This document shows, one piece after another, positions 1 through 64,000 of a DNA stretch of 64,000 nucleotides. Made by a program: the position numbers and the translations under genes. A model generated the notes under the pieces. That model searched no databases. It was not told the origin of the DNA and saw only the letters and a list, made by a program, of their open reading frames with translations. Every line of letters starts with the position of its first letter. Position 1 is the first letter of the stretch. This stretch comes from Paracyclopina nana (lineage: Eukaryota > Arthropoda > Copepoda > Cyclopoida > Cyclopettidae), in contig JAGUCH010000003.1 of assembly GCA_019096065.1 (NCBI GenBank), forward strand, positions 5,270,001 through 5,334,000, read 5' to 3'.

Positions 1-396
1 AATAGCCACATTTGGCTATCTCAGAAAAAAGACTCAAAATAGCCACAAATTGCCAAAAAATAGCCACATTTTTAAGAATTTTCATGATGATAATAATTAT
101 TATGAAAATTTGATCCAATTTTTAGGATTTTTGTTGCTGAAATCAACAGTGAAATGATGATTTTCACCTTTTTTTTGGTTGGCAAAAGATATAAAAAAGT
201 CTGCCGTTTTTGCAAATTCAATTTTTTTCTTAACTTTTTTGCAGAATTTCAAGCGTTTATTAAGTAAAAATATCAAATTTTCGGGCTTTTCAAAAATAGC
301 CACAAATGGCTATGGCTATTCGGCCTAAATTTGCGTAGCCACACATGGGTCAAAAATAGCCACTTTGGCTATAAATAGCCACATCTGGTCACCCTG
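1..396 (-). mobile_element. Partial DNA-transposon end running off the left edge
   Basis: The stretch is built from repeats of AATAGCCACA and its partner TGGCTATT in both orientations. It stops sharply at CTGGTCACCCTG (385-396). Read on the minus strand this is CAGGGTGACCAG, a terminus typical of hAT-like and related cut-and-paste elements. The other end lies outside the window, so family and length cannot be settled. A 67-codon open frame inside it is AT-rich, resembles nothing known and is not called as a gene. Confidence 0.45.
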
Positions 397-879
397 ATCT
401 CAAGACTCAACTCTTGTTTTGTAAACAAGCTTTGACTAAATAACACTCAACACTAGAGTTCTCAACAATAAATCAAGAAGTCAAGTGTATAAGTGGGTCT
501 TGAAATAGGAGATATACTTACTCAGTTGTTGGTACTCAGCTCATTCAATTTTAAAAATGGACATGATCAGTTTGATCGCTGATCAGTCAGACGCGACAGT
601 CATGTAGCTATATTGTGACGTGACCATACTTCAACTGACGGACCAGCTTTTCGTTTTTTGCTTTCAATGATCTGCCTTGCGCTGGCGGGCAAAAGCTCTG
701 ATCTTGGCTTTTCCCTGAAACCTAGTCATCTGGTTTTAAGTTTGTTTTTGTTGCATGGTCATCTGCTGGTCAATCCTGAACACTTTTCTTTGTGTCATGA
801 AGTTACCTTTTTTATTACACTCCATAAACGTCAATATAGAAAGAACAATTTTTGAATGTACTACCTAACCGCAAATCCA

Positions 880-962
880 CCTAAACGCAATCCACTTTTA
901 CGCAAATCTGCTTTTACGCAGTCCACCTAAAAGCAGTCCACTTGAACGCAGTCAACCTGTCC
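880..962. repeat. Degenerate short tandem repeat (ACGCA/TCCAC units)
   Basis: Five to six imperfect units of about 16 bp on the pattern ACGCAGTCCACCTAAA follow one another. The stretch lies in the transposon-rich left flank and has no coding sign. It may be part of a larger repeat whose edges cannot be seen. Confidence 0.5.
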
Positions 963-1042
963 GCATAGTTATTAAACATTCCAAGCTTTTTAGTATGAGT
1001 ACAGACTACAGAGTATGGGATATACTAAAATGCGCAATATGC

Positions 1043-1482
1043 GCCAACGAGGTAACAAGGCTATATTGTTTTTACTAAGGAAATCAAATTGTCACAAATG
1101 CATTCATCAATGACCAGGCGCTAAATGCATTCACCATAATCACCATCTATGCCACAGATGATTTCAATCACTTTTTTGTCACTTTTCAGACCACTTTTTC
1201 TGACCACTTCTCTTGACCTCTTTTGAACAATTGTAGCTAACCACTTGTAATGATCCCTTTTTCTGATCCCTTTCTCTGACACTTTTCTGACTATGACTGC
1301 TTTCTTAGGACACTTTTTCAGACCACTTTCTTGGCTGCGCGCATGTATCCAATTTTACAAAAAAAAATGCAAATTATTAATTTTATATTCTCGGAGCAGA
1401 CTAGAATGTTCCATAGCCAATGAGGTAACAAGGCTATATTGTTTTTACTAAGGAAATCAAATTGTCACAAACGCATTCATCA
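1043..1482 (+). repeat. 67-bp direct duplication (1043-1109 and 1416-1482)
   Basis: About 67 bp starting GCCAACGAGGTAACAAGG recur 373 bp downstream with only a few substitutions. The second copy leads straight into the 15-bp array at 1484. Between the copies lies a degenerate run of TCTGACCACTTTT-like units (about 1170-1335); the same kind of run recurs at 4490-4700. This suggests local duplication inside a repeat family. Confidence 0.6.
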
Positions 1483-1483
1483 C

Positions 1484-1790
1484 GTAGCATATTGTCACAT
1501 AGAACAATGGCCCATAACAAATTGTCCCATAGCAAATTGTCTCATAGCATATTGTCACATGGCAAATTGGCTCATAGCATATTGTCACATGGAATTTTGT
1601 CTCATAGCAAATTGTTCCATAGCAATTTGTCACATAGCATATTGTTCCATAAAAAATTTTCTCAAAGGATTTTGTCTCATAGTGTGACAATTTGTTATGA
1701 GACAATTTGTTATGGAACAATCTGCTTGATGGCTTAATGCTATGAGACAATATTCTATGTGACAATATGCTATGTGACAATAGGGTAATA
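1484..1790. repeat. 15-bp minisatellite array with an internal strand switch
   Basis: Units of 15 bp, such as TCTCATAGCATATTG and TCACATGGCAAATTG, run head to tail to about 1682. The array then flips to the reverse-complement unit (CTATGTGACAATATG) to about 1790. Because 15 is divisible by three, all frames stay open over the array and give five-residue periodic peptides (SHSKL, SHSIL); these open frames are artefacts. The same unit makes up the arrays at 3329 and 3873. Confidence 0.85.
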
Positions 1791-2039
1791 ATAGAAGAGG
1801 CATATTCAGGCTGGTGGTGAGAGGCATAAATTTTGGTTGGTCGCGCTCTGCTGTGCGTTGGGAGGCAATAACTAAAAGTGTTCATAATCTCTGTTCTGAT
1901 TTAATGCTGAATTGGTTTCACAGAAGAAACAAACACTGCTCATCATTTTAAGCTTTTCACTTATATTGAACACCTATTTTTCATCATTAAGAATCAAAGA
2001 TTTTGCCAATTTTTGCAAGAACTATTTGCAACATTGCTA

Positions 2040-3060
2040 CTTTAAGGCTTGCGTTTTCCCAGTTTTTCCGTGCCCGTACAACAACTATAGCATGGCAATC
2101 ATGATTACCAGAAAATTTTGTTTCCTCAACTTATTTCAAGTAATGGCTAATTTGCTGAAAAATTGGCCATTTTTATTGAATCCACACCAGATGAACTTTT
2201 TTGTTTTGAACTCATACAGAGCAGAGCTACAAAAAGTAAGGCTATTTCTTCTGATTTGATCCATCATGCTCAGGTCTGGATATGATGTGACTCATGATCC
2301 AAAATTCCTTGACTTTCATGAATCTTACTCAAAATGGTACCAATCTGTTCCTTGAATCAATTGTGCTGTTACAAGCTCAAAATGAGCACTTTCTTTGCCA
2401 TTTTGTTCCCAACAATTCCAAAAAACGTTTTGTTTACTTTTAGTCAGAAGCGCTATTTTTTCGCAATTGCTACGCGCGCTTACGCGCATGCCAAAGGAAC
2501 AAAAAATTCCGCCCCATCTATTGCATTTTGTTTGTCTTTTGTTCCCTATAGGGAACAAAAGACAAGTATAATGCAATAGATGGTGCTGAATTTTTGGCTG
2601 TCTGGCGTGCATGCGTTCACGCGTTGCAATTGCCGGAAAAATAGCGCATTTGCAAAAACATAAACAAAGCTGTTTTTGCTAATTTAGTTAAACAAGTGGC
2701 AAAGAAAGTGCTCAGATGGTGCTTGTAACACTTAGAATTAAACAAGGAACAGAATGGTACAGATTTGAGCAATTTTCATGTAAGTCAAGGAATTTGGGAT
2801 CATGAGACATATCATATCCAGGCTTGAGCATGATGGATCGAAAATGAGAAAAATGCCTTAGATTACCTTTCTCAATTCTCTTACAGTTCCAAACTAGCAG
2901 GTTCAACTTGAGAGGATTAAATAAAAACAGCCAAGATTTTGACCAAACAGTCAATTCTTTGAGAAAAATATAGCAAAAAGTACTTTCTTGCAATGATGTC
3001 TGCCATGCTGTAGTTTTTGTACTGGCATGAAAAAGCTAAGAAAAGTTGGAAAAAGCCAGC
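2040..3060. mobile_element. Long palindromic (foldback-type) element
   Basis: The sequence is an imperfect palindrome centred at about 2548, in the perfect stretch CCCTATAGGG. Arms of about 500 bp can be followed: the block at 2262-2400 (TCCATCATGCTCAGG onward) returns inverted at 2698-2842, and AGCATGGCAATCATG near 2090 returns inverted near 3000. The arms differ by many substitutions and small gaps, so the element is old. The 15-bp arrays on either side (1484-1682 and 3329-3470) lie in opposite orientation and could be its outer arms, as in Foldback elements whose ends are subrepeats. No transposase frame is visible. Confidence 0.7.
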
Positions 3061-3328
3061 CCAAAAGTAGTAATCAGGCAAAATAGTTTCATGAAACTTA
3101 GGTTAAATGTGGAAATACAAGGCTTGCAAATTAGTCAAACAGTAATAAAGTATATTCAAAATTAGCACATGATATTGGTGACTACATTTTAGGTTTAGTT
3201 ACAAGCAAACTTCTAGAGAAAAGCCATGTTGAGAACTTTAGTCAACCAACGCAAGGCAGATTTTTGACAGCCAAAATTTCAAGGCCGGCCCGCCAGTTGG
3301 ATTATGGCTTTTCTAATTGTTCCCTATA

Positions 3329-3470
3329 AGCTATGTGACAATATGCTATGTGACAATAAGCTATGTGACAATATGCTATGGGCCATTGTGCTATGGGACA
3401 ATTTGCTATGAGACAATTTGCTATGTGACAATATGCTATGAGACAATTTGCCATGGGACAATTTGCTAGT
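3329..3470 (+). repeat. 15-bp minisatellite array, second copy
   Basis: Nine or so units of CTATGTGACAATATG and close variants run head to tail. The orientation is opposite to the first half of the array at 1484, which fits the outer arm of the palindromic element centred near 2548. Confidence 0.85.
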
Positions 3471-3872
3471 ACCCCTCATAAAATCAAAAGGGCTTTCGTT
3501 TTCTATTTCATAAGCTAATCGCTAGAACGGCCAGGAAAGGAGATATTGAGTGCCAAACTTTATATCAAATTGTTACAAATGTTTTGATACTTGAGAAATT
3601 GTCCCTCTGTATCTCTTTTCCTGGTCATCCTTGCAACTTGCTTATGAAATTAAAAAAGTTAGATCTTTGGGTCTTTGGGCTTTGCAGTGCATGATACCAA
3701 TAAAACGAAGCGGCACTGAGCTAGAAGTTTTTCAAAGTTTTATGTTACGGGAAGCGCCAGGCCAGGATTTTATAACTACCCTTCAACAAACCCTTAGGAT
3801 ATAAGCTTTCAGAAAATAAATAGGTTTTGGGGTGGTTGTGAAGTCTAGGTTAGGTTTCCTCTCAAGTCAAAG

Positions 3873-4170
3873 TGGCTATGAGACAATTTGCTGTGAGACA
3901 ATTTGCAATGAGACAATTTGCTATTTGACAATAAGCTATGTGACAATTTGCTATTTGACAATAAGCTATGTGACAATATGCTATGAGACAATTTGCCACG
4001 GGACAATTTGCTATGGGCCATTGTGCTATGTGACATTATGCTATGTGACAGATGCCTATGTGACAAATCCCTATGTGACAATATGCTATGAGACCAAATG
4101 AAATGAGACCATTTCCTATGGGACAATATGCTATGTGACAATTTGCCATGAGACATTATGCCATGTGACA
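3873..4170 (+). repeat. 15-bp minisatellite array, third copy
   Basis: About 19 units of the pattern CTATGAGACAATTTG lie in the plus orientation, separated from the previous array by about 400 bp of unrelated DNA. Open frames across it on both strands are low-complexity artefacts of the 15-bp period. Confidence 0.85.
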
Positions 4171-4278
4171 CTGAGCATAGGCCAATCCAGCAGGGTATAT
4201 TACTGGATGCTTAAAGAATGTTAGTTTATAAGGCTTAGTGATACTTATAATGGGACATTATGATATGTGACGGGAAAC

Positions 4279-4475
4279 CGTACTTTGATCTACGTTTTAC
4301 ACTGGTGTGTAGATCAAAGTACTCAGGTAAAGATATTACCAAAAAATTCAACATAGTCCTTAAAACGACGCCAGTAGATCATAAAACAGACGCCAGTAGA
4401 TCATAAAACAGACGCCAGTAGACCTAAACATGTAGATTTTAAAACGGACCCCTTTTTAGATCAAAGTACTGGTAC
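4279..4475. mobile_element. Small inverted-repeat element with 22-bp tandem repeats inside
   Basis: The left end reads CCGTACTTTGATCTA and the right end is its inverse, TAGATCAAAGTACTGG near 4455. A further inverted copy at 4309-4321 makes a hairpin with the left end. Inside, the 22-bp unit GACGCCAGTAGATCATAAAA(CA) is repeated about 2.7 times (4367-4424). It looks like a short non-autonomous element with no coding capacity. The exact outer borders and any target duplication are unclear. Confidence 0.5.
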
Positions 4476-5255
4476 CCCCCGGAACCGGTTCTTGGTCAAC
4501 TTTCTGACCACTTCCTCTAACCAATTTTCTTTTACCACTTTCTCTAATCACTAAGGACACCTTTGAGACCACTTTTCAAGCAACTTTACTTACCAGTGAC
4601 CACTTATCTGACCACTGCACTTGTCTGACTAGTGACCACTTTTCTGACCAGTGACCACGTATCTGACCACTTTTCGTATCATTTTTCTGTCCAAATCTTC
4701 TGACCTTCTGACCAACCACTCTACCTACTAATTTTCACTGACTGGAAATCTTGGGTCCACTATTTTCTGACATTTTCTTACCTCCAGTAATAATTATATG
4801 CTTAATCAAAAATACATATATTCATTGAATATTTGAAATTGATTGAAATGCAGATCTTCTGGATGAAACCGCTTGTTTGATAACTTGCTCCTATTATCAA
4901 ATCTCCATCTTGTGAGCATAGCCTTATTCTGGTTAATCAAAACGGCTCCAAATATAGATGAATTTTGCCACAAGAACATTTATTAAGCCAAGATGCTTTG
5001 GCTACTATAAATGATTGATGACATCGACAAAGCCCAGGTGCAGAATTTCTTCGAATTTCGGATTTCCTACTCTGACATTTTCTGGATTTCCCAAAAAACC
5101 CACTTAGCATTTACTGAGACAGATGACTTCTCCTCACTACTCATTTGCAATTTAGTATTGAGAGTTTTTGAGACACAAGTGCCAACAGTTTGACAATTTC
5201 CTTTCGAGCTCAAGCAACTCAACCTTTAGCCAAAGCCCAAGCTTGTTTCACAACC

Positions 5256-5290
5256 TATATACTCTTTCTTATGGTGGTCATTGTTCAGTA
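5256..5290 (+). promoter_or_regulatory. TATA box and TCAGT initiator
   Basis: TATATAC begins at 5256, and the initiator TTCAGT has its A at 5287, 31 bp downstream. This is the standard spacing for an RNA polymerase II core promoter, and TCAGT is the arthropod initiator consensus. Transcription from A5287 would put the ATG at 5306 only 19 bases in, which supports that start for the protease gene. Confidence 0.75.
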
Positions 5291-5305
5291 GTCAGAGCGG
5301 GCAAC

Positions 5306-6564
5306 ATGTTATTATCATTACTTATGTTCTTTTTCATTTGCTTCCATCATGCTTCAACTTGGTCCTACACAGACTGTGGTAACGATAAAAAAGCAAATTC
5401 AAGCGGTCTTGTTGCTAATGCGTTTTGCAAGGTTTTGACCCGCTTTTAATGGATTTTCAAATGAATGCAAGGGACGGCTTCGATTCCTTTCTGCCAGTAA
5501 GTAATTTGTCACCATTGAACTTCTGAATTTATTTGGACCCTTCTGCAGCCTTTTGAGATCGGTGACGGAGTGCCTGCAAATAGGTCTTTGTTTTACCAGG
5601 TGTCAGTCAGGCTAATGAGCAATCATATTTGTGGCGGAACGATAATTGACGATAATTTTGTGTTGTCTGCAGCTCATTGCTTCCAGCCTGGAGTCTCCCT
5701 CGAATTGTATCAAATTCTCGCAGGAGCTCATGCCTTTAATGATGATGCACCTCAGCAGGTAAGAAAGATCTAAGCATCTCTTCATTTTTTTCTTAATTTA
5801 CTCGGCGTAGACCTCTGGCATTGCCAAAATTCACTTCTACCATGGCTACAAAGGGAACAAGGCTTTCAACTACTCAGTTGACCTAAACAACGATATAGTT
5901 TTGATTGAGTTGATATCTCCATTTAAATTCAATTCATATGTGAACAAAGCATGTCTACCCAGCATGGAATATGACTTTATGGGGAAAACAGCTCTTGTGA
6001 GTGGTTGGGGAGCTTTGGGAGAGGATACAGATGACACCCCTAATGAGCTTCAAATGGCGAGGGTTACTGTTATAGGCCTTGAAGAGTGTGCTCGATATTA
6101 TCCTCTTGAAATTACCAAGGCAATGGTTTGTGCTAAAAGCCACATATCCGCTTCTTGCAAGGGAGATTCTGGAGGCCCTTTAGCAATTATACATGATAGT
6201 AAGACAGTTTTACTTGGCATTACGAGTTGGGGCAAGGATTGTGGCAACCGAGACTATCCAGGTGTATACACTAACGTCTCTGACTTCCTGGACTTCATTG
6301 TGGGAACAATGGTAAAATGCAATTTTAATTGACAATTTAAAAAAATGTTCTTACTTGGAAAAATTATTTCGTCCTTTTTTCCTACAGGAGGGTTTGGTAC
6401 TAAAAGAACCCTCACATGCAGATATCAGTTGTGCCGATGACATAAAATACAAGGACAACTTTTGCGACGATGAGAATAACACTGAACAGTGTGGTTATGA
6501 CGGAGGAGATTGCTGCGGGTTCATCAACGCATTGAGGTGCCAAGAGTGTACTTGTAAGCAATGA
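5306..6564 (+). CDS. Secreted chymotrypsin-family serine protease with a C-terminal LNR domain
   Basis: Five exons (5306-5378, 5432-5496, 5549-5758, 5811-6311, 6388-6564) join in phase to about 341 codons. A hydrophobic signal peptide (MLLSLLMFFFICFHHAS) is followed by a short pro-region and the protease domain. The triad is visible: His in LSAAHC, Asp in LNNDIVLIE, Ser in CKGDSGGP. The specificity-pocket residue six before the Ser is Ala, not Asp, so it is not a classic trypsin. The usual IVGG start appears as IGDG, preceded by Glu rather than Arg/Lys, so activation must differ or be absent. The last exon adds a Lin12/Notch repeat (CDDENN, CGYDGGDCC), an unusual partner for this fold. AATAAA lies at 6613. 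A role in extracellular proteolysis is inferred; the physiological substrate is unknown. Confidence 0.9.
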
Positions 6565-6735
6565 CAAAATAATACTTGCATGACGCGAACTTCCTTACTT
6601 GACAATTTATTGAATAAACTAATTGGACATAACTTAATCTACGTTTTCATGAAGAAAAAGGATAGGATTGGAATGCGAGGATACATTCGAAAGGGTTTAA
6701 TTTAATCATTGCTAACATGCTTGCAACTGGCGAGA

Positions 6736-7172
6736 TCAAGACATGAATTTATCTGGAATGTCCATTAAGCTTTTTCTCCCTGAGGGTCCTGATGAAGTTG
6801 GGCCTGTGTAGTAAGGGCTGAAAACTTTTCCTCTATGATTGTACACATAGAAACTGGGCCTATTCCCAACGGAATCCCAACTTTTCGCACTCAACTCTAT
6901 GGATGCACGAATTTCACGGAACTCGCCAGCTATGTTCAGCACAGACACCATTGCCAAGACAAGTCCAAAAAGTGTCTGGATTGTTATATCAAGCGGAAGT
7001 GCAAGCCCCTCGGAGCTCCTGAAAAGCACACTACTGGAGATACACTGCATTTTAAACTAGGAATCCATTACCTCGTCGCAGATCGCCATTCAGTCACTGA
7101 ATAAGCAGCATGGAATAAAACTGCCATAGCCAAAAACAGCATGACTCGAAAAATGGAGCCTCTTTGTCCCAT
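6736..7172 (-). CDS. EMC5/MMGT1: ER membrane protein complex subunit 5 (membrane magnesium transporter 1)
   Basis: Two exons (7072-7172, 6736-7018) join through a 53-bp intron to 127 codons, about the family length (131 in human). The N-terminal segment FRVMLFLAMAVLFHAAYS is the first membrane helix. The second exon carries the hallmark motifs LPLDITIQTL, NIAGEF and PSFYVYNHRGKVF. EMC5 is a core subunit of the ER complex that inserts tail-anchored and multipass proteins; the Mg transport claim for the family is older and less firm. The ATG at 7172 is directly preceded by a strong acceptor (CCCTTCTTTTCCAG). It lies 107 bp downstream of the HBS1L stop on the same strand, which points to trans-splicing or a 5'UTR intron. 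Confidence 0.93.
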
Positions 7173-7279
7173 CTGGAAAAGAAGGGAGAGATGTTTTACC
7201 CTCATGTAATTATTGGTGGAAAAATGATTATGTTTTGTGTGGCTCATATTTTTTTCATGTATATAATAATCTCATATTA

Positions 7280-9699
7280 TCAAAAGGTCTCCGTGACCAT
7301 TCCAGCTGCGATTGTTTTTCCTCCGGTTCTTAGCATAAATCTGCCCAGTTCCTTGACATTCGTATACAAATCCAGGCAAACAGGAACTTCAGTGACAACT
7401 TCCACCATTGCATTGTTTCCTTTGGTCAAAAGCCTGGGCTTTTTGGCATTCAGGGCCACTTCTCCAGTAGTTTTGTCGAGGAGACCCAGAATCTTTTTCA
7501 CTGTGGCAGCCACTTGGACACTGCCGTAATGGAGAATGCATTGATAGCCTTTAGTGATGGGTATGTCGACACCAAAAACAACAATCTGTAACAAAGCATA
7601 ATTCTTTGAGTAAATGGTGGTCACGTTCATCTACAAAATTAACTGACCTTAGCTTTGAAATGTCTAGTAACAGGCAAAGGAGCTGATGGGTCTACCACAA
7701 CAGACCCAGCACTGACAGAAGCTGTGGCATCAATTGATGTTAAAATGAGGCTGACATGCTCGCCAGCGAAAGCAATGCCCTCCATGATTGCTAATCCCTC
7801 AGCATTCTCGATGCTTTTAACTGTGGCAATTTCATTGACAGGTTGCACCAACACTCTGTCATTGGCCATAACAAACCCTGACTCTATACGACCAGCCAAC
7901 GCAATTCCGGATGCAGTGTTTGGCTTGAACACATCTGACGCTGCCATCCGGAATGGCTTTTCAAACAGCCTCACAGGAGGCTTAAGTTTGTCAATTGCCT
8001 CTACCAGGGTGGGGCCAGCGTACCACTTGATAATGTTGTTATTCTTTGATAGATTCTCTCCAGTGAGCCCAGACACTGGGACATAGCTGATGTCAGTGTC
8101 ACGGAAACCCACCGAAGACTTCAAGAACTGCTTCAGCTTGTCAACAATCTCGTCAAACCTACTCTGAGACCAGTCCACTGTGTCGAGCTTGTTCACCGCA
8201 ACAATCAGCTGGCTCACGCCCAAGCTTCTGACAAGTACAGCATGCTCACGGGTTTGACCTCCTGACTCAAATCCGGCCTCAAATTCACCCCGAGCAGCGT
8301 TCACAACCATCACAGCAACATCGGCCTGCAATAAACGAGCATGATATATTAGCAACAAATCAATCAGACAAAAATGGATCTGACCTGATAAGCCCCAGAA
8401 ATCATGTTGGGTATGAAATCACGATGACCAGGAGCGTCCAGAAGCCGGACACTTTTGTTAGGCGTTTCAAAAAAGTTTTGTCCCACGTCCATGGTGATTC
8501 CTCGATTTCGCTCCTCTGCTGTTTCATCTAGTACCCATGCATAGGCAAAGCTCTGTTTGCCTAGCTTTCGTGAATCAACTTCGTACTTGTGCATCACTTT
8601 TGAGCTAACTTGACCAAGCTCTACGAGCAAATGGCCCATGAGAGTGGACTTGCCAGAGTCGACATGGCCAACGACAACAAGATTGATTAAATCCTTCCTT
8701 GAGCCAGCATGGATTCTTTTAAACTCGTCAACTGGATTGACTTTGTTTTTGCGCATTTTCACGTTGGACCTTAACAAAGAAGAACAACAATCATTACAAA
8801 TATCAATATTGAATGTTTTTAAATTTACCCTGGGGTAGAGACGGTTGGAGAGGGACTTCTCGATCGAATATCTAGCCTTGTTGCTTTCTTTACAGGTAAA
8901 GTGTTTGGTGTGGTGAAAACTTCATCGCTAACAATGGGAATTTTCTGAGGCTTCATTGCTGTTAGTGGCTCTGGAGTAGGTTTTGGAACTGTCATGCTTA
9001 TTGCAGGAACGATTGGGGCCATAGCTGATGCTCCGAGAGGCTCCGGTGTCTCGTTAGGAGGAGGGCTGGATCTTGTTGGTTTGGGCTTCATTTTAGTCCG
9101 CTTGACTTCTTCCTTTCGACCGCCGCCAATGGGGCTGTTCAAAAGAGTTCCAAGGGCAGACTCTTTGTTGAACTCACACTTGATGATAGTCTCCTTAACT
9201 ATTACAATAGAAAATTAGCATCCACACAAAATGTCGAGAAAATGGCTTACTTTGAATTTCAGGAATCGTATCTCCAACAATATCAAGGATATAATCAAGA
9301 CATTCTGCAAGCTTCTGAGCCTCTTCAGCGTCAAGAGCTTCGACCAAAGAACTTCCTGAAGGATGCCTATGACTGAAAAAAAGACCTTATTATAAAAATA
9401 GCTTCATAAGGCGCATGGCTTCCTTACCCTCCCTCATGAGAAGACAGTGAAGACGAATCGTCCGAATCGGCTTCGTTTCCAGCGTCTTCGTTTTCTTCAG
9501 GCACGGAAGAAACCGAGTTGGTTCTGCCAAAGAATTGGGTGAGCTTTGGAGTATTTCCGCCCCTGCGGAACATGTATTCCTGCTCAACCGATTTGGACAA
9601 CGCGACTTCATCTGTGTACGAAGAGGCAAAACTGGACCCATATTCCTCTTCTTCAAAGTCGTCCGTGTCCATGTTGTGGAAATCGCGATGGCGAGACAT
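7280..9699 (-). CDS. HBS1L: HBS1-like translational GTPase (ribosome rescue factor)
   Basis: Six exons (9428-9699, 9251-9372, 8829-9198, 8385-8769, 7648-8325, 7280-7585) join in phase to 710 codons (human 684). The N-terminus MSRHRDFHN and the acidic stretch after it are typical of HBS1. A Pro/Ser-rich linker follows, then an EF1-alpha-like GTPase: GHVDSGKST (P-loop), RGITMDVG (switch I), DAPGH (G3) and NKLD (G4). The beta-barrel domains end in [19 protein letters not shown]1 with Pelota (Dom34) recognises stalled ribosomes in no-go and non-stop decay. Introns are 51-62 bp. EMC5 follows 107 bp downstream on the same strand. Confidence 0.95.
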
Positions 9700-10286
9700 C
9701 TTGGAGAGTTCTCACTTCCGTTATTCAAAGATCTTGAGCTACACACTCATGTTGTTGGCATTACACAGATTTTTTAAAAGGCTTCTTGAAATTGTTTTGA
9801 AATGTATCGACTCCAAGGTCGATCTGGAAAATTTGAATTTTTAAGTAACCATTTAAAGCTCATTGGCGTAAACTCAAAGCATGGGATAGCCTTTAATTTA
9901 ATGTCGTATAAAAATAAGTGTCTAAATTAATTTATCAAACAATAAAATAAAATAATGAAAGCTAATTATTTTTGTTTGAGCCCTTGGAACTAAAGATCGG
10001 TTCTATTTGGTAGAGTCGACTCGGCTGACCACATCGCTTCCAGGCATAAATGTTCCCACAATAGCTTAAATTCAAGTGAAGCTAGTGAAGCCAAGCATGT
10101 TTACAATGTTTTATATTTTATTCAGTTCTTTGGAGGGGGTCCAGCTTTTATTACAAAACTTGACATTTAAAAGGAAAACTGAAAAGTGTGTTAAATTGAC
10201 TAGGGTAAACAAAAAAATGTCTGGTAGCTCCTCAGTGTAGTGCCCCATTGTTTGTACCTGCTGATGCTGCTGGCCTGAGCAGGACA
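9700..10286. other. Divergent intergenic region HBS1L / COA8
   Basis: This 590-bp spacer separates two head-to-head genes and should hold both promoters. It is AT-rich around 9890-9970. No TATA/initiator pair, repeat or gene stands out. An open frame reaching left from COA8 starts at a TTG and is not used; the first in-frame ATG is at 10287. Confidence 0.5.
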
Positions 10287-10739
10287 ATGATGGTGTGGAT
10301 GCGGTCACAGCCCCTGCCACTGCACGTTTGTCAACGAGGCCTCCATAATCACAACCTGGTCGGCCCCTCTGATCCGGTGACAAATCTGCGCCCAATTCGA
10401 TTTCAAGAACGCCCTGGAGAGTCCATACGCGAGAAGAGGTTGCGGGAGCTGAGGACAGAGGCTCAGGAGTTTCACCGGGCTTTTTGGTTGAAACATAACA
10501 CCCATTTTGCTCAAGCTCGAAAGGAGTTTGTCGAAAAAGTTCTGGCCGAAAGATACCCAGAGAGCAAGGCTGGCGGCCTTAAAACGGTGACTGCGGACGA
10601 AATGTCTGCATTTTATAAGGGCTTCCTGGACGAAAACTGGAAGCGCCATTTGAACTACAACCTTGAGTGGCAAAAGCGCAACTTTACCATCGTCGCCTTG
10701 GCGCTTCGATGCAAAGTAGAGAAGATCGTAAAAGTTTAG
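10287..10739 (+). CDS. COA8: Cytochrome c oxidase assembly factor 8 (APOPT1 family)
   Basis: A single exon of 150 codons starts at the ATG pair 10287/10290. The N-terminus is basic and lacks acidic residues (MMVWMRSQPLPLHVCQRG), as expected of a mitochondrial presequence. The family core follows: VGPSDPVTNLRPI, LRELRTEAQEFHRAFW, and near the end DEMSAFYKGFL and YNLEWQKRNFTI, all matching vertebrate COA8 in order. COA8 promotes or protects assembly of complex IV in the mitochondrial matrix. The stop codon is only 10 bp before the Deltex ATG on the same strand, so the two may share a transcript. Confidence 0.9.
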   Translation: MMVWMRSQPLPLHVCQRGLHNHNLVGPSDPVTNLRPIRFQERPGESIREKRLRELRTEAQEFHRAFWLKHNTHFAQARKEFVEKVLAERYPESKAGGLKTVTADEMSAFYKGFLDENWKRHLNYNLEWQKRNFTIVALALRCKVEKIVKV

Positions 10740-10749
10740 CGCGGTTATA

Positions 10750-12976
10750 ATGGCTGTGTTCAATTGCAATTACGTGGTGGTGTGGGAGTGGGAGACAAAG
10801 CCTCATCGGTGGCGTCCCTACAGCCCCGAGGTCACCCAGCTTCTTGAGAGGGCTCACACGAAAAAGATCAACAAGATTTACCTGAAAGACACTGACCCAA
10901 TGCTGTGTGACTACTACATAGACATGACTAATTTTGAGCAAGTGTGCGAGCCCACTGGGCTGAAGTTTCCAGTTCGAAGAGAATACTACGCTCACACTTC
11001 TCCCGCTGCCAAGGGCGCCAAATGGGAGTGGGCTAGCTCAGCCGCATCAGATTGGCACATCTACGACATGGAAGTGCAAACTGTCATTGAAGAGGCGTGG
11101 GCTCTCGGTGATCAGACCATCGATATTGGCCTGCATTTCCCTGGGTGTCCCTACATCATTAATTTTTGCAATTTAACCCAAGTGCGTCGCACTACTGGAG
11201 TTGTCAGGCCCATCAGACGCCAGCCATGCGCATCGTATCCCATGATCAAGTTGACGCCTGCAGAAATCGCGTCCATGCTTCATAGAAAGGAGGAAAGGAG
11301 AAAAGAATTTGCTGCTGAGGTGGAGAAACGAGTGAAGGAGTTGCGCAGCAAAAAGGCTGTCAAAGCCAAAAAGGCCATGAAGCACTTAATGAACCATCTC
11401 CTTCATCCATCGATTAAAGACCTGGCCAAGAAGGCAACCACAGCTAATAGCTCTGGCTCAGCCACTTCAGATGGGACGAGCTTTTTGCTTCCACCCAGAC
11501 ACTTGAGCAGTAGCAATCCCCCAGCATCTGTCATCGGCCATCCCTCGGACCCAATGATCAGCGGGGTTGTGGGCCGAAGGCACTACAACGGCAGCATTGC
11601 TTCTGCCCCTCACTACAAGAGGATGCATGATTATGCCTCCTTTTCGTCCTTCAGCGATACTTCTAGCTACATTGTGCGTCGACCCTCGTGCGACACGATA
11701 TCCACTTACCTGAGCAGCCATTACAGATACACAAATGGCGGATCCTCTCGCACTGCCTCTTCTTACTATGGAGGCTCTTTCGGGGGCTCTCAGGACTTGA
11801 TCGACATGTATGCGTGCCATGACGACTCTGACTCTGTGTTCTTCACCGAGCATCATCATCATAAGGCTTCGGGTCTGCAGAAACGAGTGCTGAGTGATCC
11901 TGCGCTCCACCAATCTCATTATGATGACGACCTTTACGTGAACCTTCATGACAATCTGTCCCTTGCTCACCACAGCCTGGCTTCTAGTCGAAACAGTTTG
12001 GCTAAGGAGCAGCATCAGAGGACAAATAGTCTTCTTGGCTCTCAAGCCAGTCTCTTTTCGTCCCCGAGAAGAGGAGCGACTATCCATAACACACCTATGG
12101 CTGCCAAACCCGAATCGCCGAGCAAAAGCAACAATGGTACGATGCGGAAGAGGCCCGTCCCCACCCCGAGGACAATCATGAATGCCACAACCCCTGATCT
12201 ACGCAAGGTTGACCGACTCATCCACAAATACTCACAATTTGTCATTGATCCCAACGGCCCTGACGACTTCTGTCCTGTATGCAATAACCACTTGGATCAA
12301 CCGCCGGCCAATAGCGCCTTAGCAGACCAGGCTGCTTCCGTGATTTGCCTGACAAATTGTCAGCATAAGGTCCATTTGAGCTGCTTGAAATGGAGCACGC
12401 CAGAATTAGCTTCGTATATCAAGTGTCCCACTTGTGCATCTGTCTCAGGTACGAACATAATTACTCACTGACTAGCTCAGAATTGAAAACCGTAACAATT
12501 CGTTCTTAGGGATGCTGAGTGGAGATATGCCCACTACTGGCGCTTCCATGAGCTACAAAGTGGTTCCCAAAGGCTTGCCAGGGTACGAGGACTACCATGC
12601 CATACAAATTACATATAACATGTCCAGTGGTGTCCAAGACGCCCGGCACCCCCATCCAGGATCGCCGTTTTACGCGATCGGCTTCCCCAAAATCACTTTC
12701 CTGCCTGACACAGAAATGGGCAGGCTTGCCTTGAAACTGCTCGAGAAGGCTTTCAACCAGCAATTGACCTTCAACTTGGTGTGTAATAGGAATACGAAAG
12801 ATGCAATAGTGGCTTGGAATCCTCAGATCGACCACAAGACCGAATTTGAGGGAAGCTCTGAGAAAAATGGCTTTCCTGACGCTTCATTTCTGGAAAAAGT
12901 CGTCCAGCAACTTTCGAGACTGGGCATTTCTACCGAGGCCACCGAAGACGACGAGGAAGAAGCCACGAGCGTTTAG
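10750..12976 (+). CDS. dx/DTX: Deltex-family E3 ubiquitin ligase
   Basis: Two exons (10750-12448, 12510-12976) join to 721 codons. Two WWE domains fill residues 1 to about 165 (VVVWEWETKPHRWRPY; AKWEWASSAASDWHIYD); in Deltex these bind the Notch ankyrin repeats or poly-ADP-ribose. A long Ser/His-rich low-complexity linker follows. A RING finger occupies about 508-566 (CPVCNN ... CQHKVHLSC ... CPTC). The second exon encodes the Deltex C-terminal domain (PGYEDYHAIQITYNM, AFNQQLTFNLVCNR), which in the family positions ubiquitin and can act on ADP-ribose. The linker to the RING lacks an obvious SH3-binding proline block. AATAAA is at 12992. The role in Notch regulation is inferred from the family. 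Confidence 0.95.
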
Positions 12977-13115
12977 TAGAAAAACTGTAGCAATAAATAA
13001 ACTGACTAACAACGCGATTTGCTGATTCGTTTATGGTTTTATTGACGAGGAATTTAATAAGGATTTTTCGTACAAGGTTTCTTTTAGCTGAATGTAGTAA
13101 TGCTCACAATGGATG

Positions 13116-13625
13116 TTAAGTGTACATCAGCTCCGCCATGTACGACATTTTCTTGGGCAAGAGAATTGTCTCCTCAAGGTAGTCAGTGAGGAGGTCAATG
13201 TCCAGATCAGAGCACTCATTTCTTGCCTGTTGAGCACAAGACGAAGATGATTTCCTCTTCTTCGACTCTTTACCTTCATCCTCAGTTACTTTACTGCTCG
13301 TTTTCTCGATAGTTTCAAGTTCTCTGGCGCAAGCTGTGGAGAAATCACTGAATCTCGCCTCAGATGTCACACCTTTGGTCACTTCTGTCAGTTTGCTGGG
13401 CTTGATAAGGCTGCTGGCCACTTGTTTGGCCTCTTTACTCCTTCGCTTCTTTTTCTTCTTCACAACGCTATTTTTGCTTCGATCTCTGGCAATCGGGTCC
13501 TTCTTTTGCCCATCCACAGACATTAGTTGGAAAAGAGCCGCGAGATCTTTGCCATTTATAACTGGAGGTTTGTTGACATCAGGGTCACCAATGTTGGCAG
13601 CAAGACTTTCAACCTTCTTTTCCAT
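13116..13625 (-). CDS. Small basic protein, possibly OSER1-like
   Basis: One exon of 169 codons starts at the ATG at 13625, six bases after an acceptor-like TCATTTCAG, so a 5'UTR intron or trans-splice site is likely. The centre has a basic stretch (VVKKKKKRRSKEAK) that looks like a nuclear localisation signal, followed by Ser/Glu-rich sequence. The C-terminus DIDLLTDYLEETILLPKKMS, ending in MAELMYT, has the look of a conserved short motif and recalls oxidative stress-responsive serine-rich protein 1. That match is from memory and weak. The gene is convergent with Deltex, the stops being about 140 bp apart. Function unknown. Confidence 0.65.
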   Translation of the reverse strand: MEKKVESLAANIGDPDVNKPPVINGKDLAALFQLMSVDGQKKDPIARDRSKNSVVKKKKKRRSKEAKQVASSLIKPSKLTEVTKGVTSEARFSDFSTACARELETIEKTSSKVTEDEGKESKKRKSSSSCAQQARNECSDLDIDLLTDYLEETILLPKKMSYMAELMYT

Positions 13626-14249
13626 TTTACGACTGAAATGAGAGCGTGATTAAATTCCACGTTTCCGCAGCTAATTTGCACGACAAACCAAGATAGAGTT
13701 GCAGTCACTAGAATTTCATACGGCGATCGCAAATGTCCTTGAGAAAAATACTGAGCAAACGTCGACGAGCTGTTATTATTGTGCCAGTCATTTCTATGGC
13801 CATCAGATCGAAAAAACTCGAGCTCAGTTAGGTGTGATCATTGACAATAGTCTTCCCTTCCTTCTCGTTAGCATACTATTGGTTTAACAAGATTTTTTTA
13901 AATAAACTATGGCCAAAAGTAGGTATAAAACGAAACAAAAATTCCCCAGGCAAGTAAAATTTGATAATTCACTTTTGCAAGTCTGCCTTAAAAAAAGCCG
14001 ATCGACTCATGGAAAGTGATAGTGTGTTTAGATGTGACGCAATTCGCATAGCACATCACTGAGCTGCACAAGTTGTGCAGCTAGTACTGCTTTCTACCTT
14101 CGATGCTGCCTTTTCTCATGTAAGCTAAATTATTAGTCTGCTTGTGACGGAGTTTTCGTTTATTTTCTTAATGCTGAAAGCGAAAGCTTTAATAAATATT
14201 TCTGGAACCAAAAAGTGAAGAAAGTATAAGTGTGACATACTAATCATCA
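13626..14249. other. Intergenic spacer
   Basis: No gene is supported in these 620 bp. The left part holds the 5' side of the small basic protein gene. TTTATT at 14159-14164 is a minus-strand AATAAA about 90 bp past the SLC22 stop and is its likely polyadenylation signal. Confidence 0.5.
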
Positions 14250-15907
14250 TCATGATTGTTCTTTGGCATTAAAGCAGCATCGAAATAATTGGGACCACAG
14301 CGTGTCTCCTTTTCCAAACTCTTCCGCCTCTGCTACTGACTTGGGCATTTCTTTTCCCTTTGTCTCTGGCAAAACAGTTGCCAAGAGCGCGGCAGCAACT
14401 CCGCAAAAGCCAAATACAGAAATGGGTAGAAATGGGTGAATGACATGAAGCTCTCCAACATAAACTCCTGTCATTCCAGCAACTCTAGCAAAAATTGAGC
14501 ATAATGACAAGCCAGTGTTACGGTGGCTGGTCGCATACATTTCCGATGCGTAGACAAACAAAGTGTGAAAGCATGCAGTTATGCACAATTTGCCAAAAAC
14601 TGCCACGCAAATCTTGAGTGTGTTGTCAGGAATCACTGCTGCCCCCAAACAAGCAAGGCCTGCAAAAAATTAAAAAGTCAGCTGATTTCAGCTGTTTATT
14701 TACATTTGATTTACCAGTAAAAAGGTAGAGCAGCACAGTTGGCAATCTTCTTCCAAGCGCAAGTAGGCTGACAATCGCAAAAGCAACAGCTGGAACCTCC
14801 ATCAAACCATACAGAGTAAATGTCAAGAAAAGATTGTCATTCCCTCCCACACTGTTGGAATTGAGAGAAAGTCCATAATAGAGCAAAGATCCAACAAAAA
14901 AGCAGAATGACAATATGATTGTTCTCATGAGCAGCCTTGGAGTTGCAAACAGTGACCAGAATACAGAGGAGCAATTGTGCTCTTGGCCAAGATTTTCAGT
15001 TGAAGCATGGGCAGAACCGATGGCCTCTTCTGTCTTCCTCAAGAAGGTGACATCCAGGATGGGGAGATTGTTTTTCAGTGAAACTTGCTCCAAAATGGCC
15101 GCAGCTTCTTCAATCCTCCCTTTATGAATGAGCCAAGTGGGACTTTCTGGCAAAATCCAAATATAGAGGACAAACAGCAAGGTTGGCAGCGACATGGCAC
15201 CAAAGGCTATCCGCCAATTAGGCAACAAGTACACAATGCCTGGGGTGGAGACATAGCCAACAGCCCAACTAATGAGAGTGGCAAGGCCAAAAATGACTCT
15301 TTTCCTATCATTGCACCCAAAGATTTCCATCAGCCAAATCCATCCCACAGTCCAAGCAGATTGAGCAGACAACGCCTGCAAAATGATATGTTGCAACATT
15401 TTCGTTCACGTGAAAATCAGCGACTTCAGCACTTTTACTTACCAGTACAAACTGGAGAACTAGGAATATGGTGTAGTTGGGGGCGAGGGCGTGCAAGAGG
15501 GAAGAAGTGCTCCATAAGCCCATGAGCACCAGCATTGTAGGTTTCCTGCCATATCGATCAGAGAAGCTTCCAGTGATGGTACAGCCCACCAGCATGCCCA
15601 GGAAGAAAATGGTTTGCCTGAACGAAAGCAACCTCTCATTGTGGCAAACTAGTCCAAAGTCCTCTTGAATTGGCAGCACTCCATTATCTTCAAAAGTCCA
15701 TTCTGAGCATGGATGTTGAGTGTCATTGTTGATGAAGCATTGGTCAGAGGGACTGGCTGTACAAGTGAAAGCTTTGGGAGCTGACAGTAGTGGGTAAGAC
15801 AAGTAGTGCCACGCAAGAGGAATCATGAGCAGAGAAAAGAAAAAGGTCTTTTCGTAGTGCCATCTTCCGACATTGCCAAGCAGCTCACTCGCAACGATTT
15901 GCTTCAT
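14250..15907 (-). CDS. SLC22-family organic ion transporter (MFS)
   Basis: Three exons (15443-15907, 14715-15375, 14250-14659) join in phase to 511 codons, normal for SLC22. The first helix is followed by a large Cys-containing extracellular loop (FTCTASPSDQC, PCSEWTFED). The MFS signature GSFSDRYGRKPT lies between helices 2 and 3. The SLC22 motif LPESPTWLIHKGRIEEA follows helix 6, and ETKGKEMP follows helix 12. Members move organic cations, anions or carnitine across the plasma membrane; the substrate cannot be told from sequence. Introns are 55-67 bp. Confidence 0.93.
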
Positions 15908-18900
15908 GTGGCCAATTTAAAATATCACACTCTTCAAGAATTCGTCCTTTGACTTTGAGGCCTAAATGAATACTACACTGACAATCGATACGGAAAAGTG
16001 CTTCAGCGGCTTGGAGAGCGCATTTATGCTACAAGGCTAACGCTGCTTTCTCGAGTTGATAGCACCGGTTTATACAGGATTTTATAGTAGCAAGCGAGGG
16101 AGTCTGGACGGGGATGCGCCACGAGAAAGCCCTACAAATGATGAAATCTTCAGACATTCATCCAAAAAGAAAAAAGCGTATGCGTGGCACAAACATCGTT
16201 TTTCGTTTTTACATTCTTTATCCGCGAGCGTAGCAACACAGAATTCTTACTTGCATGAATTGGTCGCATTTTTGAGGCTTTCCTTACTTTTTTAAGGCCA
16301 ACTAGTCGTCTGATGCAATACTTCAGGAATGCTACATCACAGGTGTGCTCTCAAGATGTGAAATATTGCTTTAGAATAACATTTAGAATAGCTAACTTTT
16401 GAATATCTGCCTATATTAATCAATAAACCCTTTCGTTTTTGTAAACGCATTTAGTGTACTGTAATCGCAAAAAATTACTGCAATATGCAATGGAGAAAAA
16501 GGCCATTTAATATAGTAGAACAATTTGGGATTGGAATAGGTAATCAAAAATTATTGACTGAGCCGTTGAACGCGCCCCAATGACGGCAATTTTTCAAACA
16601 AAATTACCTATACCGTGCGCGCGTAAAATCAACCCTATTTGAATATTAGAATAGCTTGAATGTTCGAAAGAATGCCGATTTAAGTGAGGCCTATAATTTT
16701 TCTGCTCAATATGAAAGTATTTTTTATTCATGCCCGCTTGAAAATATGCGCTACTTTATCCTTCTAAGATGAATCAGTCCTCGAAGCTAAATTGTCACGG
16801 TAGACCATGCTCCATTTTTGGAGCCAAATCACCTGACTTCTATGAACCAATGGAGAATTTTCTTTCAGTGATGGTCTCTTTAAATTAAGAAAGCGATTAA
16901 AATTATGCGCGTCCAGAACCGGCAATGTATCAGGCGAGTACAGTACTTGCGAATAAAGGCCCACTTTTCTGGGGCAAGTTTGTATGGACGAGGCTTTAAA
17001 ATTATAACTTCAGCATACTAAATTACATGTGATATTCAAAGAGTAGTTTTCACATGAAGTGTAGCCAAAAACTGCTTTTTGAAAACATTCCCAAATTTGT
17101 GCCATTTCTACTCTCATATAAATGCATATTTGATTGTGCGATCAACCTTCAATTCGTGAATCTAAAGAAAATCAAGACATATTTGTACCTTGAAATTATA
17201 TGTTCGTTTACAAATAAATCTGCTTTTAAAATGTGAGCAAAGACCTATCGGGGATTGCAAAAATAATTGAAGTTCTACTGGACACTTGGAAAGGGATCAA
17301 CAATAATTTTCTATTCTTCCAAATATGAGCTAAAATTGTAAAAAAGCTACCCCTGTCGTCGGAAGAAGTTAAGCGCATCTCTCAACCTTTCCGCTATTCT
17401 TCCAATTTAAAGAGCAACAAAAGTTACTGTTTTCATCATAACGAAATCCAAAAATAACTCTTAATTACAGGTGTTACATTTACTACCACCTTTGCCAAAT
17501 TAATTAAAAGTACCAAATTAATTAAAAGTAAAAACCAATGTATCTTACAATTCTAAGATAAATTAGTTTCAGAACTTAGGACAATTTTTAAGAATGTAAT
17601 TGTTCATGCTTTTCATCTCGGATAGAAAATGTCTGAGAAGGTTCCCTCAACATTATTGAAGTGTGATTTGAAAATAGAAATGGTGAAAGAAACCCTAATA
17701 GAAACCAGAATTTAAATTGGACGTATTTTTGGCAGACGGCTTTGAAATTCTAATTGATGCCTTTGTGAGATCCGAAGCAACCTTGGGAAATCAATGTGCA
17801 AAGCAAAGATTGCGAGATTGGAGGAATGATAAGAAAAGTTGCTTTAGTCATAACTGAAATGAAAAATCTTAAAAAAGAAAATTCAACAAAAATTGAAAGA
17901 TGAATTTACTCTATGTAGCCCCAACCAGAAATTTTCCCAAGTTTTCTGAAAGTTATTGTAATGTGTTAGCACTGCTTCGTTTTACCCAGGTTGAGTTTAT
18001 GTCGTTATGTAACATTAACTTCCGTACCACCTATGAAAAAAATTTGAGAAAAATCGAATGTGACACGGAAAATTGCAATTTCGATTTTACCTAGGTGTCA
18101 AGGCAGTTAATGTTACATAACGACTAGAACTCTATGTTGATAAAACGTATAAGTTTCACTGAGGATTTTTTTGCCGTATGAGGGCCCAGAATTTCTGGTT
18201 GGGGCATGATTGAAAATACCATTTCCCTTTGAACTTTCAAAATATTTAGTAGTATATGTATTAAATTAAATTATTAATTCGATAATTTAATTCATCTCTA
18301 CTGATTGAAGATCAAGGCTGAATTTATGCGGTTGCCTTGAGATAATAATGTGAGAATCTGGTTGCACAGAGCTAGAGATATGAGAATTTTTCAGTGCCAC
18401 ATTTTGAGTGCGGCTACGAGCCTTTTATGAAATTGGCATCTACATTTTACATGACATGAATTAGAGCATTTGGAAACGTGCACGTACAATTGAATTAGCA
18501 TTAAAGCCCTCTCAAGGAAGGACTGCACATCCCGAAAAAACATTGCAATTATGGAAGAAGAGATTTCTCAGAACACGAAACGCGAGGATGCTATGATGTA
18601 GTGAGCTAACTAGACCAGACATTTTAAAAAAGATAGTAAATTGAAAGTACGATGCTTCAAAATTGACCGAAGATCAATTTAAAAGGCTAGCGTCATACTT
18701 CGTAATAAAAACAATAGCGAGCTTAAAACTATTATAATTGTCTATGATTGGTCACATTTATGGCAAGTTGCAGTCAACAAAGTGCTGTAATTTCAAAGAT
18801 GGAAATTATTTTTGCTTAAGAAGCTTTTCATAAGCTAATTTGATGGTTTAATGTTATTATCTGCTTGAGTGCACACATGCTTGGTGATTTTTCGTCGCTC

Positions 18901-19635
18901 TTAGACCACTGTGCAGGGGATCTTGCGGTATTACTCGCACTCTGTCTGTTCCACAGGTGAGTGAGCTAGTGGGCATGCCACACGGAAAAGAAACTTACAA
19001 CAAGCAGTTCCCTCTTGAAATTGGACAGCTTAGAGCCCTCCTGCTACAAACTATGGCTTCTTTGAGTCGAGTGTCAAAAACATAATTGGTTGCGCAGTCT
19101 CAACAGCAAAATGGTTGCTCGCTACTTGCCAAAAAGGTAAAAAGACCTAAAAGTGATTGAAAAGCAAGATTAGTTGAAAGCAAAATAATAATTTTGTCAT
19201 TTCATTAGGTGACGATTTTAATTTAAAATTCGGATTTTGTTAACCGGTTGTAATTTGGAATTCGGAGGTTTTTCTTAAATTGATTGACATTTTTCAAAAA
19301 TGTCTACGCAATCACCAGGTGGTGAACCGAGATGCTGGCTAGTTTTCAGCAACGCAATCAGCATTTACTCAACGAGCCAAATACATATTTTAAAAAAACT
19401 AACGAGAACTCGTAACGGAAGAAAAAGAGTAATTATGATGACTGCAACACCATTTCTCGGCGGCTATAGAAAATTAAAGCTTCAATTGCTCATAATAATG
19501 CAGTTGAGCGAGAGAGCAGAAAAAACCACAGTTACATTGCAGCAGCACAATCAGGCTAGTGCTGTTATTTTCACACAACAGTAGTTGGTGCTCTTGGCAT
19601 CGTTACTGTAAAAGGTCTAGCAGTAGAGATCAACC
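15908..19635. other. Gene-poor AT-rich region
   Basis: Apart from the MITE at 17918-18205, nothing in these 3.7 kb supports a gene. Open frames are short, without recognisable domains or matching splice sites. The right end should contain the promoter of the sulfotransferase gene starting at 19636. Confidence 0.5.
17918..18205. mobile_element. MITE (about 288 bp) with terminal and subterminal inverted repeats
   Basis: The ends are GCCCCAACCAGAAATTT and its inverse (AATTTCTGGTTGGGGC). Inside them a perfect 20-bp inverted pair, GTCGTTATGTAACATTAACT at 18001-18020 and its complement at 18105-18124, gives a second stem. There is no coding capacity. The target duplication is not clear, so the superfamily is not assigned. 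Confidence 0.75.
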
Positions 19636-21900
19636 ATGCTGAGCTGCAACAAGAGATTTTGGCATCTTAGAAGGTGCAAAATACCATAATTTTTTCTTAT
19701 GGACTAAAAACACGAATATGCATTTTTTACCCTTTGCTTTGCAGAGTTTCAGAGCTTATTGCTCTTGTGTCTGTGTCCACAACGTTGTTTTTGTTCATAC
19801 AGACAAGAGAGCTGTCGCATCGACTGCATGAAATACAAGACCCTAATATTGATTTGTCAGCCTTTGGAAGCATCAAAATCGACAGTGGCAAATCGGGGGG
19901 AATTGCGGACATCACCAAGCCAAAAGCTTACAGGTCTAGAGAGCTTTCCAACGAAAAAATTCGGGTAAAGATTAAAAAAAACACCTTCCAAGCTCTATTT
20001 TTTTACTCTGTGCTTCACAATAGTTGAACCCTCTCGAGCTGAATAATACGCGGAAAGCAAAGAAGGAAGTGCTGTTTTTCAACCGCGTTCCCAAAGTTGG
20101 ATCTCAAACCACCATGGAGCTCTTGAAGAGCTTGAGTGTGAAAAATCAATTCAGCTACCATAAAGACAGAACTCAGAAGGTGGAAACCATCAAGCTAACC
20201 TACAATGAGGAAAAATGGTTGGCCAACTTGATCAACTATTTTGAACCGCCATCAGTATATGTCAAGCATGTTTGCTTTGTCAATTTCACGCAGTAAGTGC
20301 CGCAAACGGGTTATAGTTTACTTAAGTACGCTTCAACTTAGACTGGTGCTTTTTTCAGGTTTGACATGGACATGCCTATTTATGTGAACTTGGTCAGAGA
20401 TCCGGTGGAAAGGGTCATTTCTTGGTATTATTACGTCAGGGCGCCCTGGTATTTTGTGGAGAGAAAAAGGGCCTTTCCAGAGCTGCCTTTGCCCAATCCT
20501 AATTGGCTCCGAAAGGTAATTTTTCACTGCTCTCACTTCATGCAAAATTAAGCCTTCTACGTTTGATTTATTTGTACGATTTTTAAAAATACTGTATCTG
20601 ATCAACAGTGGCAGAACTACTACTAAACGAGAGAAAATTATTACCTTTTGTTGCAAAAAAGTAAACATTTTAAGATCCCTTTAAATTAAGCCTATTGTAT
20701 AAATTCAAAAGCACAATTTGTGGCATGGCTAAAAACTGACGCCAGATGATCAATTGCTTTTGTAGGATTTTGAGACTTGCGTGAAAAGGGGCGACAAAGA
20801 GTGCACTTATCAAGATGGGGATGAACGCGACGATTTTGGCCAACTGACTGAATTCTTCTGTGGCCAAGACGACGAATGCACGTAAGTACAAATAGAAACA
20901 GCTTGTGAAAATAGAGTTCTGCCACGGTTGGTCGATACAAATTCAAAATTTGCGATGATGACCAATTTTGAGTTTCTATCAACCAGGATTTTGAAAGCTG
21001 TGTCAAAACTGGTGATAGCGAGTGCCGCTACATTCGCGGCTCGAAGCGAGATGGTTTTGCTGACCATCGGAGGCAGACCATGTTTTTCTGTGGTCACAGT
21101 GATGATTGCACGTAAGTTTTGAGCATAGAGCTGGCATTTTTTTATATTGGCCCTCTACCCTCACAATATGGCACCACGCCGCCAAAATAAGCAATAAAAG
21201 GGGCACAGATGGTGATCCACACATGAGCTTGCACCCTGGGGTAATCTGAGCCAAGAACAATACGAATCCGAGAAAGTGCTTCACGCAGTAACTGTTTTAG
21301 CAATGGTTTCTTGTAGAGCAAAAATCAGGGTTTTTCATCCAAGTTTTCCCCTGCCCTCTGCTATTGACATAATCCCACTTGAGAAAAGTTCATCGTGATA
21401 AAAAGAAAATTCTTTCCCTGGTTTTTCTTTCTTCGGGAAGAAAGGAAAAATTGCGTCAATGACAATTCTTTATTAATCACCAAATGTATGCTTTATCTTT
21501 GCAGTGGCTTCAACACTGAGATTGCTATGAGGAAAGCAATGGAAAATGTGGAGAAAAATTATGCAGTTGTCGGCATTCTGGAGGAACTTAACAAAACCTT
21601 GACGGTTTTGGAGCATTACGTGCCACGTTTCTTCAAAGGAGCATTGAATACGTATTGGAGTACGTATTTGCGACCACTGCAGCATATATCTAGACCCCAA
21701 CTGACCTTTTGCTTTAAATTGCAGATGAAGTGCACATGTACTCCAAGATCAATCGGAACATTTACAAGCCGCCAGTTGCCGAGTCAACCAAAGAAATTGT
21801 GAGGAAAAACTTCACGAGAGAAATTGAGTTTTTCGAGTTCTGCAAGCAGAGGCTACACAAGCAATATTTAGCTCTTAACTTGAATGAAGATCAGCCCTGA
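19636..21900 (+). CDS. pipe/UST-like: Pipe/uronyl 2-O-sulfotransferase with two mutually exclusive exons
   Basis: Exons 19636-19673, 19745-19964, 20024-20292, 20359-20515, one of 20766-20881 or 20987-21111, 21505-21659 and 21725-21900 give 376 or 379 codons. The protein is a type II Golgi enzyme: a short basic cytosolic tail (MLSCNKRFWHLRR), a signal anchor (ELIALVSVSTTLFLFIQ), a stem, then the HS2ST/UST/Pipe domain. The 5'-PAPS loop is FFNRVPKVGSQTTMELL and the 3' motif is NLVRDPVERVISWYYY. The later blocks VGILEELNKTLTVLEHYVP and EFFEFCKQRL are also typical. These enzymes put sulfate on uronic acids of glycosaminoglycans; Drosophila Pipe acts in eggshell patterning. AATAAA lies at 21904, right after the stop, and another sulfotransferase gene follows. 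Confidence 0.9.
20766..20881 (+). other. Alternative exon A of the Pipe/UST gene
   Basis: This 116-nt exon is bounded by TTGCTTTTGTAG and GTAAGT. It encodes DFETCVKRGDKECTY ... EFFCGQDDECT, the four-Cys segment found after the 3'-PAPS motif in UST and HS2ST. It is strongly acidic. Its length leaves a remainder of 2 on division by three, as does exon B, so each can be used but not both together. Confidence 0.85.
20987..21111 (+). other. Alternative exon B of the Pipe/UST gene
   Basis: This 125-nt exon is bounded by CAACCAG and GTAAGT and lies 105 bp after exon A. It encodes DFESCVKTGDSECRY ... MFFCGHSDDCT, which aligns with exon A including all four cysteines, three residues longer. It is rich in Arg/Lys where exon A is acidic. 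Splicing both exons in series would shift the frame, so use must be exclusive. Confidence 0.85.
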
Positions 21901-22080
21901 ATAAATAAAGCCATTTTCTTATGCGAACTATATTCCATACAAATGCAGATATATCTCAGCTTGGGGGAGTTGATGCAACTTTTTGGTAGCAGAAAGTTAC
22001 TCTTCTTCATCAGTAATGAACGCCGCGCGCGTTCTTTAGAAAGTTGCGCTCCTCATCCTGCTTGGCCAGTTTGTGGCCAG

Positions 22081-23048
22081 ATGTCTGTTTTGAAAGCAGC
22101 TAGGATTATGATCGCCCAAGTTTTAATGATGAGCTTTCTGCTATTGCCAACTCACACTAAATGTCACCAACCATACGACAAAAGCAGCTTACTGGAAAGT
22201 CTTCCCGAAAATGTGAGTCTCATAACGCATGCCCTAAGCTAAGAAGGTAAAAGACATCTTATTTCCTTCAGATCCATCAAAATTTTGTGGTTTGCGAAGA
22301 AGGTTATGCTTACTGTTGGAACCACAAAGCCGCGTCGACCTTAATTTTGCAACAGTTTGCAAAAATGTGCGGTTTCTCACCGCTGATCGATGCTCTCAAA
22401 ATTGATGCTACAAGGTGTGAACAACCAGGTTTGAACGTTAACAACTTTGAAGCAATTTTGAGCATTTCCAGGTTGATCAAATTTTCTGCACCGATAGACA
22501 ACGAAGAGCTTGTTCATTTTCTCAAGAGGAACAACACTTTTGTATTCACTACAGTGAGACATCCATTTTCACGCCTCGTCTCAGCATTCACGTGAGAAAG
22601 TGCATCATTATGTTGCAACATTATTAGGGGTTCATTGCTTTTTGTTAACCGCAGGAATCGATTCATAGACAACCCAGACTCGTGGCAGTCCAAGAAGTTC
22701 AAGCCTTTGATCCTGAAAAATCCAAACTCGACGCTAACATTTGAGGAATTTCTTAAGTTCATTATATCTCATCCAAGCTCGGAAAAATTGGACTCGCATT
22801 GGACTCCAATCACGGATCATTGCGTGCCTCATTTGATTCATTTTGATGCAATTCTAAAAGTAGAATCACTGGCAGCAGACTTTAATCGAGCATTTGGCCT
22901 TAGCCTTCCACTCCATGAGCCAAAAATTGGCCCTCGGGATATCACTACCTACTTCAGCAGCATAAGTAAAACTGACTTGAAACTGCTGTATAATATTTAT
23001 GCAAACGATTTCTTGTACTTCAATTACAATGCCAAAATTAACGCTTAA
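22081..23048 (+). CDS. Carbohydrate sulfotransferase of the CHST8-14 (HNK-1) type
   Basis: Three exons (22081-22212, 22272-22591, 22655-23048) join to 281 codons. The N-terminus has a hydrophobic anchor (IMIAQVLMMSFLLL) for a Golgi type II protein. The 5'-phosphosulfate loop is CWNHKAASTLILQQF, with the invariant Lys. The 3'-phosphate motif is TVRHPFSRLVSAFT. Later family blocks are HWTPITDHCVPHLIHFDAI and LLYNIYANDFLYFNY. Such enzymes 4-O- or 6-O-sulfate GalNAc in chondroitin/dermatan chains; the acceptor here is unknown. At 281 residues it is shorter than vertebrate members (about 350), mostly in the stem. It lies 180 bp downstream of the Pipe-like gene on the same strand, so two glycan sulfotransferases sit together. 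Confidence 0.88.
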
Positions 23049-23601
23049 TTGTTTCACTACTCGAAATGGAGTTAATTCAGCATCAAAGCTGTAAAAATTC
23101 GTCTCCAGAAACAAAGAAAAAGCTGCTTTCCAAGTTGGATAAATCAACCAGGCCAGAACAAAAATGCTTAAAACCTTGCTTAAAACTTTAAAGTGTTCAG
23201 GTATAGAATGATTCAAACTCAAAAACAGCTGCATAATAAAAGATTGACACATTCCATCTGCTACTGTGAGTAATTTTTGCACAAAGCATATGCCAGAAAA
23301 TCTAGGAAAAACTAGTTTTGTTTCAGAGATGCTATGATTCATTTATGGTCACCTTTTCTTGACCAAGTTATGCAACAGACAATTTTCCTCGAACATTATA
23401 AGGTTTACTATTGCACATGCCACCAAATAACCAAGAGCTTTTTGACTCAGATAGAGTAAAAAATAAGTTAATGTATGCCTATTTCATTGAACAAAAGCAA
23501 GCAAAAGAGATTAAAGAGCAATTTGCTGAACTACTATGAGCTACGCAAACACCTTTTTATAAATATAAAAAAAGGAACATGTGCGACTCAGAGCTGAAAA
23601 G
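23049..23601. other. Intergenic spacer
   Basis: No gene is seen in these 550 bp. A minus-strand open frame overlapping the end of the sulfotransferase gene is a shadow. The right end leads into the TATA promoter of the next gene. Confidence 0.45.
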
Positions 23602-23640
23602 TATAAAAGACTTGAATACTGCTCGGTTTCCCATCAGTCA
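23602..23640 (+). promoter_or_regulatory. TATA box and TCAGT initiator
   Basis: TATAAAAG lies at 23602-23609. The arthropod-type initiator CATCAGTC has its A at 23636, 34 bp downstream of the first T. The ATG at 23649 follows 13 bases after the predicted start site, giving a very short leader as in the protease gene at 5306. Confidence 0.75.
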
Positions 23641-23648
23641 TCCTTAAA

Positions 23649-25985
23649 ATGAACGCTATTGCTATTTGCTTTTTGGTCATTGTTGGAATTCAAGTGGAGG
23701 CCAAAAAGGGTGGCCACGGAGGAGGCCAATCTGGAGGCCTAGGAGGAGGCCAATCTGGAGGCCATGGAGGAGGCCAACCAGGAGGAAAAGGTGGAGGTTA
23801 TTATGGAGTACCATTTGGCCTCTGTGGATCTGTATTTACTTGCCCTGTCGTGACAAGGCCTGTATTTTCTGATGGAGCATGCCCCTTCAACGCAACAGCT
23901 CCTCTTACACCCCCAGCCTGCACCGCAGAAGGAACTGTACGTATACAAAGCTTTCTTACTTAATCAGATGGCAAATAAATAGCTAACAGAAGATTGGGTA
24001 AGGCAAGAAAAGACTTTGAAAGCCTATGAGCTATTTAGTTACTCAGCACGAGTTTTTAAAAAGGAAAGCTGGCATTTTGCTATTATGCTATTGTTGGTAT
24101 CGTTTCATCTCGTGGCTGATGTGTTATCAAGGCTGTTGGCCCAGTTGGCAAATATACAGACTGTCCCGGAGATTACTGCACACTTAGAGATCAAAAGTAT
24201 GTATTACAAATTCGGGAAATATAAGACACAATGGATATCATTGGAAAGCTTGAATCTTTGGCCATCTTTTTTTGTTTCAATGGATAAAAGAAAAAGTAAA
24301 AAATTGAGAAAACTTAATTTTCTTGAGGTACCCTTAATTTTTTTCCCCCAAAAAAAGCAAATTGCCCAAACCGGCTATTTTTGGCCAATTCTGCTAGGCC
24401 ATTCCCAGCTATTTTTTTAAATTTTTTCATGAAAAATTTTGAAGCACTGTGCTGGCTCATCAGAAAGGTGGGATGATTGGAAAGGATATTTTTTAGTAAA
24501 AAGATAAAAGACAATAAGGCTACTGGCTACTAAAAAAAGTTTCAAAATTGTTTAAACAACACATCTTTGCGATTTTTTGTTTATGAAGATCAAATGTTTA
24601 ACCAATTTTAAGTGAAATTGAATAAATAATTTTTTCGGGGTCTGTATAAATTATATGCGTTACATGATTAAGATGACTTAGATGATCATCTTTGTCATCT
24701 ATATTTGTACCATTTTTGGTCCAAATATAGATGATTTTGGCCAATTTTCATCTGTATTTGTACCACCAATCTCCGGCATTTACAAGATGTATAAATATAG
24801 ATGATTTTTTGCTGTCGTCTATATTTGGACTAATTTAGATGATTGCAATTAGCTATGATGAGCTACTTTAAAGCTAATAATAAGTTGGACCCAAAATATT
24901 TTTAAAATACATTCTACCTGCCAATTTACCAAACTACATAAAAACTAAATAAAAAATTAAAATTAAGAGTTTCATAAGAATTTCCGAAATAAATTGAACT
25001 TTCAGAAATATTACTTAGCTTCATCAATGAAGCATGGGAAAGTAAGCCAAAAAAACCAACTTTTTGAATGATTTTTTGGAACAAAAATCAACTGAAATAT
25101 TGAACTTATGGCTCAAAATGTTTCAAGCCTTTTTGGCCCAAATAAATTAGAGCTATTATTTTAGTTCTTAAATAAGTTATTCTTGGATTTTCCATTCCAT
25201 GAAATGGAAAGTAATTATGATTGTTCTGATTATTTTTCCTAAATCAGGTTTTAATATAGCCATGTATTTATTATAAGGAGCAATATTTCAAAAAACATCA
25301 TATTTGCTTGAGCTTGGTTTAAGTCTGAAATCATCTAAATTTGGTCCAGATATAGATGACTGATCCAAGAATTATCTATAGTTATACCCCACTTGAGCAC
25401 AGGCAAGGAGCAGCCCAAATATAGATGAGGATTGTCAAAAATCATCTGAAAATGGTACAAATATAGATGACAAAGATGATCATCTAAGCCAACTAAATCA
25501 TCTAACGCATCTATATTTATACAGAGCGATTTTTTCGTGAAAGTGGCTTTTCATCAAATAAATTCAGGAAACTGGGCGTGAATTTTGAGTAACTATGAAT
25601 TTGTGGTCTTAATCAAAATTTGAATAAATACTTTTTAAAAATCTCATAACTAAAAAAGATGGCTTAAGTTTCAAGCCTTCCAACGGTATCCATTGTGTCT
25701 AGTATTTCTAGAAGTTTTAACACAAACTTTTGATTTCAAAGTGTACAGAAATCTCCGGGACAAACTGTATATACCTTTTTGCAAGCAGTTTCATTGCTGC
25801 GCATTTACAAAATTTTATCTCATTGAACATTTTCGCAGGTGTCAACCGTTACCGCATGTGCAGGTTGTAGAGCCTTAAATGGAACCATGTCAGGAGAGAC
25901 AGGGGTCACCATCTCCTTTACTTGCATGGCCTCCTACCACTCTGGAGAAACACAACTACGTGCCAGAGCTACAGCATGCGCATAA
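23649..25985 (+). CDS. Small secreted Gly-rich, Cys-containing protein
   Basis: Two exons (23649-23936 and 25839-25985) join in phase to 144 codons. A signal peptide (MNAIAICFLVIVGIQVEA) is followed by a Gly/Gln/Ser repeat (GGHGGGQSGGLGGGQSGG). The mature tail has spaced cysteines: LCGSVFTCPVV, FSDGACPF, PPACTAEG, then TACAGCRALNG, ISFTCMAS and a terminal ATACA. It looks like a structural, cuticle or antimicrobial-type secreted product, but no family is recognised. The 1.9-kb intron is by far the longest in the window because transposons have landed in it; extra exons inside cannot be excluded. Confidence 0.7.
24157..25767. mobile_element. Tc1/mariner-like MITE, copy 1, split by another transposon
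   Basis: The ends are CAGACTGTCCCGGAGAT and its inverse (ATCTCCGGGACAAACTG), flanked by TA on both sides (24155-24156 and 25768-25769), as expected of a Tc1/mariner insertion. It shares about 700 bp, end to end, with the copy at 59161-59880, both carrying terminal inverted repeats of over 100 bp. This copy is interrupted at 24638 by an 891-bp insertion. It sits in the intron of the Gly-rich gene and has no transposase frame. Confidence 0.85.
24638..25528. mobile_element. Non-autonomous DNA transposon with a 9-bp target duplication, nested
   Basis: The element is flanked by a perfect 9-bp repeat, ATTTTTTCG (24629-24637 and 25529-25537); the uninterrupted copy at 59.6 kb has only one such stretch. 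Terminal inverted repeats extend about 85 bp: TCTGTATAAATTATATGCG at the left matches TCTGTATAAATATAGATGCG read inward from the right. Both contain GATCATCTTTGTCATC. A 9-bp duplication fits Mutator-like elements best, with hAT (8 bp) a second choice. It carries many internal copies of CATCTATATTTG and no transposase. Confidence 0.85.
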
Positions 25986-27201
25986 AACTGAATTTTCCCA
26001 AGGATTATTTGTCGCTTGGAATTGATCCGAGATCGCATCAATCGTCATGATCCCATCAAAGAAGAGGAAGAAACTACGAAGACTTTAAATTACCCAAAAT
26101 TGCTTCAAATGGCCGCACAATACTAATCAATATCAACTATTTGGGCTTTCGAACGACTTATTTCAAGTGACAAAATAATCCAATGCGAGCAGTTGCCGCT
26201 CAAAAATGTATCATAGTAAGATTTCTTTTGAAAAATAAACTGATCTTGAAGTTTGTGCAACGCAAAATGAAGTCTAGCTACGATGTGCGAGAGAATTTTT
26301 ATCACAAATGCCATACTACATCGGAAGTCTTTCGATTGGCAAGTATTGAAAACTAACTCACCTTCCATATTCGTATTGATGAAAACGAAGGTTCTCGAAG
26401 ACTGGTTTACCTCGCTTCAATACTCCTCCGCATATTTCACTAAATCTCTTAAGCTAGCTAAACCGAACAATATTGAAACTGGTTGAGCCCATGCTGTGCG
26501 GAGCGACAACCCAAAAGCAGACTTATAGCTAAGCTGAGTTTGGCAATGACATCATGGCCAGAGCTACTAAGATATTTACTAACAACCAGAGACTTATATA
26601 GAAAGAGAAGTGCTACTTCTTGCATTCTCACTGCACGCGAGCGCGCGCCAAGTGCTACTAGAGATTTTGAAAACATTTGGGTCAGCTGTTCTAATAAAAT
26701 AGTCAGGGGGCTGCAATGATCCAGAAAGGAAAATGCCAACTGGCACCTCTGTTTTACAACTTTTAATTCCTAATAGTTGTGAAAATATTTATAAAAGACA
26801 AAAGATAGCCCTAGCAAAATTGAGCACCTCGTAAAATAGGACTATTTTGGCTAAGTGGACTCATTTAGGAGTTATTAGCAACCAAAAGTCTGCCCCGGCC
26901 CAAATTCAGGCAGCCGCGACCAAAATTCCATTGTAGTCTCTTTTGGAGCGTGCAGCAGATCTGCAAACGCACCCCCTTAAGCCTCGCCCAGTAGCACTTC
27001 TCTTGTTATATAAGTCTCTGCTAACAACTATCTTGTTTCGAGGAGAATAAGTGGCGTTTCCTGTTGTGTTTTGACGTAAAAGTCCTGTTCGCAGAAATCT
27101 AGAATCAAAACAAAAAACAAAATCTCTCCTTCTCAGGCTACTCTATTGCGTTGCGCCGCAATTCTTCCAAGTTCTTGCTTCCAAGCTAAAGAGACTTAAG
27201 G
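25986..27201. other. Intergenic region with a 31-bp inverted pair
   Basis: No gene is supported. The stretch CAGAGACTTATATAGAAAGA... at 26587-26617 recurs inverted at 26990-27020 with few differences, bounding about 430 bp that could be a MITE or a rearrangement scar. The right end contains the promoter and leader of IGBP1. Confidence 0.5.
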
Positions 27202-28248
27202 ATGGCAGAATGCGGACCCCGTGACGAAGTCTCAACCGACACTCTCAACGAAATGTTTATGAAAGGCCTTCGTATCCACGAAGAGTTGGAATCGTCTACA
27301 CTTTCGACCAACAGCCCTGAATTCCAGCACAAGGTTCGCAAAGGCATTCTTCTATTGGAAGATGCCACACGATTGGTCTCACTTTTGGACTTGTTCAGCC
27401 ATAACGAAGAATATGATGAGCTACCCACGGAGTCCTTGAAATTCCTCATGCTTCCCGTCCTCCTTGGCAGCTTGAACAACAAGCTAGTCGGCCAAGATCG
27501 ACAGGAAACGATCGAAATCGTTGAGACGTACTACAACGATTTTATGGAGCGTAACAGAAGGTATGGTGTGACATCGGACTTACCGAAAAAGCAAGATATG
27601 GCGAAGTGGCCTGAGCATGCCCGTCAAGAACACGCACGTGAACAGAAAAAAATTCGCTACATTCAGGGTAAGGCCCTTGATGAGTCTCTCGCGGCGCTTA
27701 AAGAAGTGGTGCAGAATGAGAATGTGGACGATGACTCCAAGAAAGAATATTATCGTACCTTCATTCGGAAATTCGTGTTGTTCGTTTTGGATGAGTTGCC
27801 TTCCTTGCAAAGTGAAAAAGAAATTCTTGAGGGAATGGCGAAAATGCGTGCGGCTCAGGGAAATGGTGAGCCAATAAAAGAGCCACCGTCTCGGCCTTCT
27901 AGGCCTTTCAAGCCCATAATCATCACTAAAGATGCTCTGCAAAAGGAAGTTTTCGGCCTTGGCTACAAGAACATTCCAGTTATGTCTATTGAGGAGTTTT
28001 ACGAGCAGAGAGTTCGCGATGGTTGGTTCCCCAAGCCCTCCTCTGCTGCAAATAGGGCTCCAACCGGCAGCCTCCAAGATCGGGCTGCTGATGCCGAGGC
28101 TGCGGCTCTCGCAGAGGAAGAAGAAATGAGAAAATTAGAGTTAAAAGAGGAAAACGATGATCCAGAAGAATTGGAACGCAAGCGTAATTTTGATAGATAT
28201 AAAGATAATCATAAGCGTGGCGAGGGTAATCGTCATAATAAAGGCTAA
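27202..28248 (+). CDS. IGBP1/Tap42: IGBP1 / TAP42 (alpha-4), PP2A-family phosphatase regulator
   Basis: One uninterrupted exon of 348 codons, near the usual 340 residues. The N-terminal helical half carries the family's phosphatase-binding features (LRIHEELESS, LLEDATRLVSLLDLFSHNEE, ETYYNDFMERNRRYGV). The C-terminal half has FGLGYKNIPVMSIEEFYEQRV and an acidic/basic tail, as in TAP42. The protein binds the catalytic subunits of PP2A, PP4 and PP6 and links them to TOR signalling. The window also encodes a PP6 regulatory ankyrin subunit 2 kb away. AATAAA (28237-28242) lies inside the last codons, and the next gene starts 30 bp after the stop. Confidence 0.93.
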   Translation: MAECGPRDEVSTDTLNEMFMKGLRIHEELESSTLSTNSPEFQHKVRKGILLLEDATRLVSLLDLFSHNEEYDELPTESLKFLMLPVLLGSLNNKLVGQDRQETIEIVETYYNDFMERNRRYGVTSDLPKKQDMAKWPEHARQEHAREQKKIRYIQGKALDESLAALKEVVQNENVDDDSKKEYYRTFIRKFVLFVLDELPSLQSEKEILEGMAKMRAAQGNGEPIKEPPSRPSRPFKPIIITKDALQKEVFGLGYKNIPVMSIEEFYEQRVRDGWFPKPSSAANRAPTGSLQDRAADAEAAALAEEEEMRKLELKEENDDPEELERKRNFDRYKDNHKRGEGNRHNKG

Positions 28249-28278
28249 TTATAACCATTTACCGTTTCAGATCTCGCT
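28237..28278 (+). promoter_or_regulatory. Compact intercistronic signal: AATAAA followed by a splice acceptor
   Basis: AATAAA overlaps the end of the IGBP1 coding sequence. Then come the stop, CTAATTATAA (branch-point-like) and TTTACCGTTTCAG at 28258-28270, followed eight bases later by the ATG of the zinc-finger gene. This is the layout expected where a polycistronic transcript is cut and the downstream mRNA receives a trans-spliced leader. A cis-spliced readthrough into the second gene is the alternative. Confidence 0.6.
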
Positions 28279-29226
28279 ATGTTCGGCACCATTCGCGAGC
28301 TGTTCGAAAAGGGCTCATTCTGCGACGTCGTTTTGCACGACTGTCAAAGTCGAGAGGCTGTTAAATGTCACTCGTTGATCCTCTGTGCTGCAATGCCTTC
28401 TTTCATGGCACTTTTTCAAAGCCATAGCGGTGATGAGGAAGGCGTTTTTCACATTACTTTAGTTGATGTGAAGTTCTCAATGGTCAAAGAGGTAGTGAGC
28501 AATATTTACAATCAGCTCAATGAGGAAGGCTCGAGATACTCGGTGAATAATGCGCAATCTTGGGCAGCTGAGCTGGGCCTGCTTTTACCCATCAAGCAAG
28601 AAATCGAGGAGGAAGAGAAGCCTTGCAAAGAAAAGCTCAATTGTCAAGCAGAAGGATGTCGAGCTCAATATTCTTACACGAAAAGCTTCCAAAGCCATCG
28701 GGCAGTCCACAAGAAGAAGGCCTCCAAATCCACTCAGCTACCTGTCGTTTGTGAAATTTGTGGCGAATCGTACAAGAGCGAGTTTTATCTATACAATCAT
28801 CGGAGGAACTTTCATAAGGAGCACACGTGCAAGAGTTGCAAGCAGCCATTTACGGGTAGAAATGCTTTGCTCAAACATGAAAGAAGTGAACATGCGACAA
28901 AGCTAGACCACGTGTGTGACATTTGTGGCAAATCCTTCAAGTTGAGAGGCTATTTGTCCAACCACAAGAAATCTCATCACTCCAAAGAGCTGCCGTTCCA
29001 ATGCAGCTTTTGCGGCAAAGAGTTTGCTAAGAAAGACAAATATTTACTTCATGAGAGTAGCGTTCATTTAGGGAAAAAAGCCTTCATATGCCGAGCAGGA
29101 GCAAACGTATGTAGCTTAGCATACACAACTCCGTCTGTCAGAAAGCTGCACGAAAAGTCAGTTCACAACTTGGATATACGGCTACCGCGGGGTCGCATTC
29201 CGAGGTCGACTGTGCAAAGCGCATAA
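28279..29226 (+). CDS. BTB domain, C2H2 zinc-finger transcription factor
   Basis: One exon of 315 codons. Residues 1-100 form a BTB/POZ dimerisation domain (FEKGSFCDVVLHDCQSREA, KCHSLILCAAMPSFMALF). Five or six C2H2 fingers follow: CQAEGCRAQYS, CEICGESYKSEFYLYNHRR, CKSCKQPFTGRNALLKHE, CDICGKSFKLRGYLSNHKK, CSFCGKEFAKKDKYLLHE and a degenerate last one. It should bind DNA in the nucleus; targets are unknown. Arthropods have many such lineage-specific genes. AATAAA at 29248 is followed 12 bases later by the end of ELOF1 on the other strand, so the 3' ends overlap. Confidence 0.9.
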   Translation: MFGTIRELFEKGSFCDVVLHDCQSREAVKCHSLILCAAMPSFMALFQSHSGDEEGVFHITLVDVKFSMVKEVVSNIYNQLNEEGSRYSVNNAQSWAAELGLLLPIKQEIEEEEKPCKEKLNCQAEGCRAQYSYTKSFQSHRAVHKKKASKSTQLPVVCEICGESYKSEFYLYNHRRNFHKEHTCKSCKQPFTGRNALLKHERSEHATKLDHVCDICGKSFKLRGYLSNHKKSHHSKELPFQCSFCGKEFAKKDKYLLHESSVHLGKKAFICRAGANVCSLAYTTPSVRKLHEKSVHNLDIRLPRGRIPRSTVQSA

Positions 29227-29265
29227 CTTCTTTTCTTATTATAGTACAATAAAAATACGGTTCCA

Positions 29266-29517
29266 TCATGAATTTGCGGCCTCGCACGCATCAATCCACT
29301 CATTGTAAACATCAATTGGTTCTGAGAGAAAGTTGATGGTTGCTTGAAAGTCCTCCATACATTTTGTACACTGGACACGGCCTGAATTTTGCTCCTTGTC
29401 CATTTTCACTTCACAAGACTTTTCATGGTTGCAAAAGGGACAGTCGAAGACTGTGTCCAAAGGCTGGATTGCCTTTCGGGTTTGTTGAGCCTGACGCTTA
29501 GACTTTCGACGTCCCAT
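29266..29517 (-). CDS. ELOF1: Transcription elongation factor 1 homolog
   Basis: One exon of 83 codons, exactly the human length. The start [12 protein letters not shown] is the basic tail of the family. Zinc ligands are in [10 protein letters not shown] and CTKCMEDF, and the C-terminus [19 protein letters not shown] is nearly invariant in eukaryotes. ELOF1 (yeast Elf1) travels with RNA polymerase II, helping passage through nucleosomes and transcription-coupled repair. The frame extends two codons upstream to a TTG, but the ATG at 29517 fits the family. It converges on the zinc-finger gene, the stop codons being 39 bp apart. Confidence 0.97.
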
Positions 29518-30095
29518 GATCAAGTTTAAGGCCCGAAAATGAAGTTTTGCTTTTGATGTTTTGACGCTCTTTTAGCCGAGCCGAGCTGTACGTGCAATTA
29601 AACTGTCATGATTTTCAAAACTTGTGCTGTGCCTTTATTTTGATTTTACAAATAGCTTAAACTATTCTCTAGTAAGCCTGAAATTATATTTATTACGAAC
29701 AATACCATCTTTGAACAAAAATTACTTTCATGGCTATGATTTTATGCCAAATGACGGAGCGTTCAAAATAACAGACCAAACAAATACGTTTAACAAAATT
29801 GAGGCAATGTCGCTGCTTAGATAACATTTTTTGCAGAGAATCTTTATCAGTATGAGGATTATTCTCATTAAATTGCTTAGTATGTAAATTCTCAGAAAGA
29901 AGTTTTCTATTTCTCATTTATTTGAACTATGGAGGTTGTGGCGGTATTGATTGATTTCACTGTTGCTATACTGGCTTGACTCAGCCTGCTCGCGAATAAA
30001 GGCCAAACTGCTCTCTGCTGTCCATTTAGGCCACTAGACTGTGGAGGAGAGCAGCAGCGCTATTTCTGATCTTGCTCAAGTTGGTCTCGGTGACA
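29518..30095. other. Divergent intergenic region ELOF1 / PP6 ankyrin subunit
   Basis: This 580-bp spacer between head-to-head genes should hold both promoters. It is AT-rich and shows no repeats. Short open frames within it are not supported. Confidence 0.45.
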
Positions 30096-33000
30096 ATGAG
30101 AATGGGGGCGCCATCTCACCTGAAGAAAGAGGTACTACAAGACCATCGTCGCAGCAGAAGTAGAAACTGTGACCGTTTGGCCTTTATGTTGCAGCCTCCA
30201 TTGATCCATGCCATCCTCTCGGGGAACTTGGAAGAGGTTCAGGAGATCCTTGATAGCTCGCCAGATGCAGCCAGCCTCCTCGATGCGGAGAAAAGGTCTC
30301 CGTTGCACGCGGCAGCTTTTGCGGGGTACCCAGACATCGTTGATCTCCTCATCACTAAGGGCAAAGCTAGGGTCAACGCCAAGGACAACCAATGGCTGAC
30401 TCCCCTACACCGAGCTTGTCGATCTTCAGCAGAGGTAACATATCTTGCTGCATGCTTTCGACCAATGAATACTTAACACGAGCCGTCATCTTTTCAGGAC
30501 GTAGTGTCTGTGCTACTCAAGCATAATGCCGACCAAAAGGCTCGTGACAAGAAATGGTTGACCCCAGGGCACATCGCGGCCGCAAACAACGCAGTCTCGT
30601 GCATGGAGCTTATGCTGGGCGATGTGGCCAATGTCAACTCAGCTGACCAAGGAGGGCACTCCGGCCTCCACCATGCAGCTCAGCTAGGACACTACGAAAT
30701 GGTCGAGCTACTCATTGACAAGGGACATGTCCCAGTGGATCCCAAAGATAAGAAAGACCGACGGCCTCTGCACTATGCTGCCTACGGCAACCATGCTGAT
30801 GTTGTCCGTCTTTTGCTCTCACGCAATGCTGACGTTGATGCTGTAGATAAAGACCATTTTACAGCCTTGCACGCCGCCGCTGCTTCCGGAGCTGTCATAG
30901 TGGTCCAGCAACTGATGGAGGCTGATGCTAACATTTTGGCCACCAACACATATGGCAACACCCCGATTCACACGGCTTGCCTGAATGGCCATGGCGATGT
31001 CTTGAGCAATTTACTCGCCAAGCTGGCTGACCTACAGGAAAATGTGTTTGAGTTACTGAACATGAAGGATCAGTCACCACTGCATTTGGCTTCAGCAGCT
31101 TCTCCTGGTGCAGACCGTTGCTTTGACTTGCTCCTTCAGGAAAGCAATGCTGACTCGGGTATAAATGGAAGGGACGTTGACAATCGCACACCTCTTCATA
31201 TGGCTGCCTTTTATGGCCGCCTGTCAAGGTCCAAGATGCTGATCGATAAAGGAGCTGAAGTGAATGCTGTGGACAAAAACGGTCAAACCCCACTGCACGT
31301 GGCGGCAAAACAGGGCCATGAGCTGCTCATAGGCCTACTATTGACTGCAGGAGCTGACGCAACTATGCAGGATAAACATGGAAACAACCCGCTTCATTTG
31401 TGCGCAAAGTCTGGATTTGTGGGGTGTTGCAGAAAGCTGACCACTTCTGGGATTGATGTCAGTTGCGTGAATAATGATCAAAGAACGTGTCTGCATCTGA
31501 CTGCTTTCACTGGCAGTGTGGAGTGTTTGGACTTCCTTATAGCGTCTGGGGCTACCATCAATGTAGTTGACAAGTATGGTCGCTTGCCTGTTCATTATGC
31601 CGCAGCCAAGTCTTGGTTTGATTGCATATTTACGCTGGTGTCTGGAGGTAGTTACTTCACTTTTTCTTGCTTAGCCTTTCGATCTTATTTTGATTTTTTA
31701 TTTCTTAACAAAAGGAAGTGAAGTCAATAGGCAGGATGTCGATGGAAGAACTCCTTTGATGCTTGCATGTGCTCATGATGAAGATGGCAAGACCGTCGAT
31801 TATCTGTTGAACCACAAGGCCAACCTCTCGATCGTTGACAACAAGGTATGTTGTTATTTCTTACTATATCGTCATACTTTGTACGAGACTCTTTGTCGTA
31901 AATTAGGGCTATAACGCGTTGCATTATGCAGCAGCCTCTGGTAACCCTTACCACTCTTTAGTCGCTCTTCTTGAATCAGTCACAAGCGAAGTTACTGCCA
32001 AGGGCAGTTCTTCTGTGGCCACAGCCATGCATCTAGCAGCTTCTCATGGCCATGAAGAAGCCTTAGTGGTCCTTTTATCAAAATTGACTCAAATTAATGC
32101 TTTTGACTCTCGTGGCCAAACTGCACTTCATATGGCTGCACAAAATGGGCACGTCAAAATTGTCTTGGTATTGCTGAAGGAAGGAGCGCATGTAAGCATT
32201 CATGATCAAACGGCGAATCGCCAAACCCCGGTTCATGCTGCGGCTGCCAATGGCCATGATGCTTGTCTGAGCGTTCTTTTGGAAAATACTGAGGACGCGG
32301 AAGTGTTCAATGCTCGGGATGCCCATGGGCAAACACCACTCATGTTGGCTGTAGCTGGAGGTCACCACAGTGCTGTTGAGCTCCTTATTGTGAGTGGAAG
32401 TCATTGTGAAGCTGTCGACAACTACAAGAGAACAGCCTTATTTCGCGGAGCTGCCTTCGGCCAGGAGCAATGCGTGCAGCTCTTATTGAACCAGAATGTG
32501 TCATCCACCACGCGAGACGTTCATGGGAAGACAGCGTTTCATGTTGCAGCCCAACGAGGTCAAGTGGGAGTCCTCCGAAAGCTACTTGATGAACTGGAGA
32601 ACGCGGAATCTGTGCATGACCTTATTGACAAAGATGGACTGACCCCACTACATTGGGCAGCTTATGAGGGCCACGAAGGCTGCGTTGACCTTCTGATTGG
32701 CATGATGTCCAACTATATTGTGCGGGGATCAGAGTTTTCTCCCCTTCATTGCGCAGTGTGAGTGAGATTAATTATGGCTTGATTGCCTTGGAGTATATTT
32801 TCTTTCCTTGCAGGGCGCAAGACCGAGACCAGTGCCTGATTCTAGTGCTGTACCAGTTCAAAGAGTCTCTCGTCAATTTAAGAGACCACAAGATGCGTAC
32901 CCTTCTTCACATAGCAGCATATCAAAACGCGTTCGCTTGCTTCAAAGTGCTCTTAAGCTACGACGCGTCAGTCAACCTAAAGGATATTCACAACCGTACC

Positions 33001-33887
33001 CCTCTCATGTTGGCTAGCTATATGGGTCATATTCGCATAGTCGGTAAGTAGTGCACTTATGGCATCGACTGCAATCATTGTGTACAATCAACGCATCTTG
33101 CAGAAGCATTGCTTGAAACCAAGTGCAATTTGGATGTTGCTGACACGAACGGTGACACTGCCCTCCACATTGCTTGCCAGAGGGGTCACGAGGCCATTGC
33201 TAGTCTAATATTGAAGGCCGCAACCTCCAAGTCTACGTGCGTCTCGCATCAGAACAAAAACGGGCAAACGTGAGTTTTCGGTCATGCTGATGATTTTAAA
33301 CGTTATGACTATTTCGAGCAATTTAACTTCCAGGCCCCTCCATCTGGCCGCCCCCTTGGGTATGATGGACGTGGTCGAAATGCTTCTCGCTAAAGGTGCA
33401 TCTGTCACGGCTGTGGATTCACGAGGAATCTCCCCTCCCTTGGCATGCGCTGCCAATGAGGACGTCGCTATGTGCCTCGCTATGATCTTATCTGTGTTCT
33501 TGGCCACTCCAGCCAACAGTGAGGCTAGAAGATCAATTTGTTCGCTAAGTAAGGGTTATTACAGTACCTAGTTTAACTTAATAAGCATCCCTCATCCTAG
33601 GTTCATTACGGCTGTCTGATATGTCTTTCTCCTCGAGGCTGTCTGAGGTCGGGGACGCAACTTTCACGGTTGACTGCTCTGACCGATCTCTCATGAACAA
33701 CACTCAGGCTGTGGTTGATCCTTCCAACAATAGTCTCACCTTCCCTTCTTCCTCTTCGTCCAATGCTATTGTGGGCGCTAACAAGGCTGCTGCTGGTGGA
33801 AATGCAGACGTGAACCACAACACTAGCAATGGGCCAACCTCCAACAACAATACCAACACTGAGGAACAAGACAAGGAATTCTATTAG
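30096..33887 (+). CDS. ANKRD28-like: PP6 regulatory ankyrin repeat subunit (ANKRD28/44/52 family)
   Basis: Nine exons (30096-30131, 30195-30434, 30498-31647, 31715-31845, 31907-32757, 32814-33043, 33104-33269, 33334-33548, 33601-33887) join to about 1101 codons. Roughly 27 ankyrin repeats follow one another, aligning repeat for repeat with human ANKRD28 (HAAAFAGYPDIVDLLI, DKKDRRPLHYAAYGNHADVV, LMLACAHDEDGKTVDYLL). The C-terminal segment SPPLACAANEDVAMCLAMIL and a low-complexity tail also match. These subunits scaffold protein phosphatase 6. The first intron (63 bp) is in frame and stop-free, so its retention would add 21 residues. The first exon is small; its start is the least certain part. 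Confidence 0.92.
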
Positions 33888-34045
33888 GAGCGTCACTACT
33901 ACTACTAAATAGTATTTCGGCCATAATCACTGTGTTTCAACGTGTGTGTGCGCGATAACTAGCGCAAGTGTGATTGTCATCTCGCCATCCATGTATGAAA
34001 ATAATGAAGCATTTTCAAAGCTTACAAAAAATATTGGCTTCTTTT

Positions 34046-35254
34046 TTATTTTAGTTTTTCAGCCAAAATAGGCAGCTTATCAGAAGCTACAGCTTCGCGA
34101 ATGGTCTGAAAATAAACTCCATAATGATGCAAGTTATGAATCACGAGCAGAACTCCTGCTAGAAGCTCTTTGGTGGCCAACAAATGGTTGACATAGCCAC
34201 GTGTGTGCTTTCGGCAAGCGTAGCAAGTGCAGCCTGTATGTAGGGGGCCAAAATCATTTTTGAACGCTACGTCATTCAAATCCACATAAAACTTGGGCTG
34301 TGAGTCTCCCGCAGTTCCACTCTTCTCTATTTTGTTGGGGGTGTCTTCACTTATGACTGGCCCATCATTTAAGTGATTAGCAAAGGTGAATGCATATCCC
34401 AAGTTGGACATATGGTATACATAGCTCGTTTCAAAAAAGTCAACCCCGTTTTGTACAAGCTTCAAAACTGTCGCGGGATCACACATGCCCAAGAAAAACC
34501 TGGGCCTCTCTGCTGGAATGAAGGGTAGAACAGCAACTTTAAGAACCTCGATAACATTGTCCACATTCATTTCCAGAGCAGTATCTCCGTTACAGTGAAA
34601 GCCATCCAATAGGTAGCCATCAATTGGCGCATCAGCCAATGATTTCGCCGACTGTTCACGAATCTTGCAATCAAATGATCCTTCAATGGCTGCAACGACA
34701 ACCTGATTATCATTTGTTTTGTTCTGTAGACAAACATTAAGTGATTCGCTGTTGAATTTCAGGAGCTTGTTCACCCTTTTTCCGCTAGCATCTTTTGGGA
34801 TGTCTGAATCACACAGGGCAACAAAACCATCAGTTTGCATTGTCTTGACGCCTCTCAGGTACAGCTCATTGTCCACCAATTGCCTCTGGTTGCTCTCGCC
34901 CCAAACCGAAATACTGTTTACTGCATTGTAGCCAGATTTCATTTTTAAGCCCGGATCCAAAACTGTCATCAGCGTAGGGCTTTTTTGAAGGCCGCTAAAG
35001 GACAAAAAGCCTTTACTATAGGCTTCTAGCACATCTATGCTTCGCGCATGCTTTTCAAAGGGAATCAACAGGCCGGAGAAATGACGCTGCAAATCAGACA
35101 GCTCCATGGTTTCTGGTGTAAGATTTGGCACTCCAACTGAGCTAGTGGTCAGCCAAAGTCCTGGAGATGAAATGGGGGCGTGGCTTCCGAGCTCCCACGC
35201 CCCTAAACGCTCTCCCAGAGCGCCGACTTTTTCAAGCACGAACTTTTTCATCAT
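34046..35254 (-). CDS. QTRT2: Queuine tRNA-ribosyltransferase accessory subunit 2
   Basis: One exon of 402 codons (human 415), starting at the ATG pair 35254/35251; the frame stays open further upstream without family similarity. Domain features of the TGT fold are YLLDGFHCNGDT, FFLGMCDPATVLKLVQNGVD and FETSY. The zinc site is CTCYACRKHTRGYVNHLL with the distal His in HNLHHY. The accessory subunit pairs with QTRT1 to put queuine at position 34 of His, Asn, Asp and Tyr tRNAs and lacks the catalytic nucleophile itself. CACGTG lies about 35 bp upstream of the ATG. ODR4 is upstream on the same strand, 190 bp away. Confidence 0.95.
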   Translation of the reverse strand: MMKKFVLEKVGALGERLGAWELGSHAPISSPGLWLTTSSVGVPNLTPETMELSDLQRHFSGLLIPFEKHARSIDVLEAYSKGFLSFSGLQKSPTLMTVLDPGLKMKSGYNAVNSISVWGESNQRQLVDNELYLRGVKTMQTDGFVALCDSDIPKDASGKRVNKLLKFNSESLNVCLQNKTNDNQVVVAAIEGSFDCKIREQSAKSLADAPIDGYLLDGFHCNGDTALEMNVDNVIEVLKVAVLPFIPAERPRFFLGMCDPATVLKLVQNGVDFFETSYVYHMSNLGYAFTFANHLNDGPVISEDTPNKIEKSGTAGDSQPKFYVDLNDVAFKNDFGPLHTGCTCYACRKHTRGYVNHLLATKELLAGVLLVIHNLHHYGVYFQTIREAVASDKLPILAEKLK

Positions 35255-35444
35255 GCGCGGAATTCCAGCTGTTTGTAAACAAAAAACCACGTGACGGTGT
35301 ACACTATAAGTACTGCGAATATGTGGGAGCGGGCAAAGAAAAGAGGGCAAAAATGTAAAAATAAGATGCATTTCATTCATCAAAACGTAGATGTTAGTCT
35401 GATGCCAGAGGGTCCATGTCCTCAAAATCTTCACCAAAAGCTAC

Positions 35445-36998
35445 CTAAGGAGAAATCTCATCGGAAGACGCGACTTCGCCAGAAGTCAACCAGTAGGAAG
35501 CAAATATTGCAAATAGTGCTATGGCCAATGACAGAATCATTTGGGATGGGCTACACTGGTTTTGAGCATTCTTCTTTTCTAATACAGGACTCTCAGCCCT
35601 CGTCTCAGAGTCTTCTTCCATCTATGAAAGAAAAACAGTATTAATTGTTGTTGAGCGGATTCAAAAAAGTGCAATATTGCAACATACCCTTGCCATCTGG
35701 GGGCTTGCCACAATTTCCAGCTCATCATCTAGATGGTCAAAGTTGGGGGTGAAGCCAAGCATTTCTTCAACAGCTTTTACCGACTCTTCAGGAGCCTCTC
35801 CAGGAAAAAGAAAGTCAGATACCGTGATGGAACTATCCGGAAGCCTTATATTAACTCTTCTTGGAGGCTCATGCAAAATTGGTAATTCATTATCAGTTCC
35901 GCTCATTTCTTCCCCCACGAGTGATTCGCAATGCATGTCCAACCTGGCCTTGAACGTCGCTACGATGTCAGCCTTGAGAGCTTTGATAGCTTCGCCTACT
36001 GTGGCTTTTGAGTGCACAAACGCCCTGGCTGACATGCGACCTATTATCCTCATTTTGGCGCTTATGTCGGAAACAATGCACTCTTCAAGGGAGGATTCGG
36101 AATCATCAAAAAGGATGTCAACGTCAAACTCCTTGCATTTCTTTCTTCCACTTCCAGACCCTATTTCATACTCATCCCCACTTGCCTCAGTAGCTGTGGT
36201 ACTAAACTCCTCCTTATTGTGACTCTTCTTCTTACCCTTTTCTTTTCCAGCTTTGACAACCGTTTGTGAGGGATCAACAAGTTCATTATCAGCCCTATAC
36301 TTGCTGTTGATGAGCATAATGGAAGAGTTGATCGTCTTTTCTAGTCTTTTTGTGGCGGTTTCAAGCTTCTGTTTCAATGGCCTCTCCGATTGCTCTTTAG
36401 TAAAGGCAAGGGGCTGATCCAGAATCACATTGGCTTTCAGGCATAGCCATTTTAAATCGTCTTCTTCAAAGTGCACAGATTTGCCAGGCTTGGATGTGTG
36501 ATCATTATTCATGAGAAAAGCCTCAACTTTGACACTTGTTGAGCCCAAATACATAACAACCAAAGAGTTCAACGCAGGCACGACCTTATGAGTTGCACTT
36601 AGGCATGCTGTAATCTTTGTTTTGGCAGCAAAAGGGTCTTCATTCGAGGCAACAAAGATACCGCATACGCTCATGCCCCCAGGCAACATAGCACTGACTT
36701 GCTTTACATGTTCTCCAACCCACTCAGCTTCCACTGACCCAAATCTGAAAAAATAAAAAAATGTACTAAAATCCTTTCAGGTTATAGAGTGTCAGTTATA
36801 TTACTTGGTGACTTCAATAGGGACCAGCTCACCAGCTTCATTATCTTGCTCTTCTACTGGAGTTCGTGCCAAGTGAACTGCCATCAATTTTTCTCCCGAA
36901 AATTGGCCAAGAACGAGGCCATACTGGAATTCGTGGTCTTCCTTGAATTCCTTTATTTGGGAAGACAAAAAGCGGCTAACAACTACAGATCGTATCAT
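35445..36998 (-). CDS. ODR4: ODR-4 homolog, membrane chaperone for GPCR trafficking
   Basis: Three exons (36805-36998, 35688-36744, 35445-35621) join in phase to 475 codons (human 454). The N-terminal part (QYGLVLGQFSGEKLMAVHLA, WVGEHVKQVSAMLPGG, GIFVAS) resembles the MPN-like fold of ODR4. A Lys/Ser-rich insert follows, then a helical segment. The last short exon encodes one C-terminal membrane helix (MILSLALALFAIF-like, ending SYWLTSG), fitting a tail-anchored ER protein. In worms ODR-4 with ODR-8/UFSP2 is needed to fold and export odorant receptors. The C-terminal exon was found by phase and hydrophobicity and is short but convincing. Confidence 0.88.
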
Positions 36999-38118
36999 CT
37001 TGATAGCGTCAAAAACTCCCTTGAGTCACTTTTTAAAAGACACGTATATTTCTTGGCAAATTACGAGTTACCAGATAATGGACGCTTGATCAGATTCTTT
37101 TATTAGGTCAAATAGCCTTCATTTGGTTTAAATTGCTCACACCACTTTGGTAACTCTGCACTTTTCACTTTACTTTGACGTCATGCAAAATAACATAACT
37201 GTACCGTTCGTTTTGCGGGAAATTCAAAATACACCATTTCAGATTTCACTAAAGAATAAGAACGGCAGCCTGATTTGTTGGGGCAAATATCTGGGCGTGC
37301 TCTCGATAGCTGACAGATGTGCAGCCTAAATGGTTTCATCTTACTCTATACAAGTTGAGACTTGAGGGTTCGAATAATTAGACTCAACAATAAAAGTAGT
37401 TTCAGTTGCCTTGAAAATTTGCTTCTCGTGCATTTTTCTTTAGTATTTTTTTTTTTTTGGAAAAGTAGGCTTATGAATGTAAAACCTACGATGATCTTCT
37501 ATCGTAAATGTCTGGATTCACAATTTATAAGGAAACAAGTCTTCGTAATTGCCTCAAAAATTGTAGTCCGTTCCATCAAATGGCTTTTGGTCCCTAGAGC
37601 ACTGAATTTTGATGAGAGTATCTCATTCTTAACAGCAGCTGAACTTTAAAAAATTTACTAAAGTACAGCTCAAACTACAGCTCCAATCGGAACGAAATTT
37701 TGAGGGGTTCATGGTTTCTTGGTACAATTACCAAATACCAAATAAAAAATAGCATTAAATTATATGATAAACGGTGGAACATAATTGGGCAGATGTCGTG
37801 CTACCGAAGGCCGGCCGGCCACCTTTAAGCTGGTTTTTTTGGAACTGAGTTTTGAGAACGATCTACTCATCAAAATCTAGACTCTAGAGCTCTATTGGCC
37901 CCAACATTTAATAGAGCTACGTGCACGCCTCAGCTTTTAAAATGAATCTGCCGTTCTTATAGAGCTCTAATTTAGATTTCACCTTCGTAAACAACTGACA
38001 ACTGAGAAACTAATCAAAAGCGCTTAAGCAGTTTTAAAAGTGAGTGAACTTGAAGCAAAAATTCGATTTCAAATCGAGCTTTATTTATTTCAATCAAATA
38101 TGTTCACGATTATGTTTA
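36999..38118. other. Intergenic region
   Basis: No gene is supported in these 1.1 kb. The region has a T-run at 37445-37458 and a GGCCGGCCGGCC run near 37808. GAGCTCTA motifs at about 37887 and 37962 lie in related context. The left part should hold the ODR4 promoter and the right part the 3' side of thrombospondin. Confidence 0.45.
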
Positions 38119-41100
38119 TCATGGAGATGGTGGCCTGGTGGTGTCTATCTCCACTTCAGCACGAATCCTCTCTGGCAGCTCATAGTAGATTGCCTCTGGA
38201 ACATGATCATTGCAACGGTAGACCAAGTCTGACCAAATGATCATCTCTTGGGAAAAACAGAATACGCCAAGACGTCCTCCCTTCAAGCTTCCATCAAAAA
38301 CATTGCCAGAATCTGCAACCATGCTTTCGCCTTCAAAAATCCTTAAGCGGATGAGGCCAATTTTTGGCCTGTGGAGCAACAGCCATCGGTAAGCCACTTT
38401 TTCACGCCATCCTACATTTCTTGGATCCTTCCACAGTAATTTCACTTGGTTGTCAGTATCCCCAGTGTGCCACATGGCATTCCTCATCATTTCCCCAGGT
38501 CCACTTTCTGACTGTACCAATTTCAACTGTATTCCAGGCTCTGCCACAGCTCTGAATGGAGTTGCTTGCCAATAAGTTTGGGTGTTTTTCTTCCACATAA
38601 CAGTGTAGAATTGATTGTTATCCTATGAAAGAGAGCAAGATGCAACACTATAAATCCTAAAAGTTGATTGCACTTACTTGGTAGGAGAAAATGAAACCCA
38701 CATAATCATCATCAATTTCAGTGTCCACAAAGAATGTTCCCTCAAAGTCAACTCCTCCAAATCGATGAAAGCCAACTGCAAGTCCAGGATCTGAATTCAT
38801 AGTTTGCACAATTTCAGCACCTTTGTTGTAAATAACCCAATTGGGATCAATTTGTGCATCTCCATGAGGGTCTAAAACAACTGTTTGGTAGGTACGGAAG
38901 TCAGTTGCATAAATCCTTGAATTATTAGGGCAAGTGTCAAAATGATCGTCTGTTCCATCAACATCAAAATCAGTTTGGCAAATGTCCCCTCTGCCATCAA
39001 AATCAGAATCCTCCTGTTGAGGATTGTAAGCCAACATGCAGTTGTCTCTCTCATTAGGAATGCCATCATTATCCATATCTGGATCACATTCATCTCCCAT
39101 TTTATCGCTGTCAGTGTCTTGCTGGTCTGCGTTTGGTATGTTCACACAATTGTCAACTGAGTCAGGGATTCCATCCTTGTCCTTGTCATCATTTGTATCG
39201 CAAACATTTCCAAAGGTATCTTCATCATCATCAGCTTGATCAGGATTTGGCACTTTTGCACAGTTATCACAAGCATCTCTACATTAAAAAGGTATCATTG
39301 GTAATGCCTTTAACTTGATGACAGTGAGCTTACCCTAAACCATCTCTGTCTTGATCCCTTTGATCACTGTTTGCAATTTTAGGGCAATTGTCTTGTTCAT
39401 TCAGAATACCATCATTGTCCATATCTGGATCACATCCATCTCCAAGACCATCTCCATCAGCATCTTCTTGGTCAAGGTTTGGAAGGAAAGGGCAGTTGTC
39501 ACAAGCATCTCCTCTTTTGTCATCACCATCTGTCTCCGTATCTGCTTGATCAGGATTGGCAACTAAGGGACAATTGTCAGGAGTATTTGGTATTCCATCA
39601 TTGTCAGCATCATCATCACAAGCATCTCCAATACCATCACCATCAGCATCTTCTTGTCCAGAATTAGGCGTCAGATGGCAATTATCCATTCTGTTATAAG
39701 CAGCAAAAAAATTCATTTGACTTGACTCATTTTTACTCCATAAAAACAAAATTTAACCTGCATTTGGTATCTTGGCACGGGAGGTCTTGATCAGGCCATC
39801 CATCCAAATCAATGTCAGGGCCACATACCTTTCCTGATCCCGCCCAGCCAACCTTACATTTGCAAATGTAGTATTTCAGCCCAGGTGGACGAATACATTC
39901 AGCATTTTCATCACAAATTGTTCCATCAGGGCAAACTCCTGGCCTATTGGAACAGCCTATCTCCTGATTACCTATGTAGCCCTTAATGCATTCGCCACAC
40001 CTAAAGGATCCAGGCGTGTTGATGCACACAGAGTTAGAAACACATCCACCATTGTTCACATTGCATTCATTGATGTCATTACATGTTTGCCGTTGTCTGC
40101 AAAAGTATTCTGTGTAGTATCTTAGTTGAGTCATTTTGTCAATTAATTGAGCATACCTTGATGCATAGTCCAGCCCCACTCCTGAAAATCCTTCGCTTCC
40201 AGTGAAACCTACTGGGCATGGACCACATCTAAATCCAGGAATGGTGTTATAGCATGTTACTTGTTCAGCGCAAGGGTCAGCCAAATCACATTCATCAACA
40301 TCTGAGCAGAAAGTTCCATTTCCTGTCAAGCCTTGAGGGCATGGTCCACACCGATAATAAGGTGGTCGTTCTGTATTGAAGCATTGAACATCCTAGCAAA
40401 ATAATAATTATCTCCCTAGTTTTGGATGGTTTCAATAGGATTTGAAGGTTACTTGAAAACAAGGCGGGGGCCTTTGTTCACATGCTGCTGGGATGCATGT
40501 CACACCATCTCCCCTGTACCCTACAGGACAAGGCCCGCAGCGGAAAAATGGTGCCGATTCAGCATCATAGCAGCTAACTCCAGTGTAGCAAGGACCCTCA
40601 GAGCAAGCATCCCTTTCACAAAACTTTCCATCACCCTTGAAGCCAGTAGGGCATGGGCCACAGACTGGTCCATCATTTGTGTCCCTGCATTCCACTTTGG
40701 GGAAGCAAGGAGGGGGATCATCTGAGCATTCAGGCCTTTTAATTTTACATGCTTGACATTCTTGCAAAGCTTTTCTTAGCGACACTGTTTCTTGCTTTTG
40801 AATGCTCACTTCAGCCTTCAGCTTTCTCAGGGCTTCAATGAGCTCTTGCAGCGTTGAAATCAAAACTCTGTCTGCCTCGTCAAAATTGAAAATGGGGATG
40901 TCACCTCTTCTGTAAGAGTACAAGTCACTGTTTGGATCGGCTGTAGGCTCCTGAGCCTGCATTTTCTCCACCTTACAATCCAAGTCCTCAAGTACAGCAT
41001 CAATTGAAGCATTTCCATCTACCTATAAGTTGTATTTTTAACTAAATAAGTGAACTTCGTTTAAATAATATTTTCCTTACCCTTAGCTCCAGATCATTGC

Positions 41101-41663
41101 TGTGGTACAGCTTCACTTTAGAATGCTTTACCATTCCTAGCATTTCTCTCATACTTAGTGGAAGATGAAGTCTGCCTTTTGGAACGCAACTAAAATAAAC
41201 CATGAGATCAGCACCTGTTTTCCTCTTTTGCTCAAAAGAAATGACAAGGTGATCATTGGCCGTGGCATTTCCGAACAATCTAAGCTCTGGCACAACAATA
41301 TTTTCACACCAAGTTCCATCGTAGTGTTTCAAAGTGAACTTGAGAGTGGACGACTCCTCTATTAAGTGCACCTGTTAATCAGAGATTTGGTTATTTCTTT
41401 TGTTGTCACAAATGTCGACAGCATTTCTATCTTACCTTGAATTGATGGTTGACTTCTGGAAAAGTGATTTTTAAAATGGGATCAGGTGATCTAGTTTTGC
41501 GAGCCCTAGCTCTGACGCCTTCTATTACAATTGTCACTCGATTATGGTCCATTACCCTTTGCAAATGGCGGTTTTGTAGCCTACTATGGGTCATCCCACA
41601 ATTAACCACACCATAGCAAAAGGCTAGCAAAAGGAGAGCCAAAGACAACCATGTCTTCGCCAT
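38119..41663 (-). CDS. Tsp: Thrombospondin, pentameric (COMP/TSP-3/4/5-like) form
   Basis: Eight exons (41436-41663, 41081-41371, 40453-41022, 40157-40392, 39758-40096, 39334-39690, 38678-39278, 38119-38622) join to 1041 codons. In order: signal peptide ([17 protein letters not shown]), N-terminal laminin-G-like domain, coiled coil ([18 protein letters not shown]) closed by the paired Cys of QECQACK that lock pentamers, and EGF-like domains including a calcium-binding one ([11 protein letters not shown]). Then come type 3 calcium-binding repeats ([19 protein letters not shown]) and the lectin-like C-terminal domain (FSYQ ... EVEIDTT). No properdin or procollagen module is seen, as in other arthropod thrombospondins. 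Two RGD sites lie in the type 3 repeats ([14 protein letters not shown]), so integrin binding at muscle-tendon junctions is likely by homology. Confidence 0.96.
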
Positions 41664-43353
41664 GGTGTATTGGTGAGATCAAAAGTAACTTTGAATATAT
41701 CCCTGTGACCAGGTGTGCTCAGAACATTGACATGACTTGAAATGCACACTCACTATTGAGCAGGTCCGCCCATAGACTCGAGCTACATAGAATTTGTGCA
41801 GGGTATTTCTCCTCCTGACTTCACATGGGGGAAAAGTTGGCGCAAAAAGACACTTGATTTTTTAGGGTTGTATTAAACTACACATATCTAATGAAGAGAG
41901 GGCTACATAAATGTAAAGTACATGGCTATTGAGTTTTAGAGAGAATGCAATTATAAAATTAGGTTAAGAGAAGCAATAGAAGGTGTAATAAATTGAGCTC
42001 ATTAGCGCCACTCTGACTCGTCATGTTTGAGCTTTATGATTCTTGCTGAATGTATTCATCTTGACATTTTGAGGTGTCTAGAAAATAGAGCAAGCATATA
42101 AATAACATCTAGTCCCCCTTCCTATGCATGTACTAGAACATAGCCTTGAATCTACCTTTTGCTTGTATGGGGTGTAAAAATCTTCATCATCCCAAGATTC
42201 ACAGCTGTTTCGAGTTATCACTAGTAAATGCATTCCTTCCAAATCAGGGAAAGAAAAAAGTGGAGCAAAATAATTTCCTTGGAATTGGCAAAAGTGCAAA
42301 AATAATCGACGCCATATGCCCACACACCTGGTTAGAAGCAGAGAAGATAATTGCTTCTACCTTTTTATTGCTAGAAAATTTGAGCTCTGCTGGCCACAGG
42401 CAGTTTGTGCATGCTGGCATAATCTTTCGTTCACATTTGCCATATATTGGTGTAATACCTACAGAAAACTGAAGATGCGTGGGTGCAAACCTTTCTTATC
42501 TCGACGGACGACCGTCAGGGAACAACACGCTCATATAGCAGGAAGATTCGAGACATCTTTTAAGAGTGGCTCTAAAATGGCAGTTACGCATATTTTTTCG
42601 CTTATCTTCTGCGTGACGGAGGACTAGCGAAAATGGCAACCTCATCATCATAAAGAAAATAATCGTATACTATACTGCTTCAAAGGCCTCATATCACACG
42701 CAAATTTTTTTTATTGATATTTTCATAATTTTTCCTAAATTGAACATTACTGTCATTTTGATCTAAGTGTTTGCAACAGTCAAGGAGTTGCCAATTTTTT
42801 TATCATTGCATTCTACTTTTGAGAGCTCTCATTGCCCTTCTCAACTATTCTCACTTCAGCGTCGCTTGCTCCCAAGCGAAAAAGGCATCATTAGCTCGTA
42901 AGGAAACAACAACAAAGCAATCCATTTGCACCTGGACCCTTTAAGCCACAGGAGATTTTTGTAGGAAAATGCATCAACGAAATTAGCTGTTAGCCTACGC
43001 ACGCAAGCACACCGTTGTAGTCCTTTGTGGAAAGCTGTGGAAGCGAACTAGAAAAATCAGCTGATCACTTCAGTGCTGCAGGGAAAGCTTCACCAACAGT
43101 TTCTCTTGTCCCACAAAATCAATTTTGTTTTCCCATTGTGTCAGGCAACAGCTCTCTCCTCTGACATTGACTTTTACCAAGGCCAAGTAATAAGCTGGTA
43201 ATAAGCGTTTCCAGTTAGGTTTGCTTCACTCTTGACGAAGTAAGCAAGTCGTGCATTAAGCATTTTACGACCATTTCTTGGCGCTAGCTCAAAAAATGTA
43301 CGCTTACGTAAAAAATTATCTTATTTTTAGGGAATATTTGGACTTGGCCAAAA
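41664..43353. other. Divergent intergenic region thrombospondin / NT5C2
   Basis: In 1.7 kb between head-to-head genes no further gene is supported; open frames at 42.1-42.6 kb lack domain similarity or consistent splice sites. A pyrimidine-rich acceptor (TTATCTTATTTTTAG) ends at 43330, 23 bp before the NT5C2 ATG, so a 5'UTR intron or trans-splice site is likely there. Confidence 0.45.
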
Positions 43354-46442
<3,089 letters not shown>

Positions 46443-46676
46443 CTTTTCAACTCTTCTGATCAAGACCAGACCATTCACTGTTGGCAATTCACCACAGGAA
46501 ACTAATCTTCTTACCCAAGTCTTCTTCCTCTTAATGAAAATTCCAGTGAACAATAAATATGAAATTAAAAATGTTTAAGATTTTCATTTTTCATTGGTTA
46601 AAGATGCGTCAACGTCATTCGCTAAATCAAGAGTGATGAGGTTGGCAGCACAATTCTAAAAATTTCCGTCAACTGA

Positions 46677-47011
46677 GTGCTAACTCCGAGCAACTCAGTT
46701 TTTTCTTTGAAATCCCATAGTATGCGGAAGGTCAGTGACTCAGTGGTTCAGTGCTCTGGTTCAGTCATTCCAACGTGCATTTGGATTATTTTCGCTGCTA
46801 TCGTTAAGGAAAGTGTTAGTGTGAATGTATGGCTCCATCTTCGTCAATCATCAAAGGTAAGCTAATGTTATATTTGGCTTCGAAAGCTTTAATTAGCGCG
46901 TTTGACGATGAAAGGTAGTTTTTGCAATTGAGCATTCCCATGCTTTCATTTATTTACAGTCATTAGAATTTGAAGTGGGCAAAAGCAAGCTTTACATTAG
47001 GAATAAATAGT
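46677..47011 (+). CDS. Uncertain small gene between NT5C2 and the calpain gene
   Basis: A frame with an ATG at about 46721 (MRKVSDSVVQCSGSVIP) has one hydrophobic segment (TCIWIIFAAIVKESVSV). It ends at a good donor (CATCAAAG|GTAAGC at 46855), and an acceptor (ATTTATTTACAG) at about 46960 would continue it to a stop after GKSKLYIRNK. No family is recognised and the composition is unremarkable. It may instead be noncoding RNA or chance. Confidence 0.2.
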
Positions 47012-47386
47012 CATCAGGATCATTTCCTCAAGGGACAGCGGATTTCCCTTCATCTTGGTATCTATGCTGTGATATCTCTCTGGAAAAAAGTGGCTGTTAT
47101 TGTCAGAACCAGTTTTTGCAATATTCAATCATTACCATGAGCCAAGTGAAGTCTTATCATGACAATTACATAAGCTTCCGAAGAAAGCAGTTTGTTCTTT
47201 GCAAATCTCAAAATGAGGCATTCCAAAACCTTGTTAGAAACTGTGATTCCGGCTTCCCAGAGAATCAATCTCAAGTTGAAGCTGGAGCTTTTCACTCCAC
47301 TGGAGCCAGGCACGTATTTAAGGTAGGCAGACTGAAAAAACCCTCATATTAATAATCGCTTTCCTCTAACAACTGAGACGCATTGA

Positions 47387-50273
47387 TTATACCCTCCAAA
47401 AATGAAGCATATGGAGTAGAACTGGGATTTCCATTAGATTCAGTCTACCACTGATGTTGTAGTCTCTGAGCATCACAAGGCTTTTGCACAGTTCCAATGA
47501 TGGCTTTTCTAGCAAATAGGCCTTCCAATGACCCCTCAGGATTTTTTGCAGGACTGCTGCATCAATTTCTGGTGGGTATTTGGCAATCAACTTGCTTAAT
47601 AGAATTCGGTTCTCGGACTGAAAAGAGGAATAACAAAATGGTTACTTGCTAGATAGTCCCGATAAATATTGAGAGTTAGTATCTTCACCAACATTAAGAA
47701 CTTTTTGTTAAGCTGCACAATCTAGTATTTTCAGGCAAGATTAGTATAAGCAAGGGAAAAATTACTTTTGTGCCAAACATTGGAATCCTAATTCTTGAGC
47801 TGGAGTTATCATTATCTTCGTAGTAGCCCTAACATGAGCATTTTGTCAGAAAATGAGTGAATTGTCTGCATCAATAGTTATACTTACATATTTGAAGCTT
47901 TCTTCAAACTCTACTAGAACATTTCTGAACAAAACATTGTCCTCATTTACTTCCCAAATGTTGGACTGTTCATCTGTCAGAATACGGAGCAAAAATTTTC
48001 CATCACAGTTAGGCACTTGAGTCTGGGGCACCACTATGTAATCTCCAGGTGGTAAAGTGAAAAAAGTCACAACCTCTCTGGCCACAGAATGGTTAGTGAC
48101 ATCCAAAGGCGTCTAGGGTTGCGAAAAATAAATCTTTAACTCTGAATGTAAAGCATTTTGGGATGAAATTACATGCTCAGCCACATAGAGGGGAGTCAGT
48201 CTTGTCATGTGAGGTGGCACTTCATACACTGCAAAGCCAATGTGGTGCAGTTTCCTCTTTTTCCTCTTTTTGGTGTCACCAGTATTTGTCTCATATTGTT
48301 GGGTGACTGAGACAACCACATGACATTTCGACAATGATGGAGATCTTGGAATTTGTATGTGAAACTGGGGGTTCATTGACGTGGTGTCTGGAATGGGTAA
48401 GAAGTATTCACGCATATTGCCGAGCGTTGGCTAATCAAATCTTACCAACATAGCTAGGAGAGCCACCAGCATTGTATCCTGATCGCCACCTTCTTCTGGC
48501 CAAGACAGCCCTCCATGGCTTTTTGCTTTGCAGTGATGGCTCGCTCATCCAATCATCTGGGCCAATGTGGACCAGATCCAGGTGGGAAAATTGCTTCGCA
48601 AAGTCATCAAAAGCCATCCAAAACTCGCCTTCGTTTCTAACCCTAACGCTCAGCAACTCTTTGTCTCTTTCCGAGAGGGAATCCCATTCCCAGCTCCTTT
48701 CACTCCAAGGTCCATTCCACTCTCCCTTGCCCCACGGATTTCTAAGTCTGACTAGATGGGTGTCACCTGAAATGAGTGACGTTGTTGAGGCTATGATTGC
48801 TCACTAAAGATAGCTCCGATTTTACCTAATTGGCCTCTGACCCTAGCAAGGCCAGTGACACTGTAGGCATGCCTTGTAATGAGACCGTTTCTGAGCCTGA
48901 GATGTCTTTTATTGTCATGTCTGCTGTCCTGCAAGTAAAGTGAGATTTCAGCTCAGATTAAAGCATGATAGTAATGATCAGGTAATGACTGGATGAAAAC
49001 ATGTTCCGCTCTATGATTGCCCCAAATTGGGAGAGACTGAAAACATTTGCGTGGAACAGGAAGCTAATTAGTGTGAGTTGCCTCAAACCAACTAGTTTTC
49101 TGGCTAGTACTATGTGAACACTGCGGCGGGGTCATTAAAATTGCAGGTTTGCAAGTATTTGAGTACAACTTACAATATTGATGCTAGCAATGAGAAGAGT
49201 TGAGCGTGGTACCGCTGAATTGAGCACTTGGTAGGTCAGGAGGCGGTCCTATGTAAGAGTGAAAGATTAAGAGCTCTGCTCTGATTGCAAAGCCAGTTGC
49301 CAAGACTTACTTGACTATTTAAAGAGAAGCTTTGCACGATGCCACCTGTGAGATCTTGAAGGGCCTTGGTGGTGAATCCACTGTGCAGAGCCTCATACGT
49401 TCCGTAAAGCCTGGACAATCAGTCTTGAGTAATTTTGGGGGTAATTGAAAATGCTCAAAGGTTCTTACTTTGCGTATGCCTTTTCCAGCAGGGCAGCCCA
49501 AAATTCGGTGGGGTCGGTGGAATGAAGGTAGACAAGTCTGCCCTTATGAGTAGGCAAGCGGTCATCAATCAGCACTTCGACCCAGTCGCCAAAATGCCAA
49601 AATCGGAACCTGCAAGATAATGAGCTGCAGCTCTTAAAAGAATCCTCAAGCGCATCAATTAATTTTCACCACACGACGGGGGAAAAGAAGCAATAATAAA
49701 TTAAAGCAAATGAGAAACTGGCCGAGCTTTGACAGCAGCTCATCACACACATGGATTTTTACCTGAAAACGCCACAATAGCCGTGCTCGAAATTTTGGTC
49801 GGGTGGAACCACCCTGTCTAGAAATTTTGGCGTGAGGGTGAGAGATGAGACGGCTGCCAAGAGCCAGGGGTCACCCTGTTCTCCCTGTTCAACGTCAAAC
49901 CGCGAGGCTCCCTCAGCGATGAATTTAGGCCTCTGGCAAATTTCCTGCAAGGATTGACAAGGTGGAATCAGAACGAATCAACGCGATCCGCGATCAGGAT
50001 CATGAGGAAACTCCATTAATTATTGCATTGTTGCGATCCGCGATCAGGATCTTGCCAAACGGAAAAGCTCCAATTTCTATTTATTTATAGCCCATTTCTT
50101 ACATGAGGTCTGAGCCACACAATTGGATGCAAGGGCGGTTTCTTGTGGCTATAAATGGATCGGTTGGTCGGGGGGAAATCGGGATCTTCGAAGAGTTGAC
50201 CCCGGTCGCGGCACAGCCTTTTGATATGCTGATAGTTCGTCTTCTGGAGCCGACGCTGCAGACTCCGATCCAT
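47387..50273 (-). CDS. CalpC-like: Calpain C-like protein lacking the catalytic cysteine
   Basis: Eleven exons (50103-50273, 49763-49944, 49469-49609, 49311-49410, 49174-49248, 48826-48928, 48446-48766, 48173-48387, 47888-48112, 47766-47828, 47387-47617) join exactly to 608 codons. The protease core is clear ([35 protein letters not shown]). The catalytic Cys of the GDCW motif is Pro, while the His (RHAYSVTG) and Asn (VRLRNPWG) remain. The C2-like domain III (NPQFHIQI) follows. The EF-hand domain is cut short after about 75 residues, without a complete canonical calcium loop. It should be proteolytically dead, like Drosophila Calpain C, and may act as a regulator or scaffold. Coding phase is intact throughout, so it is not a decaying pseudogene. 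Confidence 0.9.
49982..50052 (+). repeat. Direct repeat GCGATCCGCGATCAGGATC, two copies
   Basis: The 19-bp sequence occurs at about 49983-50001 and again at about 50033-50051. The two are separated by the 31-bp core of the element that recurs at 50948. They lie in the first intron of the calpain gene. No function is recognised; duplicated regulatory sites or a small insertion are possible. Confidence 0.6.
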
Positions 50274-53200
50274 TGTCCAATACCTGAAATTATCATGATT
50301 ACTGCTGCTGCTGTAATTTGCATATGCTCATGATGCATGCCTGGACAAGGTGGACTGCTTGTCGTCCATTTTTGCTTGGTTTTGCCATCCATTGAGCCAC
50401 TGCTTCATTGGAACACCCTCTGCAAAGAAAAGGCTTGTATTTAGGCGCATTGAGGCTCTTGTTCGGATTTTACGTTTACGGCCCTCTCGTGTCATATCTC
50501 CTCGTTCATGGCAAGAATCCGTGTTTGAAACGGTGCCTGATTTTCCTATGCACTATTACGTGTTGTTGCAAAATCTCCCTCGTGCAAGAGGCTGTTTTCT
50601 CAGAATAAAAAGCCACAATTAATTATGGCTCCCAAATGCATGGCAAACCACATTGCTTGGTAGCAGTTGTCACGAAATCGACATGTTGCTGAACTTTTTG
50701 CCCCGGATGAAAGTGAAGGGAGGCATCGTGGGTTAATTACACTTATATCGACGAAGTTCCATCTCCAATTAGATTAGCTTTTAAAAAATGTTGAATGACA
50801 TCACGTTGACAGGCCCCTTTAATTTTTACGTATCTTTCTGTGAGACTCGTTAACTATCTAGGTTTGTGCAACTTTTTTTGCTCTCTCCTTCTTTAATTAC
50901 GCTCCCACAAAGCACAGCATGCGACTCAATTGGCTTGAAAAAATCAACATGAGGAAACTCCATTAATTATTGCATTGTTGTGTGCAGAGCAAACAAAAAA
51001 AATGATCTATGGCACTCTCCAAATTCTAATTTGGAACAGAAAATAAGTATCTCTTGCCATGCAAGCGTGAAAAATGCTCGAGAAACTCGAAACATTCGCC
51101 TCAAAAGTTCCCACAAAATATGCTCTAATCAACGAATGGCTTTGAATCAAAACATCAATTGGCTTACTTTTCACAGGTCACATCAGAGGTTAAGAAAATG
51201 TGCACATTTCACTTTCACTGTTGCAGCAGCAGCGAGGAAATTCCCGAATTTTGTCGCCAATCACATTTTATTGGAGCTGACTTGATTGTTGCACGAATTC
51301 CTTCCAAGGAAACTGTCAAACCTGCAACTACTACCGCATGACTGAGAGCTGCACAGCTACGTACGTAGTGAAGCTGCTAAAAGAAAATGAGCGCTGCTCC
51401 ACCAGCAACCATGCAGGGTCACAGTGGGAGCAGTAAGCCCTGAAAATTCCATGCGTGCTAATGGCCACTTCCTCCTTCTCAAACTAGCAGGCAATGATAC
51501 GATTCATGCCAATTTTCCCCGCCTATTCTAGGCCCAGTTAATTTTTAATGAGGCTATCGCTAATTAATAAATATAGATTGGCTGAGCGATGCTCCACTTA
51601 AAAAATTGAGCAAAATTCCACATTCCGAGGCTGCCAATTCGGCTTGTAAATGTGAGCAAAAGAAAAGTTGAAATTCTAGTTTTAGAGCCGAAACCCAGAA
51701 AAGGTCGACGCACAACTCCTAATCATATTGATCTGACGGATCTCTCTAGATGCGAGGGTGAAAGGATTGGAAATTGGCTAATTGCCATCCGGGTTATCTT
51801 TTGAGGAGATCACCACCACACAGTGCTACTTTGTTCTACGTACCCCTCTATTCTAATAATGGCGTGAGTTTCACCCCTAAACGAGTGGAAGAGCGCATCA
51901 ATTTTCTTTTTTACGCGCAAATCATCCCGGGAAATATTGCTGATTAGAAAGTTGCTCGCGCCACGTGATTAAAGTTCACGCCATTTTAATTTATTTACTA
52001 TTAGTGAGCGCGCGAGATGTTATTCCGAGGGGATCTTCCTGAAAGCTTGAAAAATCAGGTCAGCTCAAATTGCACTTTGCCCCCTTCTAACTCGGCGCAG
52101 AGGATTTTTTCCATGCTCCTTGGGTGGCTTTCCTTCTCTTAAATCACGCCATCGTCGTCATTAGCAATTATTACTTAAAGCGCGGTTTCCCTTTTTATCC
52201 ACGCGTGTTGTGCTGTATTATGTGTATGCATGCAGTAGACTTCATAAGGCACGTTAGCCAAAGTTCAAAGCACTCTCAGGTCGCCTCCACTGCAACCCCC
52301 CATTTTCACTCCCCAAGCTCTCCTCTCATGGAATGTCGGAGTCATACACCAGATTTTGAGGAGGGGGCGCGGATTAAGATCGACGTCAGAATGGAGTTTT
52401 TGATCTCTTTTTTGTAGTCAACTGTTGAAGCCTTTGGCTTTTGAAAGTAATTTCAAAATCTTTTTTTATGAAACAAATTTCGTAGATTTAAGTCTGGGCA
52501 TCCCTTGCTTATTTCACTTGAGAAATCACCGTTGCTGCTGGCATGGCAGCCAAGCAACATTTATGACTGAGGGTTGGCCATAAAAGGGTTTGCTTGCGGT
52601 CGCAGAACGGGCATACAAGCTACAAATGCGAGTGCGAGGGCATCCATCAAACAGATTTGTCACACTTGCACATTAATGCACGAAATACTACATGCACCAT
52701 TTGCAGAAGTTACAACTGCTTGGGCGCTTTTGCTCAACTCCAAATTATAATTGCATGGAAGAGCCGACGAGCTTCGTTTTTGACAGATTGCACCTGTCGT
52801 GCACTTTTTGTATCGTCACCATCAACGATTATTCAAAGGAGCTGCGGTGCAAGAAGGGCGGCCGCTCTGAGCTGAAAAGCCAAATTCCTCAGATGTTTTG
52901 ACAAGAAACTAAAATCTGTGTTATTTGCCTTTACAATTGCCACCACAACTCGGGGATTAGATTAGGAGATTTTTTCACCTCTCGCCTGCTCAAAAATGAA
53001 AGTTAAGACTTTGACTGTCAAAAATACAATGATTTTCAAACGAGAGTCAATTTAGGGCGAAATTGTGGCCAGTCATTGCAGCGTGAAAAGCTCAAAAATG
53101 TGCACCTAACTCAAATGCGAGGATCATGATATGCGGGCTCGCAACTGAATTTTTCCTTCCTTTTTTTGCTGATCCCCATTTTTCATTTTTCGGTAGGGAG

Positions 53201-56200
53201 CAATGATACATGACAAAATGAATAATAGATGGTGAATAAAGGATGGCTTCATGCCAAAATCTGGCTCCATGATGGGTGCATATTTTAAAAGCTTCCTATA
53301 TGCCATTAGTAATATAATACCTGCGCCGCGCGTTGAAATCTCCACTGAAACCTGTTATGGGCGAATTATTGATCCGTCCACGAGCGAGCGAAATTCACTT
53401 TCCATTTTAGTTTTGCTCGACATGGTCGTTGCAAATACATTTAGGTCACTTGGAAAGGGCATGTAAACTAACACCTTGAGCATGATTTTAAACATCCCAC
53501 CGGGGGCAGCATGGCCTTCAAAGCCCCCAAAATAGGACGGCATGATTTGCTTGGGCCAAAATGCCATTACGAGAGGAGTGTGCTTGCAAAACTGAACGAG
53601 GATTGCAATTGTTTATTCCTCTGTGAGGACATTATCGTAAATGTCATCTTCACACACTCTAAATAGTGTGTGCAGGGCAAAGTGGGCATGAATGAAAATA
53701 CCAACTCATCCCCAAGGAGCTTCATCAATCTAGGAAATTTTTTCATAGAGACACCGTGTCTGTAAGTCTATCATAGAACAATGGGAGGAAAATCTTTTCC
53801 GATATGTCACAACAATGCAATGATATGTGCCTCGAAGCAGAATATCACTCTCAGATATCCTTTTTTACTCGAACACTAAACATGACCATTTCTGGCTGAA
53901 AATTGGCTGTTTTCTCGTTTTCAACATGATCTCCCGCCCACCACGTTTAGACACGTAAGAGAACATCTATTGAGACGTAATACATTATGCAAATGGAGCC
54001 TCTGTCCAAGTCGTGTTCTTTCTCACGGGCTTTGATTCTACCAAGGATCTTGTGGCATATTTTGATGATCATCATTTTTGCTATGGGCAAAGGGGGTGAA
54101 CCGCGGGGGAAAAGGGCTCTTAAAAATCCTCTTTTTGACTTGATCTCAAGTAATCGGGGGCTATCTTTTTTATCTTTTTGGAGCATATTTCTGCTTGGAC
54201 TATGCGATGGTGTACCCATTGTGTTAGACTACATGAAGTGAAGTAGGTCGTAAGAGTCAGTCAGACCTGGCCTAGACTCTGCATAGTCACACAAACACTC
54301 AACTTGCTGGAGGAGAGCTCAACTCAAAGAAGCCTTTTACAGTTTGTTTGTTTGCCAGCTGCGGAATTTCGAGTATTTGGCCACATTCAATGCGTAATTT
54401 GAACATCCCATGCAGAAAATGCCACATAGTGAAAGTTATTGCGAACGCAAAAGTAAATGTAAAAGCCTGTTTTCAGCACTCTGATCGCGATGCATGGCTC
54501 AGGGAAGGAAAGGGAAACCTTTTGAGCATGACTGAGTTGAAAGTGAGATGATGATGAAGGTACTGAGAAACTGCAACAACAGGGGGAAAAAATCCTCTGC
54601 AATTTGGGGCTTAAAATTCATATGTCATGATTGTAGCAGTTTTTTAATGTCAAAAGTGAAAGTTGGTGGCTGGTGGGGATCCCAGATGAAGAGGGTCATC
54701 ATTTTGTGGCATCTTCAGTAGTGGTGATTATCATGCATAATATTTGAATACATTGTCTCTAAAAACAACAGAGCAAAGTGAAAACTCTTTTTGGCTGCAG
54801 GTGCACCGCGCGACGATTAATTGAGTACGACCCAAGCAGTGCGATTTTTAGTTATAAATCCCGGAGTAATACAACGCCCACGTCATAATAAAACTGCAAG
54901 TGCTAAGCGACAAACATTAGAGGCTCAATATTGCTCGAGGTACTGCAATTTCGTGGAATTTTCTCCTTCGTACATTTGTGGTGGGTGGTCATGTCAACGC
55001 GCGGATTTGAACACGAAAACATGGCCAACAGTTGGAAATGAGGCGAAAAAGAGTTACGAGCTACTAAAAATCGAGTGGTTTCAATTTTACGAGGCATGCG
55101 AAAAATATTCTACGACATGGAAATTCCATCCAGTGAGACTACGACGACTACTTTCTCATCATTTCTCTCATTTGCTTTGCAATTTGAAGAATGGCCGTCG
55201 GTGAAACGCACCTTGCATACATATAACTCTGAGATTGCTTCTCCAATGGAGAATTAAGGGTGTGTGCTTGTTTGCCCACCAGATGAAATATGTCAATCTT
55301 CAAATGAAAAGTTAATGAACAAAATTCCTGTTGGCATATTTCCGGCTACTTTTTCCGCGATATTTCTCCAATGTATGCGGGGCTCTCCTTGCCCTCCCAG
55401 ATTCTTGATTCCACGAGACTTTTTGGCAACAAATCCATCGTGTCATCAAAGATCCGAGTGAGCAAAGATTGCATTTGGAGATTACATATGCTCAACATGC
55501 GAGCAAGGTAGGGACCGTATTATTATTACCATCATCTGTACTGACCTGAATAAACGCATCCTGTGAAGGAATCTAGAATGTCTTGCATGATGAAACTGAT
55601 AGAAATCAGCGGCCATTATACATTCTTCGCTCATAACTCCATGCTTCAATGATTCAGGCCATATCAAACTGATGTTGACTTCATGTAGGAACTTTTCACC
55701 AACTTGTCAGCATTGGAAATTTGCGAAAAAGGGCTCCCGTCGAAAAGAATTCAAGGGCAAAGTTTTTCCTGTTGATACATGAATTACAATCGGATTGCTG
55801 CGGTGAAATTGCCTTGAAAAGAGGGAAAATGTCTTTTCAATCGTCAAAAAATGCAAGTACGTTTTCCGGGGAATGCATAGCGTGTAATTGCGATTTTCAA
55901 TGCACTCTTACGAACAGGTTTTAAAGGCAGCTGAATTAAATTTGGTGCTATGTAATATGGCACATATTTTTCAGAATTTGTAGCATTTTCTTGATTAATG
56001 CCAAATATGGTATTTTAAACAAACTGACCTTTCTGAATTTCAAATAAGCAGAGGACTTGAGTGGTTATGGCACTGTGAATAATGCAGTTATATCTCCTAA
56101 CATGTCACTCAGCAGCCTTTTCAAAGTATGAAATTCTTTTGTTAATCTACCGCCCATTCAGCCAAGCTGACAAGTTACAAATAGCCAATTTCTGCTTCTG

Positions 56201-56921
56201 CTGCCTTTTTTCTCAATGATATCTTGATGTCATGCCACTCACAAACAAACTGTGGAGCTTCTGAAACTTTTCATGTTCTAACGGCGGAAATTTGGTCTCA
56301 TATTCACAGTGTGGATCACGAATGTGTTTTACAGCCAGCAGTAAAAAGTTTGTGCGACACACGGTACTTTGAAAAGGTGTTGCACTTCAACAGGAAATCT
56401 CACTGTAATTGTGGAGCTCGGGTCATGGGGACAAAGGTCAAAGAAAAAAGGCTCCATAGTACGGCACGGATTTTCTCATGACTTTAAGTTGGTGATCTTT
56501 GGTTCGTTGTCACCAGAACCAAACTCTCTCTTTTTTTAACGAGCACGTAGACTGTTGCTCGTAATAGCAGCATATTTACCTCAATGAAAATAAACCATGT
56601 AGGAAGCCATGTAACAGTCTGCATTTTCTTGCCTCCACTAAAATGCCAACTTTTACCGTTTGTTGGCTTGAACGCACTGAATTATTGCCTGGTTTTTAGA
56701 ACTTTATTGTAACTCATATGGCGATCTCGAATCAATGGATGTGCTATGGGGAAATGCTAACAAGCCTGAATTCCATTGCATTTTTCGGCTTTTGGGAAGC
56801 TCTTCTTCTGCCAAACTGAAGCTCACGCATCGTCGTCATTATCTTCTAAACTATAGGAAACCACTATAAAATTTGTGGAAATATTTAGCACTGCATGAAC
56901 TTTGTCACAACGCTATAAGCT
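50274..56921. other. Long gene-free region
   Basis: In 6.6 kb no open frame shows a domain, plausible splice chain or family similarity. Base composition is mixed, with few simple repeats and no visible transposon, unlike the other gene-free parts. An exact 33-bp direct repeat starting CATGAGGAAACTCC lies at 50001-50033 (inside the calpain 5' area) and 50948-50980. TTAATTA-type motifs are frequent. It may hold cis-regulatory DNA or noncoding transcripts. Confidence 0.5.
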
Positions 56922-58330
56922 CTACGGCAGCAACACTTTTTGCCAAAACAGCTTACAATAGTCATAGGTCAAAAAGCAAATGCCCACAGCAATAGGACCT
57001 TTGATAAAATTCATGCTGAGCCCCTTGTACCAGCCTTTGATTAGTCCTTCTCGTCTGAAAGAACAATGACATGATTATTTCCTCCGTTCAACGAGGGCTT
57101 CAAAATACTTCATTACCGTAGAATATTTTTTAGCGTTCCAGATATGGTTCGGTACTGGTTAGTGTCCACGCCCATTTGCACTGCTGTTTGCATTCGCCGT
57201 CTCACTATGTCCAAGGGGTATGAGGCAGCTTGGCCCAAAAGGCCGGCCACGCCTCCATAAAACAGCCTCTGCAAAGGAGGAGGTGGGCCCTCGGGCTTAT
57301 TTTCTCTCTTTGCCTTTTCGTGCCAGTGACGTTTGAGCATTTCATAGGTGGAAAAGCTGGTTCCAGCATATGGAATGATGCCAATCATGGTGGGTGTGAA
57401 GCCTCGATACAAGGCCATCAAACCCTCTCGCTCTATTATGGTGACGAACACGTGGAAAATGTTCCTGTACTCTCCTACTCTTGTCACAGCCATCACTGCT
57501 CTTGCCCTGTCCAAAGGATACGTCATGGCTTGGCCGGTCATTCCAGCTGCGGACCCAGCGACGAAATGGCGCTTATGAGTCCTGTAAATGACATCGATTA
57601 TTTGGCGCATTGAATAGCCTAATTTTCAACTTCTTACTGATCATCTCTGACGCTGTTATGAACTCCAAGTAGCTTTTTGTATTGCTCGTGAGACATGAAT
57701 TGTATGGCGGCATAGGGAACCACTCGCACCATTGTGGCAGAGTTGCCCCGCCAAAGGCTGAAAAATCCATCTTGGGTGTAGGTCAATTTGAGAAACTTGA
57801 TTGCCCCCTTGATTCTGTAGTTTCGCTCCGGATGCGTTTGAAAGTAAATTTTGGTGCGGTCCAAGGGAGCTATGGTGGACTTTGCCAGAGCACCTCCAGT
57901 AGCCCCAGCCGCAGCTGAAGCTACCATCTGCTTTATCATCACATTCTGGAAAAAATGGAAAAGCTCGCTTATTCTCAAGGTTGAACAGCCCTTCTTTGTT
58001 CTCTGTATGCAGTGAATAAAACAGGTTTTTGCACTCTCACAAGTGCATGACATCTCTTAAAATTGCATGAATCTGACTTCCAGAATTGTTATTCTTAGGG
58101 CTAAACTTAGATTACAGCCTTCGGTAAAAGCCCTATTTATTTTAGGAATGTTGGGAATTTCCTCTTACATTAGCAGTTTTTTGACTCCCGTCGCCATTTT
58201 CCTTTTGAGAAATTGTGAGCTTTATGTCTCTGCTGGCTGACAGATTTGGGGTTTGACTGGGGGTGGAGGCCACCAACCCAGGATTCCTTTTCACGGCCTC
58301 CGTTTTGCAGCCTTCAATGTGAACTTTGTC
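56922..58330 (-). CDS. SLC25A42: Mitochondrial carrier SLC25A42 (CoA / adenosine 3',5'-diphosphate), N-terminus unresolved
   Basis: Four exons (58169-58330, 57638-57945, 57117-57581, 56922-57054) give 355 codons; at least one upstream exon with the start codon is missing. Three carrier repeats are visible with signatures [23 protein letters not shown] and [31 protein letters not shown] and [17 protein letters not shown] match vertebrate SLC25A42 closely. The carrier exchanges cytosolic CoA for matrix adenine nucleotides across the inner mitochondrial membrane. The exon at 58169-58330 is a poorly conserved, Ser/Lys-rich leader. A frame further upstream (58.3-58.6 kb) does not join in phase and is left out. 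Confidence 0.93.
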
Positions 58331-59160
58331 CTGCAAAAAATTTGCACAGATAAGTGAGGAGAAGAATTGAGGCAGCTTTCTCAAACCCACATGGATTCAA
58401 AGTCCAGAGGTCAAAAGGGAAATGTATGTCACTTTTTCCCACACGTGAAAAAAATCCCTGCAACAATGGTGGCACTTTGACAGACCTGCGAGAAAATGTC
58501 TTCTCCGCACTAGATTTCACAACAAGCGTTATCTTTTGTTTACACCCTCTTGCCATCAATTCTTGGCGAAAAACGCCACTTTTCAGAACTACGGTGGTAA
58601 TGAGTAAAGCTACATTTTGCCTTCAGTTTCTGTGTGTGTGCTCAACGATCTTCAACTAAAAAATGAGCTTGCTATTTTTATCTTGTAAGCATAGATAAAA
58701 ACTTGATTTCTCTCATAAACTGAACGACAAAAATACTATACCATCAATATTATCTGATCTGTTATTTGCTCTAAGACACTCAACCAAAAAATTTAAATTT
58801 ATAAGCTATTGACTTACCAATTATAAATTGAGAGTAGTAACCGGCTAACCGCTCAATCAAGTCTCAGCTCAGGTGTCAGCTGTACTATGGGTCAGCTTAG
58901 AAATTGGCCCATGAAACTGAGAACTGTAAACTCAGAAGCCTCAGTTGAATAACTTCACCAATACTAAGAGATCTTGGCTGTGGAAATGGCAGTAACCGTG
59001 CTAGCGCAATAAGATATCTGCCTCAATTAACTGAATTGATATGGTGAATTGCCAAGCTCAATCTGTTGCACGTGTCGAGTTCTCTGGATTTAGTGACGCC
59101 ATTTTCCACTCTTGGTGCGTAATTTTGGTGACAACGCCGCGTCGTTGATAATTGCATATA

Positions 59161-59880
59161 CAGTCTGTCCCGTAGATTTCTGTACACTTTGAAATCAAAA
59201 GTTTGTGTTACAAATTCGGGAAATATTAGACACAATGGATATCATTGGAAAGCTTGAATCTTTTGCCATCTTTTTTTGCTTCAATGGATAAAAGAAATTA
59301 AAAGTAAAAAAAATGAGAAAACTTAATTTTCCTGAGGTACCCTTAATTTTTCTCCCAAAAAAGGAAATTTGCCAAAATTGGCTATTATTGACCAAATTTT
59401 CAGCTAAGCTAATCCTGGCTATTTTTTTGACATTTTTTCATGAAAAAAATCTTGCAGCACTGTGCTGGCTCATCAGAAAGGTGGATGATTGGAAAGGATA
59501 TTTTTCAGTAAAAAAAGACAATAAGGCCACTGCCTACTAAAAAAGTTTCAAAATTAGTGTTTTAAACATCACATCTTTGGGATATTTTGTTTATGAAGAT
59601 CAAATGTTTAACCAATTTTATGAGAAATTGAATAAATAGTTTTTTTGTGAAAGTGACTTTTCATAAAAAAAAAATCAGTGAAAATGGGAGTGAATTTGGA
59701 GTAACTATCAATTTTGTGGTCTAAATCAAAATTTGAATTAATACTTTTTAAAAATCTCAAAACTAAAAAAGATGGCTTAAGTTTCAAGCTTTCCAACAGT
59801 ATCCATTGTGTCGAGTATTTCCAGAAGCTTTAACACAAACTTTTGATTTCAAAGTGTACAGAAATCTACGGGACAGACCG
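59161..59880. mobile_element. Tc1/mariner-like MITE, copy 2 (uninterrupted)
   Basis: The element is 720 bp long and flanked by TA on both sides. It starts CAGTCTGTCCCGTAGATTT and ends with the inverse (AAATCTACGGGACAGACCG). The terminal inverted repeats run for over 100 bp, to about TCATTGGAAAGCTTGAA. CAGT next to TA is the typical Tc1/mariner end. It aligns along its length with the split copy at 24157-25767. No transposase frame is present, so it moved in trans. Confidence 0.88.
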
Positions 59881-59987
59881 TATAACATTGCTATCAATTA
59901 CGTTTGATTTTCGTTTGATGATTTTTTTCGCAACCTTTTTCATTTCACATATGCAGAATTCATTAAGATTCAAGAAGATGTGTATAT

Positions 59988-60009
59988 TAGGTCGACTGCA
60001 GTCGACCTA
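59988..60009. repeat. Perfect 22-bp palindrome
   Basis: The stretch TAGGTCGACTGCA and its exact inverse share the central CTGCAG, with GTCGAC on each side. It is unusually perfect for this AT-rich setting. It could be a binding site for a dimeric protein, a transposon scar or, given the paired restriction-like sites, a cloning or assembly artefact. Confidence 0.7.
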
Positions 60010-61450
60010 GTGTATATGCTTTGGCTCGCATAATTTTGTCATATAACTCGCAACCTTTCATTGCAGTTACGCCACACAGCTCGTGATTTCTGTTCCGCTT
60101 ATTATCGTGGGATTTTGGATGCATTTACAAAAAATTGAACGTCTGAATCATTTATTCAAAACTTTTTTCCTTCGTTATAACAAATTCCTATTGGAATAGT
60201 GGATCATTGCAATATGAATGAACATAGTCCCCTTTACTTCATTGCTTATGACGCTAAAAATTCTTACGCCATAAAGTAAAGGTAGATGTCAATTAATTAA
60301 TTTTTAAAACATCAAAGTGACGTAATAAGCTGGGATTGACGTGGTTCAAAAGATGGTGGTTCGAAGCTTGAACTCGTTTGCCAAAAAAGAGCAGCTGCAA
60401 TTTGCGAAAACCCTTGTGTTTATGCAGAAGAATCCAGAGCATTTTTCAATCCAAATTGTTGATATTTGCATTGTCTTGGTGAATGGACTGAGTTTGATGA
60501 CATTCGCATTCCTTGAATGCGACCACCTTTGAAAATTCCATTATGGATTAGCAAATCTGGGTTCTCTATTGTTTATGCATAATGTCGGGGAAATGGTGCG
60601 CTATACACATAGCCCGTGGTGTAAAAACCGTTTCGTATCCAGACCTTTTCAGGTAAAAATAGATTTTCTCCCATGCTTTCAATTCATTTGAGCAAATGGA
60701 TTTTTCATGGGTTTTGGGATCTCGGCCAGGACCCATAATAATAAGGAAGAAGTCAACGTACCGGTCTCTCTCTCTCCAAAGATGCACAGCGGGGCAAACG
60801 GGCTCTCTAGCCCCTGATATTAGCAGTCTATGGCGGGGATCTTGAGCGTATAATTTTGGTTTGCCCGCGCGTGGCTGGGAGCAGCCCAAGGAAAAAACGT
60901 TGTCGTCTGGGAAAATGACCGCCAAGAAAAGCTGGTGGACAACGAGGAAGAAAGCTGTAATAATAATGCATCGATCATGGTCAATCATGTCCGCTGAAGG
61001 CAATCGCTGATTCAATCAATTTTGCACTTTGGGTGCACAACGTACAACGCATTTTTAGCTTTGCCCATCACGATGAAAAATGAGATCCGTCCAATTTGAG
61101 TCTTTGGGGGATCAGAGGAGAGCATGAGTTGAGCACAGCAGTTGGCGAGCACTCTTAGGGTCAATATCAGCACAGTGGGAAAACCGGGCGAAAAAATTAT
61201 AGTCATGGCATAGAGTCGATGATATGCTATATGCGGGCAATTTCGTTTCGACCATGCGAAAAATGAGGGGGTTTTGGGGTTGCGGTGCGCCCAGTGTGGC
61301 ACCTGGTGCCCAACAAACGTACGTGACTGGTGGTGGCAAAGATGATCGTTGCTCTTGCTCAGGTAGTTGAACAACGTTAACGACTCGGCCAGGTGATCCA
61401 ATACGGAAACTTGAAACGATGGCGCGGAAAAGTGCCAGCCACCCGTAGAC

Positions 61451-64000
61451 ATGACAAAAGGAGCCCAAAACGAGGCCAGAGCGGCCTCGGGGGACCGGAG
61501 GCTGCTCGACTTCTCCTACCTGCACGCAGTGTTCATCGTGGGGGCCGTTCTCACCTATCTCGTGGACTTAACCTTAGGTGAGCCGGGCCAAAGCTTGGCC
61601 AGATATTTGAATTTTCGTGCGTAAATTCTAAAGAGTATATTCTGTGAGCGCTGATCAGTGCTTTCGCCGCCAATGCCGCCGACACCGTAATTAATTAGGC
61701 ATGATTGTCAATCATAGCATATTTTCACGCAGATGTCATTCTGGCGACGACGTACATATACGATGGCTACTACTGGTACGCCCTCATCACGCTGTTCTTC
61801 GTGTTCATGCCCACCATCGTGGTGCAGATCTTCTCCTTGCGATGGCACCACATGGACGAAATGCTCACCAAGGGCGTGTGGGCTTTCCACGGGCTTCTCC
61901 TCGGTGTGCTGCACCGCTACCTCACCGTGCTCAGCCTGGGCATGGAGGCCATGAAAACCAACGACGAGGTGGACTACCAGCGTTTCTACCAGCAGCAAAG
62001 TGACGTCTGCATGCTCCGGCTGTTCGACTCCTTCGGCGAGTCCGCGCCCCAATTGGTGTTCCACCTTTATGTCATGATTGTCAAGTCGCATTGGTCGACG
62101 GAGCAGGCGGCGTGGACGGGGATGTCAGCCGTGGCCTCCATGGTCTCCTTGGGATGGGGCGTGGCTGCCTACAGCTCCGCCATGCGCATGATCCGCGAGG
62201 ACAAGAGCAAAATGACTTGGACCGGCATGATCTTGCAGACAATGTGGCGGTTCGGCATGCTCACCGCTCGCATTGTGGCCATGGTGGTCCTCACTCTGGC
62301 CCTCAACCAATGGGCCTTGATCATACTATGTAAGTACACTTACCGACAAGTAATTCCGGCATGAGAGCTCCATTAATGTGACGTTTGCGCAGTTGTGCAC
62401 TGGATGTTCATGACCGCCTGGGTGATCTACCAGGACACCGATTTTTGCGCCAGTCAGTGGGAAGAGAGGCTGTACAACGCCATTGTTGGGGTCATCTACT
62501 GCTTCTGCTTCTTCAACCTCAAAGAGGGAAAGTCCCGCTATCGAGCATCCGTCTTCTACTTGGTCATCATCATAGAAAACATGGCCTTCCTGGCCATCTA
62601 CTTCTACACGGAGGACCTCGACGACCCTTTCGCCTTTTGGCTCGTGACCTCCGCTTTTGCCATAGTCATGGCCTCCATGACCATCGGCATGAGCTCCATG
62701 CTGCTGTACTACAGATTTTTCCACCCGGCCGGACCCATAAGGCCCTGCGTGGGCGACTCGGTGGATTTCAAGAGTGACTTGGACGAACTCAAACGGGCCG
62801 GCGCGTTGAACTCTCCGGACAAAAATAACGTCACCGGTCCGGACTTTGTTGTGATTAGCGAAGAAGACGGAACAACGATCGCGACCAACAACCGTAGAAA
62901 AGTCACCTACTCGAGGTCGTTCAAAAGTGCTTGTCCTCCAAGCAAGAGGTCCCGTGAACCCAGCACAGTCTCGCAAACCAACCTCAGTCCAGAAGTGGAG
63001 TTTGCAGCCCAGGTGGCGGCCATATCACCCATCATGTCAAATCGAAATTACCGCGAACGTGCCATAGACTGCGGCTCCCCCATCCAGCTTGAAATGCGCA
63101 TCGATTCGGCTTATGGAACTGACTCCAATAGGACTGGATCCCCGATGGTGCAGAAAGGCCCGGACTCTAGCCACACCTCGACGAGCACAGGCTCATCTGT
63201 GGCCTTCAACAATGATACCTACATGAATTGCAACAATGAGAAGCAGTCCACGTCCAAAGCAACTTCGAAGAGTGATGATAACACTTACATGTCAGTCCAT
63301 GTCGATCAAGATGCCAATAGCAAAATGCTGCTCAAGAGGTCGCCAGTTGTGAGAGATGTCACCTCGGGATTCGCTCAAATCTCCTCCACTGTGCAGCTCA
63401 TGAAGCGCAAAATGACCATACTGGTGCCAGCCAACCTGGAGAAGACCATCTCCTTGGAAGCCTTGAATCCCTATCCTAACAGGGAGAACTCTGCCACGAA
63501 TGTCAGCAATCACGACTACGAGAACTTGGCCTTGATCAACATCAATCGCAATCCGCCCCTCACCAAGAATGCTGTCAGCCATTGGAGGACTTACTCCAAC
63601 ATGGCAGATGATGTGCACGACGAGTCTTGCGCGTATGAACGGCAAAAGTACTATGACATCTATCCCCTCTCAAGGGAGCTCAAGGAGAAACTCTACAGAA
63701 GCTTGACACCACTATCGACTGCTGCCACAGTGGCCTCGGACTCTGTGAATGGCTCTGATGCCACGTACGAGCCCATTGAAAACTATGATAACTATGCCCC
63801 TGTGACTCTCATTCACCATGATGGCTCCAAATTGAGCACCAGGACAATCACCTCAATTGACAGTCTCAAAGAAGTGATCCAGAAGCACGAAAAGGTTCCT
63901 ATGGACGATCCTCAAGATCGAGCTGATCTCTACATTTTAGCTCCCATGAGACTGCTGTCTCCTATCCTGGAGGAGTCATCGGCTGACACGCATACGAGTG
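61451..64000 (+). CDS. Xkr: XK-related protein (phospholipid scramblase family), 3' end outside the window
   Basis: Three exons (61451-61577, 61733-62329, 62393 to beyond 64000) join in phase to more than 770 codons. The membrane domain has many helices (YWYALITLFFVFMPTIVVQI, ALNQWALIIL, FVHWMFMTAWVIYQ) and the family hallmark DSFGESAPQLVFHLYVMI. A very long, Ser/Thr/Asn-rich cytoplasmic tail begins near residue 360 and runs off the window. Xkr4/8/9 expose phosphatidylserine after caspase cleavage; whether this one scrambles lipids is inference. DEVD, an ideal caspase-3 site, is at residues 120-123 in a loop just before the hallmark motif. The gene is clearly more GC-rich than its neighbours. 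Confidence 0.92.

What the first reader, a model, noticed from the sequence alone, without database searches (positions are those of the whole stretch)
20516..21504. Mutually exclusive duplicated exons in a Pipe/UST sulfotransferase, acidic versus basic
Two adjacent exons (116 and 125 nt) encode homologous four-Cys segments starting DFE(T/S)CVK and ending FFCG..D(E/D)CT. Both have proper acceptors and GTAAGT donors and the same phase. Their lengths both leave remainder 2, so including both breaks the frame: exclusive use is built in. Exon A is strongly acidic and exon B basic, so one enzyme could switch acceptor glycan by splicing. Drosophila pipe is known to vary its sulfotransferase domain by alternative splicing, but by swapping whole 3' domains; a single swapped exon is a different solution to the same end.
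Basis: partly seen in the sequence, partly recalled or inferred. Interest (0 to 1): 0.85.

Follow-up and report, generated by a model that had tools for sequence, protein, structure and literature searches.

The report
RNA-switched exon pair in a sulfotransferase
A gene for a sugar-sulfating enzyme, probably from an arthropod, carries two interchangeable versions of one small exon, and conserved base-pairing sequences in the surrounding introns look built to make the cell use one version or the other but not both.

Summary
The exon pair is real. Exons A (20766-20881) and B (20987-21111) are homologous, share phase, and each gives an open frame (376, 379 aa); including both or neither brings an early stop. 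B is near-neutral (7 K/R, 8 D/E), not basic. A paralogue on contig C1 keeps both exons although synonymous sites are saturated; dN/dS is 0.015 (A) and 0.061 (B). A third paralogue has only an A-type exon.

Their conserved blocks, D (20592-20619) and S (20914-20940), are reverse complements: 24-25 bp, about -36 kcal/mol, 0 of 2000 shuffles in either gene. S can instead pair, less convincingly, with H beside the B acceptor. I propose a two-state RNA switch: D-S loops out A and frees B; S-H masks the B acceptor, so A is used. Exclusive splicing by competing RNA pairing is known, and reported for terminal exons of Drosophila pip; this placement and topology look like a new variant. No RNA data were available; the acceptor-glycan switch is untested.

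The parts
19636..19673 (+). Exon 1 (1b): start codon, MLSCNKRFWHLR
   Evidence: Spliced frame; similar first exon in the C3 paralogue
19745..19964 (+). Exon 2: hydrophobic stretch (membrane anchor by inference) and stem
20024..20292 (+). Exon 3: NRVPKVGSQT (PAPS-binding motif by recall) part of the sulfotransferase domain
20359..20515 (+). Exon 4, last constant exon before the pair; donor AAG|GTAATT
20592..20619 (+). Element D: conserved intronic block that pairs with S (24 bp, -37.5 kcal/mol)
   Evidence: Conserved with the C1 paralogue (intron 4-A 0/1000 shuffles); complementary to S (0/2000 shuffles; pairs); 20-base core exact only in these two genes of the genome
20766..20881 (+). Alternative exon A, acidic version (DFETCVKRGDKECTYQDGDERDDFGQLTEFFCGQDDEC)
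   Evidence: dN/dS 0.015 against C1 exon A
20914..20949 (+). Element S: shared arm. 20914-20940 pairs with D; 20928-20949 pairs with H; overlap 20928-20940
   Evidence: 18-base core exact only in these two genes of the genome
20966..20986 (+). Element H: third conserved stretch, includes the exon B acceptor; local hairpin with S
   Evidence: 18 bp, -16.8; core 20968-20984, 16 of 17 bases as in C1, weaker statistics (11/2000 and 15/2000 shuffles)
20987..21111 (+). Alternative exon B, near-neutral version (DFESCVKTGDSECRYIRGSKRDGFADHRRQTMFFCGHSDDC)
   Evidence: dN/dS 0.061 against C1 exon B; motif DHR(R/S)Q...FCGH shared with two more distant paralogues
21505..21659 (+). Exon 5, constant; carries the premature stops of the A+B and of the skipped transcript
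21725..21900 (+). Exon 6 with the stop codon
19111..19136 (+). Possible alternative first exon 1a (MVARYLPK), in frame with exon 2
   Evidence: resembles the first exon modelled for the C1 paralogue

Best explanation
This is a pair of mutually exclusive exons in a carbohydrate sulfotransferase gene of the HS2ST/UST/Pipe kind, chosen by competing RNA secondary structures. One intronic arm, S, lies between the two exons and has two partners. Partner D lies in the intron upstream of exon A: D-S pairing puts exon A in a loop, brings the exon 4 donor near exon B and leaves H free, so exon B is joined. Partner H overlaps or adjoins the acceptor of exon B: S-H pairing masks that acceptor, so exon A is joined. 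D and H compete for the same 13-15 bases of S. Transcripts with both exons or neither carry an early stop, which cleans up mistakes. Shown by computation: the exons, the frames, selection on both exons, conservation and complementarity of D and S, and overlap of the two predicted pairings. Inferred: that the pairings form in the nucleus; that D-S gives B and S-H gives A; that D-S is the default (about 9-12 kcal/mol more stable) with A favoured when exon 4 joins A before S is made or when a protein blocks D-S; and any change in substrate.
For: Frame logic and open isoforms. Paralogue C1 has A and B in the same order, same lengths (116, 125), no stops. Synonymous sites saturated (dS 1.63 to 2.56) while dN/dS is 0.015 for A and 0.061 for B. 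Of 7 introns compared between the two genes only 4-A and A-B are conserved, each 0 of 1000 shuffles; the other five are at chance (the first of them joins non-equivalent first exons). D and S blocks: 60 of 68 alignment columns identical, gaps counted as differences, versus 45 of 98 fourfold sites, Fisher p 1.3e-8. D-S duplex -36.0 (window) and -35.7 (C1), 0 of 2000 shuffles each, and the best of 14,443 and of 11,157 prefiltered 25-base window pairs in the two genes. Ensemble pairing probability of D-S 0.98 and 0.95. The A-only paralogue C3, with 60- and 58-nt introns around its exon, shows no clear trace of the elements (8 comparisons, best 11 of 300 shuffles). Exact core words of S and D: 2 genomic places each, these two genes.
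Against: No transcript was seen. Between the two genes there is no compensatory double change in D-S: by eye in the pairs, one G-C to G-U, one pair gained, one lost, one bulge; covariation does not support the helix, conservation plus complementarity does. A looser alignment scoring left the 4-A block inside its shuffles' maximum (21.5 against 23.0 of 200). The S-H hairpin is weaker: 11/2000 and 15/2000 shuffles, whole A-B intron folding z -0.84 in the window and -2.98 in C1, and at equilibrium the S-H pairs have probability 0.00 in C1; in the window the mean is 0.50 because part of the stem coexists with D-S, so competition there is partial. In C1 the hairpin ends 13 nt from exon B. Raw full-intron duplex energies do not single out 4A-AB: window 4A-B5 is -77.6 and C1 12-4A -130.0, both between longer introns. 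With two genes the elements rest on one comparison.
Confidence: 0.78

Rival explanations
1. Mutually exclusive exons enforced only by frame and nonsense-mediated decay; D, S and H are conserved for another reason such as protein-binding sites.
For: Both wrong products carry stops 129-140 nt before the last junction, enough in principle for decay.
Against: Does not explain why D and S, found by conservation alone, are reverse complements over 24-25 bp in both genes.
Confidence: 0.1
2. Simple docking/selector loop: D-S chooses B; A is chosen by default splice-site strength or timing, and the S-H hairpin is incidental.
For: D-S statistics are far stronger than S-H; S-H has no weight in the C1 equilibrium ensemble; H in C1 could be a conserved branch-point region.
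Against: H is the same in 16 of 17 bases in both genes although its distance to the acceptor differs (2 versus 15 nt, from positions), and it forms the same predicted pairs in both.
Confidence: 0.35
3. One exon is a decayed or never-used duplicate.
For: No RNA evidence for either exon.
Against: Both exons free of stops and under purifying selection across a saturated divergence; A-type is the sole version in paralogue C3 and the B-type motif occurs in two other paralogues.
Confidence: 0.03
4. Steric or spliceosome-type exclusivity: the A-B intron is too short, or one exon uses the minor spliceosome.
For: The A-B intron is only 105 nt (84 in C1).
Against: Several other introns of these three genes are 56-71 nt, so 84-105 nt should be spliceable; both donors are GTAAG, U2-like.
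Confidence: 0.04
5. The isoforms do not differ in acceptor glycan; the swapped four-Cys module alters stability, oligomer contacts, protein partners or Golgi location.
For: The residues that differ (HRRQ insert, His versus Gln after CG) vary among paralogues, so they are not catalytic constants.
Against: An eight-unit charge difference (four in C1) in an enzyme expected to handle polyanions.
Confidence: 0.45

Closest known systems
Drosophila pip (pipe) mutually exclusive 3' exon clusters
   Same: Same sulfotransferase kind (by name); exclusive choice among duplicated exons; reported, second-hand, to depend on competing RNA structures (PMC9013439, section 6 read and passages seen)
   Different: There, eight tandem clusters of terminal exons, which that paper treats as 3'-UTR exons; here one internal coding pair of 116/125 nt with a fixed C-terminus. 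Most likely independent, but no Drosophila sequence was compared
Dscam1 exon 6 docking site and selectors
   Same: An upstream intronic arm pairs with an arm just upstream of the chosen exon and loops out what lies between (PMC6071210 introduction and discussion read; PMC11802352 passages)
   Different: 48 exons and one docker versus two exons; here the shared arm sits between the exons and its second partner is the downstream acceptor region
Human ATE1 exons 7a/7b, elements R1, R3, R4
   Same: Two exons, one arm (R3) for which two partners (R1, R4) compete (passage in PMC11802352)
   Different: Unrelated gene; the passage seen does not place a partner at an acceptor
srp, RIC-3, MRP1 bidirectional pairing
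   Same: Two pairings decide the exon choice (PMC6071210 discussion)
   Different: There the two helices have separate arms; here they share one
Heparan sulfate 2-O-sulfotransferase (PDB 3f5f, 4ndz)
   Same: The only solved relative found (phmmer, E up to 1): 106 bits over residues 101-364; the four Cys of the swapped module align
   Different: Its module is 9 residues shorter (gap); alternative forms of it were not looked into

Membership tests
Mutually exclusive exon pair | Adjacent homologous exons, same phase, interchangeable | tested here: met
Mutually exclusive exon pair | Double inclusion and double skipping unproductive | tested here: met
   Stops at codons 317 and 233; double inclusion also out of frame in paralogue C1
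Mutually exclusive exon pair | Transcripts contain one exon, never both | not testable with these tools
   No RNA data
Mutually exclusive exon pair | Both exons under selection | tested here: met
   dN/dS 0.015 and 0.061 against paralogue C1
Competing-RNA-structure (docking/selector) control | Conserved complementary intronic arms flanking the skipped exon | tested here: met
Competing-RNA-structure (docking/selector) control | Two pairings that compete for one arm | tested here: inconclusive
   D and H overlap on 20928-20940, but S-H is only modestly above chance and has no weight in the C1 equilibrium ensemble
Competing-RNA-structure (docking/selector) control | Compensatory base changes | tested here: not met
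   No double change between the only two genes available (by eye, pairs); two sequences give little power
Competing-RNA-structure (docking/selector) control | Mutation and rescue alters exon choice | not testable with these tools
   Bench experiment
Sulfotransfer_2 (HS2ST/UST/Pipe kind) | Match to PF03567 above cut-off and to HS2ST | tested here: met
   68 bits, cut-off 22; 3f5f E 1.5e-29
Pipe orthologue | Groups with insect Pipe in a tree | not tested
   No insect Pipe sequence was at hand; the name rests on recall

The most novel reading that the evidence does not exclude
A bistable pre-mRNA switch with one shared arm: the same 13-15 bases either loop out the upstream exon or hide the acceptor of the downstream one, so a single binding choice both rejects one exon and exposes the other. 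It predates the split of two paralogues and lets each locus make two forms of a glycan sulfotransferase; the same enzyme kind would have acquired RNA-structure-driven exclusive splicing independently, and at a different exon, from Drosophila pip.
Probability: 0.45. Interest if true: 0.75.

Novelty: new variant of a known kind. Interest (0 to 1): 0.64.

Why it matters
The docking/selector model explains one of the two splices and leaves the other open (PMC6071210 discussion). Here two helices sharing one arm would give both halves of the choice within about 400 nt, small enough for a full minigene and structure-probing study. One genome offers natural controls: two switch genes, an A-only gene and genes with the B-type motif. 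If the isoforms differ in acceptor, splicing would set part of a sulfation pattern, and this kind of enzyme would have reached RNA-controlled exclusive splicing at two different exons.

Tried and rejected
Third copy of the exon in the window: none. Known RNA family over 19000-23100: 0 matches at gathering scores. Naive full-intron duplex energies: uninformative because long introns score lower, so 25-nt windows and conservation-defined blocks were used. A first, looser local alignment left D within the shuffles' maximum (21.5 against 23.0 of 200); stricter penalties gave 0 of 1000. Covariation: looked for by eye in the pairs, no compensatory change. A regular expression for other first exons returned nothing because its length rule was wrong; exon 1a was then checked directly. 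Species: 80 matches to cuticle family PF00379 (arthropod-type by recall) and 0 to odorant receptor family PF02949 (nothing rang in the controls either, so absence is not shown). No species was named.

Papers: 10 searches; several listings were partial (20 of 26, 20 of 3,278, 20 of 36, 8 of 47). No title or abstract start in the rows listed describes an internal mutually exclusive exon in a Pipe/UST/HS2ST gene; that says nothing beyond these rows. PMC3827500: passages, none about pip. PMC8051952: passages. The paper on Drosophila Pipe isoform specificities (Zhang 2009) was seen only as a reference-list entry and is not held. PMC3303723 was searched for pip and pipe: 0 hits.

Rows dropped: of 23 anchored rows the constant-region tree used 15 and the segment tree 14, picked by hand (second isoforms and most low-coverage rows left out; one row of 233 residues, C3y, was left out though shorter ones stayed). 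The rooted drawing shifts support labels; I cite the newick strings. One of 16 fetched regions was cut at 10,000 bases. One search was meant to search the loci too but only the window file was laid then; the loci were searched.

Full report
The window is G000:C3:5270001-5334000 of a 92-Mb, 10-contig genome. The genome has 80 matches to the cuticle family PF00379, which by recall points to an arthropod; no species was identified.

Gene. The exons 1 19636-19673, 2 19745-19964, 3 20024-20292, 4 20359-20515, A 20766-20881, B 20987-21111, 5 21505-21659 and 6 21725-21900 give a complete gene on the + strand. With A the product has 376 residues, with B 379. The B form matches Pfam Sulfotransfer_2 (68 bits, cut-off 22) and, among solved structures at E up to 1, only heparan sulfate 2-O-sulfotransferase (106 bits, residues 101-364). 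'Pipe/UST-like' is a fair label, but orthology to Pipe was not tested.

Observation. A and B are 55% identical (E 8e-13 within the window) and the window holds no third copy. Joining both gives a stop at codon 317, skipping both a stop at codon 233, 129 and 140 nt before the last exon junction. Exon B is not basic: 7 K/R, 8 D/E; A has 4 and 13.

Paralogues as natural tests. A protein search of the own genome found two close paralogues. The one on contig C1 (L039, minus strand) has both exons, same lengths and order, one A-type and one B-type. The one on C3 at 2.836 Mb (L040) has a single A-type exon between introns of 60 and 58 nt. In the constant-region tree the window and C1 genes pair (support 90) and C3 joins them (82); in the segment tree the three A exons separate from all else (96) and the two B exons group at 70 (newick strings; short alignments and hand-picked rows, so modest weight). 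B keeps the motif DHR(R/S)Q...FCGH that two more distant paralogues have. So B looks like the older version and A the derived one; the duplication most simply predates the three genes, with loss of B in C3. This is inference.

Selection. Between the window and C1 genes synonymous sites are saturated (dS 1.63 for exons 1-4, 2.56 for exons 5-6, 2.12 for A and for B), with dN/dS 0.080, 0.024, 0.015 and 0.061. Both alternative exons have therefore been kept working for a long time.

Intronic elements. Of seven introns compared between the two switch genes, five are at chance (one of these joins non-equivalent first exons); the two that flank exon A are conserved, 0 of 1000 dinucleotide shuffles reaching the observed score in each. 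A looser scoring left the 4-A block inside its shuffles' maximum, while A-B was clear in both. The blocks D (27 of 31 alignment columns identical) and S (33 of 37) are reverse complements of one another. Taken as conservation alone defined them, the D-S duplex is -36.0 kcal/mol in the window and -35.7 in C1, against shuffled means of -9.4 and -10.6, 0 of 2000 in both. Among prefiltered 25-nt window pairs between exon 3's end and exon 6 it ranks first of 14,443 and first of 11,157. In the whole genome the exact 18-base core of S and the exact 20-base core of D occur in these two genes only; up to two mismatches add 2 and 3 places, one of the three being S itself on the other strand. In the C3 gene the elements are not detected: 8 comparisons, the best 11 of 300.

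Second pairing. The 3' part of S also pairs with H, which ends at the exon B acceptor in the window and 13 nt before it in C1. The core of H is the same in 16 of 17 bases and the same pairs are predicted in both genes, but support is modest: 11 and 15 of 2000 shuffles; whole-intron folding in the window is not unusual (z -0.84). D and H use 20928-20940 of S in common. Forced-state folding puts D-S about 12 (window) and 9-10 (C1) kcal/mol below S-H; at equilibrium S-H has no weight in C1 and in the window is partly kept alongside D-S. If S-H matters it must act by timing or with protein help.

Mechanism proposed. D-S pairing loops out A and frees the B acceptor: B is joined. S-H pairing masks the B acceptor: A is joined. 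Since D-S is stronger, B would be the default once S is transcribed, and A would be favoured by splicing of exon 4 to A before S emerges or by a factor that blocks D-S. This direction is inferred from docking/selector systems (PMC6071210, abstract, introduction and discussion read) and not shown here. Frame and decay act as clean-up. Short-intron and minor-spliceosome explanations are disfavoured (several introns of 56-71 nt in these genes; GTAAG donors).

Against. There is no RNA evidence. There are no compensatory changes between the two genes (by eye). The S-H half could be incidental.

What is known. Mutually exclusive splicing by competing RNA structures is an established kind, with Dscam, 14-3-3zeta, Mhc, srp, RIC-3, MRP1, DNM1, ATE1 and others named (PMC6071210 sections read; PMC10790352 and PMC11802352 passages). 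In ATE1 two elements compete for a third. [quoted passage not shown] An internal pair in this enzyme kind, with a shared arm lying between the exons, appeared in none of the rows listed by my ten paper searches.

Verdict: real, most likely functional, and mechanistically richer than first described; a new variant of a known kind.

Noticed in passing
window 19111-19136: A second possible first exon (MVARYLPK, in frame with exon 2) resembling the first exon modelled for the C1 paralogue, while exon 1b resembles the first exon of the C3 paralogue; suggests alternative promoters.
   Followed up: partly
window 22251-23048: A second, different Sulfotransfer_2 gene directly downstream on the same strand.
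   Followed up: partly
window 18002-18020 and 18105-18123: Inverted repeat with 19-base arms upstream of the gene, seen by eye; possibly a small mobile element.
   Followed up: no
L040 1992-2003: The A-only paralogue seems to use a GC-AG intron after exon 4 (AAAG|GCATAC).
   Followed up: no
L049 (C6:3428784-3429173): A distant paralogue ends its segment in FCGQDDECT, the same tail as exon A, in an otherwise different protein; convergence or old sharing.
   Followed up: no
window 20592-20619 and 20966-20986: D and H both contain ATCAAC(C)AG, so the two partners of S may descend from one sequence copied with the exon.
   Followed up: no
window 23616-23963: Open frame of a small Gly-rich protein with GGHGGGQ-like repeats and no Pfam match.
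   Followed up: no
whole genome G000: At least 74 exon-level matches to Sulfotransfer_2, which seems many for a 92-Mb genome.
   Followed up: no
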